Of a stretch of DNA of 64,000 nt, positions 1 to 64,000 are shown piece by piece. The notes under the pieces are model-generated. The model was not told the DNA's origin. It searched no databases and was given only the letters and a program-made list of their open reading frames with translations. Source of the stretch: Cladophialophora immunda (lineage: Eukaryota > Ascomycota > Eurotiomycetes > Chaetothyriales > Herpotrichiellaceae); contig NW_015622548.1 of NCBI RefSeq assembly GCF_000835495.1, positions 372,001 through 436,000 on the forward strand, in the 5' to 3' direction. Every line of letters begins with the position of its first letter. Positions within the stretch are counted from its first letter, which is position 1. A program made the translations under genes and the position numbers.

Positions 1-2751
1 TTTACGTTCAGAGACCTTCTGGTTCGCCATGAGAGAACTCTGCACACCCCTGAACAGGTGGCAAATGCCATCGAGAAACTACGTTCGAATGCGCCGACAA
101 CTCAGGACCCTCCTTCAGGTCCGTCGCCCCCGACCCCGGTTGAATTCATTCTAACTCAGAGATCAGCGAAGGGCGTCACGTCGAAACCGTCGATATCTAG
201 AGATAAAGGGAAAGACGAAGCTGTAATTTTTCAAGACGACTTGACTACAGCTTCTTCGAATCACTCAACCGGCCGACTCAGAGGCTCTCTACCCGCCGCT
301 TCCAAACCAGCTTCAAAGTCCCCCACAAGGTCGAATGGTGTCAAATCACCAAGGTCCCCGGTGGCTCCAACTCGGAGACCAGCAACTCAGGTCGATAAGA
401 TTTCTGAACCATTCCAATCTTCCAATTTCAACGGCGATCCCGCTATTATTCAAGATCAGCAGCCCTCCATGGGACTTCACTTGGCAGATTTTAGTGTCGA
501 CGTTTCTGATCTCGAGAAGATGCGAACATTCCCGAGCTCGGTGCCCCTCCCAGACCTTGATGGCGACCTGGAATTCCTCGACTTCTTCGACCCGTTTTTG
601 GGCTTGCCTCCGAAGCAACTTGAAGCTTTCGCAATGCCACCACTTGGCGGCAATACGGACGGCTGGTCACCTCTGGAGAATTTTTCAGGCTCAAGCCAGG
701 CTTCAATGCAGGATTACGGTTTTCAGCAAACCCATATTTCGACTGCGCACGAGACACCGTCAGTTGACGATTCCAACCAATCGTGGGAAACGGCCAGTCA
801 CGCAAATTCACGCTCTAAAGAATTCTCTGGCCCGTGGGACGAGACTTCAGCTCAGGGTTTCACGACGAATCGCTCTGACTTCGAGAGCTGTTCAAGCTTT
901 CAGATTCCACAGACAAAGTTCTCGAAGCCTCCAGCGCTTGCTTTTACCGAATCGATGCGAGCTCATCTCTTGAGGGACCTATCGAATAGACTCTCTGCGG
1001 AAAATTTGGGCAATTTCCGATTACCCAGCGCAGCTGCACTCCAGAAATGCATCCGAACTTACGTCGACGCCTTCCACGTCCACCTGCCTATCTTCCACCT
1101 GCAGACTATGGATTTCGAAACCACGCCGTCGCCCCTCATTCTCGCCATATGTGCCATTGGCGCTCTTTACCGGCTAGAAAGGAAGATTGCTGCTTCGTTG
1201 TATCTGAAAGCAGACCAGGCCCTGGCTGCCGCAGTTGTTGACCGAGGTGAGCATCTCCACAAGAAGCCACGCTTGCTGGAAGAGTGGGTTCAGCCGCGAT
1301 CTCAATCACCAAAATCAACACCGGAATCCCTATGGAAGAGTCAAACTCGATTGCTGCTTGCAATGCTCAGCTGCTTCAGCGGTGACACGGAAGTCATTTC
1401 CAAGGCCATTATACGTCTTGGCGACTTCCTCGTAGTAAGCTCATTGAGTCAGTCAAGCAAGAACCCTTATTGATGAGCTCTTAGGACTTTCGTGATCTAG
1501 CTCCCACTGTCAAGCATCGTAAAAGCAGAGATAAACCGCTGAGTTGGCGGGAATGGATCGAAAGGGAGAGCGTTAAGAGGTCAGTCGGGGAATTGGGAGG
1601 GACGCATCGCCCGCTAACATTGATGTATAGGGTGTTGTACGGCCAGATAATGTTTGGGAATTTGGTCACCATGACATACGGGATCCCCCCTGGGTATTCC
1701 CTGGTTTCAGATGGCTTCATCGAGATGCCGTGTGACCAGTCTTTGTGGGATGCTCTCACGGAAGAGCAGTGGCATGAAGCGGCGACGCGAAAAGGGCAGA
1801 CCTCCTCGCTCAACATCATAGAAGCTGTGTCGATGGTCATGAACGGAAATTCAACCAAGACAGTGCCGCAAGAGTGCTGGGAGTGGTCACCATTCGCAAT
1901 CAGCGTGGTGATCAACGTTATCTCAATTCACATCTGGCATATCACCCAAGGATCGTACTTCTTCGGGGATTTCTCCAGTCCGGGACAGTCGAACGAAACA
2001 CAGAAGTCTCAGACTCTCGCCCAAACAGAGGCTGCCCTTTCTAGATGCCGAGCCTTGATTACCCAAGCCAGCTCGGATGCGGACTATCCCTGGACGGAAG
2101 CTGAAACACCTTTGCTGTTTAATTGTCTGGCGCTGTTGCGGGCCAGTTATTGTCGGGCATTTACAGGACACAGCGCAGCCGATTCCATGATGCTGCTCAA
2201 GGAAAGCCAGGAAGAATTCATGGCTTCAATTGAGGACTTTGTCGCGCTGCCGCAGAATCGAGGCAACCTCGTAGCAAGGGCAGTCGGCCGGGCATTCGAA
2301 GGCATGCTGATACCGTACAAAGCAGGAACAATGCTTATCAAGAAGACGGCAGCATTGACCTGGGCTATCGGACACGCTTTGGCAGGTTGGGAGACAGGTA
2401 AGCTCACCTGTCAATTGATACGTCTATTCTTGTGGATATTGTCACTCACTCTCTATCACAGCACTATTGGTCACGAAATGGGTGCATGCCATTGAGGTTG
2501 AAACCCGGTCAAGTCCTGATTGTGGTTCGACCAGCGAGCTCGAGACCCAGACCATGCAAGCCATCAGAAACCTCCTGTCCGAATTGGAGGACGGTTTCGA
2601 TAATGAATTTGGCCCTTCTCTGGCGGCGAAGCTTGCACGGTACTGGGCTGGTTTCTACGATGATACCTGGGTATGGGGTTTGACACCGCGGATGGGATAT
2701 ATCCTGCGCGAGTTAGCCAACTGTTACGAGAGCAAGTTGGCGGCGTCTTGA
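1..2751 (+). CDS. C2H2 zinc-finger / fungal_trans domain transcription factor (5' truncated)
   Basis: Partial gene: the window opens inside it, in frame from base 1. Exons read as 1-1434, 1485-1579, 1631-2397 and 2462-2751, giving 861 visible codons. The first residues (FRDLLVRHERTLH) look like the end of a C2H2 finger, with the helix and its two zinc-binding His. A Ser/Pro-rich linker of about 300 residues follows. The rest resembles the fungal-specific transcription factor domain (PF04082): LPSAAALQKCIRTYVDAFHVHLPIFH, then a WREWIERESVKR stretch and the downstream lPc/W block. This C2H2 plus fungal_trans architecture is common in Pezizomycotina nuclear regulators. Intron 2 (1580-1630) has a clear GCTAAC branch site. 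Target genes cannot be told from the sequence. Confidence 0.85.
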
Positions 2752-3243
2752 TCTGGCCTTGCCGCCAGTATGACAGATGCCGGAGTTATGGTGATTGCGA
2801 TAGGACAGTCAACCACATCGAGGGAAGCAAAATAATGGCGGACCTTTCGTTAAGCTGGCTCCATCCCATTCGTAATCTCTACTCCGTCCTTTGGTGGACG
2901 TTTGTCGAACTGCCGTATCGGTTGTCATCCATGACTAAGCAATCCCAGCCTTTCTAGTTTCTCCGACGCCGAGATCGCCCATCGTCGCTTGAGGGCTTCG
3001 CGTCCATAACCGAATCGAGCACATAGCAAGAGATCAGATCTAATTACCCCATTGTCATTGGTGTTGATTGTGATACAAGACCTCTTGTGTGATATTGGCG
3101 GTGATATATCTTCTCAAAACTAGTTGGAGCCATATCGCCGCATCTCATATCCTTCTTCCACCTACGCAGTCCGCAACTCTCACCTGTTCATCACCGCCTA
3201 GGGCCTTGACCATCGTTGAACGAAACGGCGAATTACAGAGAAG
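2752..3243. other. Intergenic, no gene seen
   Basis: This is the 3' flank of the zinc-finger gene and 5' flank of the Smr gene. Short open frames here have no family features. Confidence 0.6.
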
Positions 3244-4082
3244 ATGTCGCATGAAATGTCAACACAACATGCAACCCGAGTAGGGGCCAGACGTAAGTGA
3301 ACCTCGCCCAGCTTGGCTGGCTCTTGCTATAGGCCGATGTTCAGAGTCTTATTGACTGATTGATTCGGTATCGGGTTGTAGCATTCAATCACAGTCAATC
3401 CCAAGCTGCCGAAGAAGAGTACGACCGATTACGGAATCTGGCGCGCCAGGAGGGCTCCAAACGCTCCAATTGTTTCCAGCGATCCCAAGACGCGTATGCC
3501 AACGGCGATGGCGCGGCTGCGCATGCACTCTCGCAGGAGGGCAAGGAACACGGGGCCAAAATGGAGATGTACAACAAACAAGCTGCCGACTTCATCTTTC
3601 GCGAAAACAACGCTGAGGGGCGAGTCGCCGCCGATACGATCGACCTGCACGGTCTGTATGTTGAAGAGGCAGAAGAGATCTTAGAACAGAGGATCCGATA
3701 TGCTCAGAATCATGGTCAAACACATCTCCACGTCGTGGTCGGGAGAGGCAATCATTCTCCCGACCATATCCAGAAACTGAAACCTCGAGTCGAACAAACC
3801 TGTCGGGACCTCGGCTTGCAATACCACACCGAGTCGAATGAAGGCAGAATTTACATCAAGCTCGACGGCAGCCCTGTGGACATGCAACATGTGAGCAACT
3901 GGCAAGGCTACCAAACATATCCAGATCATCAGCAACAACCCTGGCATCCTCAACACGCTCAGCATCAACAACCACAACATTACCCCGCTCAAGGAGGGGG
4001 GCAATATGGCGGAGAGGAGAAGCTTGCCCAAGGACTTCTGTCCCGACTCATCAACAAACTCTTGCGCATGTTGTGTGGCTGA
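3244..4082 (+). CDS. DUF1771-Smr domain protein
   Basis: Exons 3244-3292 and 3382-4082 give 249 aa. The start ATG lies in a short first exon; the 89-nt intron has GTAAGT and a TTGACTGA branch region. Residues about 26-90 form a DUF1771 helical region (AEEEYDRLRNLARQEG...). Residues about 100-178 form an Smr domain with the DLHG motif (104-107) and the VVVGRGNHS loop (134-142). Smr domains of this type are found in nucleases and RNA-binding proteins; fungal homologues with DUF1771 are cytosolic and poorly characterised. The C-terminal tail from about residue 190 is rich in Gln and His and looks disordered. Assignment to the family is firm; the cellular role is not. Confidence 0.9.
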
Positions 4083-5584
4083 TGGCATGACTATAACATA
4101 AGCTCTGTCATGAACAAGGTGGCCAGCATCGCGCTGGAGCTCTTTGTTTGGAGCAGAACTTTGGAAACCATTGAGGGACAGAGTCAATATGTGTCTCGGG
4201 AAACCATGCTGACTCACCAAGCCTTCGCTATCGCCGAGAGAGTCAGAAATACGTCTGCTGATAGCGTACGCTTATTCTCAGCGGGACATGACTTCGAGTT
4301 GTTGGAGCTGTCGCTTCGTCAGTGGGCTCTAGGAACTAGATTCCGTTCCAGCCGGGTTTTCCAGCGGACCAGATTTCCTACCATGCTGAACATTAACTGA
4401 GTCCCTCTGAGCACGGATGGGGAAATCAATTCGCAGGCTCCTGTCGTCGACTTGATTGAAGGCGCCCAGAATTGATTCTAGGCCCTTTTTTTGCGGCAGC
4501 CGCGAGCGCATTCAGCCCACACAGTTTGCCATTGAGCAATTCTTATGGCTCAATCTGCCTGGAGGAGTCAATAATACCCGACCTTGCGCCACTTGACCTC
4601 GGGTTCCCTTTTCTGACGGGACCGACCATTTATACAATATGCTCTGAGTGCTTTTGTTGCCTGTTCAGTGTCTTTCGATAGGAGCAACTGAAGTTTTGGG
4701 ACGATGGCCAGTGCAGTCACATCGCCTCATTGAAGCTCAAGAGGCCAGTTATCACCTTGCATCTCGCCCATCCTGCTCTGCTCGGATCCAACTTACGTGT
4801 TCGCGATGTGATTTGGTTCAAAATATGAATGACAGGCGGGTAGTAGCATGTCAAGACAGTCATCAATGCATATTGAACAAAGTGCACAGCGAGTGACCTT
4901 CAGCAGTACGCGTTTGCCGCTTTATACCGGTCTCACTTCATATTGCTCATGCTCTACTGGACTACAAGCGTTTATGTTATTACTAAGAAGGTGCAGTGAC
5001 AGGCGCAGCCTCATCCGCGGCTGGGTGCCCTCGGATGAATTTGCTGGCAGGGGCGAGTATCAGGTATATCGCTATACAATGTGGCCCCCCTGAGACTTCC
5101 TCAAAGACCATCATATTTCACGGCCGGACGATTCGAAGGTCATATACGCTTGGGACCATATGACACGTCAAACTGCCTCGGCGACCTCAACTAATGCGCT
5201 TCAGCGTTTCCCGCTCAAGACTTATCATCTGCAGCGCTGGGAGACGACCGAGAAGAAGCTGAGAGTGCAAAGCCCCTTTCAAATTTGATGGTCTAGAAGA
5301 TGACTGGGGCAGACGAACCGCGATATGAGTACGTCCTCTCTTTTCATAAGCAGGCGGAAAATCAATGATTGACTGCCTATCATCGTCGAACGAACAGCTC
5401 CTCCCATTTCCTGTCCTCCATCAACATCGTGTTTGGAGCCAGATTCAGCCACAGTTCTTTGACGCTGCTCTCGTTATGTTCCAAATGTTCCTTCTTCTCT
5501 TCTGCACAACTATAAGCCCCTCGCCCTTTCCTCCGCCTCAACGTCCCCCTGCTAGGCCACAGCTACAACAATCCTTCTATGAAG
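4083..5584. other. Intergenic, 3' flank of the RiPP precursor
   Basis: About 1.5 kb between the Smr gene and the end of the precursor gene. I see no domain-bearing frame or RNA gene. Confidence 0.6.
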
Positions 5585-6686
5585 CTAGTATGCGTCCTCG
5601 TACGTGCCAGCGGCTGCTTCAGACCTCTTTGTTGGGATGGCCAGAACGGGATCTCGTGCATTCAACTCGGCATTTCTCTTTGGCTGCTTGTAGCCTATGG
5701 CATGTGAGCATGTCTTTCGCAAGTCACCATTTCTGCGTACCTGATTGTCCGCTGCAGCAGTTGCCCTGTGGGTCTGGCTCCGGCTCTGGCTCCGGCTCTG
5801 GCTCCGGTGAGGCCTCCCTGATCACCATATCGACGGCGGGCTCGGCAGCCATGTCAGGAACTGTTGTCGGTTCTGGCTCAGGGTCTCGGATCATGAGTTC
5901 ACCGTCTACGTCGCGTTTTGGTTGGTAGTAGTCTGGTTTTCGTCAGCGTCGTGGGCGCAAAGAACAGCACGGAGAGCGCTGACTGGCTTGGGTACTGCAA
6001 CAATTTCCGTCTGTCTCTTCGTCACCATCTGCTGCCTCACCTTCTGGGGCTGGCGCTGGCATTGGTTCTGGCATTGGTTCTGGTTCGGGATCCCTGGCTC
6101 CAGGCACGACTCCCAGGTCGCGTTTCGGCTGGTCATAGTCTGGTTGTCGTCAGCACCGTGGATGAGGAGGATAACACGCAGTATACCGACCGGTTTGGCT
6201 GCTGCAGCAGTTCCCATCCGTTTCTTCACCATCTGGGCTCGGCTCGGGCGCTGGCTCAGGTTCAGGTTCGGGCTCAGGCTCAGGGGCCCTTGCCATCAAC
6301 TCGTCCTCATTGTCACGCTTCGGATACTCTGGATTTGCGATCAGCGAGTGCTCGCCGTCGGCAAATGAGACTGACGGTTTTGGCTACTGCAGCAATTTCC
6401 ATCGGTCTCTTCGTCGCCTGGACTTGGTTCTGGGGCGGGAACGGGCTCTGGAGCCGGCTCCGGAGCAGGTGCTCTGACTAGAATTGCATGTCGAATAGCG
6501 GCCATAAGGTCGCGTTTGGGTTGGTTATACCCTAACACCAATCAGCTGGTTTGAAGGCACTTTGGAAGATGTCTTACCACTCTGGCCGCTGCAGCAATTT
6601 CCGCGCTCATCGAGTTCCAAAGGAAAGCTGTGTCCTGTCTGAACGACGATGGCGGCCACTGCCACAAAAACAGGGAGAAACTTCAT
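5585..6686 (-). CDS. Kexin-processed RiPP precursor with five Cys-Cys/Tyr core repeats
   Basis: Exons on the minus strand: 6686-6578, 6531-6376, 6328-6191, 6139-5984, 5932-5741 and 5694-5585. They give 286 aa. Residues 1-20 are a signal peptide. Five cores follow: GNCCSGQSGYNQPKR (29-43), GNCCSSQNQYPKR (81-93), GNCCSSQTDYDQPKR (127-141), GNCCSTQANYYQPKR (179-193) and GNCCSGQSGYKQPKR (243-257). Every core ends in KR, a Kex2 site. Spacers begin with Asp or Asn, carry one Arg, then Pro-Glu/Ala-Pro runs and an acidic stretch. A further KR lies at 273-274. Each of the five introns (46-51 nt) cuts codon 9 of a core in phase 1. Secreted repeat precursors next to UstYa genes are the signature of dikaritin-type fungal RiPPs (ustiloxin, phomopsin and asperipin are known members). 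This core is one I do not recognise. Product structure and activity are unknown. Confidence 0.9.
5695..5740 (-). other. Intron 5 of the RiPP precursor (inside core 5)
   Basis: GTACGC...CATAG, 46 nt, phase 1. Splicing restores Gly251 and joins the CCSGQS half to the YKQPKR half of core 5. Confidence 0.85.
5933..5983 (-). other. Intron 4 of the RiPP precursor (inside core 4)
   Basis: GTCAGC...ACCAG, 51 nt, phase 1. Its 3' end (GCTGACGAAAACCAG) is nearly the same as that of intron 3, so exon and intron look duplicated together. Confidence 0.85.
6140..6190 (-). other. Intron 3 of the RiPP precursor (inside core 3)
   Basis: GTCGGT...ACCAG, 51 nt, phase 1, same length as intron 4 and ending GCTGACGACAACCAG. 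Confidence 0.85.
6329..6375 (-). other. Intron 2 of the RiPP precursor (inside core 2)
   Basis: GTCAGT...TCCAG, 47 nt, phase 1. Core 2 is two residues shorter than the others just after this intron. Confidence 0.85.
6532..6577 (-). other. Intron 1 of the RiPP precursor (inside core 1)
   Basis: GTAAGA...TTAG, 46 nt, phase 1. Splicing joins the half core that follows the signal peptide to YNQPKR. Confidence 0.85.
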
Positions 6687-8124
6687 ATTGAATACAGTAC
6701 ACAGCGAGCAGAAGCTGATGCGTGACGGAGAAGAAAAGCTTGAGGATGTGTTTGTCCAAGTGCTTGAATGCAAAAGCCGAGGCCTGAAGGTGAAGCAATG
6801 CCTGAGGATGTATCTTTCAAAATCAACTCCTGAGGGCCAAAGCTATGCTTTTATAGCCTGACCGACTGCAGTGGCGGGAGGGTCCTCATGCTCAACCAAA
6901 CCTTACGAGTTTTGATGTTCACCCTGCTTTCCGGATATCGATAACGGATTACTCGTGCCTAATTCGAGTTTCAACACACGCATACTGCACGCCGCTTGAC
7001 CATCACTCCCAAGTTTTCTTCCTTCAAGGCCTTTCTCCGCCGGCCCGGAGGTTATCACAACGCGAATACGGCTACTGACTGGAGGTGATTGAATCCTTCG
7101 GTCTTGTCTAACAGGTTTTCGTTGTTCAGAGGATGCATTGTTACCGTCCGTCAGCGCAGGATCGTCAATCGGTCATCTGTTATATCTCCAAAAATGGACA
7201 GCTTGTTGCAGGGCGACTGACTTTCCCGTCGGACTGATCACCATAACAACACTGCAGCTGGGTGTAACATCGGGGTATTACAGGAACAAACCAGCACGTT
7301 TGATAGAGGTCGAATCTGGTTCGCACGTCCTCATACTCCCAGCGTCGAAGGATTTGATCTACAACCGCGTTCAGCCAGTCGACAACATCTTGACAGACAC
7401 AGCTGGTTATGCCGATCTATTAAGCCACTACAGACCCCGGCCTTCAACTTCGCGATGATCAATGATAGACACAAGTGGGCTCTTCGGCTCATTCGAGTTT
7501 CAGAGACTTGGTCGCACCCTGTGCGCGTTATCCCCTGAATCGTGGATTGCCCCGGCATTGCCATAGTCACGAGAGACTTGATATTGGTTCGTAATCACGT
7601 GATGACTAGGAACGAACTCTACTCCACGTCTTTGCAGCTCGACAGATCATCAGTCCCACTTGATTTCTCCTGTTTGGGAAAACGGAAGCGAGGGTAGGTC
7701 TCGGTCCTGGTAAATATGATCTTTGCTGTAGGTGCAAACTTGTTTTCTTCCTAGGATCTGGACGTCTCAGCCTCCTGCATCATGCATTCCTTCGCGCCCA
7801 GGGTGGAGAGTTCAAAGTCCAAATGAGAACGACCAACGACATATCAAATGCGGAGAGGACATCAGAAAGTGTTCTATCGTCCCCGTGGCCTGATTCTTTG
7901 GCCTGCGAGGTTTCAACGTCATTTTAGAGCAGGGAATGCCTGTTCTGGAACGAGTATTTTTTCAGGACGGCTGATGGAGGAAGTGGAGATCCCACTCACG
8001 AAACACTCAAGCCTTGGGAAACATTAGCTTGAGCTTTCAGCAAAGAGTCTATTGTCGCATAGGCGGTCCTCAAAGCGCAATCTGGATACTCGTTCATGAG
8101 TAGGCGAGTTCAAACGGACAGATC
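6687..8124. other. Divergent intergenic region between precursor and first UstYa gene
   Basis: About 1.4 kb shared by the two divergent genes and likely to hold the cluster's bidirectional promoter. Apart from the TATA box at 6848-6855 I see no coding frame or RNA gene. Confidence 0.6.
6848..6855 (-). promoter_or_regulatory. Probable TATA box of the RiPP precursor gene
   Basis: Minus strand reads GGCTATAAAAGCATAG, a canonical TATAAAAG element about 160 nt upstream of the precursor start codon. Strong TATA boxes suit inducible, highly expressed genes. Inferred from sequence and position only. Confidence 0.5.
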
Positions 8125-9336
8125 ATGGATTCTCGCCCATTCGAAGATTTCGAGTCTGCTCCTACATGGAGATTACTGAGGAAATCAGAGTGCACAGAGC
8201 AAGCACCCGCGCCATGGTCGCCAAAGAAGGAGCCACGAACCGCCAAAGTTATGCTGGTGGGCTTCGCCCTTGTTTTGAGCCTTTTGGCAGCCTTCGTCGC
8301 CGGGTATCATTCAAGGCGCCTCAAGGACGATTGCATCAGGCTTCAGTCATCTTGGTGTGAGTTCTGCCTACTGTTATTGTTCTCTCCCAACCACTCGCTA
8401 ACCTCGAAGCTGTTGTGTCCTCCAGCGCCAGGTTTGGACGCCGTGCGCGAGTTCAAGACCGTACAATTCAACGGCTCACTTGGGTATCCTTCGCCTTGGA
8501 CGGCGGAACCTTCTGATGAGGTAGATGATCTGTGGGATCACTTTGTCTATCGTAAGCCCCGACTCCAATCCTTGAGACAAGTTCTTGACCACTGTTCAAA
8601 ACCGCTCACTGGTAGATAGGGGCTCCAATGAGTATTTCTGAGGAAGAGTTTGCGCGTCTCGATGTCGAGTCGAAGGCTTTGGTCCGTTTCCCACCCGAAC
8701 TGGGAGGCGGAATCTGGGCAGACTTGGAGATGGACCATCAGTTGCACTGTCTGGTACGTTGTTACCCGTGAATATCCTGTTATGCGTTGCCGAATGCTCA
8801 AGGCAATAATTGTCAGGATCTTCTCCGAAAGCATACGCACCTGAAATACTACGAGTCCAAAGACATTTCTTTCGTCAATCAATCAAATATAATCCGCGCA
8901 CACCTCGGTAAGCCCATGTTCTTCGCTTTGGTTCAAAAACATGAAATGTCTTGTCACATCTCGAGCAGCCAACATTAACCGCCACACTTGAACAGACCAC
9001 TGTATCAACATTCTCCGTCAGAACATCCTCTGCCACGCCGACACAACCCTCCTGACCTACAACTGGATCAAGGGCTACGACTCGCCGTACCCCAACTTCA
9101 ACAACTGGCACGTTTGTCGGGACTGGGAGGCCATCGACCACTGGGCTGACTCTGTGGCACTTCCGAAGGACAAGATGGTGGAGTGGGGCATGAAGAAGTG
9201 GGACAAGAATGCAGAAGAGTTGGACCCGCCTGAGAGTATGCTCGAGCAGACACGGAGGAATCGTGTCGATGAATGTGTCAGGCTGGGTGGGAGGAGAGAG
9301 GAATGTGAGGAGAGGATTGGCACGGGTGAGCTCTAG
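8125..9336 (+). CDS. UstYa-family (DUF3328) membrane protein, copy A
   Basis: Exons 8125-8356, 8426-8551, 8620-8753, 8817-8907 and 8996-9336 give 307 aa with phases that close perfectly. A single membrane helix lies at about 41-61. The family's paired motifs are intact: HQLHC at 158-162 and HLDHC at 192-196, the latter followed by INILRQNILCHADTTLL. The block after it (NWHVCRDWEAIDHWA) also matches the family. UstYa proteins are proposed metal-dependent oxidases that install ether or other cross-links in the Tyr-containing cores of dikaritin peptides in the secretory pathway. Its position beside the repeat precursor makes that role here the natural inference, with the core Tyr or Cys as possible sites. 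The reaction itself is not visible. Confidence 0.9.
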
Positions 9337-9835
9337 GATCAGGGTTGTGCGTTAAGGAAGATCCGAAGGAATACCTGGTCCGGAGACTTAGGGAAAGGGA
9401 GGTGACCTTATACCTGCAAAGACATGTCAGCTGTAGATCGCTTTATGCAGAGCTCAGAATTGAGAAAGAAGTAGTGACAAGCGGCGACTGTGATCAGTGG
9501 ATACTTGGATACTCCCTGGCTGGGGACTACACGCTTGACTGCTGGGAGCCAGTCGATTTATAATGCCTGACACGGGCTTTATACCTCCTCTTCAAGGGTC
9601 TGGCGTCGCTGGTCAGCAAATGATTTCTATCATGCCGCTTGCCCAAGACGTGGCACCATACCTCGAGTTTATGATGTCTACATATCGTTAGGTCCGGCCA
9701 TCAAAGACACTTCGACCCAACCGGTCAAGCAGCGAGCCAACTTGTTGCCAATTTGTACCAGTTGCATGCAGCAGGTTTCAGCAGACGTGTATCTCTTCTT
9801 TTCCCACTGCAATCGCCAAAAGAAATAGAGCAACC
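9337..9835. other. Intergenic
   Basis: Spacer between the two UstYa-family genes; no supported gene. Confidence 0.6.
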
Positions 9836-10785
9836 ATGGCTGATCTCGAGAGGCGGACCGTCACTTTCACCTCGACTCTGCTGCTGGTCTTCCTGTTCCT
9901 GTCCGGGCTCTTCTGGTACGGCAATGGTCCAGCGCCCACCACGACAGTGAATATACCAACCCAACAACAACACACCAGCGACCGCGGGCGGCACACCGCA
10001 CAGGATCTCCTCTGTGGCCACGACCACGTCGAGCAGCCGCCGGGGTCGACGACGGTGCCCAGGACGTTTGGGAGGATGGCCAAGCTCGAGGATCTCAGCC
10101 CCGCGGGGGACAACGCGTGGGCCACCGAGACGGCCACCAGGGGAGGCGGGTTCCTGGCGGTGCGGTACAACGCGACCATGACGCAAGGCTACGGCCTCAG
10201 CATGTTCCACGCCCTTCATTGTCTGCAGATGATTCGCTTGGCCCTACAAGAGCAAAGAGCCGAAGGATGCGCAGGGGAAAGCGGAGGTGGAGACAAGGTG
10301 GGCCGAGCAGATCCTCATCATCTCCATGATAGTGGTGGTAGAGGGAGTGGAGGGGGCGCAGGCAACGTCGACTACGAACACGTCGCCCATTGCTTCAGCT
10401 ATGTTGCAGAGGTAAGCACCCACTTTTATTTCTGCTCCCTTTGCGATCATCGGGGAAAGACGCATGCCGACAAACAGTTGTGGTGTACGTAGTCGGGTCC
10501 TCTTTCAAGGTTGACGAAAGAGGAAATATGCTGTATGCTGATCTATGAGTTTACTTCTAGTCCCTCCTCTGCGCCGCCGACGGGACGATCGAGCCCCCTA
10601 CGGAGGAATTCAACGAGCGTGGCCACCTTGTCAGCTCCAATGTCGACGGCGCCGGCGTCGTCCACCAGTGCAAGGACGCGAGCCTCCTCTGGAAGGTGAC
10701 GCAGGATTCCGAGCGCAGACCCGTGGAGCGATGGGAGTATAGAGCCGGCGACACGGTCCAATCGGTATTTGGCCAGGCGCTGTGA
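9836..10785 (+). CDS. UstYa-family (DUF3328) membrane protein, copy B
   Basis: Exons 9836-10411 and 10561-10785 give 266 aa. The start sits in a good context (CAACCATGGC). The membrane helix is near the N-terminus, about 11-28. Motif 1 is HALHC (125-129); motif 2 is HVAHC (182-186), continuing after the intron as SLLCAADGTIEPP, which is the family signature. The C-terminal VHQCKD block is present. A Gly-rich, low-complexity insert of about 30 residues (about 146-176) separates the motifs and is unusual. With copy A it could form a pair of cross-linking enzymes, as UstYa and UstYb are proposed to do in ustiloxin biosynthesis. That pairing is inference. Confidence 0.87.
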
Positions 10786-11116
10786 AACCTGTGACCTACT
10801 ACCCCCTTTGGTGCTCTCTTTGGTTTGGTGGGGGGGGGGGGGGGGGGGGGGAGGGTTCTGTAGGATTTGGGAGGAATCGAGCCACATCATGGTGTGCGGG
10901 CGATCTTGTAGGGGTGATCATCGCTAAAGGATGAATGCAGTGAATGTCTCCAGGTACAAAAGTGCACAAAGACGTTTGACGGGAGTTTGTTGATCATCTC
11001 GGCATGGGTATCAACGTACGTAGGTTGTGCTTGGAGGAATAAATTCAGTGCCGGGTGACGATGTCTTTTTTTCTCACAATGCAGGGGCCAACAAACGCGG
11101 AAAATCCTCACACAAC
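10786..11116. other. Intergenic, contains the G tract
   Basis: Short spacer between two cluster genes. Nothing else noted apart from the poly-G run. Confidence 0.6.
10830..10851. repeat. Poly-G tract, 22 G
   Basis: An uninterrupted run of 22 G on the plus strand, 45 nt after the stop codon of copy B. It is probably in the 3' UTR, could form G-quadruplex RNA, and is prone to sequencing length error. Confidence 0.95.
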
Positions 11117-11888
11117 ATGCTCCTCGTCAACGAAAGCAAGTACTCCCGCCTCAGCGGCTCCGAGTCGGACGAACTTCCAGCGGAGGGCGCACGTCTTCTT
11201 CAGCCGAACAAGAAGTTCACCTTGCGGGATGTGGTGGCCGTTGGCATGCTGGCAGCATTCATTTCCAGCGCGCTCGCGGTCAGTGCGGTGTTGGCCACGC
11301 ACAGTGTCTCGCAACCACCCGACCTGAACAAGACAGCTCCACAGGTCCTTGATTGTGGTCACAGTGTTGCTGAAGCCCGAAAAAAAGGCTGCACATTTGA
11401 CCCACTCACAGTTGCGTGGCTTCCTGCACAATGCCCGCGAGACGGTGCGGACGAATTCGTCGATTCTGCAGATGCATCCTGGCGTTATTGGCATGACCGT
11501 ACGTTTCCCATAATCTCCCTCCTTGCTCGCGGAGAGCATGCACCTGTTTTCCCAGAGACAAATGCGGCAAACGACAGGGCTGACATGGGGCATCAACACC
11601 CCCCAAAAAGAAGCAGGACAGATGGAGATCACCGGAGGATATGAAAACTTGTCCCAGATCGGCGGGGACGGGGTGTACTGGACAACCACGGCTGAGCATT
11701 GGACGCACCGTGTCTTCATGTTGTGGAGGGTGCACGCGGTCCTTGCACGCGGGGGCAGGATCGATTGGATGACGGCGACCCAGACTCACAGCCATCACTG
11801 TCTGATGATGTTGTTGAATGCCACCAAGTTGGCTCCGCGGCGGAATGAGATCCACACGTACGGCTATGTCAGGTTCGGCTCGTGTTGA
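11117..11888 (+). CDS. Divergent UstYa-like membrane protein with Cys block, copy C (first motif degenerate)
   Basis: Exons 11117-11498 and 11578-11888 give 230 aa. A membrane helix lies at about 38-60. A cysteine block at 80-106 reads C-G-(x)6-A-(x)4-C-x-FD-(x)5-AWLPAQC. The C-terminal half has two His-rich sites in the places of the UstYa motifs: HWTHR (168-172), where the expected Cys is Arg, and HSHHC (198-202), which is complete. I recognise the Cys-block family as widespread, uncharacterised fungal membrane proteins; relating it to UstYa rests on the paired HxxHC pattern and the gene neighbourhood. The lost Cys suggests a non-catalytic or partner role. The acceptor at 11577 was chosen because it alone keeps the frame; a slightly different splice is possible. 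An upstream in-frame start is possible but lacks support. Confidence 0.75.
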
Positions 11889-12932
11889 TCGCGTATCTGT
11901 CAGCAGAACCAGAGGCAGAGGCAGAGCCTAATGAGGACGTTGAAGACGAGGTGTTGAGTAGATCTGATTCGGGTCTACAGGGTGGGGAGTTCGTATTGGC
12001 AATTGTGCCCCTTTTCCTACTGTGAATAACCCAATGGTGGCCCACTTTACCATATCCTTTTACGGTCTCTCCAAATCCCTCATCGGGACTAGTGCCATGT
12101 TAATCGGCGTTAGCCTATCATCTACTCGGTACGACCATGTGAGATTGATCGATCGTTCCACAGCGAGTCGTTCTACGATTCCTGAACGGACAAATCCCGT
12201 GGAAGGATTCTCCCTGCGTCGATTGACCGGAGGGCTTTGTGCTTGGCATAAGAAAAGCCTTGACTTGACGTTCTCCCCCTACAGCTGTGCTGTTTCTTCA
12301 AGTGTCCGGGGCAGGACCCGCGAGGGGGAATGGTGATAGACACTTTCTCCTTCCTTGTTGCTGCGGCGTATATCACCTCTCTAAGAAGGTGGTTTGCAGC
12401 CACGGACATATGCTGATCGGTAAGCCCACAGATGGAGAAACACCTTACTACTTCCTCATGACGGCCACTCTGAATCCACTGATGGCCAAGGAGGATAGGC
12501 TCTTCTCGAGACCTCTCGCTCTTGAATCCTACCTATGCAACTTTCCTTTTCTGTCACCGATGATCTGAAGCTGTGCAGGAGATTGACGCTCCCTCTCACC
12601 AATGACAGCTTGGTTTCCTTCGTCTGTGTATGCCGCGGGAGGGAGGTCGAGCGATGGAGGTTACCTCACATCTTAAACCCACGGAAATCCGATACCTGGC
12701 GTTGCCATGAATTGTACAGGGGCCTCCATCGAGTTTGATGGCAGGCTTGGTTTAACAGTGTGAGAACGTTGAGAGAGATTGAGAAAAGAAAGAATGGCAA
12801 GGCTATATCAGGCGTGAGTCTCAGTAAAAGGTTCTTGGTGCTCGATGCTCAGTAGCTGATACACCCATTCAAAGCGACATCATCCCCGCCTCTACGTCTT
12901 CAGAAAGTCTTCTGAGTCAAGATACTGTGACC
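11889..12932. other. Intergenic
   Basis: About 1 kb between copies C and D. Short frames only; none has recognisable features. Confidence 0.6.
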
Positions 12933-13772
12933 ATGCTGGAGGCAGGGGAGGCAGAGAGCTACCGCGACAGGGCTGCCGGCGAGAAGCGTGGTCGAAAGAG
13001 ACCAACCGTCTCCTTTTCTGGAATCACGCCACATGGGGCTGGGAGAGGCAGCAATGTCTTCCGCTTCATCTTCAACCTCGTCATCTACACAATGGCCTTC
13101 GTGGGGGTTGTGCTCGCCATGAACCAAGTCATCACGCAGTCAAGGCCGTCCAGCCGTGCCACTGTCCGCCCTCTGGTCGAGAAGACCACCCCAAAGACAA
13201 ACGGCCTGGCACTGTTGGAGAATGTCGGGGCAGGAAACTCGACGGGCCGCCACCACAAGTACTGCTACTGCGGCTACACCATGGATGAAATGCGCGAGAA
13301 CAACTGCACGTTCGACACTTTGGCCATGGCCTGGCTTCCACCGTACTGCCGCGACGAGGAATTGACGGCCGAGTTTGACCGATCTGGGCCTGGGCCTAAT
13401 GGCAGCTGGACATACTGTAAGTAACTCCCTCTGGAGAGAAACACAAAAAGACGGAGCGTTGGAGATTTGCAACTCACAATACTTCGGGTTGGAGCTGACA
13501 CCAAAGCAGGGCTGGACTACAACCACACCATCCCCATCACCATCGAGCAAGTAGGTCTCATGGGCTTCCAAGTCGATCACGGCAATGTGTACATGGCGTG
13601 GGAGTGGCACGTCACGCACTGCCTCTTCTACTGGAAGAAGATCCATCGCCAACGATACACGGGAGTGATGATCGAGCCCCGGTACGACAAGGAGAGCCAC
13701 GTGATGCATTGCTTGCACGCGGTCCTGCATCCTCGGTGGACGACGTACTCTGGCGTGGTGTTGAATTCGTGA
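12933..13772 (+). CDS. Divergent UstYa-like membrane protein with Cys block, copy D
   Basis: Exons 12933-13416 and 13510-13772 give 248 aa. The membrane helix is at about 43-65. The Cys block starts at CYCG (111-114) and runs through C125-x-FD-(x)5-AWLPPYC139, closely matching copy C. The SWTYW sequence at the splice junction matches SWRYW in copy C. Both paired motifs are complete: HVTHC (195-199) and HVMHC (225-229). Copies C and D are therefore tandem paralogues within the RiPP cluster, with D the intact member. Probable location is the secretory membrane system with the His/Cys domain in the lumen. Function is inferred from neighbours only. Confidence 0.82.
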
Positions 13773-14598
13773 GATGGTCCGTCCAGAAGAGTAGATACTC
13801 CTGTTCATCTCGGCGTAATATCAGCAGTCCAGAGGGTTTCGTGTGGATTCGACGTCCCTCAAGGCAATACATAGCTAGGATCCAACCACAGGATGGGCAG
13901 CAGCGCGTTGAGTGATCCGAGTAATAGTGAGCAAGGAATGCATGTTTAAAGATGCACTGTATACCACAAGAGCTCACGGCGGTCTTGACGCTGTTTTACG
14001 GCGTGAGTCGTACAACCGTTGGAATGCTGCCTGGGTAGCTAAGGTCGATATGCGTATACTCACTCTCTGAAATGGTCCCGAGCCCGGCGCCAATGATGTG
14101 CTCGGACTTTGGAGTGTTTTAGATGTTTGGAGAGTTTGCAGTGTTTGTCGACGAGAGAACAACCCCCTCCTGTGCCGAGCCTGCGTCTCCGCTTCACCTC
14201 CGCGCCTCCATCTCCATGATCGCAACTCCATTCGCCACCGTCTTGTTCGAGAAGATCAATATCTGCAACCCATAAATGTTTTCCACTGGCAACCTTCAAC
14301 GGAAAGCTGTTCGTGGGCCCAACAAGTCATCGCTGTCCGCCTCGGGCGCAGCCTCAAGTGGAGAATTCGTCCTGATCCACAAACACCTCAAGCTCTTGAC
14401 AAGCCCATAATCTCCCGCCAGCATTGCTATCGTCAACCTCGCACAGCATCTACCAGAGGAATAGGGATCAGAGCCAGGCATGACAACAACCTAGTTTATT
14501 CTTAGCATCCGTCCGGGCGGCTGGGGGCTGCTCCTGGCTCAGAAAGCACGGTCCATGGATATTGCGTTTCGCGCGCCGGTTTCCATAAAATCTCCAGC
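13773..14598. other. Intergenic
   Basis: 3' flank of copy D and 5' flank of the NCS1 permease. No gene seen. Confidence 0.6.
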
Positions 14599-16708
14599 AT
14601 GCGCTCCCCTTCTCCCCAAAATGCCGTCGTCGAGCTCGACGACTTTGCGACTTCGTCTTCCGAGCGCATTTCGCGCTGGGAGGCCGCCGAACCGCTCCTG
14701 TCCCAGTCGAACAGTCCTCTCGAGTCAAGGCCCAAGAGCAAAACCGTACCCGGATTCGAGAAATCCAGAGCTGCTCGCCTGCTCTCGAGGCTGCAAACGG
14801 AATCGGAGCCTGGCCTCACAAATTCTCAGTTGATGCTTACCAACCATGACCTGAAGCCGGTCGAGCCACAACGACGCCAGTGGACGGCTTGGAGCTTTGT
14901 CGGTATGGAATTTCGCAGGCAGTTATGAGTATTCTCGCTGACACGCGCTTCCCAGCCTTCTGGATCGCTGACTCGTTCAACATCAACACCTGGATGATTG
15001 CTTCAACCATGCTCACTTCCGGCCTTGCGTGGTGGCATGCATTGATTTGTATTCTGATTGGGTATTCAGCCTCGGCGATGCTGGTCTGCTCGACTGCGCG
15101 AATAGGAGCCACGTACCATATCTCCTTCCCCGTTGTTTCTCGTGCATCCTTCGGCATCTGGGGATCACTCTGGCCGGTCTTCAACCGAGCCGCCATGGCC
15201 TGTGTCTGGTACGGTGTGCAAGCTTGGATTGGTGGCCAGTGCATCACATTAATGATTCGATCGATCTGGCCATCCTTCTACACTCTGCACAATGGCATCC
15301 CTGATTCAGGCACCAACACGAGGGACTTTGTGGGATTCTTCATTTTCTGGGTCGCATCTCTTCCTGCCATCTGGTTGCCCGTCCACAAGATTCGCTACCT
15401 CTTCATGGTCAAGTCTTACATCGTGCCGGTAGCTGGACTTTCCCTCTTTGGCTGGGCGGTCAGCCGTGCACACGGCATGGGCCCGATAGTGAGAGAGCCG
15501 CCGACTGCCTCGGGTTCTGCACTTGCATGGGGATGGGTGATTGGTATCATGAGTTCTATTGCCAACTTTGCAACTCTGATTGTCAATAACCCCGACTTCT
15601 CCCGTTTCGCCAGAAAACCGCGAGATGCTCTCTGGACACAGCTCTTCACCATCCCTATCGGGTTCGTGGTGACTTCTTTTGTGGGTATTGTCGTGTCCTC
15701 GTCGTCAAAGGTCATCTACGGTACAGCTATTTGGAATCCCTTGGAACTTCTCTCTCAGTTCCTCCTGGACGATGCGACATCGGCGGAGAGATTTGGCGTC
15801 TTTGTCATTGCGTTCGCGTTTGCGCTTGCCCAGCTGGGAACGAATATTGCAGCGAACAGCGTTTCAGCAGGTACGGATATGGCAGCCTTACTGCCTAGAT
15901 ACCTCAACATCCGCCGAGGAGGCTACATCTGCGCGATCATCGGCCTCTGCATGTGGTGAGCCTTCACCTAACCCGCGCACCCCTGTTGAAAAAACTCTCT
16001 TCCCCGAACCCTGCCCTTGAGTTTGACAGATCCTTTAGATGCTAACAGCACACCAGCCCCTGGAATTTGTTGAAGACCTCGAACAATTTCACCACATATC
16101 TATCGGCATACAGCGTCTTCCTGTCTTCGATTGCGGGCGTCATCTTCTGCGACTACTATTTCGTGCGCAAGGGATATTACTCGGTCAGAGATCTCTACTC
16201 GGCTCGGATAGGATCACCATATTACTATCATTTCGGCATATCATGGCGCGCATATGCCTCGTATATATGTGGCGTTCTCATCAACGTTGTTGGTTTCGCC
16301 GGCGCGGTTGGGGCCAAAGTACGTTCATCCCTCGTCCACGATGGCCTCGCTTGTTAGATGCCATAACCCACATCCAAAACAAAAGAAGAAAACGAACTAA
16401 TCTATATTTTGGTCTCCGGAAAGGTACCCATCGAAGCGAACTACATCTACAGAGTCAACTTCTTTGCCGGGTTTCTGGTCGCTCTCGTCGTGTACTATTT
16501 GCTGTGTTGGATCAAGCCCGTCCCCGCGACGAGCTCGGTATGGTGCGAAAAGGGCGACGGAGCAGGTGACCAGTTCAGCCTGGCCAACTCGCCAGACGAC
16601 GGATTTGATGAAAGCGCTGTTGAGATGACGAGCACGGACGGCGGGGCAAGTAGGGAGAAGATCGACAGGTATCGGGACAGGCTCAGACGCGATTCGAACC
16701 GCGGATGA
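14599..16708 (+). CDS. NCS1-family nucleobase/allantoin/thiamine-type permease
   Basis: Exons 14599-14902, 14956-15955, 16057-16318 and 16424-16708 give 616 aa, normal for fungal Fur-type NCS1 carriers. The hallmark [11 protein letters not shown] lies in the first membrane segment, with [17 protein letters not shown] following and about 12 hydrophobic segments overall. The hydrophilic N-terminus (about 100 residues) and C-terminus are cytosolic. Members carry uracil, allantoin, uridine or thiamine-type substrates with H+ across the plasma membrane; the substrate cannot be read here. It is collinear with the four cluster genes, 826 bp after copy D. Membership in the cluster is possible but not required. 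Confidence 0.92.
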
Positions 16709-17299
16709 TGTTCCAGAGTCTCCCCTTGCGAGTAGAATTGAGACGAAATAGAAGCAGTGCACATCCAATCTAGTCATGTTGCGGACAGAGGAGCCCGACT
16801 TGCTCAAAACAGGCAGGGAGGTACCGAGCGCGTAGCGGCAAAGGATGCCTGGTAGCCTGATATATGTGGACCTTCTTCCCGGGTCGGCAAGTATCTACCT
16901 AGGTAGAAAGTAATAGGGGAGTGAAGAGATAATGGATGGGGAGTGAGGATGAGGAGTGAGGAGGTGAATAAAAGGCTAAAGGTATAAAACAAGGCTACCC
17001 GCTTGATAACACCGCAATGCAATGCAATGATCCTCGTTAAAATCTGTGCGTAACTAACTACCTTATCTATATTGCGCAGTATGAATTTGGCGATGTATGA
17101 TGTTCGCAAGCATGAAATGGACGGCCTCCGGCTAACGCACCAACACATACGCTGGAGGGGCGGTACCAACATCAATCATCATCATCAATCGTGACATGGC
17201 CGATGTCGATGAGATCCCCACGTAAAGTGCAAATGTAAACTCCCGTGTAGATGCCACTTTTTTCATGGACACTCTGGATCAATCAAATCCATCAATCAA
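16709..17299. other. Intergenic, between convergent genes
   Basis: Holds the 3' ends of the permease and the glutamate-cysteine ligase. Contains one TACCTAGGTA palindrome; no gene. Confidence 0.6.
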
Positions 17300-19682
17300 T
17301 CAATCATCCACCCCCTTGGCGCGTTCTTTGGCCGAGAGCATCTCCCAGCCCGTGGCAAACTTGCCCCGGCCCTTCTTGCGGCGGTTGCCCATCTCCTGGG
17401 TCTCTTCGATGTCGCGCACCGCGGCGAACAGGTCGTAGACGATCTTGTCGCCGACGGCGCTGTCGCCCTTGTACGCCGGGTGGCGGCGTGTGAACTCGCG
17501 GATCCACTTGGCGGCCGTCCAGAGCGTGCCGTTGGCCCGCTTGCGGATCAGGTCCAGGTACACGGCTAGGTGGCAGCGCGTGTCGACGTCGATGTTGACG
17601 CTGTCCAGGTACGACTCGACCAGCGGGATCAGCCCGGGGAATCCGTCGCACGCGCCGCCGCCGCCGTTGATGACCTCGTTGATCGTCATCAGTGTGTACT
17701 CCTCGTCGACGGGGCCGAATGACGACTCGATGGTCTCTGCTGACGCCGACGCTGGCGCGTGGCCTGACTGGTTCGTGGTCTCTTGTTGATGTGGTGGGGG
17801 TGGTGTGGACTCCCCGCTCGACGGCGGCTCGCTGATCCCGTTCAACACCGGCGACTGTTTCGGACTCTTCTTCGGAAACGGATCCTTTCTGAACCAGAAT
17901 TTCTCCTTCATGACTGCGTCCCGGAGGTGCGCCGTCTCCATGTTCTCGGTCGTGCGCGGGATCGGGATGTACAGGTTGAGGTCGAAGCTCAAAATGGCCC
18001 GCGTGACGAGCACGATGAAAATGGCAAACGCGGCGTTCTCAAAGTCGGTGATTTGGATCTCCATGCTCCGGAACTCGACGCGCCAGCCGATATCCGCGTC
18101 CGGAGGCGGCGGCTTGAACCGCATGTGCTGCCAGTTCGTGCTCTGGATGTTTTCGAAGTGGTTCGAGCCCTCCGGGTCGAGGGCCTTCAGGTCTTCGGAG
18201 AAAATGACGATAGGGTCGCGGATGAAGAGGTGCGCAAAATGCGTGGCCAGAAGGTTGTCCATGCCTCCGTTGAGTAGCTTCTGTTTGAGTTCTTCGTTGA
18301 CGACCAGGTCAGGGTCCATGTATTCAGGCCGTAGGCGGGGATCTTGCGCGATGTATGTGCTATTGCTGGCATATCGGGATTTGGGTATTCGCCACCGATC
18401 GTTCTTCAGGGGCACCTCGCCCAGTTCTTCTGCGGTGCGGTCGTCGACCGCTCGAGAGATTTGGTTCCATCGAACATCCGTGTCGACCAGAAAACCTTTG
18501 TATATCGGCGTGGCAGCGGTCAGCGCCAACATGATTGGGCCCAGTGGAGAGAGCTGGTCGTAGAGGGTTCGGCCTTCGCGGATATTCTTGGCTTGAAACG
18601 TAATCTGCAAGCAGCAGCTGCCCATGCCAAAAGCCATGGCATCCATGTAGACACAATCCGGCTTGACAGCGCCGTTGCGAACGTCGTCGTCTTCGGGCCA
18701 TTTATGCAGGTCGTAATTGACCGTTGGATCGTGAAAAGGAGACGGGGTGTTTTTATCCTTGAAGACGGGGACGTTGATTTCCACTTTCCTCCCCCTCCGC
18801 GACCGGATGTTGGCAGCCAATGTCGGAAACCGAATGTGGGGGTTGGCAATCTCATCCGGCACAAACTGTGATCGCAAGGCTGGGCCCGAGGGAGGGTAGT
18901 CGGGCTGGATAGAGTCGGGCAGTCCCAGGCGGGGGAACGTGGTTAATGTGATCGGGAACTGATCAGGTTCCATGTGGTTTGTGGCGATCTCGCGCCGAAG
19001 CCTCATGTCGGGCTCGACGTCGAGTAAATCTTTGAAATCGATACCCCATGGCTTCCCTGGGGTAGCTTCGAGCATGAAGCGACCGAATTCAGGATGGAAC
19101 GTCGGAAGGGCACCGCTTCGACTGGGATCAGGAGTCAGTAGATGCAGGCTAACGGTGGACAAGCAGGGACTGTAAACTACTCACACAACACCATCTTGCA
19201 AATCAGGGACGACGGCATCCTTCTTCGACAGCGCCTCATCTCTGGCCAAAGACTTTAACACATCGGCCTGGCATAGCGATAGCCGAACCTTTTGATGTTC
19301 TTCATCGATTGCGACAACGAGGTACTCGACCTGGTGTTGGATGAAGGGGACTGTTTAGTAATACGGACGGACATCCGGCCGAAGGGGGGAAAAATCATAC
19401 CTCGTCACCCCAAAGGAGGGCATCACGCTCTTTACCCTTGGCCTTGCGCCATATTGCGAGCAATTGCTTGGACGGGTATCAGCAAGTAGAAGTAGGAACT
19501 GTGGTACATTAGGGGCACTTTCTGCCTCCCCTTACCTCGATACCCCATTCCCGAACCTGGTTCGCTGCCTTTTTGGCATCTGGCCAATCCAAGGCCGTCC
19601 CTAACGCTCTGCATCCCGTGAATAAAGTGCCCAGGGGAGAAGGGGTCGGAAAAAGGGTCTTTGGCACCTACAAAAGACCCAT
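17300..19682 (-). CDS. gcs1: Glutamate-cysteine ligase catalytic subunit
   Basis: Exons on the minus strand: 19682-19672, 19608-19536, 19466-19401, 19330-19185 and 19121-17300, giving 705 aa, the usual fungal length. It makes gamma-glutamylcysteine from Glu, Cys and ATP, the first and rate-limiting step of glutathione synthesis in the cytosol. The N-terminus, MGLLALGTALDW, is assembled across an 11-nt first exon; LLWGDEVEYLV, FHPEFGRFMLEATPG and FPRLG are family blocks, and FQAKNIREGRTLYDQL...PIYKGFL continues the catalytic domain. A Ser/Pro/Thr-rich insert lies near the C-terminus, as in other fungi. All exon phases close. Family assignment is certain; only the tiny first exon is hand-inferred. 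Confidence 0.95.
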
Positions 19683-20997
19683 ATTGGAAAATAGGCAAGT
19701 ATAGTTTCAAATGTAAGAATGGCTACTTTTGGAAGTTTCGCCGCAATGAAGCCGGGGGCAAAAGATGATCAGGGAGAAAAAGGAATCAAAAAAGATGGGT
19801 AACAATTCAACCCAAAGTCTTCGATTCGGTAGTGAGCAGCCAGAGCGATGGTGCCATTTCCGGAGCCATCTAGGGGAGACACATGGCGTCCTTCGAAAAG
19901 AGGAAATGCTATCGGGAACTTATCGACCCTTCGTCTTTTCCCCAGTCGAATGTGAATAGACGGATGTTCCTCTCGAGAATGGAAAAAGGCCCCGAATTGC
20001 CGGAATAGCACGATGGGCCAAACGCTCGACTGGTTGTGACGTTGTCTTATGCGATTTTTTTTTTTCTCTTCCCAGGGCGCAGCGACTAAACGGCAGACTT
20101 CGGGCGGAAACAGCCGCAGTGTGGGAGAGAGAGGAAAACCTTGGCTGGGTGGGTTTGGAGGTGAGAGCCTCGACCGTGGGGTTGAATTGGCAATAGGAGA
20201 AAGGCTGTATCAGGATGGATAGAAGTTGGCAAATGAGACGGTCCTCGTATTTACAACTTGTAGGCGGGAGATCTCGCGTGGCACGGCGTACAGAAGGCCA
20301 TCTCACACACTTCGTGGGTGGGATGACGGGATACAAGGCCTAGAAGGGAGGTGGTACTGGTCCCGGATTCTGCAAAGATTTCCAATTAGTCATCATCAGC
20401 GGTTTATGGGAGGAAAAGAGATCAATGCCTTGAATCATTGTTCAAGATGCCGCTGAGCGCCGGTGATATCCGCGGAAGTGACTGCGACCAAGCAAGCGAG
20501 TAGAGGGCTATCCTGCGAGCCCTGTCACTTCAATTTCGTATCGCTTAGGCAAGATACTGCACAGTCAGAAGTGGACGTGGGGGTTCTCGTATACAGTTTC
20601 ACCATGTCAAGAGATATATCGCGATGCGCAGACTTTATGTGGGTGTCTTTTTTGCGACGGGAAGTGGGAGGGATAGGTCGGATCACGTGACGTCAGTATT
20701 CCTCCCGGTGGTTGGGCATATTGTTGCCCACCAAACCGACCTTGTCTTGAATGCGGACTGGTTTTCTCTTTGGGAGGGTCAATAATTCCCATAACTAGCT
20801 GTAACAGCCTCAGTGATCTGAGAATGTCTCACGGACAGAGTCTCGGGGAGTCTGTCCTGGCCGTGATCGTGTGGGTTATCCCTCCTCTGTAGACGCCTTC
20901 GAGAGTCCGTCACCCAGTGAACTGTTTCCCATATATACAACCGAGGTCCCTTGCGAGCCTCGAATCCCATTTTTGTTGTGCACTCGAATCACTCCCT
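19683..20997. other. Intergenic, promoter side of glutamate-cysteine ligase
   Basis: About 1.3 kb. Apart from the composite site at 20684-20695 nothing is supported. Confidence 0.6.
20684..20695. promoter_or_regulatory. Composite CACGTG/TGACGTCA site
   Basis: CACGTGACGTCA joins a palindromic E-box to a palindromic CRE. It lies about 1 kb upstream of the glutamate-cysteine ligase start and 0.3 kb past the NDUFB7 stop. In yeast, Cbf1/Met4 act at CACGTG in sulfur genes, so a link is plausible, but distance and chance occurrence limit confidence. Confidence 0.35.
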
Positions 20998-21492
20998 CTA
21001 TTTGTCCGCCGCAGCCTTGGCCGCCCGGATTTCGTCCATCTTCGCAACCCTCTTCTTGAACTCCTCGTACTGGCATTTCTCGTAGCTGTGTCGCTCGGTC
21101 TGTTGCCCACCCACAAAAGGAGCAGAATCGAAAGTTAGTCCAGATCATCATTCAAGTCCCAGCGCCCATTACATGGACATCATTTCCACAAACGAATGGG
21201 TGACGAAAAAAACGCACCTCACACTTCCAGGGCAGGTACCATGTCTCGTGCCGGCATTTATTGAGGGGTATCAGGAGGTTTGCGCAGCTGTCGCGGTAGG
21301 CGAGAGGTAGCCTGGCTTCGGACATTGCTTGTCTGGACGCTGGAGCTGTAGCAGGCAGAATGGGCTGACATTAGCTTTCATCCCGGGTGGCTTCTCTCAC
21401 TGCACGGGGACGAGAGGGCGAAGACTCAGAGAATGCGTACCGGCACCGTCTCCCAGGCCGATGGCCTCTTTGACCGATTCTATGACCGCCAT
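20998..21492 (-). CDS. ndufb7: NADH:ubiquinone oxidoreductase subunit NDUFB7 (B18)
   Basis: Exons on the minus strand: 21492-21441, 21345-21218 and 21099-20998, giving 93 aa. It is an accessory subunit of mitochondrial complex I, located on the intermembrane-space side and held by a CHCH fold. The core ARLPLAYRDSCANLLIPLNKCR with WYLPWKCE and ERHSYEKCQYEEF is diagnostic. Both twin CX9C motifs are present: CANLLIPLNKC and CETERHSYEKC, the second formed by splicing exons 2 and 3. The start is the first ATG of the exon. No cleavable presequence is expected, since such proteins use the Mia40 route. Confidence 0.95.
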
Positions 21493-22124
21493 GCTGAAGG
21501 GCGAGCCGCACAGGGGGTAGAAAATCCGGGGTTGATGGCGAAGCACCGAGCTCTTTCGACCTGCGATTGATCTGGAAGGTAGCTGCAACTATCGGGCGAC
21601 GTACTTGGCGCAACAGCGCATTAAGGTACGGCGGAGCAAAAGAGCCGCGAAGCTCTTCTCGTCTGGCCTTCGTTTTCCTGGCCACGTGAGACCGTGCACT
21701 ATTCGCGAATTGCCTACCCCGGAGTGGCTTACTCTCGACGTTTCTGTGGCTGGCTCGTTCAATACGCGCATTTTAGTCGTTGCTCTGAATATGACCAATC
21801 ACACAGCTGGGGATTCCATAAGCCAGCCGTTCACCGAGAGGACTCGCACATCAAACTGCTCCCTTTGGGATGCCGTGGATCAACTTCGTCGAGGACCATG
21901 ACTCAAATCTCCTTCTGCCTCTCGGTTCTGCAGGAAATTGCTCTTACTCGAAAAGATAAATAGGCGCGAGGGGCTTCCACAGTGTGATTCTAATTAAATC
22001 AGAGTCAAACATTCATCCTCGAGATCACTCACCTAGGTCTACGAGATAGAGGACAATCCCTTGGGACCCATTTGAACATACAGTGATACCAACTTGGAAG
22101 GCTCTTGCACCCACGAAAAACAAA
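21493..22124. other. Divergent promoter region
   Basis: Separates the NDUFB7 and alkyltransferase genes, which are transcribed away from each other. No additional gene seen. Confidence 0.6.
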
Positions 22125-22622
22125 ATGGCCGTTACTGAATTCCAGGAGGTGAGTTCTCGCCCCCCGTCAGTCTTCCTCTCACAACCTCCCAGAGGTGCTT
22201 CATTCTTTGACCACGTTGCTAACGAGACGAACGAACAGAAAGTCTACACCCACCTCGTTCTTATCCCCCCAGGACGTGTGACAACATACGCCGCCCTCGC
22301 CCGCTCCCTGAATTCTAGCCCCCGTGCAGTGGGCGGAGCTCTTCGGAACAACCCTTATGCCCCGGAAGTACCTTGCCATCGCGTCATTGCGAGCGACGGT
22401 TACGTGGGTGGATTCAAGGGTGACTGGGAAAAAGCCCCGTCTGGAGTCAACCAAACCATGAAACTAAAATTGCTGAAGGACGAGGGCGTCGAGTTTACCA
22501 ACGAGGGAAAGTTGGTGGTCAAGGGCGGCGTCGACGTATGGTACGATGGACCCTGGGACATGCAGAAGGGGAGGACGACATTGCAGACGACCATTGCGCA
22601 AAAGGATCGGGTACAAGTATGA
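22125..22622 (+). CDS. Methylated-DNA-cysteine S-methyltransferase / alkyltransferase-like
   Basis: Exons 22125-22148 and 22239-22622 give 135 aa: the catalytic domain alone, as in short fungal forms. The active-site PCHRV is at 53-57 (acceptor Cys54). GRVTTYAALA and the helix-turn-helix region SPRAVGGALRNNP precede it, and GYVGGFKGDWEKA follows. The protein moves O6-alkyl groups from guanine in DNA to its own Cys, an irreversible repair. With Cys rather than Trp at the acceptor position it should be a true transferase and not an ATL protein. The 90-nt intron is a multiple of three with no stop, so an unspliced form would still read through. Confidence 0.92.
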   Translation: MAVTEFQEVSSRPPSVFLSQPPRGASFFDHVANETNEQKVYTHLVLIPPGRVTTYAALARSLNSSPRAVGGALRNNPYAPEVPCHRVIASDGYVGGFKGDWEKAPSGVNQTMKLKLLKDEGVEFTNEGKLVVKGGVDVWYDGPWDMQKGRTTLQTTIAQKDRVQV

Positions 22623-22873
22623 ATGTTGGCGTATTAATTTTGCTGTTTCATCTGTATCTGTTCTCAAAAAACCCGCGCAACTCTATTGCATGGACATGCC
22701 AATTTCATATTCAAGGCTTGTTTTAATGCGCCGAACCAGTCCAACACAATCCGCCCAACGCTTACATGCAAAAGAGAAGCCAATCCATTTCCACAACCTT
22801 TCCCCTAGACGGCCGACTCTGTTTGCGTGTCTTCTTCCTGCACAAATCAATTCTGCCCAATCACCTGGCAGAT

Positions 22874-24278
22874 TTACAACAAAGTAGCGCCAAAAAGTGT
22901 GAACATGGCAACAAGAGCACCACAGACCAAAGGAGCGACCGAAAATTCGGGCACCATGACGGAAACGGCGGCGTTGCTGGTGCTGCTTCCACTGGTGGTG
23001 CCAGAGCTGCCAGTCTGAGTGGGGGCTCCGCTGCCTGCGGTGGCGGTTCCAGTAGAAGCACCACCCGCATTCTGAGAGCCAGCGCCAGAAAGACCAGGTC
23101 CAGTGCCAGCACCCTGGGTCATGTACTTCTTTGCACCATCGGGGATGGCAGGCAGAGAATCGTCCTTGACAAGCCAGTTGGGTGACGAGTAGGCAGGGCA
23201 GCCAGACGCTCCGCCGGTCGAGTTGTAGCCGCCATCACCTTGAGGGTTGGGGGTGTTGGCGTACTGCTTCTGGAGAGTACCGAAATCCGGCAGTTCAGAA
23301 ACAGAGTCGCCATTGATCTCGACAAGACCATAGTTGCTAGCCTCCTGGGAATACTCGTAGACCAAACCTCCGGAGTAAACAGGGGTCATTTGGTTGCCGT
23401 AGAGAGCCACAACCTCGCCGAAGTCCCGAGTGTTGGTGTTGCAGCCATACTCAGAGAGGAAAATGGGGATACCATAGCCCGTGAAATTCTTGACCTTTTG
23501 GTCCCAGCCGGAGATGGTGAAGGATGAAGGATCGCACCAGGAGTAGTCGTTAAACGCGAAGAAATCGGAGCGCTCGTCGTCTGTGCCACAGTTCATGTAC
23601 TCGGCCATCTCCAAACGGTTCTCGGCCACATCGGCGGCAGAGTAGCCCACAGGAATGGTCCTGTAGCCTCGGTTTCGGATATACTGTCTGATGTCACGGG
23701 TGACAGCCTTGACGTAGGGCGCAGCTGCCGAAGTCGAAGGGTCATTGATGACTTCGTTGCCAGAGAAGAAAGCCAAGGTGTTGCTATAGCCTTGGAAGGC
23801 GTCAATCGTGGCAAAGATGCTCTGAAGATATACATCGTTGTAGGATGGGCCAGGGTCGGCTCGGTTCAAGGAATACTTGGGGGTATTGACGTCCAAGATA
23901 AGGTAGATGCCAGCATCCGCCAAGGCATTCATGCATGTGTCATGAGATGCGGTATTGTCAACAGTATACACTCGGATAGCATTGATGCCCAACTTCTGGA
24001 ATTCAGGAATGTCTCTCTGGCAGCCATTCTCGTCGGCAATGGGATCTGCCACGTCGGAGGAGCCGCCGGGTTGGTAGTCAACTCCGCGAATGTAAAAACG
24101 GTCGTTACCAGCAAAGAAAGCTTTACAACGGTCAGTCACAGTGAGATACGGAAGAGACACGAGAGCACGTACCGTTTCCTTTGACAGAGACTGTCGGCAA
24201 GCTGCTTGCTCTTTTGACAGAAGCGGCAGAAGCAGCACCAGCGCCCAAAGCGAGGGTAGCCAAAGTTGAGGTACGCAT
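22874..24278 (-). CDS. GH72 1,3-beta-glucanosyltransferase, GPI-anchored (Gel/Gas)
   Basis: Exons on the minus strand: 24278-24173 and 24120-22874, giving 450 aa. It cuts and rejoins beta-1,3-glucan chains at the outer face of the plasma membrane and in the cell wall. A signal peptide covers about 1-19. The GH72 domain runs about 36-340, with acid/base Glu158 in SGNEVIN and nucleophile Glu259 in FLSEYGCN. There is no Cys-rich CBM43 (X8) module; the catalytic domain passes to a Ser/Gly/Thr-rich region and a hydrophobic C-terminus typical of GPI attachment. This is the short (Gel1/Gas3-like) architecture. A branch site GTGACTGAC lies in the 52-nt intron. Confidence 0.94.
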
Positions 24279-26207
24279 GATGAAACAGAGTGCTCTCTTC
24301 AAATCTGTGTCTGCGAGAAATTCAACCGAAGGGGGGGCGAAGAAGAAAATTAACTGGGGTTGGGCTCCAAGGGAGTGAGGAATTTCCCAACAGAAGACAC
24401 TGGGTATTAGAAGTGAGTAGGAGGTAGCGAAGGAGGAGCGACACCCAAACGAAGTGGTGACGGCTCTTGCTTTTTGTGATGAACGAGGGGGGTGAAGAAG
24501 TTGAAGGGCAGGAAAAGCAGGAAAAGATTGCAAGATCGCAATTGTTGAAGAGGCAGGATATTCGAGGCAGGGATCATCGACGCGGGCAGCTGTTCCCATT
24601 GAGTTGATGAAATGTCCGGTTCCCCCTGTCGCGCCTGTGCTGCTGGGCGGGGGCGCCTCCCCATTGATGGCCACCAGCCCCTGTTAGAGGCGCGTTAGGT
24701 GCCTGTTAAGTGCCTGTTAGGGCCCCTCTTTAGAGCCGCCACCCGACAGCCTCCACCACTCACACGCCTTTCCCTCCATCCCTTTCCCCTGCCCTCCCGC
24801 AAACGACTTGCAGATGAAGTTCCTTGGATCGTCCCACGTCCGTCTCGCGACGGGGCTCGATTGGCACATGTTTCGAATTGCGCACAAGGGGTTTGTTAAG
24901 CTTGCTTTGATCACTGCGGACATACAACCAACGGCATTGGCCTCTGCTGAACATGTAATTCCGCTTCCAACCTCGACAAAACCGGGGGTGGATGTCTTGT
25001 GTCGTGCGCTCAGCATTGTCGCTTGATGATCAAGGGCGAAACCACTGGAGAAGGCCGCGTAGACAATCCATATTCAATGCTGTGTCTCGTGCCCCAAGAA
25101 GAGCTGATCGAGCCTCTTGCAAATTTCCAGCGCCCCCAGACCATTTGATGCCCTGCTGAGCACTGCCACACTCATGGCCCGGAGCTTGTTTCAAGACCAC
25201 CCCGTAGCCTTCAGATCTGTCTCAGGATGCGCTTAGAGTCACATCCGTTCCTCTTGGGCCCATGCTCTTGATTTTCGAGATCGTCAATCCCTCGTATGTC
25301 ATTCGATGTCGATAAAATGATCGGCATGGGTGGCCCGGTATGCGTATATTATACTCGAGGGAAAAGGAGTTGCTCAGATGTCTCTGCGTCAAGGACAAGG
25401 GCCACTGTGATATCCGTTAATCAAACAACACCCACAAAATATTGGGCCTCTGACCGAGTATATAGTTCAGAGGAGGGCCGCTGATGTGCAGGAATAAGGG
25501 TGGTCGCTCTTGTTTCTTTGTCTCGTCTTGACTCAGGCTTGGAATTGTCCCTACGAGTGGTGCAGGTGTGCTCTGGGCATGTATGATCGTCTTCAGCGTC
25601 AACACCAAGCGTTTCAGCCTCCCTTGTGCCAAGGAGTGTCGCCAATGTCAACTGATTCTACCGTGGAGGCGGGTGATGATGATGCAGATGGCTGTCTAAC
25701 AACATCTACTGGTATACGATTCGAGGGAGAAATCACGTGAGCGTCAGCGTGGTGAGATTCATTGAGACTATCGTAAGAAAAGATGCGAAGGATTTCAAGT
25801 TGGACAATGTCGACAACTCAAAGCCAATGTCTCGGTGACAGGATACAATTTGATTAATGTCCTTTACATCTGGACACTATCTCAGTGCCGCACTTAATCT
25901 CCCCGTTGCAGCCTCCACAGTCCTTCAGCTTCATCCAAGTCCTTCTATCGTCCAGGTTTACCAATATCCCTTTCATGTACACGTTGTGTATTTCCTTGCC
26001 TACCATACTGAAAAAAAAGTCCACTTCCAAGAGGAAGTGCTTGAACGCCCGAGGCTATGCCCGTTGCAGATTGCTGATCAAAGGAGAGAAATGCCGGTGC
26101 CGTATCGTCGTTATGTGCGCTGAAAATCCCACAAAAAATATCACATCAGCCGCCAGGAAACCCATTGGCGGAACTTGCTTTTAAGCCAGTGACCACCCCA
26201 ACACTGC
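24279..26207. other. Long intergenic region
   Basis: About 1.9 kb with the promoter of the GH72 gene and the 3' flank of the next gene. A small imperfect repeat (tgcctgttaagtgcctgtta) is near 24700. No gene seen. Confidence 0.6.
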
Positions 26208-27002
26208 CTATAGTGCGAGGAAGAGCAATCCTCCCAGGCCAGCAAATATAGAGGCGAGACCACCCATTCTTATCGAAGAACCACCATTCTGCAAACCGGG
26301 GCTTCCGGTGGTGGTTGCAGCACCGGCGGCGGCAGTGGCATCACCGCTGTCTGTCACCGGTGCATTGACCACCACCACTGACGTCGACGTCGAAACAGAC
26401 CCGTCGGCGGCGGTCGCGTAGTAGAGCTGGGTGGAGGTGCTGGGAGTAAAGTGGACACTCAACGCCGAGGATGTGAGGGTTACCAGGCCGCCTCCGAATG
26501 TGCTGAACACGACAGCACCGTCTGAAGTCTCGACTGCAGTGGCAGAGGCCGGGGCCGTCGGTGGCACCGTCACAGTCGTGGCACCTGGTACAGTTGATGC
26601 GAAGATGGCGGATGAGAGGATGGAAGAGACACTGGCGGCACGGGAGCTTGATTCCGAGGCAGCACTGCTCTGCGCAGGGGTGGAGGGCGTTGTCGATGCC
26701 GTGGTTGTCGAGTTGCTCGACTGTCTCTTCTTTGCTAGGTGGACCAGCTTGCTCGCAATGACGGGATTCTCGGAGTGGACGTGCTCAATGGCTGCACGGT
26801 CCTTGCTGAAGACCCCGTCTTGGAATTTCGGGGAGAGCGCATGGAGGACGGAATGCAGGGCAGCAGGATCGACGGTGTCGAGTAAAGATTGGAACGCGTC
26901 CCAGTTGATCAATGCATTGTCATCTTCTGGAACGTGGGCAGGCGAACTGAGGGCGCCCAGCAGCAGCGTGCTGAAAACGAAGGCGTTGCGCAGGCCGATC
27001 AT
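26208..27002 (-). CDS. GPI-anchored Ser/Thr-rich surface protein, unknown function
   Basis: Single exon, 264 aa. The start is the ATG before a clear signal peptide (IGLRNAFVFSTLLLGALSSPA). Residues to about 90 form a helical head (INWDAFQSLLDTVDPAALHSVLHALSPKFQ) ending in a KKR site that could be cut by kexin. The rest is Ser/Thr/Ala-rich, a likely O-glycosylated stalk, with a short conserved-looking patch (SDGAVVFSTFGGGLVTLTSSALSVHF). The C-terminus (IRMGGLASIFAGLGGLLFLAL) is a GPI signal. I do not recognise a named family; many fungi have cell-wall proteins of this layout. Confidence 0.82.
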   Translation of the reverse strand: MIGLRNAFVFSTLLLGALSSPAHVPEDDNALINWDAFQSLLDTVDPAALHSVLHALSPKFQDGVFSKDRAAIEHVHSENPVIASKLVHLAKKRQSSNSTTTASTTPSTPAQSSAASESSSRAASVSSILSSAIFASTVPGATTVTVPPTAPASATAVETSDGAVVFSTFGGGLVTLTSSALSVHFTPSTSTQLYYATAADGSVSTSTSVVVVNAPVTDSGDATAAAGAATTTGSPGLQNGGSSIRMGGLASIFAGLGGLLFLAL

Positions 27003-29079
27003 GGCTGTCAATGGGAATGGCACAAAGCAGATGGACGAACCAAGCGAGAGGTAGGTTCGTTCTAGATGCAGTAGTGAATAGTGAGTGACGATGAGAAGTG
27101 GTACGAGTGGAAGATGGCAGGAGAAATAAAAAGGCTGGTAAAGAGAGTGCTTCTGGAGGCCTGCAGGGAACGCTGAGTGAGGAAGCTTCGGAGGTGCCAG
27201 CGACAGCGTCCCAGTTAAGAGAGTTTTCCTGCCACTAGTGCCGCAGGCAAGGGAAAATCGTGGCTTGGATGATGGCCACCGAGCCACCCAGCGCTCAGCC
27301 CACAGGTTCGGTGACGAGTGGGTTTCCTTCTCTTCCTCCTCTTCTCAGCGTGGGAACCCTGTCAGATCAGACGCGGGCGAGCGCGGGATATGCGAGTATT
27401 CCGTGATGCGATGCAGGACGAGTGCAAGTAGTAATCGAATGATTTTGGTGGGAACTGGGTCCGGACGAGGGCGATGCGAGGACCAATCGATACAACGCAC
27501 TGAGGATGGAGGATGAGTACGGAGTTCTTGTACTCGGTACTCGGGGCTGATGCGCTGTAACTGTAGCCTTGGAGGACGCTGATAAAGAGGCTGAAGCAAG
27601 CTGCTAACGTCTACAAGTAGAGAGTTGACGATGGGAGATATGGAGGCGCACGTGGGCGATGTGAGAAGTGCCTTTGAAAAAAGGTCGATGGCTAGCCGAG
27701 CAGCTAAAAAGCCCCCCTCCGACCCCCCATGCGAGACGCCCATTATTTATGACCCAGCCTGGAACCTCGCGCAACAGGTAAGCTGGCAGTGGCTGGCCCG
27801 GCTTGCCCCAGGCGGCGATGGTACCCGGATGATGCCTGCTGAGCGGAAAGTCGGCAACAGAGCAACAAGCCCACCATCAACCGACTATCGACCACTATCA
27901 GTCTTTGGCTTGGAGGCTGGTATCCGCCTGCTGCACTCTTTCTCGGCCTCTTTCTCTCCCACGTCGACGTCTTTACGGAGAACATGCTTTTCTCCTGTGT
28001 TTCTTGTGCAGCTGACAAGCTGGCCCAGATCACGCCTCTATTTACAGCGTCTCCTCTCCTCCACCATCACCACGACCACGACCACCTCCTCCTGCGGCAG
28101 GTTTCATAACGGAAGCTGGGCGTTTTTGCCACTTGCAGCTCACCAGTGGAACCTGGCCAAAGAGCCTGCGTCCTCTGGTGTTGCTGGCGGCACCAAGCTC
28201 CCAGGCCTTGCCTCAAACTGAGCAAATCATGATTCCGGCCTTCTACATCCGTCCTCCACATCGGCAGCCCCCATGCCGCTGTCACATCCATCCACGACCC
28301 TCGCTTGCGTCCTGCACTGTTCCACCTCCTGCATTCGGGATTTCAAGACACGTCGACTCCAAATCCATCGTCTCCATGCTCCCTGCCCTGCGTCATGCGT
28401 CCTGCTTCCTGCATCAGTGGCTTGACCGTGAAACGCCCGTCACGTTCGACTCCCTGTTTCACCGGCCGTTTCCTGCGAGAACACTAGACGAATCCTGCCA
28501 TGTGGATTTGATGTTAAGTCATGACAACAAGTACCGGTGACATGGAGCCCAAAAGATAAGACCGGCACGAACAACCGGGCGATCTACTCGTACATGTGTA
28601 ACCGTGGTCGGATAGCGTTATCTGGGCCAGGATGGTTGCATGCAAACAACGCATGGACAACAACTTTGCTGATTGTGCACCCATTATTGGTCACATGCCC
28701 TCTCCCGCTCTACATGGCCGGGCGGTTTGTGGTCTAGCCCTTCTGTTTCTATTTCTGTCAGGAGTCCCGCAGATCGTATAAATGTGTGTCGCGAAACCTG
28801 CAGACGACCGGTTGGGATTGGCAATGACGTCTGGTACCTTGCATCGTCATCCCAAACCTGCAGAAGCACTCGGGCAATGGTGGGCAATCACCTGCTTCTT
28901 CGGCCTTAGCGGAGGATCATGACCCGGCTCTCGCAGAAAATCATACGAGTTTCTTCGAGCGAATCAGAGCTCCAAATGGTCACGACTGGCCAAATGTTGG
29001 AACACGCACCTGCACTGGCATGCGAAGGCTTTCCTTCACCACCATTCTTGACGCGCGTTAACCCTGTGCGACCGCTTCT
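27003..29079. other. Long intergenic region
   Basis: About 2 kb. A long plus-strand open frame at about 27625-28221 is low-complexity and has no family features. No RNA gene seen. Confidence 0.55.
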
Positions 29080-30059
29080 CTACTCAGTCAATAGGGTGAA
29101 CTTGAGCAGATCTCTCTTCTCTATCAGATCCCTTTTGGAAATCAATTCCTCCATGTCCCAGGTGGCCGACACCAGTCTTCCGCTCAGCCAACCGAGATCG
29201 TTGATCTGTTTACTGAGGAACACACAGACTGCACCGCAGAGATCAACCTCATCTGTCATGTCTGCGGAAGCAAGTTAGTCCTGCGCAGCCGAGGAGCACT
29301 TGCTTCAAGTGTCCGGGGGGTGGAACACGACGACGACTCACAAGGCAAGAACTCTTCCGGCGTATTGCCGCTCGCCATCCTCGTCATGACAGCTCCTGGG
29401 TGAAGTGCAATGCTAACCAAGCCTTCCGGCGAGTATTGTTCATGAAGACATTCGACCAACCGGATCTGCGCCAACTTGCTGACTGTGTACCCCGTGTTCG
29501 CAATCGGCCCTCGTCTGATGCAACCTGCGATGGACCCGATGGCAATGAATCCTTTTGCTCCGTTTTCTGTCTGCAAAAGTAAGGGAACGAAATAATGTGC
29601 GGAGAGGTAGGTTCCGAGAGCATTGACTTCGAAGGCGTGCTGGACCCATTCAGGTCTCCCTTGGTCCATCTTTGTGATTACTGGGCCGGCGTAGCCAGCG
29701 TTGAGGATCAATATGTCCAATCGCTTGCAACGGGTCTTCACATAATCTGCCAGAGCTTCTACCGACGTCGCCTTCGAGACATCACACTCAACCATGTCAA
29801 CATGGCCGAGGGGGTTGATTCGTCTGATTTGATCGGCCACAGCCTCCAAGTCGCTCATTGTTCGAGAGGATATGACCACTCTTGCTGCCTTGGCCCGCGC
29901 GAAGCTGTAAGCGATATGCTCGCCTATCCCAGTGGAGGCGCCGATAATGCAGACCGTGAACGAATCTTGGAGTTTCACGGCTGCAGGACTCAAGGAAGGT
30001 GGAACGCAAGTGTGCTGGGTCTTGGTGAAGCCGTCGACGGCGGCGACGCGAGGGTCCAT
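29080..30059 (-). CDS. Short-chain dehydrogenase/reductase
   Basis: Exons on the minus strand: 30059-29342 and 29261-29080, giving 299 aa. NAD(P)-dependent oxidoreductase of the classical SDR fold. The cofactor motif GASTGIGE, the NAG(Y) motif of the central strand, catalytic Ser in SIAGC, and YTVSK (Tyr and Lys) are all present, as is HPGAVMTRMA. The C-terminal exon (YMTDEVDLCGAV... RLVSATWDMEELI) matches fungal members, which supports the 80-nt intron with CTAAC branch. The substrate is unknown; related genes are common in fungal secondary and general metabolism. Confidence 0.93.
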
Positions 30060-30156
30060 TTTTAGGGCTGGATGTTTCTGGGACGATGGTGTACAGGGTC
30101 TCTGGGTTGTAGAGATTGTGTAATTTACTTGAGGCTGGTGAGACTATTAAATGATC

Positions 30157-30157
30157 T

Positions 30158-30189
<32 letters not shown>

Positions 30190-30193
30190 TGTG
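30157..30193. repeat. CT/GT microsatellite
   Basis: A (TC)n run passes directly into (TG)n, about 37 bases, upstream of the SDR gene. Confidence 0.95.
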
Positions 30194-30701
30194 ATGTGCG
30201 TATTGGGTCTCACAAAATATGCAGGGTCTCTATTGCCGAGTATTACGACTGCTACACAACAGCCCGCCCAGTTCAGGTGACGACGTCGTGGAGAAGCTAT
30301 TTCCACCGGCAACTTCTGGAAAAGGGAACCCGTAGAGCAGAACAACGTCGTTCGTTCGTCCGAGCGAGAATCAGAATTCGGTGCGTCGAGGCCACTGAGG
30401 TCCATATTCCATATCTGACCCCGTCATTCATCCGTCGGCCTGTCTATCTCCCTAGGCAAGATATCTTGTGCGCAGGAGGATTCCCCCGACGCTGGGCCTG
30501 TGCGCTGGCACTCCCACCGCCGTGCATCTTCGTATTGCATCAAGTCTCTGCCCGTCAGTATTCACCTCGTCGACGAGACTCAATCCCCCCCAAGCTAACC
30601 CAAAAGTGGGAGGCCAGAAAGATCTGAGTCAGTCCCTCTTGACTACTACGAGGCACCGAGCCTGTCTGCATTCTCCACCAGGTCGATCCATTGGGTGTCT
30701 C

Positions 30702-30722
30702 TGGATGGATGGATGGATGGAT
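30702..30722. repeat. GGAT tetranucleotide repeat
   Basis: About five tandem copies of TGGA. Confidence 0.9.
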
Positions 30723-31344
30723 ATATGTATGTAATCTGGACGGACGGAGGACTTACTCCTTCCGGATTAAATACCTTGTTCCCAATTCCCATTCCCTAGG
30801 GGCGCCGGTCGTTGTTGGTTTGGTTCTCGCTTCCACACCCCTTTCTGCTAGAGGAGGTGCTGTACCTACCTAGGCACCTAGGGGGAGTTTTAGTTGCCCG
30901 TACCCCATATTGCCCAGTCCTCGGTACCTAGTCCACCATCCCCAGGTTTTTATTTTAGGCTCTCCTAGGCGGCGGCTACCGCCTAGTGAGCCTGGTAGTC
31001 CCTCGCCTCGGGGGAGCTGGGCCGGCTACCTACCTAATTCACACCTACTCGGACGCACAGCGAGGCACTCACTCCTTGACCTGCTCCCTCCCTCCCTAGG
31101 TATGTAGAGACCTACCCCTCTCTACCGAGCACTCGACTTCGGTGCATGGGATGAAATGAAACGGAGCGCGAAAGGCTGGAGAGGGGGAACCAAAGTGGGT
31201 GGGAGGTACACCGCCACATTCCCATCCTTAGAAAACCCAATCTACTTGTTTTTTCTCATCGTTCAGGAGATTTCCCGAGGTTAGTGGAAAAGAAAAAAAT
31301 AGAGGCACGGAGGAGCAGAAATCCGTCCATCAAAATCTGGCTTG

Positions 31345-32457
31345 CTACATAGGACAAGACATGCGATGCGTACTGGATTGTTGAGCGTTGAGCCTCCAGA
31401 AACCCCCCCAAAAATCAAGGCAGCAAAAAAAACAAAGACGAGCCCCATCGCAATTACAACTCCCTCCACACACCCCTTCTGATGGCAACTCGTAGATATC
31501 CCTGTTGAAGGCAATACCCGCCGTCACATTATACATTGCTAGGGCGGGTGAATTCACTTTTCCCGCCCCCTCCCGCTCTTGACTTTTCGTTGCAGTTACT
31601 GACCTATACTCCGTCCTGCCCTGGGTGACCGGCTGGGTTACCGGTTGGGTTTCCCAGACAACAAGTTCCGTGGTGTCCTTCTCGTCACTCACCCTCTTCC
31701 TCTTCCTCTTCCTCGTCCCTCTTTGTTCCTCCCGCTTCCTCGTCCTCGGCTATTGTGGGCTCGATCCTGACTCCTGCTTCCGGGGGGGGTGCTTGAGCCG
31801 ACTGGGTGAGCCTGCGTCTCTACTGGCGCTCCATGCCCATTGATCGCGAGCAGCCTTGGGTCGAGTGGGTACCGCGCGGTGTCTACAAATCCCGGCTGGT
31901 AGTTGACATGCCCGGCATAGGCGTCACCTCCGAGATCGCCTGGGTTGGCGTGCATGTATGAGTCTTGATCGAAGGAGAAGGGAGGGTGGATGTAGGAACC
32001 CTGCCCAGCTTGCCACGACGGTTCATGGTAAGTCCTCTCCGCCGCTGCCAATGCCTGGTCTTGCTCGAGCTGCGGCGCGGTGAAGTCGGCGGCGGGGGGA
32101 CCGTCGACAGCACTGTGGCACACATCAGCTTCGATCCCCGTTCGAGATGCCTTGTGACACACCTCGGTCCACCCTCTGCAACAGATGGTCGATGGGTGCT
32201 ATCCCACTGAGCAACAACCGCTGCACGCGTCGATTGTCCTTCACCAACCTCATCACTGCAAGCTTCCCCCTTTTTTTCGCAATTCTTGCATTTCTGTCCT
32301 GGTTTTTTTTTTTCGCACTGAAAAGAGTACTATTAGCCCAGATCCTCGATGCGGCTGGCCTGCACAGAAATACTTTTCGATGTCCCTTGGAACACTGGTC
32401 ACAACTCCTCTGCACTACTTTTCCCGGCTCAACTTGGATGAATCTACGTTCTGACAT
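31345..32457 (-). CDS. Small Zn(II)2Cys6 zinc-cluster protein
   Basis: Exons on the minus strand: 32457-32374, 32317-32163, 32112-31824 and 31749-31345, giving 310 aa. The first intron falls inside the zinc cluster. Splicing yields C-x2-C-x6-C-x8-C-x2-C-x6-C (CDQCSKGHRKC, then CKNCEKKGEAC), the binuclear zinc pattern of fungal transcription factors. The middle (FTAPQLEQDQALAAAERTYHE...) has protein-like composition. The last exon has a KRKRKR nuclear-localisation-like run, then a tail I do not recognise. There is no fungal_trans domain. The last intron (31823-31750) is the weakest part: without it the protein would end at 31689 in an Arg-Gly tail. Confidence 0.65.
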
Positions 32458-35400
32458 TCTTGTCCAAGGACACAGTCAAAAGTCAAAGGAATATAGAGCA
32501 AGTGGGCAACGTGCCTTTGAGGGTTGGGTGGTCTCAAAATCGTTGATGGGCTGCGAGATGAAAGCTTCAAAGGTCTTTTAAAAAAAGCTGGGAGGAATCT
32601 ACAGCTGATGGAGAGTGACCAAGACGTACGGCTGAGAGGAGGGCTTTATAGGATTCCCCTGTGGGATACCCTCAAGAAAAAGCCAAGTATCTTCCTCACA
32701 GCACCCCAAGGTTGCCTCCCCTTCGCATTGGGCTGCATGTCCGTTGCGCAGTCGCAACCGAAGTGAGGCGACGAGAGGCGCAGAAGAGATTTCGCAGCCT
32801 AGGAGGGGGTTGCGGGACCTACTGTTTCTGGGATGCGAAAACGAAATCGGGCAACGAACAGCTCTGTGATCTTTCCAGCAAAAGTGCAGTCGTGGCTTAA
32901 TCTCACCAAGGGATCAGAAATTGCATCAATCAACTGACCTCCCATAGTCGTGAACACCATAGACATTTAACAGGCGACTTCCCTGATGTTCTTCTCGTTT
33001 TCGGCTCGTCTCTGTCTCCTGTAGCGATTTTCTCGTCCTTCGCACCCTGCCATCAGTCAGTAATGCTGCAGTCCTCGACAAACGCCAGCTTAAACTGTTG
33101 ACTTCCCTGTGAATCCGGCGGCCGGATGATGGCCCGGTTGGGGCCCAATGCGTGACGTCTGACATGCAGGATGAATGTCCGCCCAGTGCAACGCCTGGTT
33201 CTTTCTCCAGCATCGTCGTGACAAACGAGGCCATGTCAAGCATCGAAGACCGTACCAGACTCTGAGGGAGGATCCAGGGCGATCAAGCATTGAAGACAAT
33301 TCCCCACATCAGCGTCTGCAAGCCTGTGCACAACGGCTGGTTTGGAGGTTAGTTTGGAATTGGTCTCTCACCGCCTTGCGGACTATGCCTTAAAGCCAGC
33401 GCTACTCATGCCCACAACCCACAGTTGGGTTTGAGACGGCCTCGAATGGAAAATTTCCCGCCATCCGAAATTTTGAACCGCGAGATATCATCCAATGGAA
33501 CTCGATCCATGGGGTTGATTCGGAGAATTCAAACGAACAGACTGGGCGAGGGCAAACCAAGATGGACTCTGAAGCAAGCACGGCCGGAGAACGCTTGAGA
33601 ATTCGCGTCTGTGAGAGTGGAGCTATCTCTGCGTCGAGCAGCTATCTAGGCCAGGGTCTCGAAGAAATGTTTGCCTCGTTGCCTTTCAGCAGCGTGAGCA
33701 AGGGATAGGGCGACGCGTTGAAATGATATGCAGGTGGCTGGAAGAAATCCTCAGAATATGTTTTGAGTTTCCCACGTCCAGGCCACATGGCAAGAAGATA
33801 TTGGTGAAGCTGTGGATGGGGATGGGGATTGAAAATGTCTTTGCGCAGTGGTCGGGCGTTGAGACGCCTGTGCCAACAAAGATGGCCATCGTCCACAGCG
33901 ACGTCAGGCTGTTTTGCGAGGCCGTACTGAGAGAGCGAGCACCCATGGTCTGGCCTGCACGAGTGCTGTCTGAAACGCGTTAGTACAACAAGCTGATGTG
34001 GTGATGCCCTCCGAAACGGTCACCCCAGTCGCGGCCCGTTCTATCATGATCAGGAGTGTTTCCCTACCAGGGAGCAACGGTAGGGCTTTTGGAAGCCCAA
34101 GCTTGTACTTTCGGTTCGTCTCATGACCAGGCTACTACAGTCATGCATGCGCCTCCCTCTCAGTAGCCACCGACCAAGCGACATTGTGTCCTCAGTTCTG
34201 AGAAAGGTGAAGACACCAGTCTCAATAGAGTTTAATGCATGGATATCTTGCGATCGTGGTTGGTTCGTGCCACGCAACCACTGGGCGAGGAGATGCAGCC
34301 GTAAAATGTTCCGTTCAGTGGCACAACGACCCTGGGCGTGGATTCCATCTGCTTCATCGTGTCCACTTCACCCTGGTCACCGGTCGCTCGGCGGCACAGT
34401 TCGCTTTGGACACGTAGACTGGTCTAATATGGCACCACCCCAGACAAACTGAGCTTCACGATTGGCGAACTGACGATGTTGACCCAAAGGCCGGAGTGGT
34501 GGTCGTTTTCATCCCCATCAAGTCTGCGAATCTGGAGCCCGAGTACTTCCAAGGATAGTCTGGAGGCAGAGCAACGAATAGCTTTAGACATAATGAGTAA
34601 GGTCAGACATACCTAGGTACTGCAGTCGATCAAAGTACCGGTGGTGTCGTCAGAAGCGTCGTAGAGGGTGGAAAGAGGAGGGTTTACCTGAAATTCCATT
34701 CCCACTCTACCAGCGCGATGCTGACAACGAATCAAGGTCCGAAGGCAACTTCATCTCAGAGCACCGTACCTTATGAACGCCAAGACGCAGCCTACCTACA
34801 CAATAAGATGTGAAGCCCTATGTGACTGACCGCGGTCACATGACAGGTGGAGGCCGAGAATATAATGTATATATATTTCTTTACCACAATTCCTATCGCC
34901 TGCCCTGGTGGGTACATTAGCCTAGTGGAAAGGTCCAATTCCTTTACCCAAGCCTTCGCATCAAAAGCGGTTCTTCGGGACTCTCCACAGTCACTTATGG
35001 AGGTGGTTCAATTAGCGGTTCTTCGGGACTCTGGCTTAGGTGGTTAATGGGTTCCCTCAGAGAGGGTGATCGACGTAGTCGGACCTACCTCTGTAAATAC
35101 CATTCTTACTTTTTTCTTTTTTTTTTGTTCCACCATCAGCCCTTATTGTGTTGTGTGCGATTGTTTTGTGTGGGCTACCGTCGTGGTCTTAACAGTGCTT
35201 GGCGACAAGGCTGTTGAGATGAGGAGAGCACCAGCAACAATGATACACAATCAGGTGAATGTGGGAGAGGTCTGGCATAAATTCCTGCAGCCGCCAAGGT
35301 AGATGGTAGTGACAAACAGCAAAGTGAATGGCTTTCTTTGTCAATATTAGCGGTACCGCGTTGTTTTGAGGCAGTATCACTTTTCAAAACTCACCCTTTT

Positions 35401-35547
35401 CCCTGCACCAACCTTCCTCTCCAGCTCTGTAAGCTACTTTTGTTCTTCGATCTCTTGACACATTCCGTTAGTATCGGCTGCCTGTGGTAGTTGCGCAACG
35501 CCGTCCTCACTCCGTCTTCCCGCCAAAATCAAGTTAATCTGGTCAAG
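32458..35547. other. Gene-poor region
   Basis: About 3.1 kb. Small frames around 33640-33980 and 34120-34450 have no signal peptide, domain or credible splice partner. Holds one direct repeat pair. Confidence 0.55.
34966..35032. repeat. 19-bp direct repeat pair
   Basis: agcggttcttcgggactct occurs at 34966-34984 and again at 35014-35032, a 48-bp period. Not tRNA-like; origin unknown. Confidence 0.8.
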
Positions 35548-36774
35548 ATGCCCCCAAAAGGCACAAAGCACAAGCAGAATAGGGTGAACACGAGGAGGAA
35601 TCGGCAGTTGAACCAGAAGATGGATGGCTTGAAGGTTTGCGATGACGCCGCGCAGGACACCGGCCCAGATGTCACGACTCCCGAGACTACCATCACGACC
35701 ACCAAGTACCCACTTCTTGAGACATGGGAGCAGCTGGAAGCCCAGGAAGCCGAAGAGATCACCCACAAACACAAGGATACTACTGTAGGTCTCCTGTGCC
35801 CACAGTACTGGCGGTGCAGAAGCCCCAGTCCAGGGCCCCGTTCTTTGCCACGCCGTATCGTGCTAACACTTGTCCAGGAATGGTTGTTGCCGGAAATTTT
35901 GCCAGTTCTGGTTCATGTCGCAGCTCCTCAGGCTGGTCGCTTCACGAGGGAGGTCCAATCCGACATTGACACCATGAATTCAATCGAAGCTGTGAAGGAC
36001 CTCGTCAAGAACAGCCTTGGTCTGGAGCTCAAACGATCCAATATCGAAGTCACCAAAGCGCACTTCGCCGGACTGATGGTTTACGGGCCAACCACCGAGT
36101 TCAAACCCAACACCATCAAGAGCTTCACACGTGGTCTTTTCCTTCAAGAAGCCGCCTTCAAGAAATGGTGGTTGACTGTCAACATGTCCCAGCGCGTACC
36201 TGGAGACATGGTCAAAATCGCAGTTGTCTTGTGGCATGCAGACGAGGCGGCCGCGAAGCAGGTCGCGTTACCTAACTTTTGGACTGACGAGACCGCCCGC
36301 ATCCTTGGAAATCACCTGGAGAAGCTCGAGATGCCGCCCTGGGATCTCGATATTGAGAAGGGTTGTCGCAGCTATGTCAAGATGCAGAAACAAGTGTTGG
36401 AGGCAAGAATGAAGATGGTGGAGGCCGAAACCAAAGCAATGAAAGCGGATGATTTGAACAAGGAGCTGAAGGTCGAACAAGAAAAGCTCATCGCAGCTAA
36501 AAAGCGGTTGGAGCAGACGGTCAACACTGTGACTAAGTTCAAGGACTCCCTGGTCAACGCCATTGAAGCGAACAATTTGGAGAAGGCTGCTCGGCTTGTG
36601 GCCAACTCGAAGAAAAGCAGTAAGGGGAAGGCGAAGGCAAAGGGGAAGGCCGCGGAGTCGATCGACGAGGGCGAAGCGAATGATGATGATGATGAAGAGG
36701 AAGCTGCAGAAGACAATGACTTGGAGATGGCTGACGGCTGCGATGACCCCAACGACGGCGATTACGTTGAGTGA
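35548..36774 (+). CDS. Orphan coiled-coil protein with acidic tail
   Basis: Exons 35548-35784 and 35878-36774 give 377 aa. The 93-nt intron is in frame but has GTAGGT, GCTAAC and a CAG end, so it is probably removed. The N-terminus is short and basic (MPPKGTKHKQNR). The middle (about 110-230) is a globular region of unknown type. About 240-330 is a charged helix rich in Lys and Glu, probably a coiled coil (KMVEAETKAMKADDLNKELK). The C-terminus has a KGKAKAKGKA basic patch followed by a run of Asp and Glu, like chromatin-binding or histone-chaperone tails. I do not recognise the family and give no function. Confidence 0.7.
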   Translation: MPPKGTKHKQNRVNTRRNRQLNQKMDGLKVCDDAAQDTGPDVTTPETTITTTKYPLLETWEQLEAQEAEEITHKHKDTTVGLLCPQYWRCRSPSPGPRSLPRRIVLTLVQEWLLPEILPVLVHVAAPQAGRFTREVQSDIDTMNSIEAVKDLVKNSLGLELKRSNIEVTKAHFAGLMVYGPTTEFKPNTIKSFTRGLFLQEAAFKKWWLTVNMSQRVPGDMVKIAVVLWHADEAAAKQVALPNFWTDETARILGNHLEKLEMPPWDLDIEKGCRSYVKMQKQVLEARMKMVEAETKAMKADDLNKELKVEQEKLIAAKKRLEQTVNTVTKFKDSLVNAIEANNLEKAARLVANSKKSSKGKAKAKGKAAESIDEGEANDDDDEEEAAEDNDLEMADGCDDPNDGDYVE

Positions 36775-37295
36775 TCCGACCTTCACATGGCAAACAAGCC
36801 ATCCAGCAGTTGTGCCCATCGCCAATTGCACGGATCGGCCTTGCAAAGGAGCCAACAGCCCATTGTGTACCGAGTAACGAGAGCGAGGTGTATCGAGGGG
36901 ATGGGTGGGTGGGTGAGGAGGATGAGATGGAGAGTTGTTTGTCAGTGCAAAACTTGGCGCAGTCAGTGGTGGGGGAAGTTGCACCACAAGCCGCAATCTG
37001 ACCAAGCACGCCAGGGGAGAAACCCGTCACCAAACACCACCACCACCACCTAGATATATACAAATCAGAGGCATCCAGGTAGACTTCATACAGAGTTACT
37101 TGGGATAAACCCACCACGGTCAGGCTTTATCGAACAAGCAATTCGCCCATTTACCGCTCGCCGGGAGACGTTTCTGAGTGCCATGAATTTCCTTTAAGTG
37201 GAGTCAGTCAAGTCTATCGCTAATAAGTATACAGGATCACGGCCACGCTGGTTCACCGTTTTCTCCTTCCAGAATACCCCAGAAAACCCCCTCGT
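36775..37295. other. Intergenic, between convergent genes
   Basis: 3' flanks only; contains a GGTGGGTGGGTGAGG stretch and a CCACCACC run. No gene. Confidence 0.6.
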
Positions 37296-38741
37296 CTACA
37301 CTTTCTTCATCAGGTCGACGCCAACCAGGTGTATCCTAGCTGCAAGGAAGAAGAAACAGCCGACAATACAAACAATACCGCCCCACAATTGAAGGTACAG
37401 AAAGCCGCCGTGATCGCGAGTGATCAATGCTCCGCCGATCGGCGAGCCCGTCAACGCTCCTATCGAACCCGCTGCGAAGACTGTGCCCGTGCGGACACCA
37501 ATCTCTCTGATCGGGGACACTTGTGCAATCAGAGCAGGCGTCAAACCAATAGCTGCACCTGAAGCAAACCCAAACAAAGGTGCAAACACGAGCTGACCGG
37601 CGTTGCTCGTGGCAGGGATCCACACGGCGAGGATCAGGATGGCCGTTAGAGTGCAGAACACGGTCATGACGTTGAATCGCCCGACCCGGTCACCCAGCAA
37701 CCCTGGCAATGTCCGACCAAAGACAGACCCGGCGTTCAGGATGGAGACGAGGTACTGAGCCAGTTCCAGGGACATGCCCCTTCCGTTGGCCACCGCGGTG
37801 ACGAAGGAGAACACGGGGAACATGCCCCAGTAGAAGAAGAACGTGGCAAGAGTGAGCAAAATCATGGGCATCTCTTTCAGCGGGCGGATGAAGGCCATGA
37901 GACTCCAAGGTCGCCGAGTCGGAGGAAACCGAGAGCGCAGTGTGAAGATGGCGAAGGTGCACAGGCCGAGAATCAGAAACGCGCAGGTCCGCATCGCCCA
38001 CGGAAACCCAGTCTCGTCGATCATACGACTGACAATGATGGGAAACAGGACACCGCCGAGAGAGCTGCCCGCAGCGGTAATTCCGATGGCCATGCCTCGC
38101 TTGTGAAAGAACCATGTCGAGACACATGAGACTGCTGGGGTGAAGATACAGCATGCTCCAATGGCGCTGCAGACGCCCTGGCTGAGGAGAAATTGGTAGT
38201 ATTCCTTCGAGATGGAAGCCATCATCAACCCGAACACGTGCAGAAAGCTCCCGACAATGAGCAGCTTCGTCGGGCCATAGTTGTCGAAAATAAACCCAGC
38301 CACCGGCCCGGTGGCCAGCATAAAGAATGTTTCCAGCGACGGAATCCAGGCGACGGTGCTAGGTGAGTATTGCTTCAACTCGGCGCGCATGTAATAGTCT
38401 TGGAAGACTCCGATGCAGTTGATCCATCTGGAAACATAGATCCATTAGCATCATAGTTTCGCCAATGCAGCTTGAGGAGGCACTTACCCCCAAGAGACGA
38501 AAAAACAGGCGCTAGCGGCAGCGACCGTGAGCCAGGCTTGGGCACCGCCGTCTGGGAACGAAGCCGGGTCCATCCATGGATTGGCGGGCTTGGGAGGCTC
38601 ATTTTGGGTAGGCTGGTCGAGCGATGACTTCTCGGTGGGCGAGGCCGAGAAATCCTTGCTGTCGGGGACAATGTGGCTTTCTTGGGCTTCAAACTCCGGC
38701 TCTTCCTGGATAGGGATCTGCTTTTCCAGGTCTTGCGACAT
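37296..38741 (-). CDS. MFS transporter, monocarboxylate-transporter-like (MCH family)
   Basis: Exons on the minus strand: 38741-38488 and 38427-37296, giving 461 aa. An 80-residue acidic cytosolic N-terminus precedes the first membrane segment (AWLTVAAASACFFVSWGWINCIGVFQDYY), a signature of fungal MCT/Mch proteins. About 12 membrane segments follow, with the family block GACCIFTPAVSCVSTWFFHKRGMA and GRTLPGLLGDRVGRFN between domains. Members sit in the plasma membrane and carry substrates such as riboflavin (Mch5), carboxylates or secondary metabolites; the substrate here is not known. The intron phase closes exactly (Gly codon split). Confidence 0.93.
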
Positions 38742-40135
38742 GGCGAGGACTGTGATTGTAGGGAATGTCGAGCTGAATGAAGGGGGGGCTGTCCGATCGA
38801 GGGTTTGAGGCTCTCGTACAAAGATAATAAGGTGAAAAGTGAATGGTTTGCGACACTCTCTGCTCAACGCTAACAGGAACAGGGAGAGAAAGAGAGATCT
38901 GGAGGAAAAGGGCTAAGTTCGACCTGAAAGCGATCTCCTGGATTCTTGATATACTGAAAAGTCGGAACCCAGATCAAAATGCACCCGAGATGCCCAGCGG
39001 AATCAGGGACATACGAACTTCGGCCTTATTGAAAGCGCGAGCCACCATCGACACAGCATGTTTGGACGGTGATTAGATTAGATGGACCAGCTCCATTGGA
39101 CGGACCAACAACACGCCGTTTGATGCCGTGTCGTTTCAGAATGTCGCCGTCCTGGCGTTGTACGATGCCGTATCCACCAGCGCGGTCTCGCTCATAACAC
39201 TCGTGCTCGGCCATTGACTAAGCAACAGGAAGCTTGGTTGGAAGGCCCCTGAGTCGATCACTTTGTGCTTGTCGCCTTGGTTGACCACTGCATTCGGTCA
39301 ACGAACCTTGTGAGAGTGGAACCATAAGGTCGCGTCCAATGTCGCTCAATTTCACTACTGCATCGACAAACACAATCATCTCGGCCATGGCGAGGGTGGG
39401 CGGAGTTAACAGGCAAGCCCGCCATGGACCAACGGATGTCTTTCCCACACGGTTAGGCTATGTTGGTAATCCGAATTTCAGATCTTCGGCCGAGCTTCTG
39501 GTGGCCGACGTTCGTGGCCATCATTGACCGACGTGCCTTTGGCGCTACTAATCATTTTTCTTTCTCAACGGAGAGTGGTGCGCCGAAAATATCGACTGGG
39601 TGAATACGCTTCAAACGTGGCCAAAAGCTCAGGTGCGGTTGCATTGGCGTTGTGGATGATTGTTGCCGATGCAAGCAGATCAATAGCCAACAGGCAGATG
39701 ATGCGGCACGAGGACCGGGTCCTCTTTATATTGTTTGGAAAGGGGTAAGGTGACATGGTAAGGCTGGATGTCAGCAAGCAGCTTACCCGGTACGTCTGAC
39801 GCGTCTCTCCGGATCTCCACGTGGGATATGGCAGCCAGATGGTACACATTCCTATTGGAATCTTCGGTTCTGCAGAAAAGTTTGGAACGCTCCAGGCTGG
39901 ACCATCTATTGCCCGCAGCGCCCGGAAGTGCAACAGCAGAGAAGGAAAGTCTTCCAATGACATTTGGCGAGAATTATTCTTGCGGTCTAACCATTGCAGT
40001 CTCAATCTCAAGCCAGATTGTGCTCACTAATAACCCATTAGATCTGTTATGTGCCAGCCTCACTCCCGTGTTCATTTCCAGACCCCCAATCCCTCATCTT
40101 CCCCCCTCTGCCATGATCTTCCCCGTCAATCCAAG
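38742..40135. other. Intergenic
   Basis: About 1.4 kb. One 63-codon minus-strand frame (39565-39756) starts with a weak signal-peptide-like stretch but has no other support. Confidence 0.55.
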
Positions 40136-40342
40136 CTATCTCATCATTGACATATAGGTAGCAGCAGCCTCCCTCCTCGTGGTCTTCTGCTCCATGGTCT
40201 CCGGCTGGATGCGCGGCTTGTCTTTTTTGTTCTTGGTGTGCAGGAGAGCCTTGAGGCTCGAGATGGTCGAAGTGCTCTGGATCGAGGCTGTCTCAGTGTT
40301 CAAACTCGAGGCCTTGGATTTCTCGTTGGTCAGAGTGGGCAT
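40136..40342 (-). CDS. Small conserved-looking fungal protein, 68 aa
   Basis: Single exon of 68 codons. The N-terminal half is Ser/Thr-rich (SLNTETASIQSTSTISSLKALL) and the C-terminal half basic, ending MEQKTTRREAAATYMSMMR. I believe similar small proteins ending TRREAAATY-S-R exist in other Pezizomycotina, which is my main reason for calling it a gene, but this is from memory of the pattern and needs a search. No domain or function is known to me. A longer upstream frame exists; this ATG was preferred because the upstream part is low-quality sequence. Confidence 0.6.
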   Translation of the reverse strand: MPTLTNEKSKASSLNTETASIQSTSTISSLKALLHTKNKKDKPRIQPETMEQKTTRREAAATYMSMMR

Positions 40343-43300
40343 TTTGAAGACGACTGGAGGCTCTGTCTTGATTGTATTGGTTGTTATGTGATTATGTGAA
40401 TGTGTGAGTGGAAGTGTGTCAGAGATGAAGGATGATCTCTGATAAAGGACGTCTCCGAGGTCAAGTATGAAGAACAATACTGTTGGTGGTCGGCCCGGTC
40501 AGGACGAATGGTTCGCTGTGTGTGGGTATGGTGCGGGAGGAAGGGACGGCTGATGTAAGACAGGGTACAGCGGTGCTGAGTTCGATCCGGCCTTTCTGAG
40601 GGTCACGTCTCTGACACTGCTGCTCAGAGTATGTCGAGAGGTGGTTGCAAACGGGAGACTTCCTCCTTGGCTGCTCTGTCTCGATGTTGGGACGTGCTGA
40701 TGATCCAGCGGGCATGCACCTCTCACAATACGATGGACGACGACTCGGGTCCTGAGAAGATCAACCAAATAGAAGGCAAGTCAAAAGAACAACGTCGGTC
40801 TGAAAAGGTTGGATAGCAGCAGGCCCAATGGGTCACAAGGGCACAGGTCACAGGTCAAGGATGGACAGAGAACATGCCCCCTCCACCAGGCAGACACTCA
40901 GGCTCGATCCCTTTATATGTCCATGTGCGCGCATAAAGTTACTCATGGGAATATACTTCAGCGCCTTCTCTGCGTATGCGAGTAGACCCTGCACCCTCCA
41001 CTCCACCGGTTACTCCTCGCCCTCTATACATCATACATGGTTAGTAAAGCTCCACAGCAATGAGCATTACTCGTGTGCTGATTGCTTCCCGCCCAACGAT
41101 GACTCCAGAACACGAAAGGGCGGAGGGGTGGAACTGTGGCTTTGTCCCCTGTCCCCGTGAACTGACTATCTAACCGACCCCAAGTGCATCACTTTGGGAA
41201 TTTTTCTTTGTCTTGGCCGTCGTCTAGCGGTGGTGCCTGGCCTGGGCGGGCATGGGTCGTCGACCAATGACAGACCTTGGCGCGTACCTAGGTACGAACA
41301 GCTAGCTAGGCTACCTGTGAGAATTACATACCTGATAAATCCAGCAAGGGCGCGGGCAGGTAAATGGACGGTCTGATCTTGGGACTCGGGAATAGCATAC
41401 CCATCGTGCCTACATGCGAGGAATCTCGACCTCGTCGTCGACCAAGACGTAGTAGTCTACTCGTCCTCGTAACTCGTAGGGGTCGAATTATAACAATAAT
41501 AGCGCCCGCGATCGAGGTCCCCCATCGAGACGCCCGAATCTGGGAGTCATATTGCCTGTCGCCCCCCTCCCCGGTGCTGGCCAACCGACCAACCACCAGC
41601 GCCACCTACCCACCTCCAAGGAGCTGATTGAGTACTCAAAATCCATGGGCTAAACCCATGGTAGCAATCGACACCGCGAGGGATGGGCACATGCAGGGAC
41701 CCTGAGGGATATATGAGGTGTGTCGTGGTACCTACCTAGCCACCTAGCTCACCCACCAAGCCTCCCTAAGGGTGCATACGAATACGTCCTGGGAGGTTAC
41801 CTAATAGTAGGGAGGTAGGTAGATTGATATCGCTGGGCAAAGGGCGTAAGACGGTAAGCGTCCTCTGACTCACTCATTTACTTGCTTTCGCGACAGAATT
41901 AACCCGTAGTGGGCTCGGTGAGATATGGACCTGCCTATCTGGGTACTCTGGACCTATGACGCCCAAACAGACGGTCAGATGGCCCAAGTTGCTTCGACGG
42001 CTCTGGGCATGTATAAGTACTAGGCATGGTACGCATATCCTGATGCCCATCCGTAATAGTTCAATCCGCCAAGAAGAAAGAGTTTGCGCAAGCTGACTGG
42101 GTCATGCATAACTACACTAAGTCCCGCGTTTGTTGGGTGGCGCCCTTCGGACTATTTATTGGGGACGGTTCACACAGACCCTACCTATGGGTGTTTAATT
42201 GAGTATCCAAGTATTCCTGTTCTCATGCTTCTCTCTAACGTCCAATTGTATCGCAACACCCACTCTATAGCAATCCCAAGTGCCGTTTGCAATGATCTGG
42301 ATGCATGATTCATTTAGACGGGACGGGGGCAATGCTCACTAGGCTACCGGCTCCTGATGACTCGGGGTCTGGGTCTGGCGGTCGATGGCATAGGGTGTAT
42401 CTCGTTCCTCGTATGCCTGCCCCGATTCTTTGCTCGACGGGTGCTTAGCAAAAGTTGGGGTAAGAAGAAGCCGAGGTTGTTGTGTTAGTGTGCTAAACCC
42501 CCAAAGCACTTCTTGCATGTGCTGGCTGCATGGTTGAAGAACTGGCTTGATAGCGGGCTGTCAGGGTGCTTTGTTCACAATCATCAATGACCCTCGCTGG
42601 AACCTGACTGGGTGAATTTCAGGCCAATTGGAGCTCCACGGTTTCTATGTCCACGGTCGATATCGTTGTCACTTTCCAGGGACCGGATTATTATCGGGAC
42701 TTTAGGATCACTGACCAGGATCACATATGGGACGTGCATGCAATGTCGACATGGCAGTCGGTTCTTTCTTTCGCAGAGAGCATAGCTGTGGCGGCCGGGT
42801 GCAACTTTGGCTTCAATTAATGGCCGAGAAACGGGCGGGTAACAATCGGATCGTGGGTTCAAAACCAAACACCATACCAGTCAGGCCTGCGATGATGCAT
42901 TTCCACAATGCGCGATGTAGGACAGCCCGATGGAAAGAGCGTCTTCGATGGACACCGCTTAGATCGAGTCTGATAGGCGATACTTCGATTAAAAGCCTGC
43001 GAGATACAAGTGAACCGTTTAGTCGGCCAGCAAATCGCCAGCGCTTGTCTCCAAGGCGATCGAGGGGGTCATCTTCAGGGAAGGACGCCATTCCAGTCCC
43101 TTCAGAAGCACCAGCGGCATAAGCGAGCTTACACAGTACCACTGTCTGTCCGACTTCAGTGACCAACGGTGGTGGTGGACGGCATCATTGGCAGAGTCCG
43201 TATCCGAAGGGACCAAGAGGAGAAGAGAATGCCGGTCGGCGCGGACTGAAAACAAAAGGGACGAGGGTCCATGCTGGCCCCGCAAGTGCCACACGGGGCC

Positions 43301-43796
43301 AATATGCGCGACAGCGCCCAGTAGCTTCGAAAAGTTTGCTCCCTTTAGCGACTTTGTGAGGCGCAACGGCTGCAACCAGGAGAAACGATGTGGTGGCCGA
43401 AGCCGCCGACACCTCCGAGCTTAAATATCGGCCTCGCTTCACCTTCCCTTTCCTTGCATGAAAGTAGTTCCGCTGCCAAGGAGCCATGGAGCCTACCACA
43501 GCACGGAACCAGCACAGCACAGCATTAGCACCGCGATTCATCTTCCCTTCACTGTCAATCAGCTGATGCCCGCACTTCGGGCACAATCCTCACTTTGTCT
43601 TTTGGGCGTGCTGCTCTGGCCCTAGCAATAGTATATGCTTGCTTCTTCCCTCTGATCTGATCGAGTCTGGCGAGCCAGGGCGTCTCCGCAAGGGATGCGA
43701 AGATCTGTCTAGCGGCTCCTCCCCCAGACTCCCTTTAGTGAATTCGGCGCTTTTCTGCGAGGCCCGGCGCCATCCCTCCTCAACCGCTCTCTTGTC
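40343..43796. other. Long gene-poor region with CCTAGG motifs
   Basis: About 3.5 kb, the longest gap in the window. Contains GTACCTAGGTAC at about 41283 and ACCTACCTAGCCACCTAG at about 41732. All frames are short and without features. Confidence 0.6.
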
Positions 43797-46113
43797 ATGG
43801 ATCCGACCCGGGGCCTGGAAAGTGACGAGACGCGGCCCAAGGTTGAAGCGTTGACTCAAGAAGAAATCAATGAACGTCTGCGCCGCAAGCGTAAGGCGCG
43901 TGGACAAAAGGCTTGCCATCCTTGCCGGCAGAGGAAAGTCGGCTGCAATTACCAAAAACCCTGCCAAAAATGCATCGACCGCAACCATCCCGAACTCTGC
44001 GTCTATGAGCCTGTGTCGAAACGCGCAAACATCGACACCTCGGCCACCACCCATCAGGTTCCAGCCCCCGCTTCGACAGAAGGTGCCCCGGTGGGATGGA
44101 GCAGGATCACCGAGAGACTGCAGACCATCGAACAGTCCATTCAAGAGTTGCGAACTGAGCTGAAAGATTTGGCAGGCCGCGACGGGTCTCCTTCGACATT
44201 GGTCGGCCGGCCCAGGCCTGACAGGGCGGGACGGGACTCGAGCAGCGACGGGGTGGACCAGGACAGCTTCGCCATCCACACGAGCAACGAGGTTACCGGC
44301 GAGACCGTCCACCTAGGCGGCAACTCGGTGCCTGCCATGGTCTTCTCTCTGAAGAGTGATCCCAACGAATACGATGTCCAGGATCTACTCGGCAAGAGCA
44401 TCTTACCTCTGTTTGGCCTGGACAACGAGAGTGCCACTTACCCGTTCGTCGACCTCTGGGGCTTACCTCACGGATCATATGCTCGGCTGCAGGCATTGTG
44501 CAGACTGTTACCGACCGACGCCGACTGCCTCCAATACTTTGCACAATACCGGGATACCGCTCATGTTCTTTTCCCTGGCGTCGTCGACATCAAACAGTTT
44601 GAGGGGGAACTCACTCATTTCCTCATCAACAAGGCTGCCGTGACCCGGGATGCTCCTTACGAGGCTCTGTCCAATGACAACATATATGGCAAAACTCTGC
44701 ACTGGGTCGGGTTGCTGTTCGCCATTCTTGCGTCTGGCTACCAATGTTCCTCGCTGCCGCGGAAAGAACGGCAACTGACGAGCCAAGTATACGGTTAGGA
44801 AAGATCCACCGCGGTGAAATGTGCACGCTTACAGTAGTACAGTGTGCTGTGCTTATGAATGCCTCCGCATCATAAACTATTTGTCCAACTCCAAGTTGCT
44901 CGATATCCAGACGTTGTTGGTGCTGGGGAATGTCATTTCCAACAACATGAACTCCGGCATTGCCTGGTGCCTGCTTGGTATGTTGCACCGGTACCCTTCT
45001 ACTTGGGCGGATTTCGGTGGACTGAAAGTGGTGGCGAGAGACGTTTCCATGCTGACGGACACATTAGGATTGACCATCCGGATTGGCCAGAGCCTAGGTC
45101 TTCATCAGAAGGCCTTCCGGACTAGCTCCGACGCCGAGAGGTCGGTGCGGGAGGAACTCTGGTACGTCAAGGAACCTCTGCGTCGGGTTGCGTTTGAGTT
45201 TTTTGTTGTTGACGCTGCGTCCAGGTGGCGTATAGTGTGGCAGGACAGTCTCATCTCGATCACGTTCGATCGAGCATCGGCGACTCCCACGATCTCGCAT
45301 CACAAAACAATCGAGTCTGCCGAGAATGTGTGGTTGTCGTATACCGACTGCATGAAGATCCTGTGCGAGACTGGCCTCGACATTGTGCGAGAGCGGAGCA
45401 AACATAGCGATCCCCGCCATGAACTCGTGCGCATCAAGAGACATCAGGACGAACTGGCCAGGATGATGAGCCACTCGCTCCAACATCTCAAAGACGCGAC
45501 AGCGTGCCAGTCAATGAGGGATCAGCTCGAGCACTGGAACCTCTATCTCCACCGCTCCTATATCATGTGTGAGCTGTACCGGTCGGCATTGAAACGCAGG
45601 GGGGCTTCGTCGGAGCTGGCCCCCTTTCGGGCCATATGCTTGGAGAACATGGCCAACACGGTGGATGCCTTTCTGGGACTGTCCAACGTGACTCGGTTTG
45701 CCACTCAGTCTTGGGCTGCGGTGCATCGGTCTCTGAGCTCGGCGCTGTTGCTTGGGATTCTGAAACAACCTCAAACCGACCTGCGTGTGCGGTCACTGCT
45801 TGACAAATTGATTATGCTCATGTCGAGCATCAACTCGTCGCTGGATCCCACCGAAATATCTGCACCCATCTCGAGAGCTGTCAGGGCCCTTGCACGGCTC
45901 AATGCTTTCCACGGCTCGGACGCGGGGGCCGAGCACGGGGCGGGTGGCCATGTCGTTCCTGGCTGGGATCGAAGCACTAGCTCGGACGTTCACATGTACT
46001 CGGGGCACCCTTCGAATGAAGCATCTGGGGATGACGCGGGTCGGTCTGAGGATTCGCCTTATGAGCTGATGGAGAAGATTCTTTGGGGATCACAGGGGAT
46101 ATCTCCAGTCTGA
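43797..46113 (+). CDS. Zn(II)2Cys6 / fungal_trans transcription factor, copy 1
   Basis: Exons 43797-44793, 44843-44977, 45068-45161 and 45225-46113 give 704 aa. The zinc cluster lies at 40-68 as C-x2-C-x6-C-x5-C-x2-C-x8-C. A Ser/Pro linker and a heptad region (ITERLQTIEQSIQELRTELKDL, about 100-123) follow. The fungal_trans regulatory domain covers about 200-480 (LLPLFGLDN, YPFVDLWGL, then GLTIRIGQSLGLHQ). It should be a nuclear DNA-binding regulator, target unknown. A gene of the same design lies at 52581-54699 on the other strand with identical exon 2 (135 nt) and exon 3 (94 nt) lengths and intron phases, so the two are paralogues. The bHLH gene downstream is 0.9 kb away on the same strand. 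Confidence 0.92.
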
Positions 46114-47034
46114 GGCTTGCAGTGACGGGATCGTATGTCTTTTGCTGGATTTAGTTGCGATGCCGTTCTTGAGGCGGCAGTCGGCGTACCGTTATGGAGG
46201 CCATCAGGACAGTTTGCCCGCAATTGGGACCAAAAGTTGAACTCTGCAACCTCCGCTTCTCCCATCTCGTTTTCTTTTCATTTTTCCTCCCGACTCTTTG
46301 CTTGGAGCAATACCTTGGGCAACAGCCCCTTTTTGTAGCATCCGGACTTGAGGCGGCTTTGATTTGTTCGGGAAGGTTCGGATGTAATTCGGAGTGGTGT
46401 GGTTGATCACCAGAGAGCGCGCCGAGTAAGGCGTGTGGGGAGGATTCGCTTCTGGCAGTCGCTTATTGGGTTATTGGGGCGCCTGGCGAGGCCCTGCCAC
46501 AAGGCTTGGCTCAGGAGACCTCGGACTTGCAGCGCACATGGTCGGAGCCTCACCAGTTGACCAACCCAGGGATAGTGCCCCGAGTCCCTGGGCATCGCCG
46601 GAGCCTCCCTAAGAGCACCCCCAAGATCTGCGAGCATAGGGTCATGCCAAGTGGTCTCGCCCAAGTAGTAACAACAATAATCCGGGCCTGGCCCATCTAC
46701 GCCCAATAATGGCCATCCACGCGTAACTCTGCATCTCTCGCTCCGCGCATCCTCCGTAACCCGCGACACCTCCACCGCTGGCTTCTCCCAGCTTGCGCCT
46801 GTCACCCATCATCATCACATCATCTCCGAGTTTCAATCACTCCTCCACCGAACCCGATCTGCGTCCTGCCCCGAAGCACATCAACGCCCAACGAGATTGT
46901 CCCAACATGGCTACGAAATCGCACTCATATAACACCCCGTCCACACCCTCCCTCCTACATTGGATCTCCATATCCAACCTTCCAAGCCTGAACATCGATT
47001 CACCACAATCACTCCTCACTACACAACCGCATCA
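46114..47034. other. Intergenic, promoter of the bHLH gene
   Basis: About 0.9 kb; no gene seen. Confidence 0.6.
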
Positions 47035-47988
47035 ATGGAAACCATCATCCCAACACAAGACTCCTTGATGAACATGGACGATTGGTACAACTTCACCCTG
47101 TCCACAGGTGACTTGGCTGAGCCGTTTGGTTGCTCGCCCAACCCTCTCGCTTCATACTGCCAGCCCAACATGCCGCAATACTTCGACAACCAAGAAACCC
47201 AGTACCCCTGGGACACTGTCGACACAAGCTTTTTTTATCAGAGCACCCCTACAGAGTCAATGACCGCCGCCAGCACACCCTTTAACTCGATGCAGTCCTA
47301 CATTGCAAACGAGCCCCTCCAAGCATACGGCTGCGGGGACGAAGTGGAGACCAGCGATTCCAGCAAGGACTTCCAGCTGCCCGATCTCGAGCCCTCGATT
47401 TCTGATTCCTCGGCCAGTTCCGAAGCTGAAGATTATGCGACAATGACCACGCTGTCGCAAACGACACAGACCTCGACGTCTAGACGAAGACGGGGCCGCG
47501 AGACCCGGGCGACCAACAACTCCAGAAAAGCCACGTCAAAGAAAGCCGTGGCCCTGGATCAGACGCATCCCTACAGGGTCTCCAAGGCCGGGAGGACAAG
47601 TTCGAGTGACAGCGAGGATCTCGAGCGGGCGCTCGCCAAGCAGACACACTCGGAGATTGAGCGCAAGTACCGGAACAACCTGAACGCCAAGATGTGGCAG
47701 CTGCATCGCACATTGGAGGGCACGAGCCGGATGTCAAGCAGCAGCGACGACAGCGACTCGCCACAGCAGCAGCAGCAGCAACAACAACAACAGCAACAGC
47801 AGCCCCGAAAGTCTGACATTCTGAGCAACGCGTTACAATACATTAATGAGTCGGAGCTGGAGATGCGGCACATGTCGGACGAAATCCTTCGGTTGAAGAA
47901 TAGGCTGGCGGTCTTGCAGCGGATGGTCCGGTGCGAAGGCGATTGTGACCCGCTGAAACAGATAGTGGAAATGAAAATGGCATCATGA
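47035..47988 (+). CDS. bHLH transcription factor, copy 1
   Basis: Single exon, 317 aa. The start is the first in-frame ATG. The N-terminal 150 residues are acidic and Ser/Thr-rich, resembling an activation region. A basic RRRRGRETR patch is at about 150-158. The bHLH starts with HSEIERKYRNNLNAK (205-219); the Tyr in ERKYR is the SREBP-class signature. The loop is long and holds 13 consecutive Gln (244-256). Helix 2 is RKSDILSNALQYI, continuing as a zipper-like helix (ELEMRHMSDEILRLKNRLAVLQRMV). No membrane segments, so it is not a membrane-bound SREBP. A related bHLH gene lies on the opposite strand at 50032-51190. Confidence 0.9.
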   Translation: METIIPTQDSLMNMDDWYNFTLSTGDLAEPFGCSPNPLASYCQPNMPQYFDNQETQYPWDTVDTSFFYQSTPTESMTAASTPFNSMQSYIANEPLQAYGCGDEVETSDSSKDFQLPDLEPSISDSSASSEAEDYATMTTLSQTTQTSTSRRRRGRETRATNNSRKATSKKAVALDQTHPYRVSKAGRTSSSDSEDLERALAKQTHSEIERKYRNNLNAKMWQLHRTLEGTSRMSSSSDDSDSPQQQQQQQQQQQQQPRKSDILSNALQYINESELEMRHMSDEILRLKNRLAVLQRMVRCEGDCDPLKQIVEMKMAS

Positions 47989-50031
47989 ACCAAGGATTTG
48001 ATTGTTCTTTCCGGCCTTTTTCTAGGCGCTGGGCGTGAAAGTACAGTAAGGCGCCGAGTATCATAGACCCAACTTCCGAGACGCAGTCCAACGAGCACAA
48101 GTCTTGACAAGTCTTGCTCGTGTAAGGCTGGTCGTCAATGTCGCTCGCCACGTTCTTTTCGAGATTCGCTAATCATGGTTTTCCGGCCTAGGCCACTAAT
48201 TATTAGCGAGACGAATACTCCGACTTGTTACATACGTCCGAGCAACTCGCATGTGCTCGTGTCTATTATGTACCGAGGTAGATACTGGTGATAGCTGGGG
48301 GTATTACGGAGTACTTATCAGCTGGGCTAGCCGCGCACAACCGCTTGGGCCCAAGAATGACGCAAATCCGCCATCGTGCCCTGGTGTCAAGCGTGTGCAC
48401 GGTATGTGCATGTATGCGGTGCTCGGTGGGTAATGAGCGTCTGGTCTCTTCTTCACCCTATGTAGGGTAACTACCTATCATAGGTCCCTACCTACCTACC
48501 TAGCTAGGTATGCCCTCGCGGACCCCCAACACGCACCGCCACGACAATCAGCCCGTGACCACCACCCTCTAGCGACTAAGAAAAGTTATACCTGCTTGCT
48601 CGGGAGGAGAAAGATTATTAGGTGATCGAAGGCTCTCGTCCCTTCTAGTGCGGGAGGATATAAGGAACTAGAGAAAGAGTCGAGCTCATATTACTTACTC
48701 TTTTGGCGGTGGTTTTGCACCTAGCTACCTACCTACCTACCTACCTACCTAAGGTAACCTGGCCGTAACATATGCATGGGTGTACAGGGAAATGTGTGGG
48801 ATATATTGTGCCGCTGACTGTGCCACCGTGCCACAGGGCTGCTTTCGCTTTCTGCGCATGTTGTGCATTTGTGCATATATTGTGCATGTGTGTGCCTACT
48901 ATGCATTTGTGGATATCTGGACAAGTGGATACCTACATCCTGTATACTTAGGCGTGATCGAACTGCTCCCTCGTTGGTACTCCGTCACATGTCCCTTGTA
49001 GTCTGTGTCCTTGTGCTACAGTTCGGTAGGAGCAGGTCGGTGCCTCCGCCCTTCGATACGCGTTCCTACGTAAGGTACTCCGTATTCAATGCATGTGTCC
49101 CTCCCTCCCTCTCTCCCTTGAGGTACCTGTCCACGACGAGTATGCACGGCGACCCAGGGCGGTCGTGCTGTTTCTCCTCCTCCCTCGTCGCAAGGCCAGC
49201 CCAAAGTCGGTCCACCGGTCCACCGCGAACAGATCATTAACCCGAAGATCGCCAGTGCGCATGCTTCCAGATCGGCCGATCCAGATGGATGGTCGCAAAC
49301 CTTCCCACCTCCCTACCTGGGTACCTGCCTACCTCGCCAGCGATAGGCAATTTAGTAGTTTTTGGAGAGATCCCTGCGGAGACAACTCTAGATAGCTGCC
49401 TATGTAGGTAGCTGGGGAGATGATGGGTGATTGGAACACGACGGGTTGACCACGATACGACGTCTTTCGTATCTGCGCTCTTTTTGCTTCTCTTCCTCGT
49501 ACCTGTCTTTTGAGTCTGGTTCGGAGTCTGATGAGCTGATTCGGATCCTGGTGGGAAATGCCCTCTGATATTACACCAAAATAAACAAAACAAAACAAAA
49601 GCCCAAAAGGTGATGGTTCGAGAGTCGACAAACAAATCCCATAGACAATTGAAACCGACGCTCTCACCAACCATCGTGGCCAGACGACAGTTTACGTATC
49701 TCGCGTTCAATTGGCCCTTGTACACACACACCCCCCCAAAAACAATCTGGCCTGCCTTTGCCAGTGAACCATACGTACACACACACATGCATTCGATTCC
49801 GTTCCCTTTAGTAGCTCGTGCTCTTTGCTGAAGACTGCCTCCTGTCCACCCTTGCCCTCCCTCCGGCATTTTGCACACGACCCACCCCCCCCGAAATTGG
49901 GAGAGAAGGCGACAAAACACGAGACGGCGAGTGAATCCTCCTCCTTGCCCCCTTTGGAGCGCTCCAAAAGTCATCTCCCTCTACACGCAGACAAGAGAGA
50001 GAGGCGGGGAGGCATCCACTGACCCCCGGAT
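47989..50031. other. Centre of the mirrored TF block, no gene
   Basis: About 2 kb between the two convergent bHLH genes. It has tandem CCTA repeats (about 48487-48510 and 48718-48752) and TACGGAGTA-type motifs (48302, 49075). No coding frame is supported. Confidence 0.6.
48718..48752. repeat. CCTA tandem repeat
   Basis: About seven tandem CTAC/CTACCTA units between the two bHLH genes; similar shorter runs occur at 48487 and 49310. Confidence 0.85.
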
Positions 50032-51190
50032 TTAAACACTCAGGAGTGCCCGGAGCACCGACCATTCCTCGCACTTGACGAGGTTGCGGATGGTCCGCTC
50101 CTTGTCCTGCAGGTGCTTGATCTCGTCGGCCATGTGCCGCATCTCCACCTCGGACTGGTGTATGTAGTCGATGGCGCTGTTGAGGATCTCGGACTTGCGT
50201 ACCCTGCTGGGCGGCTGGAACGCAGGGATTGCCGGGGTGGTGGTGGTGGTGGCGGCGTTGGGGTTGGTGCTCGACAACAGCCGCGAGTGCGGGCCCGGCG
50301 AGTTCACCTCCCTCAGCACGTAGTACAGCTGGCTCATCTTCCCGTTGAGGTTGTCGCGGTACCGCCGCTCCACGACCGAGTGAGCCGCCTTGGCCTCCTT
50401 CAGGGCGGCCTTGTCGTCCTCGTCCGGCGCCGCCTTGCCGATCGGTTGTCGTGAGGCTCGAGGCTTCCTCCCCCGTTTGGCGCCGCCGGGTTTCGCAGTC
50501 GTGGCGCCGCCGTCTACTGGCTCTACGTTCTGGGCGGCCGACTTTCGTTTGGTGCCTCGTGGGCGACCGCGCGAGGGCGGCTTCGTCGACACCCACGGCA
50601 CGACCTTGGACCAATTGACCGGCGGGGCCACGGCAGGGTTGGACGTCGAACCCTCCGACTGCTGGCAGGCCTCAGTTAAGTCATCGTCCTCCTCCGACTC
50701 CGGGCGCTGTGGTTCGAAAGCGAGGGCGTTCGAGTGGTAACAGTCGTCCGGGGTGGTCGATTGCAATGTCTCGTAGTCAGAAAACGAGATGGGCGGCGAC
50801 AGCGGGAACTGCGAGGGCGGCCCTGCCCCCGTCCCAAGCGGCTGGCCGGGAAACGTCACATTGTGTAGCTGCAGTTGCTGTTCTGGTGGTTGTAAAGGAC
50901 CCGGCTGGTCCTTCAGGTACTCGTGACGGATAAACGGCTGGAAGATCGAAATATCAATGTCGCTGAGAGGCTGCAGCAGAAAAATTCAGCTTGTCAATAC
51001 CAGACAGCGCTATCACGGTGCCTAGGAAGGGGAGCTCAAATAGTCTACCCACCGCATTGCTGATGCCAAAGTCCACGAGAGTGTGGGCAGACATTGGCAT
51101 AGAGTCCATACAAACATGACTGGGATCCCCAAGTGACCGACGTCCTCGGGGACAGATCAAGTCAATTAACGGGTTCGATAATGGTGACAT
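50032..51190 (-). CDS. bHLH transcription factor, copy 2
   Basis: Exons on the minus strand: 51190-51053 and 50970-50032, giving 358 aa. The start is chosen because the first exon joins in phase to PLSDIDISIFQPF. Residues 180-183 hold a GRP AT-hook-like core (SRGRPRGTKRK), with a second basic patch KRGRKPRASR. The bHLH starts at HSVVERRYRDNLNGK (about 243-257), SREBP class (Tyr in ERRYR). The loop is about 35 residues, with a run of five Thr, then RKSEILNSAIDYI and a zipper-like helix EVEMRHMADEIKHLQ. It closely resembles copy 1 in the bHLH and after it, but not before. It is convergent with copy 1 and next to a Zn2Cys6 gene. Confidence 0.9.
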
Positions 51191-52580
51191 TTTTGTTGTC
51201 TGGGTTCCTCCTCAGGGAGGAGAGTTCTGTTATCACGTCTTTGATACAATACAAGTAGTACATGATCTTCACGAGCTCCGCTTGCGTCAGTTACAGGCTT
51301 GGCTGGGATGGGCGTAGGGAACTTTGCCCCCCTTCCCCCTCCCTCCCAAAAAGCCAGGGCTGGCCAGAAGGCCGAGGGAATCCAAGAGCCACGCAGGCCA
51401 CAGCTCACCAACGAGTGCTTTCGGCTGGCTGGCGACTGCCGATGCCATGAAGATTACTCCGTACTTGCCAACAGCATCGATGATCAAACCGTAAGCGAGA
51501 CCGTGAACATGTGCATCGCTTAGAGTGGAGGCCTTCGTTGCGGAATTGTCGTCGACGGGCAGGGATTAGGGCCGGCGCAGCATATCCACCAATGCTAGAT
51601 TTTGGAACCAACTTCCTGACAATCCCACCAGTGATGCATTAGCCTCTCCCACTGGTGTGGAAGCCTCCCCGAATCGAGACAGGCCTGCTCGGGTTGCTCG
51701 GTCACTTCGGCGCCTTCGGCGGCCCAGGGTCTGTGAGGCTGTAGCCCTGTTGGACGGACCAATGAGCGTTGCTCGCCTTCCACCACTGGGCAGGGGGCAC
51801 GAATGGAATTAAATCTCCATCGTCAAGGTTGAGGACATGGACGCCGGCAGTCCAGGATCTCGATATTGCCACTGATGGCCTTCAAGCGTGCAGAGGGCTC
51901 CCGAAAGGTTAGGGAGACGGCGTGTCCGGTGGGATGGATTCAACCCACAAAGCATCCTGCACGGCAGACAACTCTCGTGCTCGTAAAACGGACAGCAACC
52001 TGTCAAGGTGGACGGGCTCTGTGTTTCGGCAAGGTTGGTGACCGAACATTTTCATCGTGTAGTAACATCACCGACCAAAGGCTGTGAGGTTATTGGAAGT
52101 GCACAGCTGGTAATATCGCAGCCTGTTTTGGTCTGTTGTCAACCCCGATCGGGCTGGATTTGGCTGGTGTGTTCGTAGGGGGGGAAAAGAATGAAGAGAA
52201 AGAAATGGCTGTGACAGAATGGGGAGTGAGTTGGGACGGCGGAGGGAGATACAATTATATAGTATAACAAGCCTGGAAGCATGTGCCAGAAGACGAAGAC
52301 CCTCTATAAATACCCGTCGCTTGGTTGTCGCACAACACTCTTTGGGAATATCACCGCATGCCTTTTCCGGCCAGTGGTTTGTGAGCACCATTTCTGGGCA
52401 TCCCCTTCCTTCAAAGCTCAGTCCCCCCCCGTGAAATTTCCCCAGGTGGTGTGATTGTTGAATGTCTGGGGGGACCGGCCACCGCATAAAAGGTCTCGAG
52501 CAAACACCCGGCCTGCGGGCTATCGACCAATTTTCCCCATGACAACGCAAAAGAAAAGTAATTGCACATTACCGATCATC
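51191..52580. other. Intergenic
   Basis: About 1.4 kb, between bHLH copy 2 and Zn2Cys6 copy 2. No gene seen. Confidence 0.6.
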
Positions 52581-54699
52581 TCAGTTCATATGATCATGAG
52601 ACTCTGCCGCTCCTGTCGGCATCCGAACAATCGAAAAGCTTGGAGGGTCCGAACTCCACCGCGTCGCCGCCATTTCGTGCAGTCTGGTAATGGATTTGGA
52701 GAAAGGAGTAGGCAAGTGCGCCTCAGCGCAGTGTGTGCAGGGGCTTTTCATGGCCGAGATGAAATTGTGGACCAGGTACTGGACCGGTCTCGTCCTGCTC
52801 AGATCGTCCATGGTGCACAACATCAAGGCGGAGCTCAGTGCTCTCTGCACGAATATCGAAGACTGTTTGACTGCCGGGGCAATCACCTGGAGGTGGAGGA
52901 AGCCAGTAATCGTGCCGCTCAGGCATCGCACATAGGCATCCAAGTCGTCCGGACTGGAGCTCCGGTCTCGAAGAAGTGACCGATAGAGCTCAGCATTGAC
53001 GTAAGACCGGTGTAGATATAAGCTCCAGTATTCCAGCCGAGCTTTGGTCGTGTGGCAAAGTGTCGCATCCTTGAGGTACGGTGCTGCCTCTTGGGTCATT
53101 TCGTTCAGGGCTCCCAGAAACCGCGATATATCTTCAAGGGTAAATTGTCCGGCTCCTCTAGTAGAACGCTCCCGGACGATTTCCAGACCGATCTCGCAGA
53201 TTGTCTTCATGCAATCGTTGTAGGAGAGTTCGTTAGTTCCGGGAGTGATGATCGTTCTTTGGACTTGGAGTGTCGAAGGTCTGTCGAAGGCTAAGGCAAG
53301 CGAACTTTCTTGCCATACGATGCGCCACCTGTTTTCCAAGTCAACATACACTCGATTGAACACGTCGGAACTCGACGCACCATATTTCTTTTCGGAGCCT
53401 TTGCAGGCTGTCTGGTGTGGAAAGGGGCTGGTCAAGGTGTAATCCAAGGCTTTGTGCCAGCCGGATAGTCAACCCTTTTGCCATTGTCAGCATTTTCCTC
53501 TCATGATAGTGTACCATCCCTAGCATCTTACCCTCGAAGCACCATGCAACACCCGCATCGTGGCTGTTGGCCATGACATCGGCAATGACCAACATGTTTT
53601 GAACGTCGAATAGAGTTGGGTACCCGAGGTAGTTGGTAGATCGCAAGCATTCGTAGGCGCAGCAGACTTTGACAAATCAGTCAGTATACCCAAAAATGGA
53701 GGGGGGGTAAAAAGGGTCAAGTGGTCAAGCACCGTATACCCGCGATTTCCAGCGGCGCCCTTCACATGGAAGAGTGGAATATTGGCATCCTGAAGCCAAA
53801 CATGCAAAAAGCAGCCCGAGCCAGTGAAGGTCTCTGCCGCCGAGCTCCGCATGCGGGTTCGTGTCCGTCTCTGAGCGTGGTGTTTTTTGAGGGTTTGATC
53901 GTCGCGCGAGGAATTCGGTGAGGTCGTTCTGAAATTGGTCGAGGTCGGGAATGGCTGGGAAAACTGCATGAGCAGTCTCGCTGTAACAGGTAAAGAGGCT
54001 GCGGCACTCGACGTCGCCCGGCAGTAATTCGCACAGGCTCTGAAATCTCGAGGCTGGTTCGTTGTGTAGTCCCCACAGGGCAGAAAAGGGGTAAGTCACC
54101 GACTGATTCTCCAGGGCGAAGATGGATAGGATCTCTTGGTTCGAGATGTCTTGTGCCCATCCCGCGGGGTCGGGGCGCGCTGTTGCCACGAGCGAAGGCT
54201 GCACTGGGTTCTGTCCCAGGTGTACAGGTTGACCAGTGCCCCGCGTGCTCGGCCCTGGTGCCGGAGCTGTCCACCACGTCGCATCTCTGCTGGGACTCTG
54301 TCGCGACAGCTGCGCGGCCGTCGATGACTCTGCTCTCGGCGTCCATGCGCCCAGGGCCCGGTCAATGTCCTCCTTCACTCTCCACAGCGTCTGCTCGAGC
54401 AAGGCGGTTTTCTGTGTCAGCACCGCTTCGTCTGAAGCTGCGGGGGTGGTGCTGGCGGCACTCGAAGACGCTGTGGTCTCGAGAACGGACTTTGCGCGCG
54501 GGGCGTCATAAATGCAAATCTCGGGATAGCCTCGATCGATGCAGGTCTGACAAGGCTTCACGTAGTTGCACTTGACCTTGCGTTGATGGCAGGGATAGCA
54601 CGCTCTGGGGGTTCTGTTGTCCCGCCGCTGTCGAAGGAATTCGTCGATGTCTTCTCGCGATAGGTCTGGTTTGCGCGGTGTGTCCTGAAAACGTTCCAT
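52581..54699 (-). CDS. Zn(II)2Cys6 / fungal_trans transcription factor, copy 2
   Basis: Exons on the minus strand: 54699-53733, 53666-53532, 53474-53381 and 53328-52581, giving 647 aa. The zinc cluster is at 34-62 with the same spacing as copy 1 (C-x2-C-x6-C-x5-C-x2-C-x8-C) and near-identical sequence (KVKCNYVKPCQTCIDRG). The fungal_trans domain includes YPFSALWGL, VCCAYECLRSTNYL, GLTIRLAQSLGLH and WWRIVWQES. Each intron falls where copy 1 has one, in the same phase, and exons 2 and 3 are the same lengths (135 and 94 nt). A nuclear regulator of unknown targets; the mirror position relative to bHLH copy 2 suggests the two gene pairs arose together. Confidence 0.92.
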
Positions 54700-57365
54700 G
54701 CTCCGTCATGGCCTCGATAGGACCGTCTTCACATCCGAAATTCAGCATTTCCCCCCTGGCCGTGCCTGGAGTACCCTCAGCCTCTTATGAAATGGACAAT
54801 CTGGTATTGATGGTGGCAAGTGACTAGGCTGGAAGGGGCAATGGGCCGGCTAACATCTCGTGTGGTGGGTACGGGACATGCCGCCTTTCCAGAATCAATG
54901 GCACGATATTCTCATTCCACCCCCCAGAGCCCTAAGCGTCGCGTCGAGGACTTCGCACCATTCTCGAATGCCGTGGAAAGCAGTCGCGCCATTTTATCGA
55001 AGCCCCTAGAATGGTCACAAGACTCGAGTGATGCCCAGCCCACTGTGTCCTGTGCTTTTGGGGCGGGGCAGGGGTCTCGGATTCTTATGGATGCAGATGC
55101 CGACTACTTAGCAAAGAACTGTCTTGCGAGCACCGCCACTCAAGACAAGCACGGGGAATCCTTTCTTTATCCTGCGCCTCACCAGGTAATTTGTGCCTCG
55201 TTATATCAGAATCTAAAACTTTTTACTCGGAAGCAAGAGGCCCCGACGGGATGTTGGCAGGGGAAGAAACGACCGAATATCACTCAATACGGCCCGAGAC
55301 GCTTCCTGAAACCTTCAAAGCGGTGGTAGAAATGCGAAATCCTCGAGAATACTGTTACTGCGATGCACAGTCGGTCGACAGGTGTTGGCCAGCGACATGG
55401 ACATCTGAAAGCAGAAACAAATCCAGGATTGGATTCCTTTTTCCTCGTACTTGTAGGGGTTCGTGGATCGTTGTCCCACCAAACTGGACCCGCGGCAGGC
55501 GTTTCCTTCCAAATCCAACTTACCGGGAGCAGCGCCCAGCGACCAGAAATTGCCCAGAGAAAATCTGTCCTCTTCTGGCCTTGCATAGGGATATAATATG
55601 TATTTGTGGACACAGTGGCCATTGTTTTCGTTATCGAGTTCGCCGTTGACTGTGCCTGTGCCTGCACCTGGGGTTGCGGCAGCTCAGCCTAATCCCTAGC
55701 CACAGACAAGAAAGTGGAGAGGCAATGAACACCGAGGCCATTCTCGTAACGTCGTGTAAAGACCTGACAAGTCCAGGCTCCAGAACCCTTTTTTTCCTTC
55801 TCGGATCCTGCAGCTGGTGGGGCGCGCGATCAACGGTCGAACAGAATAGACAGGGAGCCCGTCGATCTCAACTGGGCGGATGAACGGAAGAGGTGCTCCA
55901 TCTGCTGTGCTATGCCCGAACCGGTGGGAGGAAAATTCTTCCCGAGCAGGTAACACCCAGGACTAACTCGTATTTGCGAGTCCCCATCCACCAGCAAAAC
56001 GGCACCAACAAATGTATTCGTAGGGATCCGGACTTGTTCCGCGATGCACTCACTGCCGGCTTTTCTCCCTGCCCCCCCTCCCCCCAAAGCGACCAAACCA
56101 TGGTCGAGACGCCACATTTTGTGCTTTCCTCGAATAAGCAGTCCCCGAAGTACGAGCCAGTCACCGGTCCCGCACGCAGACGGGTAAGGTTGGAGGTCTT
56201 TGTCCTGCGAAATGTTTCACCCGATGCTCGGCCGTGTTTACGCCTCCTTGCGTGGTGCGGGCTCGGGAATCTCGAAGTTTATGCAAACCCGAAGACAAAA
56301 GCCAAGATCAGATGCAGAGAGATCATGCGTTCAAGTGGGATCCCATTGACAATTGGCCTCAACACCCCCCAGCCCGTGCCTTTTCTTTTGGTAACTTGGT
56401 GTCTTGGGTATATGACTGGGGATCCGTCGAGGGGTCTTAACTCGGCAATGCGGGGCTCTCCAGAGGCAGAATCTGTTACTTGACCACCGCGACAAAACCC
56501 CCTATTGCACATCGTCCCTCTCGTCCGTATGGGATATTCGAGCATGTCATCTGATCGCATGCAACACGTGAGTCGATTTTGCCTGGCGACAATGCTACGT
56601 GAAGGGAATCCGGAACGCAGCCTCGCAGGGTCCTGGGGGGTGGCCCAAAATGTCGCATAGAAGGATTACATAATAAGATCTAGATTTAGGCTCGAGCGAC
56701 TATTTCCCATTGGCTGGCGAACCCTTACTCCGGGGTACTAGCGAGCAGTTTAGCGCAAAAGTCCATTCTGACGGGGGATTCGGGAGTATCACGGACTCCT
56801 CCGTACTCCGTACTCCGTCCCAGACCTGTCTATTGTAATATTAACTTGTACGGAGTACTCGGTATCCCTTTTTCGTCCAATCAACCACTCCCCCTGCCTA
56901 AGTTTCCCCGAGAGCATAACAAACGCTGATCGCCTTAGAGCCATTATTGCTGTGCAGTACCTACCTCGAGATGTTAGAAAGATATGACACTTTGCGTGCC
57001 TATGGTAGCACCCGCATTACTAAAAGTTGTCAGACCACCCGACTTCTAAGCTGCCCAGTCACCCAATATCACCTGATACTTCATGTTTAAACACTCAAGC
57101 TGGAGATGGCTTTTTTTTTTTTTTTTTTTTTACAAACAGACCTTCTTATCCACTGTTGTTCATCGGATAATCCCTCGAAAGCCATCAAGGTGCCTTGGGG
57201 ACCAATCCCGTATTTTCTGTGCGTCTGAGACATTTTATGCATACCTGGAGGGAAGGCCAAGGAGAAGTTGCTACGCTACCTTATCCCAAGATATCGCACC
57301 GCCACTGAGCTTAGCCTCACAAAAAAAAGCACCACTAGAACCTTTCATCTTGACCACATCAAACA
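54700..57365. other. Long gene-poor region
   Basis: About 2.7 kb. TACGGAGTAC/ACTCCGTA motifs cluster at 56800-56860, and a T21 run is at 57111-57131. No credible gene. Confidence 0.6.
57111..57131. repeat. Poly-T tract, 21 T
   Basis: Uninterrupted T run about 235 nt downstream of the ETF alpha stop codon. Confidence 0.95.
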
Positions 57366-58466
57366 TCATTGGGACTTCAATTTCTCCGTCAACTCAGGTA
57401 CCCTTTCAAACAGATCACCGACTAATCCCACATCCGCGACTTGGAAGATTGGCGCATCCGGATCCTTGTTGATACATGCAATGACTTTGCTGTCCTTCAT
57501 GCCAGCGAGATGTTGAATGGCGCCCGAAATTCCCACGGCCAAATATAGCTGAGGTGCGACATTCTTCCCTGTTTGGCCGACCTGTAAACTGTTGTCCGCA
57601 AAGCCGCTATCCACTGCCGCTCTCGAAGCCCCGATCGCCGCCCCCAGCGCATCTGCCAGCGGGGGCATTAACCGATCAAATTCTTCTTTGGATTTCAAGC
57701 CACGGCCGCCGGAGACGACCTTCTCGGCGGAAGCGAGTTCAGGGCGATCGGATTTTGTAAGGTTTTCAGAAATCCATTCCGTTGACGACTCAGTCTTGGG
57801 ATCGATGCCGTCCTCGACGCTAGCAGAACCGCCTTCTATCTCTGCAGGTGCAAAGGAGGTTTGACGCACTGTCAATAGTTTGGTGGGGTCGGTGCTCTGA
57901 ACCGTGAGGATGGCGTTGCCGGCGTATATAGGTCTGACAAACGCTATATCACATCAGCATCAGTGTCTTCTTTCCAGGGATGGGTGTAACTCACTGTCTT
58001 CGCCTTCGATATTCATAACATCCGAAATCTGTTGAACGTCCAGCAATGCCGCCAGCCTCGGGAGCAGACTCTTGCCAAACGCCGAATGCGCTGCAATCAC
58101 ATGCGTGTAGCCTCCTTTCTTGATATTCTCTAGCAGCAGCGGCGCCCAGTTCTCGGGCAACCCTCTGTCATATGCTTCATTCTCCACCGCGATGACCTTC
58201 TCCAATCCTTTGATTTTTGATGCTTCTTGTGCGACCGTCTTCGCCGATGTGCCGGCGATGAAGCCATGCACAGAGCCTCCGAGCTTTCCTCCTGCCGTGA
58301 CTGCCCCTAACGAGCCGCTGTTGAGTTTGCCATCCCTTTGCTCCAGGATGGCAAGTGTGGAAAGCAGTCGTGCGAGGGACGACGACTGGAAGTTGGATGA
58401 AAGGGCGCTGGGAGTAGACTGGGCGCGAATTGCTCGCAGGGCGGATTGTCCAGCTATTGATAACAT
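57366..58466 (-). CDS. etfA: Electron transfer flavoprotein alpha subunit, mitochondrial
   Basis: Exons on the minus strand: 58466-57995 and 57943-57366, giving 349 aa. With ETF beta it takes electrons from acyl-CoA and related dehydrogenases and passes them to ETF:ubiquinone oxidoreductase in the mitochondrial matrix. Residues about 1-33 are a basic, Ser-rich presequence ([18 protein letters not shown]). Domain I follows ([15 protein letters not shown]...). The FAD domain is complete: [51 protein letters not shown] and [22 protein letters not shown]. The spliced junction [14 protein letters not shown] is a family block, confirming the 51-nt intron. Confidence 0.96.
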
Positions 58467-59157
58467 GGTTGGAAAGGGCGGCGCTCTCCTGCTGGAGGAG
58501 CAGAGACGAGGGGAGATTAATGAGTGACGCTGGAAGACCAGAGGAAATGTCGTGTTGGTGAATTCGGCGTCGCGGTCTTTAATTCGGTGATTGACGTCTT
58601 CGACTAACGGAGCCGCTCAAGCTTCGACCCTCGACCTCGGGACTTCCAGGGTTTACGCGAGTTTCTCCCGAAGGCAAGCGCAGGCAAACAGTCCGATGTC
58701 GGGAAACATGTTCCGCAGTCCAACCTCGACTTCAAGCATCCTATGGACTATTTGTCGCAGTTGTTGCAGACTACAGCGACAGTTAGGATTGAAGGGGAAG
58801 AGTGTTCGAAAATACATTCTGCATTGCTTCTGCTCGACCATATTTGCCCACTTCTTGCTCCAACTTCACCCATCGGAGCTCAGCTTGGCATTGTTCTCAA
58901 TAGTGATATGAAAGACAACAAACCCCGGATTCCCTATCACAGATGAAAGACGCTGATGTCTGGTTTCCTTTCGCTATGCATGACGCTGAACGCTAGACAA
59001 GGGACGACAGCCTGTCGTGTACAGAGACGATTGCACAGACATGCAACCCAAAAAAAGACACATTAGGAAATCATACTCGGTAGACAAGCTGCAATCCCAA
59101 CCCCGTCATACGGCTTCTCTCTCTGGCCATCTTGGAAGCATAATGTCTAGGCATCGT
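58467..59157. other. Intergenic
   Basis: Promoter of ETF alpha and 3' flank of the FHA gene. No gene seen. Confidence 0.6.
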
Positions 59158-60695
59158 CTATTTGGGCTTCCGCCAGAAGTATTGCTATCATGCGTCAGTT
59201 CAGTGCTGTCCGAACACTGCGAGGCGGGAGAGGTTACCTTGTGCTGTTTGCGGCATGCTCGCAAGCCTGGCTTCCGCAAATCATTGACGACAGCTTCCTT
59301 TCTCTTCTCATCCTCATCTTGATCTGGAATGTAATAAAACTCGCTTTCGAGGGGCTTGCCCGCCGCGTCTTTTCCTTCCCTGGCAACTTCGCCGATGCAC
59401 GCTGTTTCACGGATGAGCTTTCGGATCTCGTCAATGGACAAAGCACCAGCCTCGCGTGGAAGGTGGCTTAAAATGGTGGATAGTGGAGTCGAGGACAACC
59501 TCGAGAATGCGAGCTGATTGATAATGTGACCCTGCACGTCAAATTCCGGGTCTTTCATTTTAGGTGAGCTCAGAGCATCGCTGGACGGCAGGGGCTCCGT
59601 GTGAGAGGACCGCGTACTTGGTGCAGAATCACTAGGGAAGGGCGAATCTCCAGCGGAGACTGATGCCATCCGTGGCAGCAAATTTGCACCAAATGGTCCA
59701 AAGGAATGAATAATGGGATCGTTTTCTTCGTCATTGTCCGAAAACTCTTCGGCAGACAACGAAGCACTGTTCTCCTGCGAGGTTCCAGGCTGTCCGAAGT
59801 TCTGTGACAGTGTTTGTGTGGACTGTGATACTTCAGCACCGGTGACCGTTCCACTGCTCTCGTTGGTTGGTTCGGGGTCTTCATATATTTCGACGGTGGC
59901 TGGAGGAAGCGGCGGTGAAGAAGGCATTACAGCTCGTACAGCAGGTGACGGGGAGACGGGTGAAGAAAGGCGTCGTCGAACTTGCATCGGACTTGGGCTT
60001 GGTGGTGTTGAATGGCGCAGCATGGCCCGTTGGCGTTTGGCAGGAGAATTATCCTCCTCCTCGTCTTCAGATAAGAAGACGCCCAGGTGAGGTTTTGGAG
60101 GCCAGTCCACCACGACGCGACTGTCATGTACGTCAATCATGATTTCTGAGTCTCTAAGGTTGGACGAGAATGTCTCTCCCTTCTTGACCTCGTACACCTG
60201 GCCCTTGCAGTGTATCTTGATACCATTCCAGCCAGTACATGTAATTTCCACACGATCACGCTCAAGACGCGAACCTGCAGGTTTGTAGCAGGCTTCCACG
60301 TGGACTCGGGATATCAGACGATTCGAGGAGAATTGGTAGTCGCAGGAAGCGCTGGATCTTCCCATACGCGTTACCTTACCGTCGGCTTGCAGTTGGATGG
60401 AGGGAACAGCACCGAGAGGAGTCCGTTCAGCAAGGGTAGAAGAAGTCCTTGGAAGGCTAGGTCGGGGTTTGGCTACACGTGCTGGCGAGGATGATAGAAT
60501 AGCGGTAGACGAAGTAGGTACAGGCGTGGGATAATTCGTGTGTTCGTCCAGGGCATCTCGATTTCGTTTGAGGGGTCTCGGTAGGGCGGGTGACGAAGAG
60601 AGTGGTTCGAAGGCGGGAAGTAGTGATGTCGCTTGTCTTTTCGGGCGTGGAGAGGGCGAGATGACCGTCTCTGCGAGGGTGGTCGAGGGAGACAT
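59158..60695 (-). CDS. FHA-domain protein, Tos4/Plm2 type
   Basis: Exons on the minus strand: 60695-59238 and 59184-59158, giving 494 aa. A Ser/Pro-rich N-terminus is followed by an FHA domain at about 98-205 with GRSSASCDY, the SRVH phosphothreonine-binding loop and GWNGIKIHCKG. Tos4 and Plm2 are G1/S-expressed nuclear proteins that bind promoters or histone deacetylase complexes; I infer a similar role. The acidic, Ser-rich middle is disordered. Near the C-terminus lies a conserved block (NDLRKPGLRACRKQHK) that runs, after a 53-nt intron with ACTGACG branch, into a 27-nt last exon coding QYFWRKPK. Reading through that intron would give a longer, non-conserved tail. Confidence 0.9.
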
Positions 60696-61732
60696 GGTCT
60701 CCTGGCGTTGCAGTGCCCAGCTACCTTGGAGGCGCGGTCGCTGGGGGGGAGGAGATGGACCAGCTCAAAAGCGCGTCCTCGGCAGAGGTACGGGGCTCAG
60801 CGGGACAGATCTGCTCATGGGAGGTTCAGCAGACAAGCAGACAAGAGGGAAGAAGAAGAACACCCAGTCGAGAATGCAGCTGGCCACGAAAGAGGTCAAA
60901 GGCTCAAGAGAGGTTGGACATTGAAAAGGTGCTGGAATGGATGGATCGAGGGCAACTCACGCGATGTGGATTGGAGAAATGACACCCGAATGGCAGATGT
61001 GGAGTGGCCCAAGTCGACGTTCTCGCGCCAGCATTTTTCGGACGCCACTAACTGCTCATGACACGCACGAGGAGCGCGTCTGCCACCGATCCTCGAGAGA
61101 TTCGCTCACGGTCGGCCCAATACCGCCATCTCGAGATTATGGGGGGCGTGTAAATGTGGGATTTATTGAGGAGGGAGGAGTGCAGATGTGAGAAAAGGGC
61201 TCGTTAGCTGGCAGACATGTCGTTGGCCACATTCTACGCTAGAGTTACATTGCATGTTTGCCCTCCTCATGCACCTACTATCTGCCATCTACTACTCGGT
61301 ATACATTGACGAGATGCCAGGGAATGATACCGCCGATAGTGCTGCTGGCACCAGTCGACTGGTCGTCATCGTAGTAAAATGTACCTGTATCTATCGCTGA
61401 ACACATATCAATCACTGCGGTGCTCGATCTCAACCGAGCTTGCCATTCTGCATTGCCCATCCCAGCCGGCTCATCGGCTGTGGGCGGGATGATCATGGGA
61501 GAAAGTTGGCGAGGCGTCGTGATTGATGAGCGAGGGAAATGACAATTGGAGAGGAGGCACTAGGCCCAGATCGAGGAAGGTCAGCCGAGCGAGATTCGAA
61601 TTTTCCCCACACTGCGAGTCGGTGGCAGCAAGTCGCTGGAACTTTTTTTCTCCATGCGCCTGTGCAAGAAAACATCGACTCGACAAAAAGACAACGACAC
61701 ACCACGCAAAAGACGCACACGCAACCTGGACA
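60696..61732. other. Divergent promoter region
   Basis: About 1 kb between the FHA gene and the L1-domain gene, transcribed away from each other. No gene seen. Confidence 0.6.
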
Positions 61733-62942
61733 ATGGCTGCTGTGGCCAAGGTGACAACCACTGCTATCTCCAAGCAGTCCCAACCCACTCCCTACCAGCT
61801 CGATCCTGACCAGGTATGCATGCAACCCCCGACCGTCCCGAATAGCTTTCTCTAACGCCTTTCCCCTGCAGACCCTCAAAGCCTCCCGGGCCTTGCTACA
61901 GCATATTCAGGCAGAAACCAAGCGCTTGCAGCAGGCCTCTTCCAAAAAGAGTCTCCTAGCCGCTTCTGACTCCGATTCAGAGGACGATGCCGCCGCCGAC
62001 GCTACGGCCCCGATTTGGCTCACCCTCACTACCAAACAACATATCGTGGACAAGAACCGTCTTAAGCCCAGCAAAATTGCCGTCCCACATCCCCTCAACA
62101 CATCGCCAGACCTTCGGATATGTCTCATTACCACCGATCCCCAACGAGCAGTGAAAAACGTGGTGGCTGACGCTTCATTTCCCCAACATCTCAAGTCTCG
62201 AATCTCTCGAATAATCGGATATACCAAGCTCAAGGCGAGGTACAAGACATTTGAACAACTGAGAGAACTGCTCTCTGAACATGACCTCTTCCTCGCTGAC
62301 GACCGCATCGTCACTCGTCTGCCAGCAATCCTGGGCAAAGTCTTTTACAAAGGAACCTCAAAAAGGCCCATCCCTATCATGATTGCTGACCCAAGGCGAG
62401 ACAAGATGAACAAGCCGCAAACGTCAAAGGAAGGCGGTGGCGCTGCTCCCACCTCGCCAGCAGCGCTGGCCAAAGAAATCGAAAAAGCGATCAATGCTGT
62501 TCCTGTCAGCCTGCGACCTGGTACACTCGTCGCCGTGCGAGTCGGCCTTTCCTCATTTAAGCCGGAGCAGCTGTCAGAAAATATTTCAACCATTGTTTCA
62601 AGGTTGATCGAAAAGCACGTTGTGAAAGGATGGAGGAATGTAAGAGGCATTCACATAAAAGGTCAATCTTCGTTCGCAGTGCCCATATGGTTGGCAGACG
62701 ACCTGTGGACCGAGCACGACGATATAATCACCGCGACCAACGACAATGAAGAGGATATCCAGCAAGGACAGAAGCGAAAGCGGCATGCAGCGAGCACAAT
62801 AGGCCCCCAGGCTGGCTCTCGGAAGCGTCTGAAGGAAGACGAAAGAAAGAATGGAAAGTCCGTGGCTGATCAAGAGGCCGCTCGGGCACGGAAAAGCAAA
62901 CTGGCTGCTCAGAAAGCGAAGGTGTTTGAGGAGCAAGTCTAA
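61733..62942 (+). CDS. Ribosomal L1-domain protein (Utp30/Cic1 type)
   Basis: Exons 61733-61813 and 61872-62942 give 383 aa. The L1-like domain spans about 55-290: PIWLTLTTKQHIVDKNRLKPSKI, ICLITTDPQRAVKNVV, IIGYTKLKARYKTFEQLR and FLADDRIVTRLPAILGKVFY are typical of nucleolar L1-domain proteins. Yeast relatives Cic1 and Utp30 act in pre-60S and small-subunit assembly; I cannot choose between them. The C-terminus is basic (QKRKRH, SRKRLKEDERKN), suited to nucleolar location and RNA contact. The intron has a CTAAC branch site. Confidence 0.92.
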
Positions 62943-63405
62943 GCCACGACCATGGCACACACGTGGAGGGCTGTCATGAATTTCATAGAGCGGCAGACAG
63001 AACCGTACCTAATGAGTAAGTGTCTGAAGTCACTCCAGTGGACAGTGTCATAAAGCGGACTATGATAAACAAGGCCGCTTTTACTTGCAGGTTCCATTCT
63101 CCGGGGACCGCTGCTGGCTGGCTGGCTCGTAAGGCTCGTAAGGGCTCGTAAGGGCTCTTGGCACCCATCATCGGGGCGGGCTTGAGCCAGCCCGATCCAG
63201 GCTTGGGTGAAAACATAATATTGCCCCTCCAACTGAATATCCCTGGAAAGTGATTCATTCACCCATCCGGTGCGCAACCGTACAGTGACGAACGCGTAGT
63301 GACATCTGCCGTTCGGTTTACAGTGCAGGATTCCTGCAGCTCCTCTGCTCCTTCTCCTGTCGTCATGCGAGCGTCAGGATCCTCTTTACAAAACCGCGGG
63401 CCGTC
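62943..63405. other. Intergenic with short tandem repeat
   Basis: Carries a small tandem array of GGCTCGTAAG units near 63120-63155. Otherwise nothing seen. Confidence 0.65.
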
Positions 63406-64000
63406 ATGGACCGCAAGCGCAAGAGTAGGCTCACTCCGTTGCGTTGGGAGACCGCACACTGACAATCGGATCTCAGGAGAACTACGTGACCTAAATTTGC
63501 GCGTCTGGGCAGGCGCAAAGGGTACACATCCGTGTCGCGCCAGATGGGACCGACTCTAGCTGACACAAGCCGCAGATGTCTACGAAGTAGCAAACTCACT
63601 CGATTCGTCACTGAAGAAGAACACGGCGTTTATTAAACGACTCCGAACCGGGCTATCGTCTGCTGCACAAGACACCTTTCTGTCAGAGATCCGCACGCTG
63701 TCCCTCCAAAAGTACCTGTCCGAGATCACGACGGCCACAGCTGAAGGATTGGGTAGGCTCAAGACTGCGAGTGAGATTGCCACGGGTATCGAGGTTGTCA
63801 GTGCCCTACACCAAAGATTTGGACCCCAAGAGTTTACCAAGCAGCTGGCATGGCTTTTGGGCAAGGGTTTGACAACTCCGGACAAGGCTCAGGTGAAATT
63901 GTGGAGTCAGGAGGTCCGCGAACGTGAAGAGAAGGAGCGCCTGGTCCGACACCGAGTTCTCCTTCGCGTCGTCACTGAATTCTGGCTGTGCGGTATTCTT
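63406..64000 (+). CDS. upf2: Nonsense-mediated decay factor UPF2/NMD2 (5' part, runs off window)
   Basis: Exons 63406-63424, 63477-63521 and 63576 to the end. The first two exons are tiny (19 and 45 nt) and assemble MDRKRKRELRDLNLRVWAG. The third encodes DVYEVANSLDSSLKKNTAFIKRLR...LQKYLSEITTA, the start of the first MIF4G domain, which is diagnostic of UPF2. UPF2 bridges UPF1 and UPF3 in nonsense-mediated mRNA decay in the cytoplasm. Both introns (52 and 54 nt) have matching phases, and the second has an AGCTGAC branch. The last part of the window is still inside the MIF4G region; the C-terminus is not visible. Confidence 0.93.

What the first reader, a model, noticed from the sequence alone, without database searches (positions are those of the whole stretch)
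5585..6686. New repeat-type RiPP precursor with five GNCCSxQxxYxQPKR cores
Seen: signal peptide, five near-identical cores each with an adjacent Cys pair, a Gln, a Tyr and a terminal KR, separated by acidic Pro-Glu spacers. Known: kexin-processed repeat precursors beside UstYa genes make dikaritins. Inference: this encodes an undescribed peptide natural product. I know of no described core with a CC pair, and Cys plus Tyr would allow thioether, disulfide or ether cross-links. The gene is easy to miss because each repeat is split by an intron.
Basis: partly seen in the sequence, partly recalled or inferred. Interest (0 to 1): 0.95.

Follow-up and report, generated by a model that had tools for sequence, protein, structure and literature searches.

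The report
Intron-split paired-cysteine repeat peptide precursor
The genome of the black fungus Cladophialophora immunda carries a gene with five copies of a short motif holding two neighbouring cysteines, each predicted to be completed by removal of a small intron, and the fungus likely cuts out these peptides and cross-links them with enzymes encoded next door to make an undescribed small molecule.

Summary
On the minus strand (6686 to 5585) a predicted six-exon gene encodes 286 residues with a signal-like N-terminus and five cores: GNCCSxQxxYxQPKR in four, a shorter GNCCSSQNQYPKR in one. All ten cysteines lie in the five CC pairs. Each core is split at the same place by a phase-1 intron of 46-51 bases; keeping any one leads to a stop. 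Between repeats, synonymous sites are near saturation while the signature residues hardly change.

The host is Cladophialophora immunda. Within 7.1 kb lie two genes over the UstYa family cut-off and two relatives with the double-HxxHC layout, one with a damaged motif. Two protein searches gave no significant homologue, so the gene appears unannotated. The same genome has six more kexin-repeat precursors near UstYa genes; none shows split repeats.

Best reading: a secreted multi-core RiPP precursor of the dikaritin kind, new in its paired-cysteine core and intron-split repeats. Splicing is predicted; secretion, cleavage and cross-links are inferred. Such precursors are numerous and diverse, so a new core alone is not startling; the split cores and the CC pair carry the interest.

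The parts
5585..6686 (-). Repeat precursor gene, six exons (6686-6578, 6531-6376, 6328-6191, 6139-5984, 5932-5741, 5694-5585), 286 aa plus stop
   Evidence: splicing predicted, not observed
6627..6686 (-). Signal-peptide-like N-terminus, residues 1-20 (MKFLPVFVAVAAIVVQTGHS)
   Evidence: Read from the sequence; no predictor run
6512..6602 (-). Core 1 GNCCSGQSGYNQPKR, split by intron 6577-6532
6315..6400 (-). Core 2 GNCCSSQNQYPKR (shorter), split by intron 6375-6329
6120..6215 (-). Core 3 GNCCSSQTDYDQPKR, split by intron 6190-6140
5913..6008 (-). Core 4 GNCCSTQANYYQPKR, split by intron 5983-5933
5675..5765 (-). Core 5 GNCCSGQSGYKQPKR, split by intron 5740-5695
8125..9336 (+). Gene A, UstYa family, 5 exons, 307 aa, motifs HQLHC and HLDHC
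   Evidence: PF11807 179.8 bits, cut-off 25; model and motifs
9836..10785 (+). Gene B, UstYa family, 2 exons, 266 aa, motifs HALHC and HVAHC
   Evidence: PF11807 58.2 bits, cut-off 25; model and motifs
11117..11888 (+). Gene C, relative of gene D, 2 exons, 230 aa; second motif HSHHC kept, first reads HWTHR (Cys replaced)
   Evidence: Model; 29% identity to D over 133 columns, E 6e-12; no Pfam match
12933..13773 (+). Gene D, double-HxxHC protein (HVTHC, HVMHC), 2 exons, 248 aa; identical to a deposited Cladophialophora immunda protein
   Evidence: no Pfam match of its own

Best explanation
This is a predicted secreted multi-core peptide precursor whose five paired-cysteine cores would be released by kexin-type cutting and then likely cross-linked at the conserved tyrosine by the UstYa-type proteins encoded 1.4 to 7.1 kb away, giving a small cyclic peptide of the dikaritin kind. 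Shown from sequence: the five conserved half-cores, the Tyr...PKR halves, the signs of purifying selection between repeats, the neighbouring genes. Predicted: the five introns that join the halves. Inferred: secretion; Kex2 cutting after KR with Kex1 trimming; a further cut after a single Arg in each spacer followed by dipeptidyl-aminopeptidase removal of the X-Pro/X-Ala run; oxidative ring closure at Tyr by the UstYa-type proteins; and a second link through the cysteine pair (disulfide or thioether), so that products 2 or 4 Da lighter than the linear cores would be expected.
For: G, N, C, C, S, Q, Y, P, K, R are the same in 5 of 5 cores; mean pS 0.79 against pN 0.16 over whole cores, and 0.86 against 0.017 over those ten columns (10 pairs of repeats; core 2 aligned by hand with a two-codon gap). 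All 10 Cys of the precursor lie in the CC pairs. Introns: 5 of 5 at the same phase-1 position; keeping any one leads to a stop. Genes A and B are over the Pfam UstYa cut-off with two HxxHC each. D belongs to a family of 20 found sequences, itself included, in which W194, H195, H198, C199 (first motif) are invariant and H225, H228, C229 (second) nearly so; 5 of 20 match PF11807 weakly (best E 4.4e-5). D relatives also lie in the UstYa regions at C1:5.86 Mb and C1:8.16 Mb, both of which hold kexin-repeat precursors. Six of the nine other UstYa regions of the genome hold such a precursor. In 4 of 4 main spacers a run of 8 or 9 X-Pro/X-Ala dipeptides starts directly after an Arg, in register. In a published survey 22% of kexin-repeat precursors have such genes nearby, and 65.6% of the repeats of those hold Tyr, against 38.2% without (PMC7329392, section 7 read).
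Against: No transcript, peptide or mass evidence is at hand. Three of five donors have an unusual C at +3. No significant homologue of the precursor was found, so conservation across species is untested. No tyrosinase, methyltransferase or peptidase turned up among the 27 distinct window stretches or models scanned with Pfam, though not every gene was modelled. The UstYa-dependent cross-links in the passages that I read join Tyr (or Phe in victorin) to carbons of other residues, not to Cys (PMC6514808, PMC9233826). UstYa proteins also hydroxylate, chlorinate or take part in transacylation, and occur in polyketide and nonribosomal peptide clusters (PMC12048977 section 22), so ring closure does not follow from their presence. 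D's family profile matches four UstYa sequences only weakly (probability 49%, E 1.7e-4); Foldseek gave no PDB match at E 0.001. PMC6339444 (passages) states that the X-Pro/X-Ala signature is absent from the precursors of the toxic cyclic peptides and of epichloecyclins and makes good hormone candidates.
Confidence: 0.72

Rival explanations
1. A linear secreted signalling peptide, alpha-pheromone-like: kexin and dipeptidyl aminopeptidase release unmodified or disulfide-bonded peptides, and the UstYa genes beside it serve something else.
For: X-Pro/X-Ala runs in register after an Arg in the spacers, the kind of signature that PMC6339444 (passages) ties to alpha pheromones and hormone candidates; a secreted CC peptide could simply oxidise to a disulfide.
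Against: Genes for almost all precursors annotated as pheromones (three exceptions) lack UstYa genes nearby (PMC7329392 abstract); here four UstYa-type genes follow. Another precursor of this genome beside UstYa genes also has Glu-Pro spacers (KREPEPETGYIAVSGNKKR). The Cys-holding pheromone sequences that I saw have spaced, not adjacent, Cys (PMC6339444, passages).
Confidence: 0.15
2. A metal- or redox-active secreted peptide: the adjacent Cys pair binds copper or zinc, or cycles as a vicinal dithiol, and the tyrosine is incidental.
For: CC is the only Cys arrangement in the whole precursor, 10 of 10; a glutamate-cysteine ligase gene lies at 17300-19177.
Against: Tyr is as invariant as CC (5 of 5). 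The ligase in the window is the higher-scoring of two in the genome, so it is probably the ordinary one and near by chance.
Confidence: 0.07
3. Not a working precursor: a decaying or mis-spliced repeat gene, with splicing that breaks the cores.
For: Three donors with C at +3; no significant protein hit; gene C next door has lost one motif Cys.
Against: Strong excess of synonymous change between repeats; one open frame over six exons; all 16 exon-skip combinations still open.
Confidence: 0.06

Closest known systems
Dikaritins (ustiloxin, phomopsin, asperipin-2a): KEX2-processed repeat precursor plus UstYa/DUF3328 proteins
   Same: Multi-core precursor with KR sites, Tyr in every core, UstYa genes with two HxxHC motifs next to it; two such genes and two relatives here, as against 2, 5 and 1 in ustiloxin, phomopsin and asperipin-2a (numbers from PMC7329392, section 7)
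   Different: Core holds an adjacent Cys pair; every core is split by a predicted intron; no tyrosinase or methyltransferase found; long X-Pro runs after a single Arg
Epichloecyclins (GigA of Epichloe)
   Same: Imperfect repeats, kexin sites, inferred Tyr-Ile cross-link (PMC9233826, passages)
   Different: No CC pair mentioned in what I read; whether gigA repeats carry introns I could not check, the primary paper was not among those listed
Ascomycete alpha-pheromone precursors
   Same: Signal peptide, KR, X-Ala/X-Pro runs, two Cys per peptide in several groups (PMC6339444, passages)
   Different: Cys not adjacent in the examples seen; X-Pro run here follows a single Arg, not KR; UstYa genes beside it
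Six other kexin-repeat precursors of the same genome
   Same: Repeats bounded by dibasic sites, in the stretches around UstYa genes
   Different: Repeats run in one frame without introns between or within them (6 of 6); no CC; cores unrelated by eye

Membership tests
KEX2-processed repeat protein (KEP) | ER signal peptide | tested here: inconclusive
   Hydrophobic N-terminus read by eye; no predictor run
KEX2-processed repeat protein (KEP) | At least 3 tandem repeats of 8 or more residues between dibasic sites, none over 100 residues | tested here: met
   Five cores, six KR sites, 48-64 residues from one core's KR to the next; criterion from PMC7329392 section 13, whose own repeat-scoring script I did not run
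Dikaritin | UstYa/DUF3328 protein(s) with two HxxHC motifs beside the precursor | tested here: met
   Genes A and B over the PF11807 cut-off with two motifs each; criterion as reported in PMC12048977 sections 22-23
Dikaritin | Tyr in the core | tested here: met
   5 of 5 cores
Dikaritin | Tyrosinase and methyltransferase genes (2015 definition, since relaxed) | tested here: inconclusive
   None among 27 distinct stretches or models scanned; not all genes were modelled; the four-gene asperipin-2a cluster has neither (PMC6514808, passages)
Dikaritin | Side-chain cross-linked product | not testable with these tools
   Needs mass spectrometry
UstYa family (genes C and D) | PF11807 match | tested here: not met
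   No Pfam match for D or the corrected C; 5 of 20 members of D's family match weakly; weak profile match. Described as relatives, not members
Alpha-pheromone precursor | X-Ala/X-Pro run directly after the dibasic site | tested here: not met
   Runs of 8 or 9 follow a single Arg 9 to 32 residues downstream of KR; only one X-Ala pair stands directly after a KR

The most novel reading that the evidence does not exclude
Every core is assembled across a splice junction, and all four internal exons are symmetric (phase 1 at both ends, 138-192 bases, multiples of three). All 16 exon-skipping combinations stay open and give whole or chimeric cores that keep GNCCSxQ...Y...PKR. The gene could thus be a splicing-driven combinatorial library: one precursor that mixes front and back halves of paired-cysteine cores before UstYa enzymes tie Cys to Tyr, a ring type not found for this enzyme family in the papers searched.
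Probability: 0.12. Interest if true: 0.88.

Novelty: new variant of a known kind. Interest (0 to 1): 0.6.

Why it matters
The kingdom-wide survey of kexin-repeat precursors started from annotated proteins (PMC7329392, section 13). A precursor whose every core is cut by a tiny intron drops out of such a survey when gene callers fail, as seems to have happened here, so fungal peptide natural products of this build may be undercounted. A cysteine pair in a UstYa-linked core would also extend the chemistry to be expected from these proteins, and it gives exact masses to look for.

Tried and rejected
Homologue searches for the precursor: the whole protein gave one weak Glu-Pro-rich hit (E 0.071; only the 7984 candidates sharing most words were scored); residues 1-56 gave no candidate. 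A homologue of very different annotated length would be missed by both.

The second DNA match, on contig C2, is a Glu-Pro-coding simple repeat with stops close by, not a second copy.

A first repeat scan with a 4-of-6 identity rule missed the window's own gene, so I ran a second, looser one. The INQPKR reading at L020 on the minus strand is antisense to a precursor on the plus strand and was dropped. A three-copy word at L017 that I first passed over proved on checking to be a sixth further precursor, so the scans are not exhaustive.

Glutamate-cysteine ligase as a cluster gene: weakly considered, set aside. Structure of gene D: moderate confidence (mean pLDDT 67.4), no PDB match at E 0.001; not used as evidence.

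Literature: all ten paper searches used. The search for GNCCS, NCCSG, NCCSS, NCCST inside words (94 papers, 20 listed) showed no fungal peptide precursor by title among the 20; one listed Candida albicans biofilm paper holds such letters and was not opened. That no CC core is described therefore rests on those searches, sections of PMC7329392 (6 part 1 of 2, 7, 9, 13) and passages of seven other papers (sections 22-23 in full for PMC12048977), not on supplementary tables.

Full report
What is there. The stretch 5585-6686 carries, on the minus strand, five copies of DNA for GNCCSxQx, each followed after 46-51 bases by DNA for the Y...PKR half. Removing five GT...AG introns (6577-6532, 6375-6329, 6190-6140, 5983-5933, 5740-5695), all in phase 1 and all at the same place of the repeat, gives one open frame of 286 residues. 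Read without splicing, each core meets a stop 5 to 17 residues after its eighth residue, in four cases inside the intron and for intron 1 just beyond it. The internal exons are 156, 138, 156 and 192 bases, all multiples of three. This is the pattern expected if the gene grew by tandem duplication of an exon with its intron (inference).

Is it more than chance? A degenerate 21-base pattern built from the five half-cores occurs five times in the 42.2 Mb genome, all here; the reversed control gives none. One thousand dinucleotide shuffles of the stretch never gave a five-residue word with four or more different letters more than twice; the real stretch has GNCCS five times. Between the repeats, 10 pairwise comparisons give a mean of 0.79 differences per synonymous and 0.16 per non-synonymous site; over ten signature columns 0.86 and 0.017. 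Sites are few, core 2 was aligned by hand, and one pair exceeds 1, so single values are rough; the contrast is large. The cores look kept by selection at the protein level while their silent sites have nearly saturated.

Reading of the protein. All ten cysteines lie in the five CC pairs, and KR ends each core. In each of the four main spacers a run of 8 or 9 X-Pro or X-Ala dipeptides starts immediately after a single Arg and stays in register; a run of three in spacer 4 likewise follows an Arg. Such runs are what STE13-type dipeptidyl aminopeptidases remove in alpha-pheromone precursors (PMC6339444, passages). In core 1 an Arg directly precedes GNCC, which suggests that G is the mature N-terminus there; in cores 2 to 4 an acidic piece ending in EETD would remain; in core 5 the trimmed end would be QGNCC. 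These are predictions.

Host. Gene D of the window is identical over 248 of 248 residues to a deposited Cladophialophora immunda protein on a contig of 1,137,110 bases, the length of contig C8 here; the next relative is from Fonsecaea erecta, 83%. The strain was not determined. The same database gave no significant homologue of the precursor in two searches (best E 0.071; none). The gene therefore appears to be unannotated, with the reservation that a protein of very different annotated length would escape both.

Neighbourhood. Genes A (8125-9336) and B (9836-10785) match PF11807 UstYa at 179.8 and 58.2 bits (cut-off 25) and each has two HxxHC motifs. Gene D (12933-13773) has two (HVTHC, HVMHC); gene C (11117-11888) has one, its first reading HWTHR. 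C and D have no Pfam match; C is 29% identical to D. In D's family, 20 sequences including itself, the first motif is invariant and the second nearly so; 5 of 20 match PF11807 weakly, and the family profile matches a four-sequence UstYa profile over the motif region only weakly. I call C and D relatives of UstYa. Further out lie a cytosine/purine permease (14850-15956) and a glutamate-cysteine ligase (17300-19177) on one side and a DUF1771/Smr protein (3360-4079) on the other, which look like ordinary genes outside the cluster. No tyrosinase was found in the 27 distinct stretches or models scanned.

Comparison inside the genome. Pfam UstYa gives 22 matches, a lower bound, that I group into ten regions, the window being one. 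In stretches fetched around all nine others I found kexin-repeat precursors in six: GYIAVSGNKKR-type, GGIPWKR-type, a 28-residue repeat ending NLIAKR, TADWLEKR-type, DIYHATIKR-type, and a PHHTEAQIAAKEAAAKKHQ-type that also holds EFGSWVDKR units. In 6 of 6 the repeats run in a single frame. Three of nine regions gave none by these scans. Of the seven precursors seen, only the window's has intron-split repeats. D relatives turn up in two of those six regions and in three other places.

Known context. A survey of 1461 fungal assemblies found 7878 kexin-repeat precursors, 2560 of them without any relative, and 22% near UstYa genes (PMC7329392: abstract, section 6 part 1 of 2, sections 7, 9 and 13 read). 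It started from annotated proteins. Passages of PMC6339444, PMC7099791, PMC12048977 (sections 22-23 in full), PMC9769878, PMC6514808, PMC9233826 and PMC6374014 showed no CC core and no precursor with an intron in each repeat. Against so diverse a background a new core is expected; the cysteine pair and the split cores set this one apart.

Mechanism and confidence. That this is a genuine gene under selection for its cores I hold at about 0.93; that it is a secreted kexin-processed precursor at about 0.85; that UstYa-type enzymes next door modify the peptides at about 0.72; that cysteine takes part in a cross-link with Tyr at about 0.25, a plain disulfide being the simpler alternative. The 16-isoform observation follows from exon symmetry and is not evidence that skipping happens.

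Noticed in passing
window 5585-6686, spacers: A single Arg starts each long X-Pro/X-Ala run in register (4 of 4 main spacers), a possible second processing signature besides KR.
   Followed up: partly
window 11117-11888: Gene C keeps its frame but its first HxxHC motif reads HWTHR, so it may be inactive or have another role.
   Followed up: partly
L013, L016, L017, L020, L024, L026-L027: Six further kexin-repeat precursors near UstYa genes in the same genome, with unrelated cores; the one at L017 has di-histidine PHHTEAQ repeats.
   Followed up: partly
window 17300-19177 and G000:C3:3077017-3078176: Two glutamate-cysteine ligase copies in one genome; the other one scores lower and is split over two frames.
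   Followed up: no
window 10830-10851: A run of 22 G in the gap between genes B and C, possibly an assembly weak spot.
   Followed up: no
window 43713-46113 and 52581-54705: Two similar sets of long reading frames on opposite strands that look like Zn2Cys6 regulators, perhaps paralogues (translations; of these only 43713-44795 was scanned).
   Followed up: no
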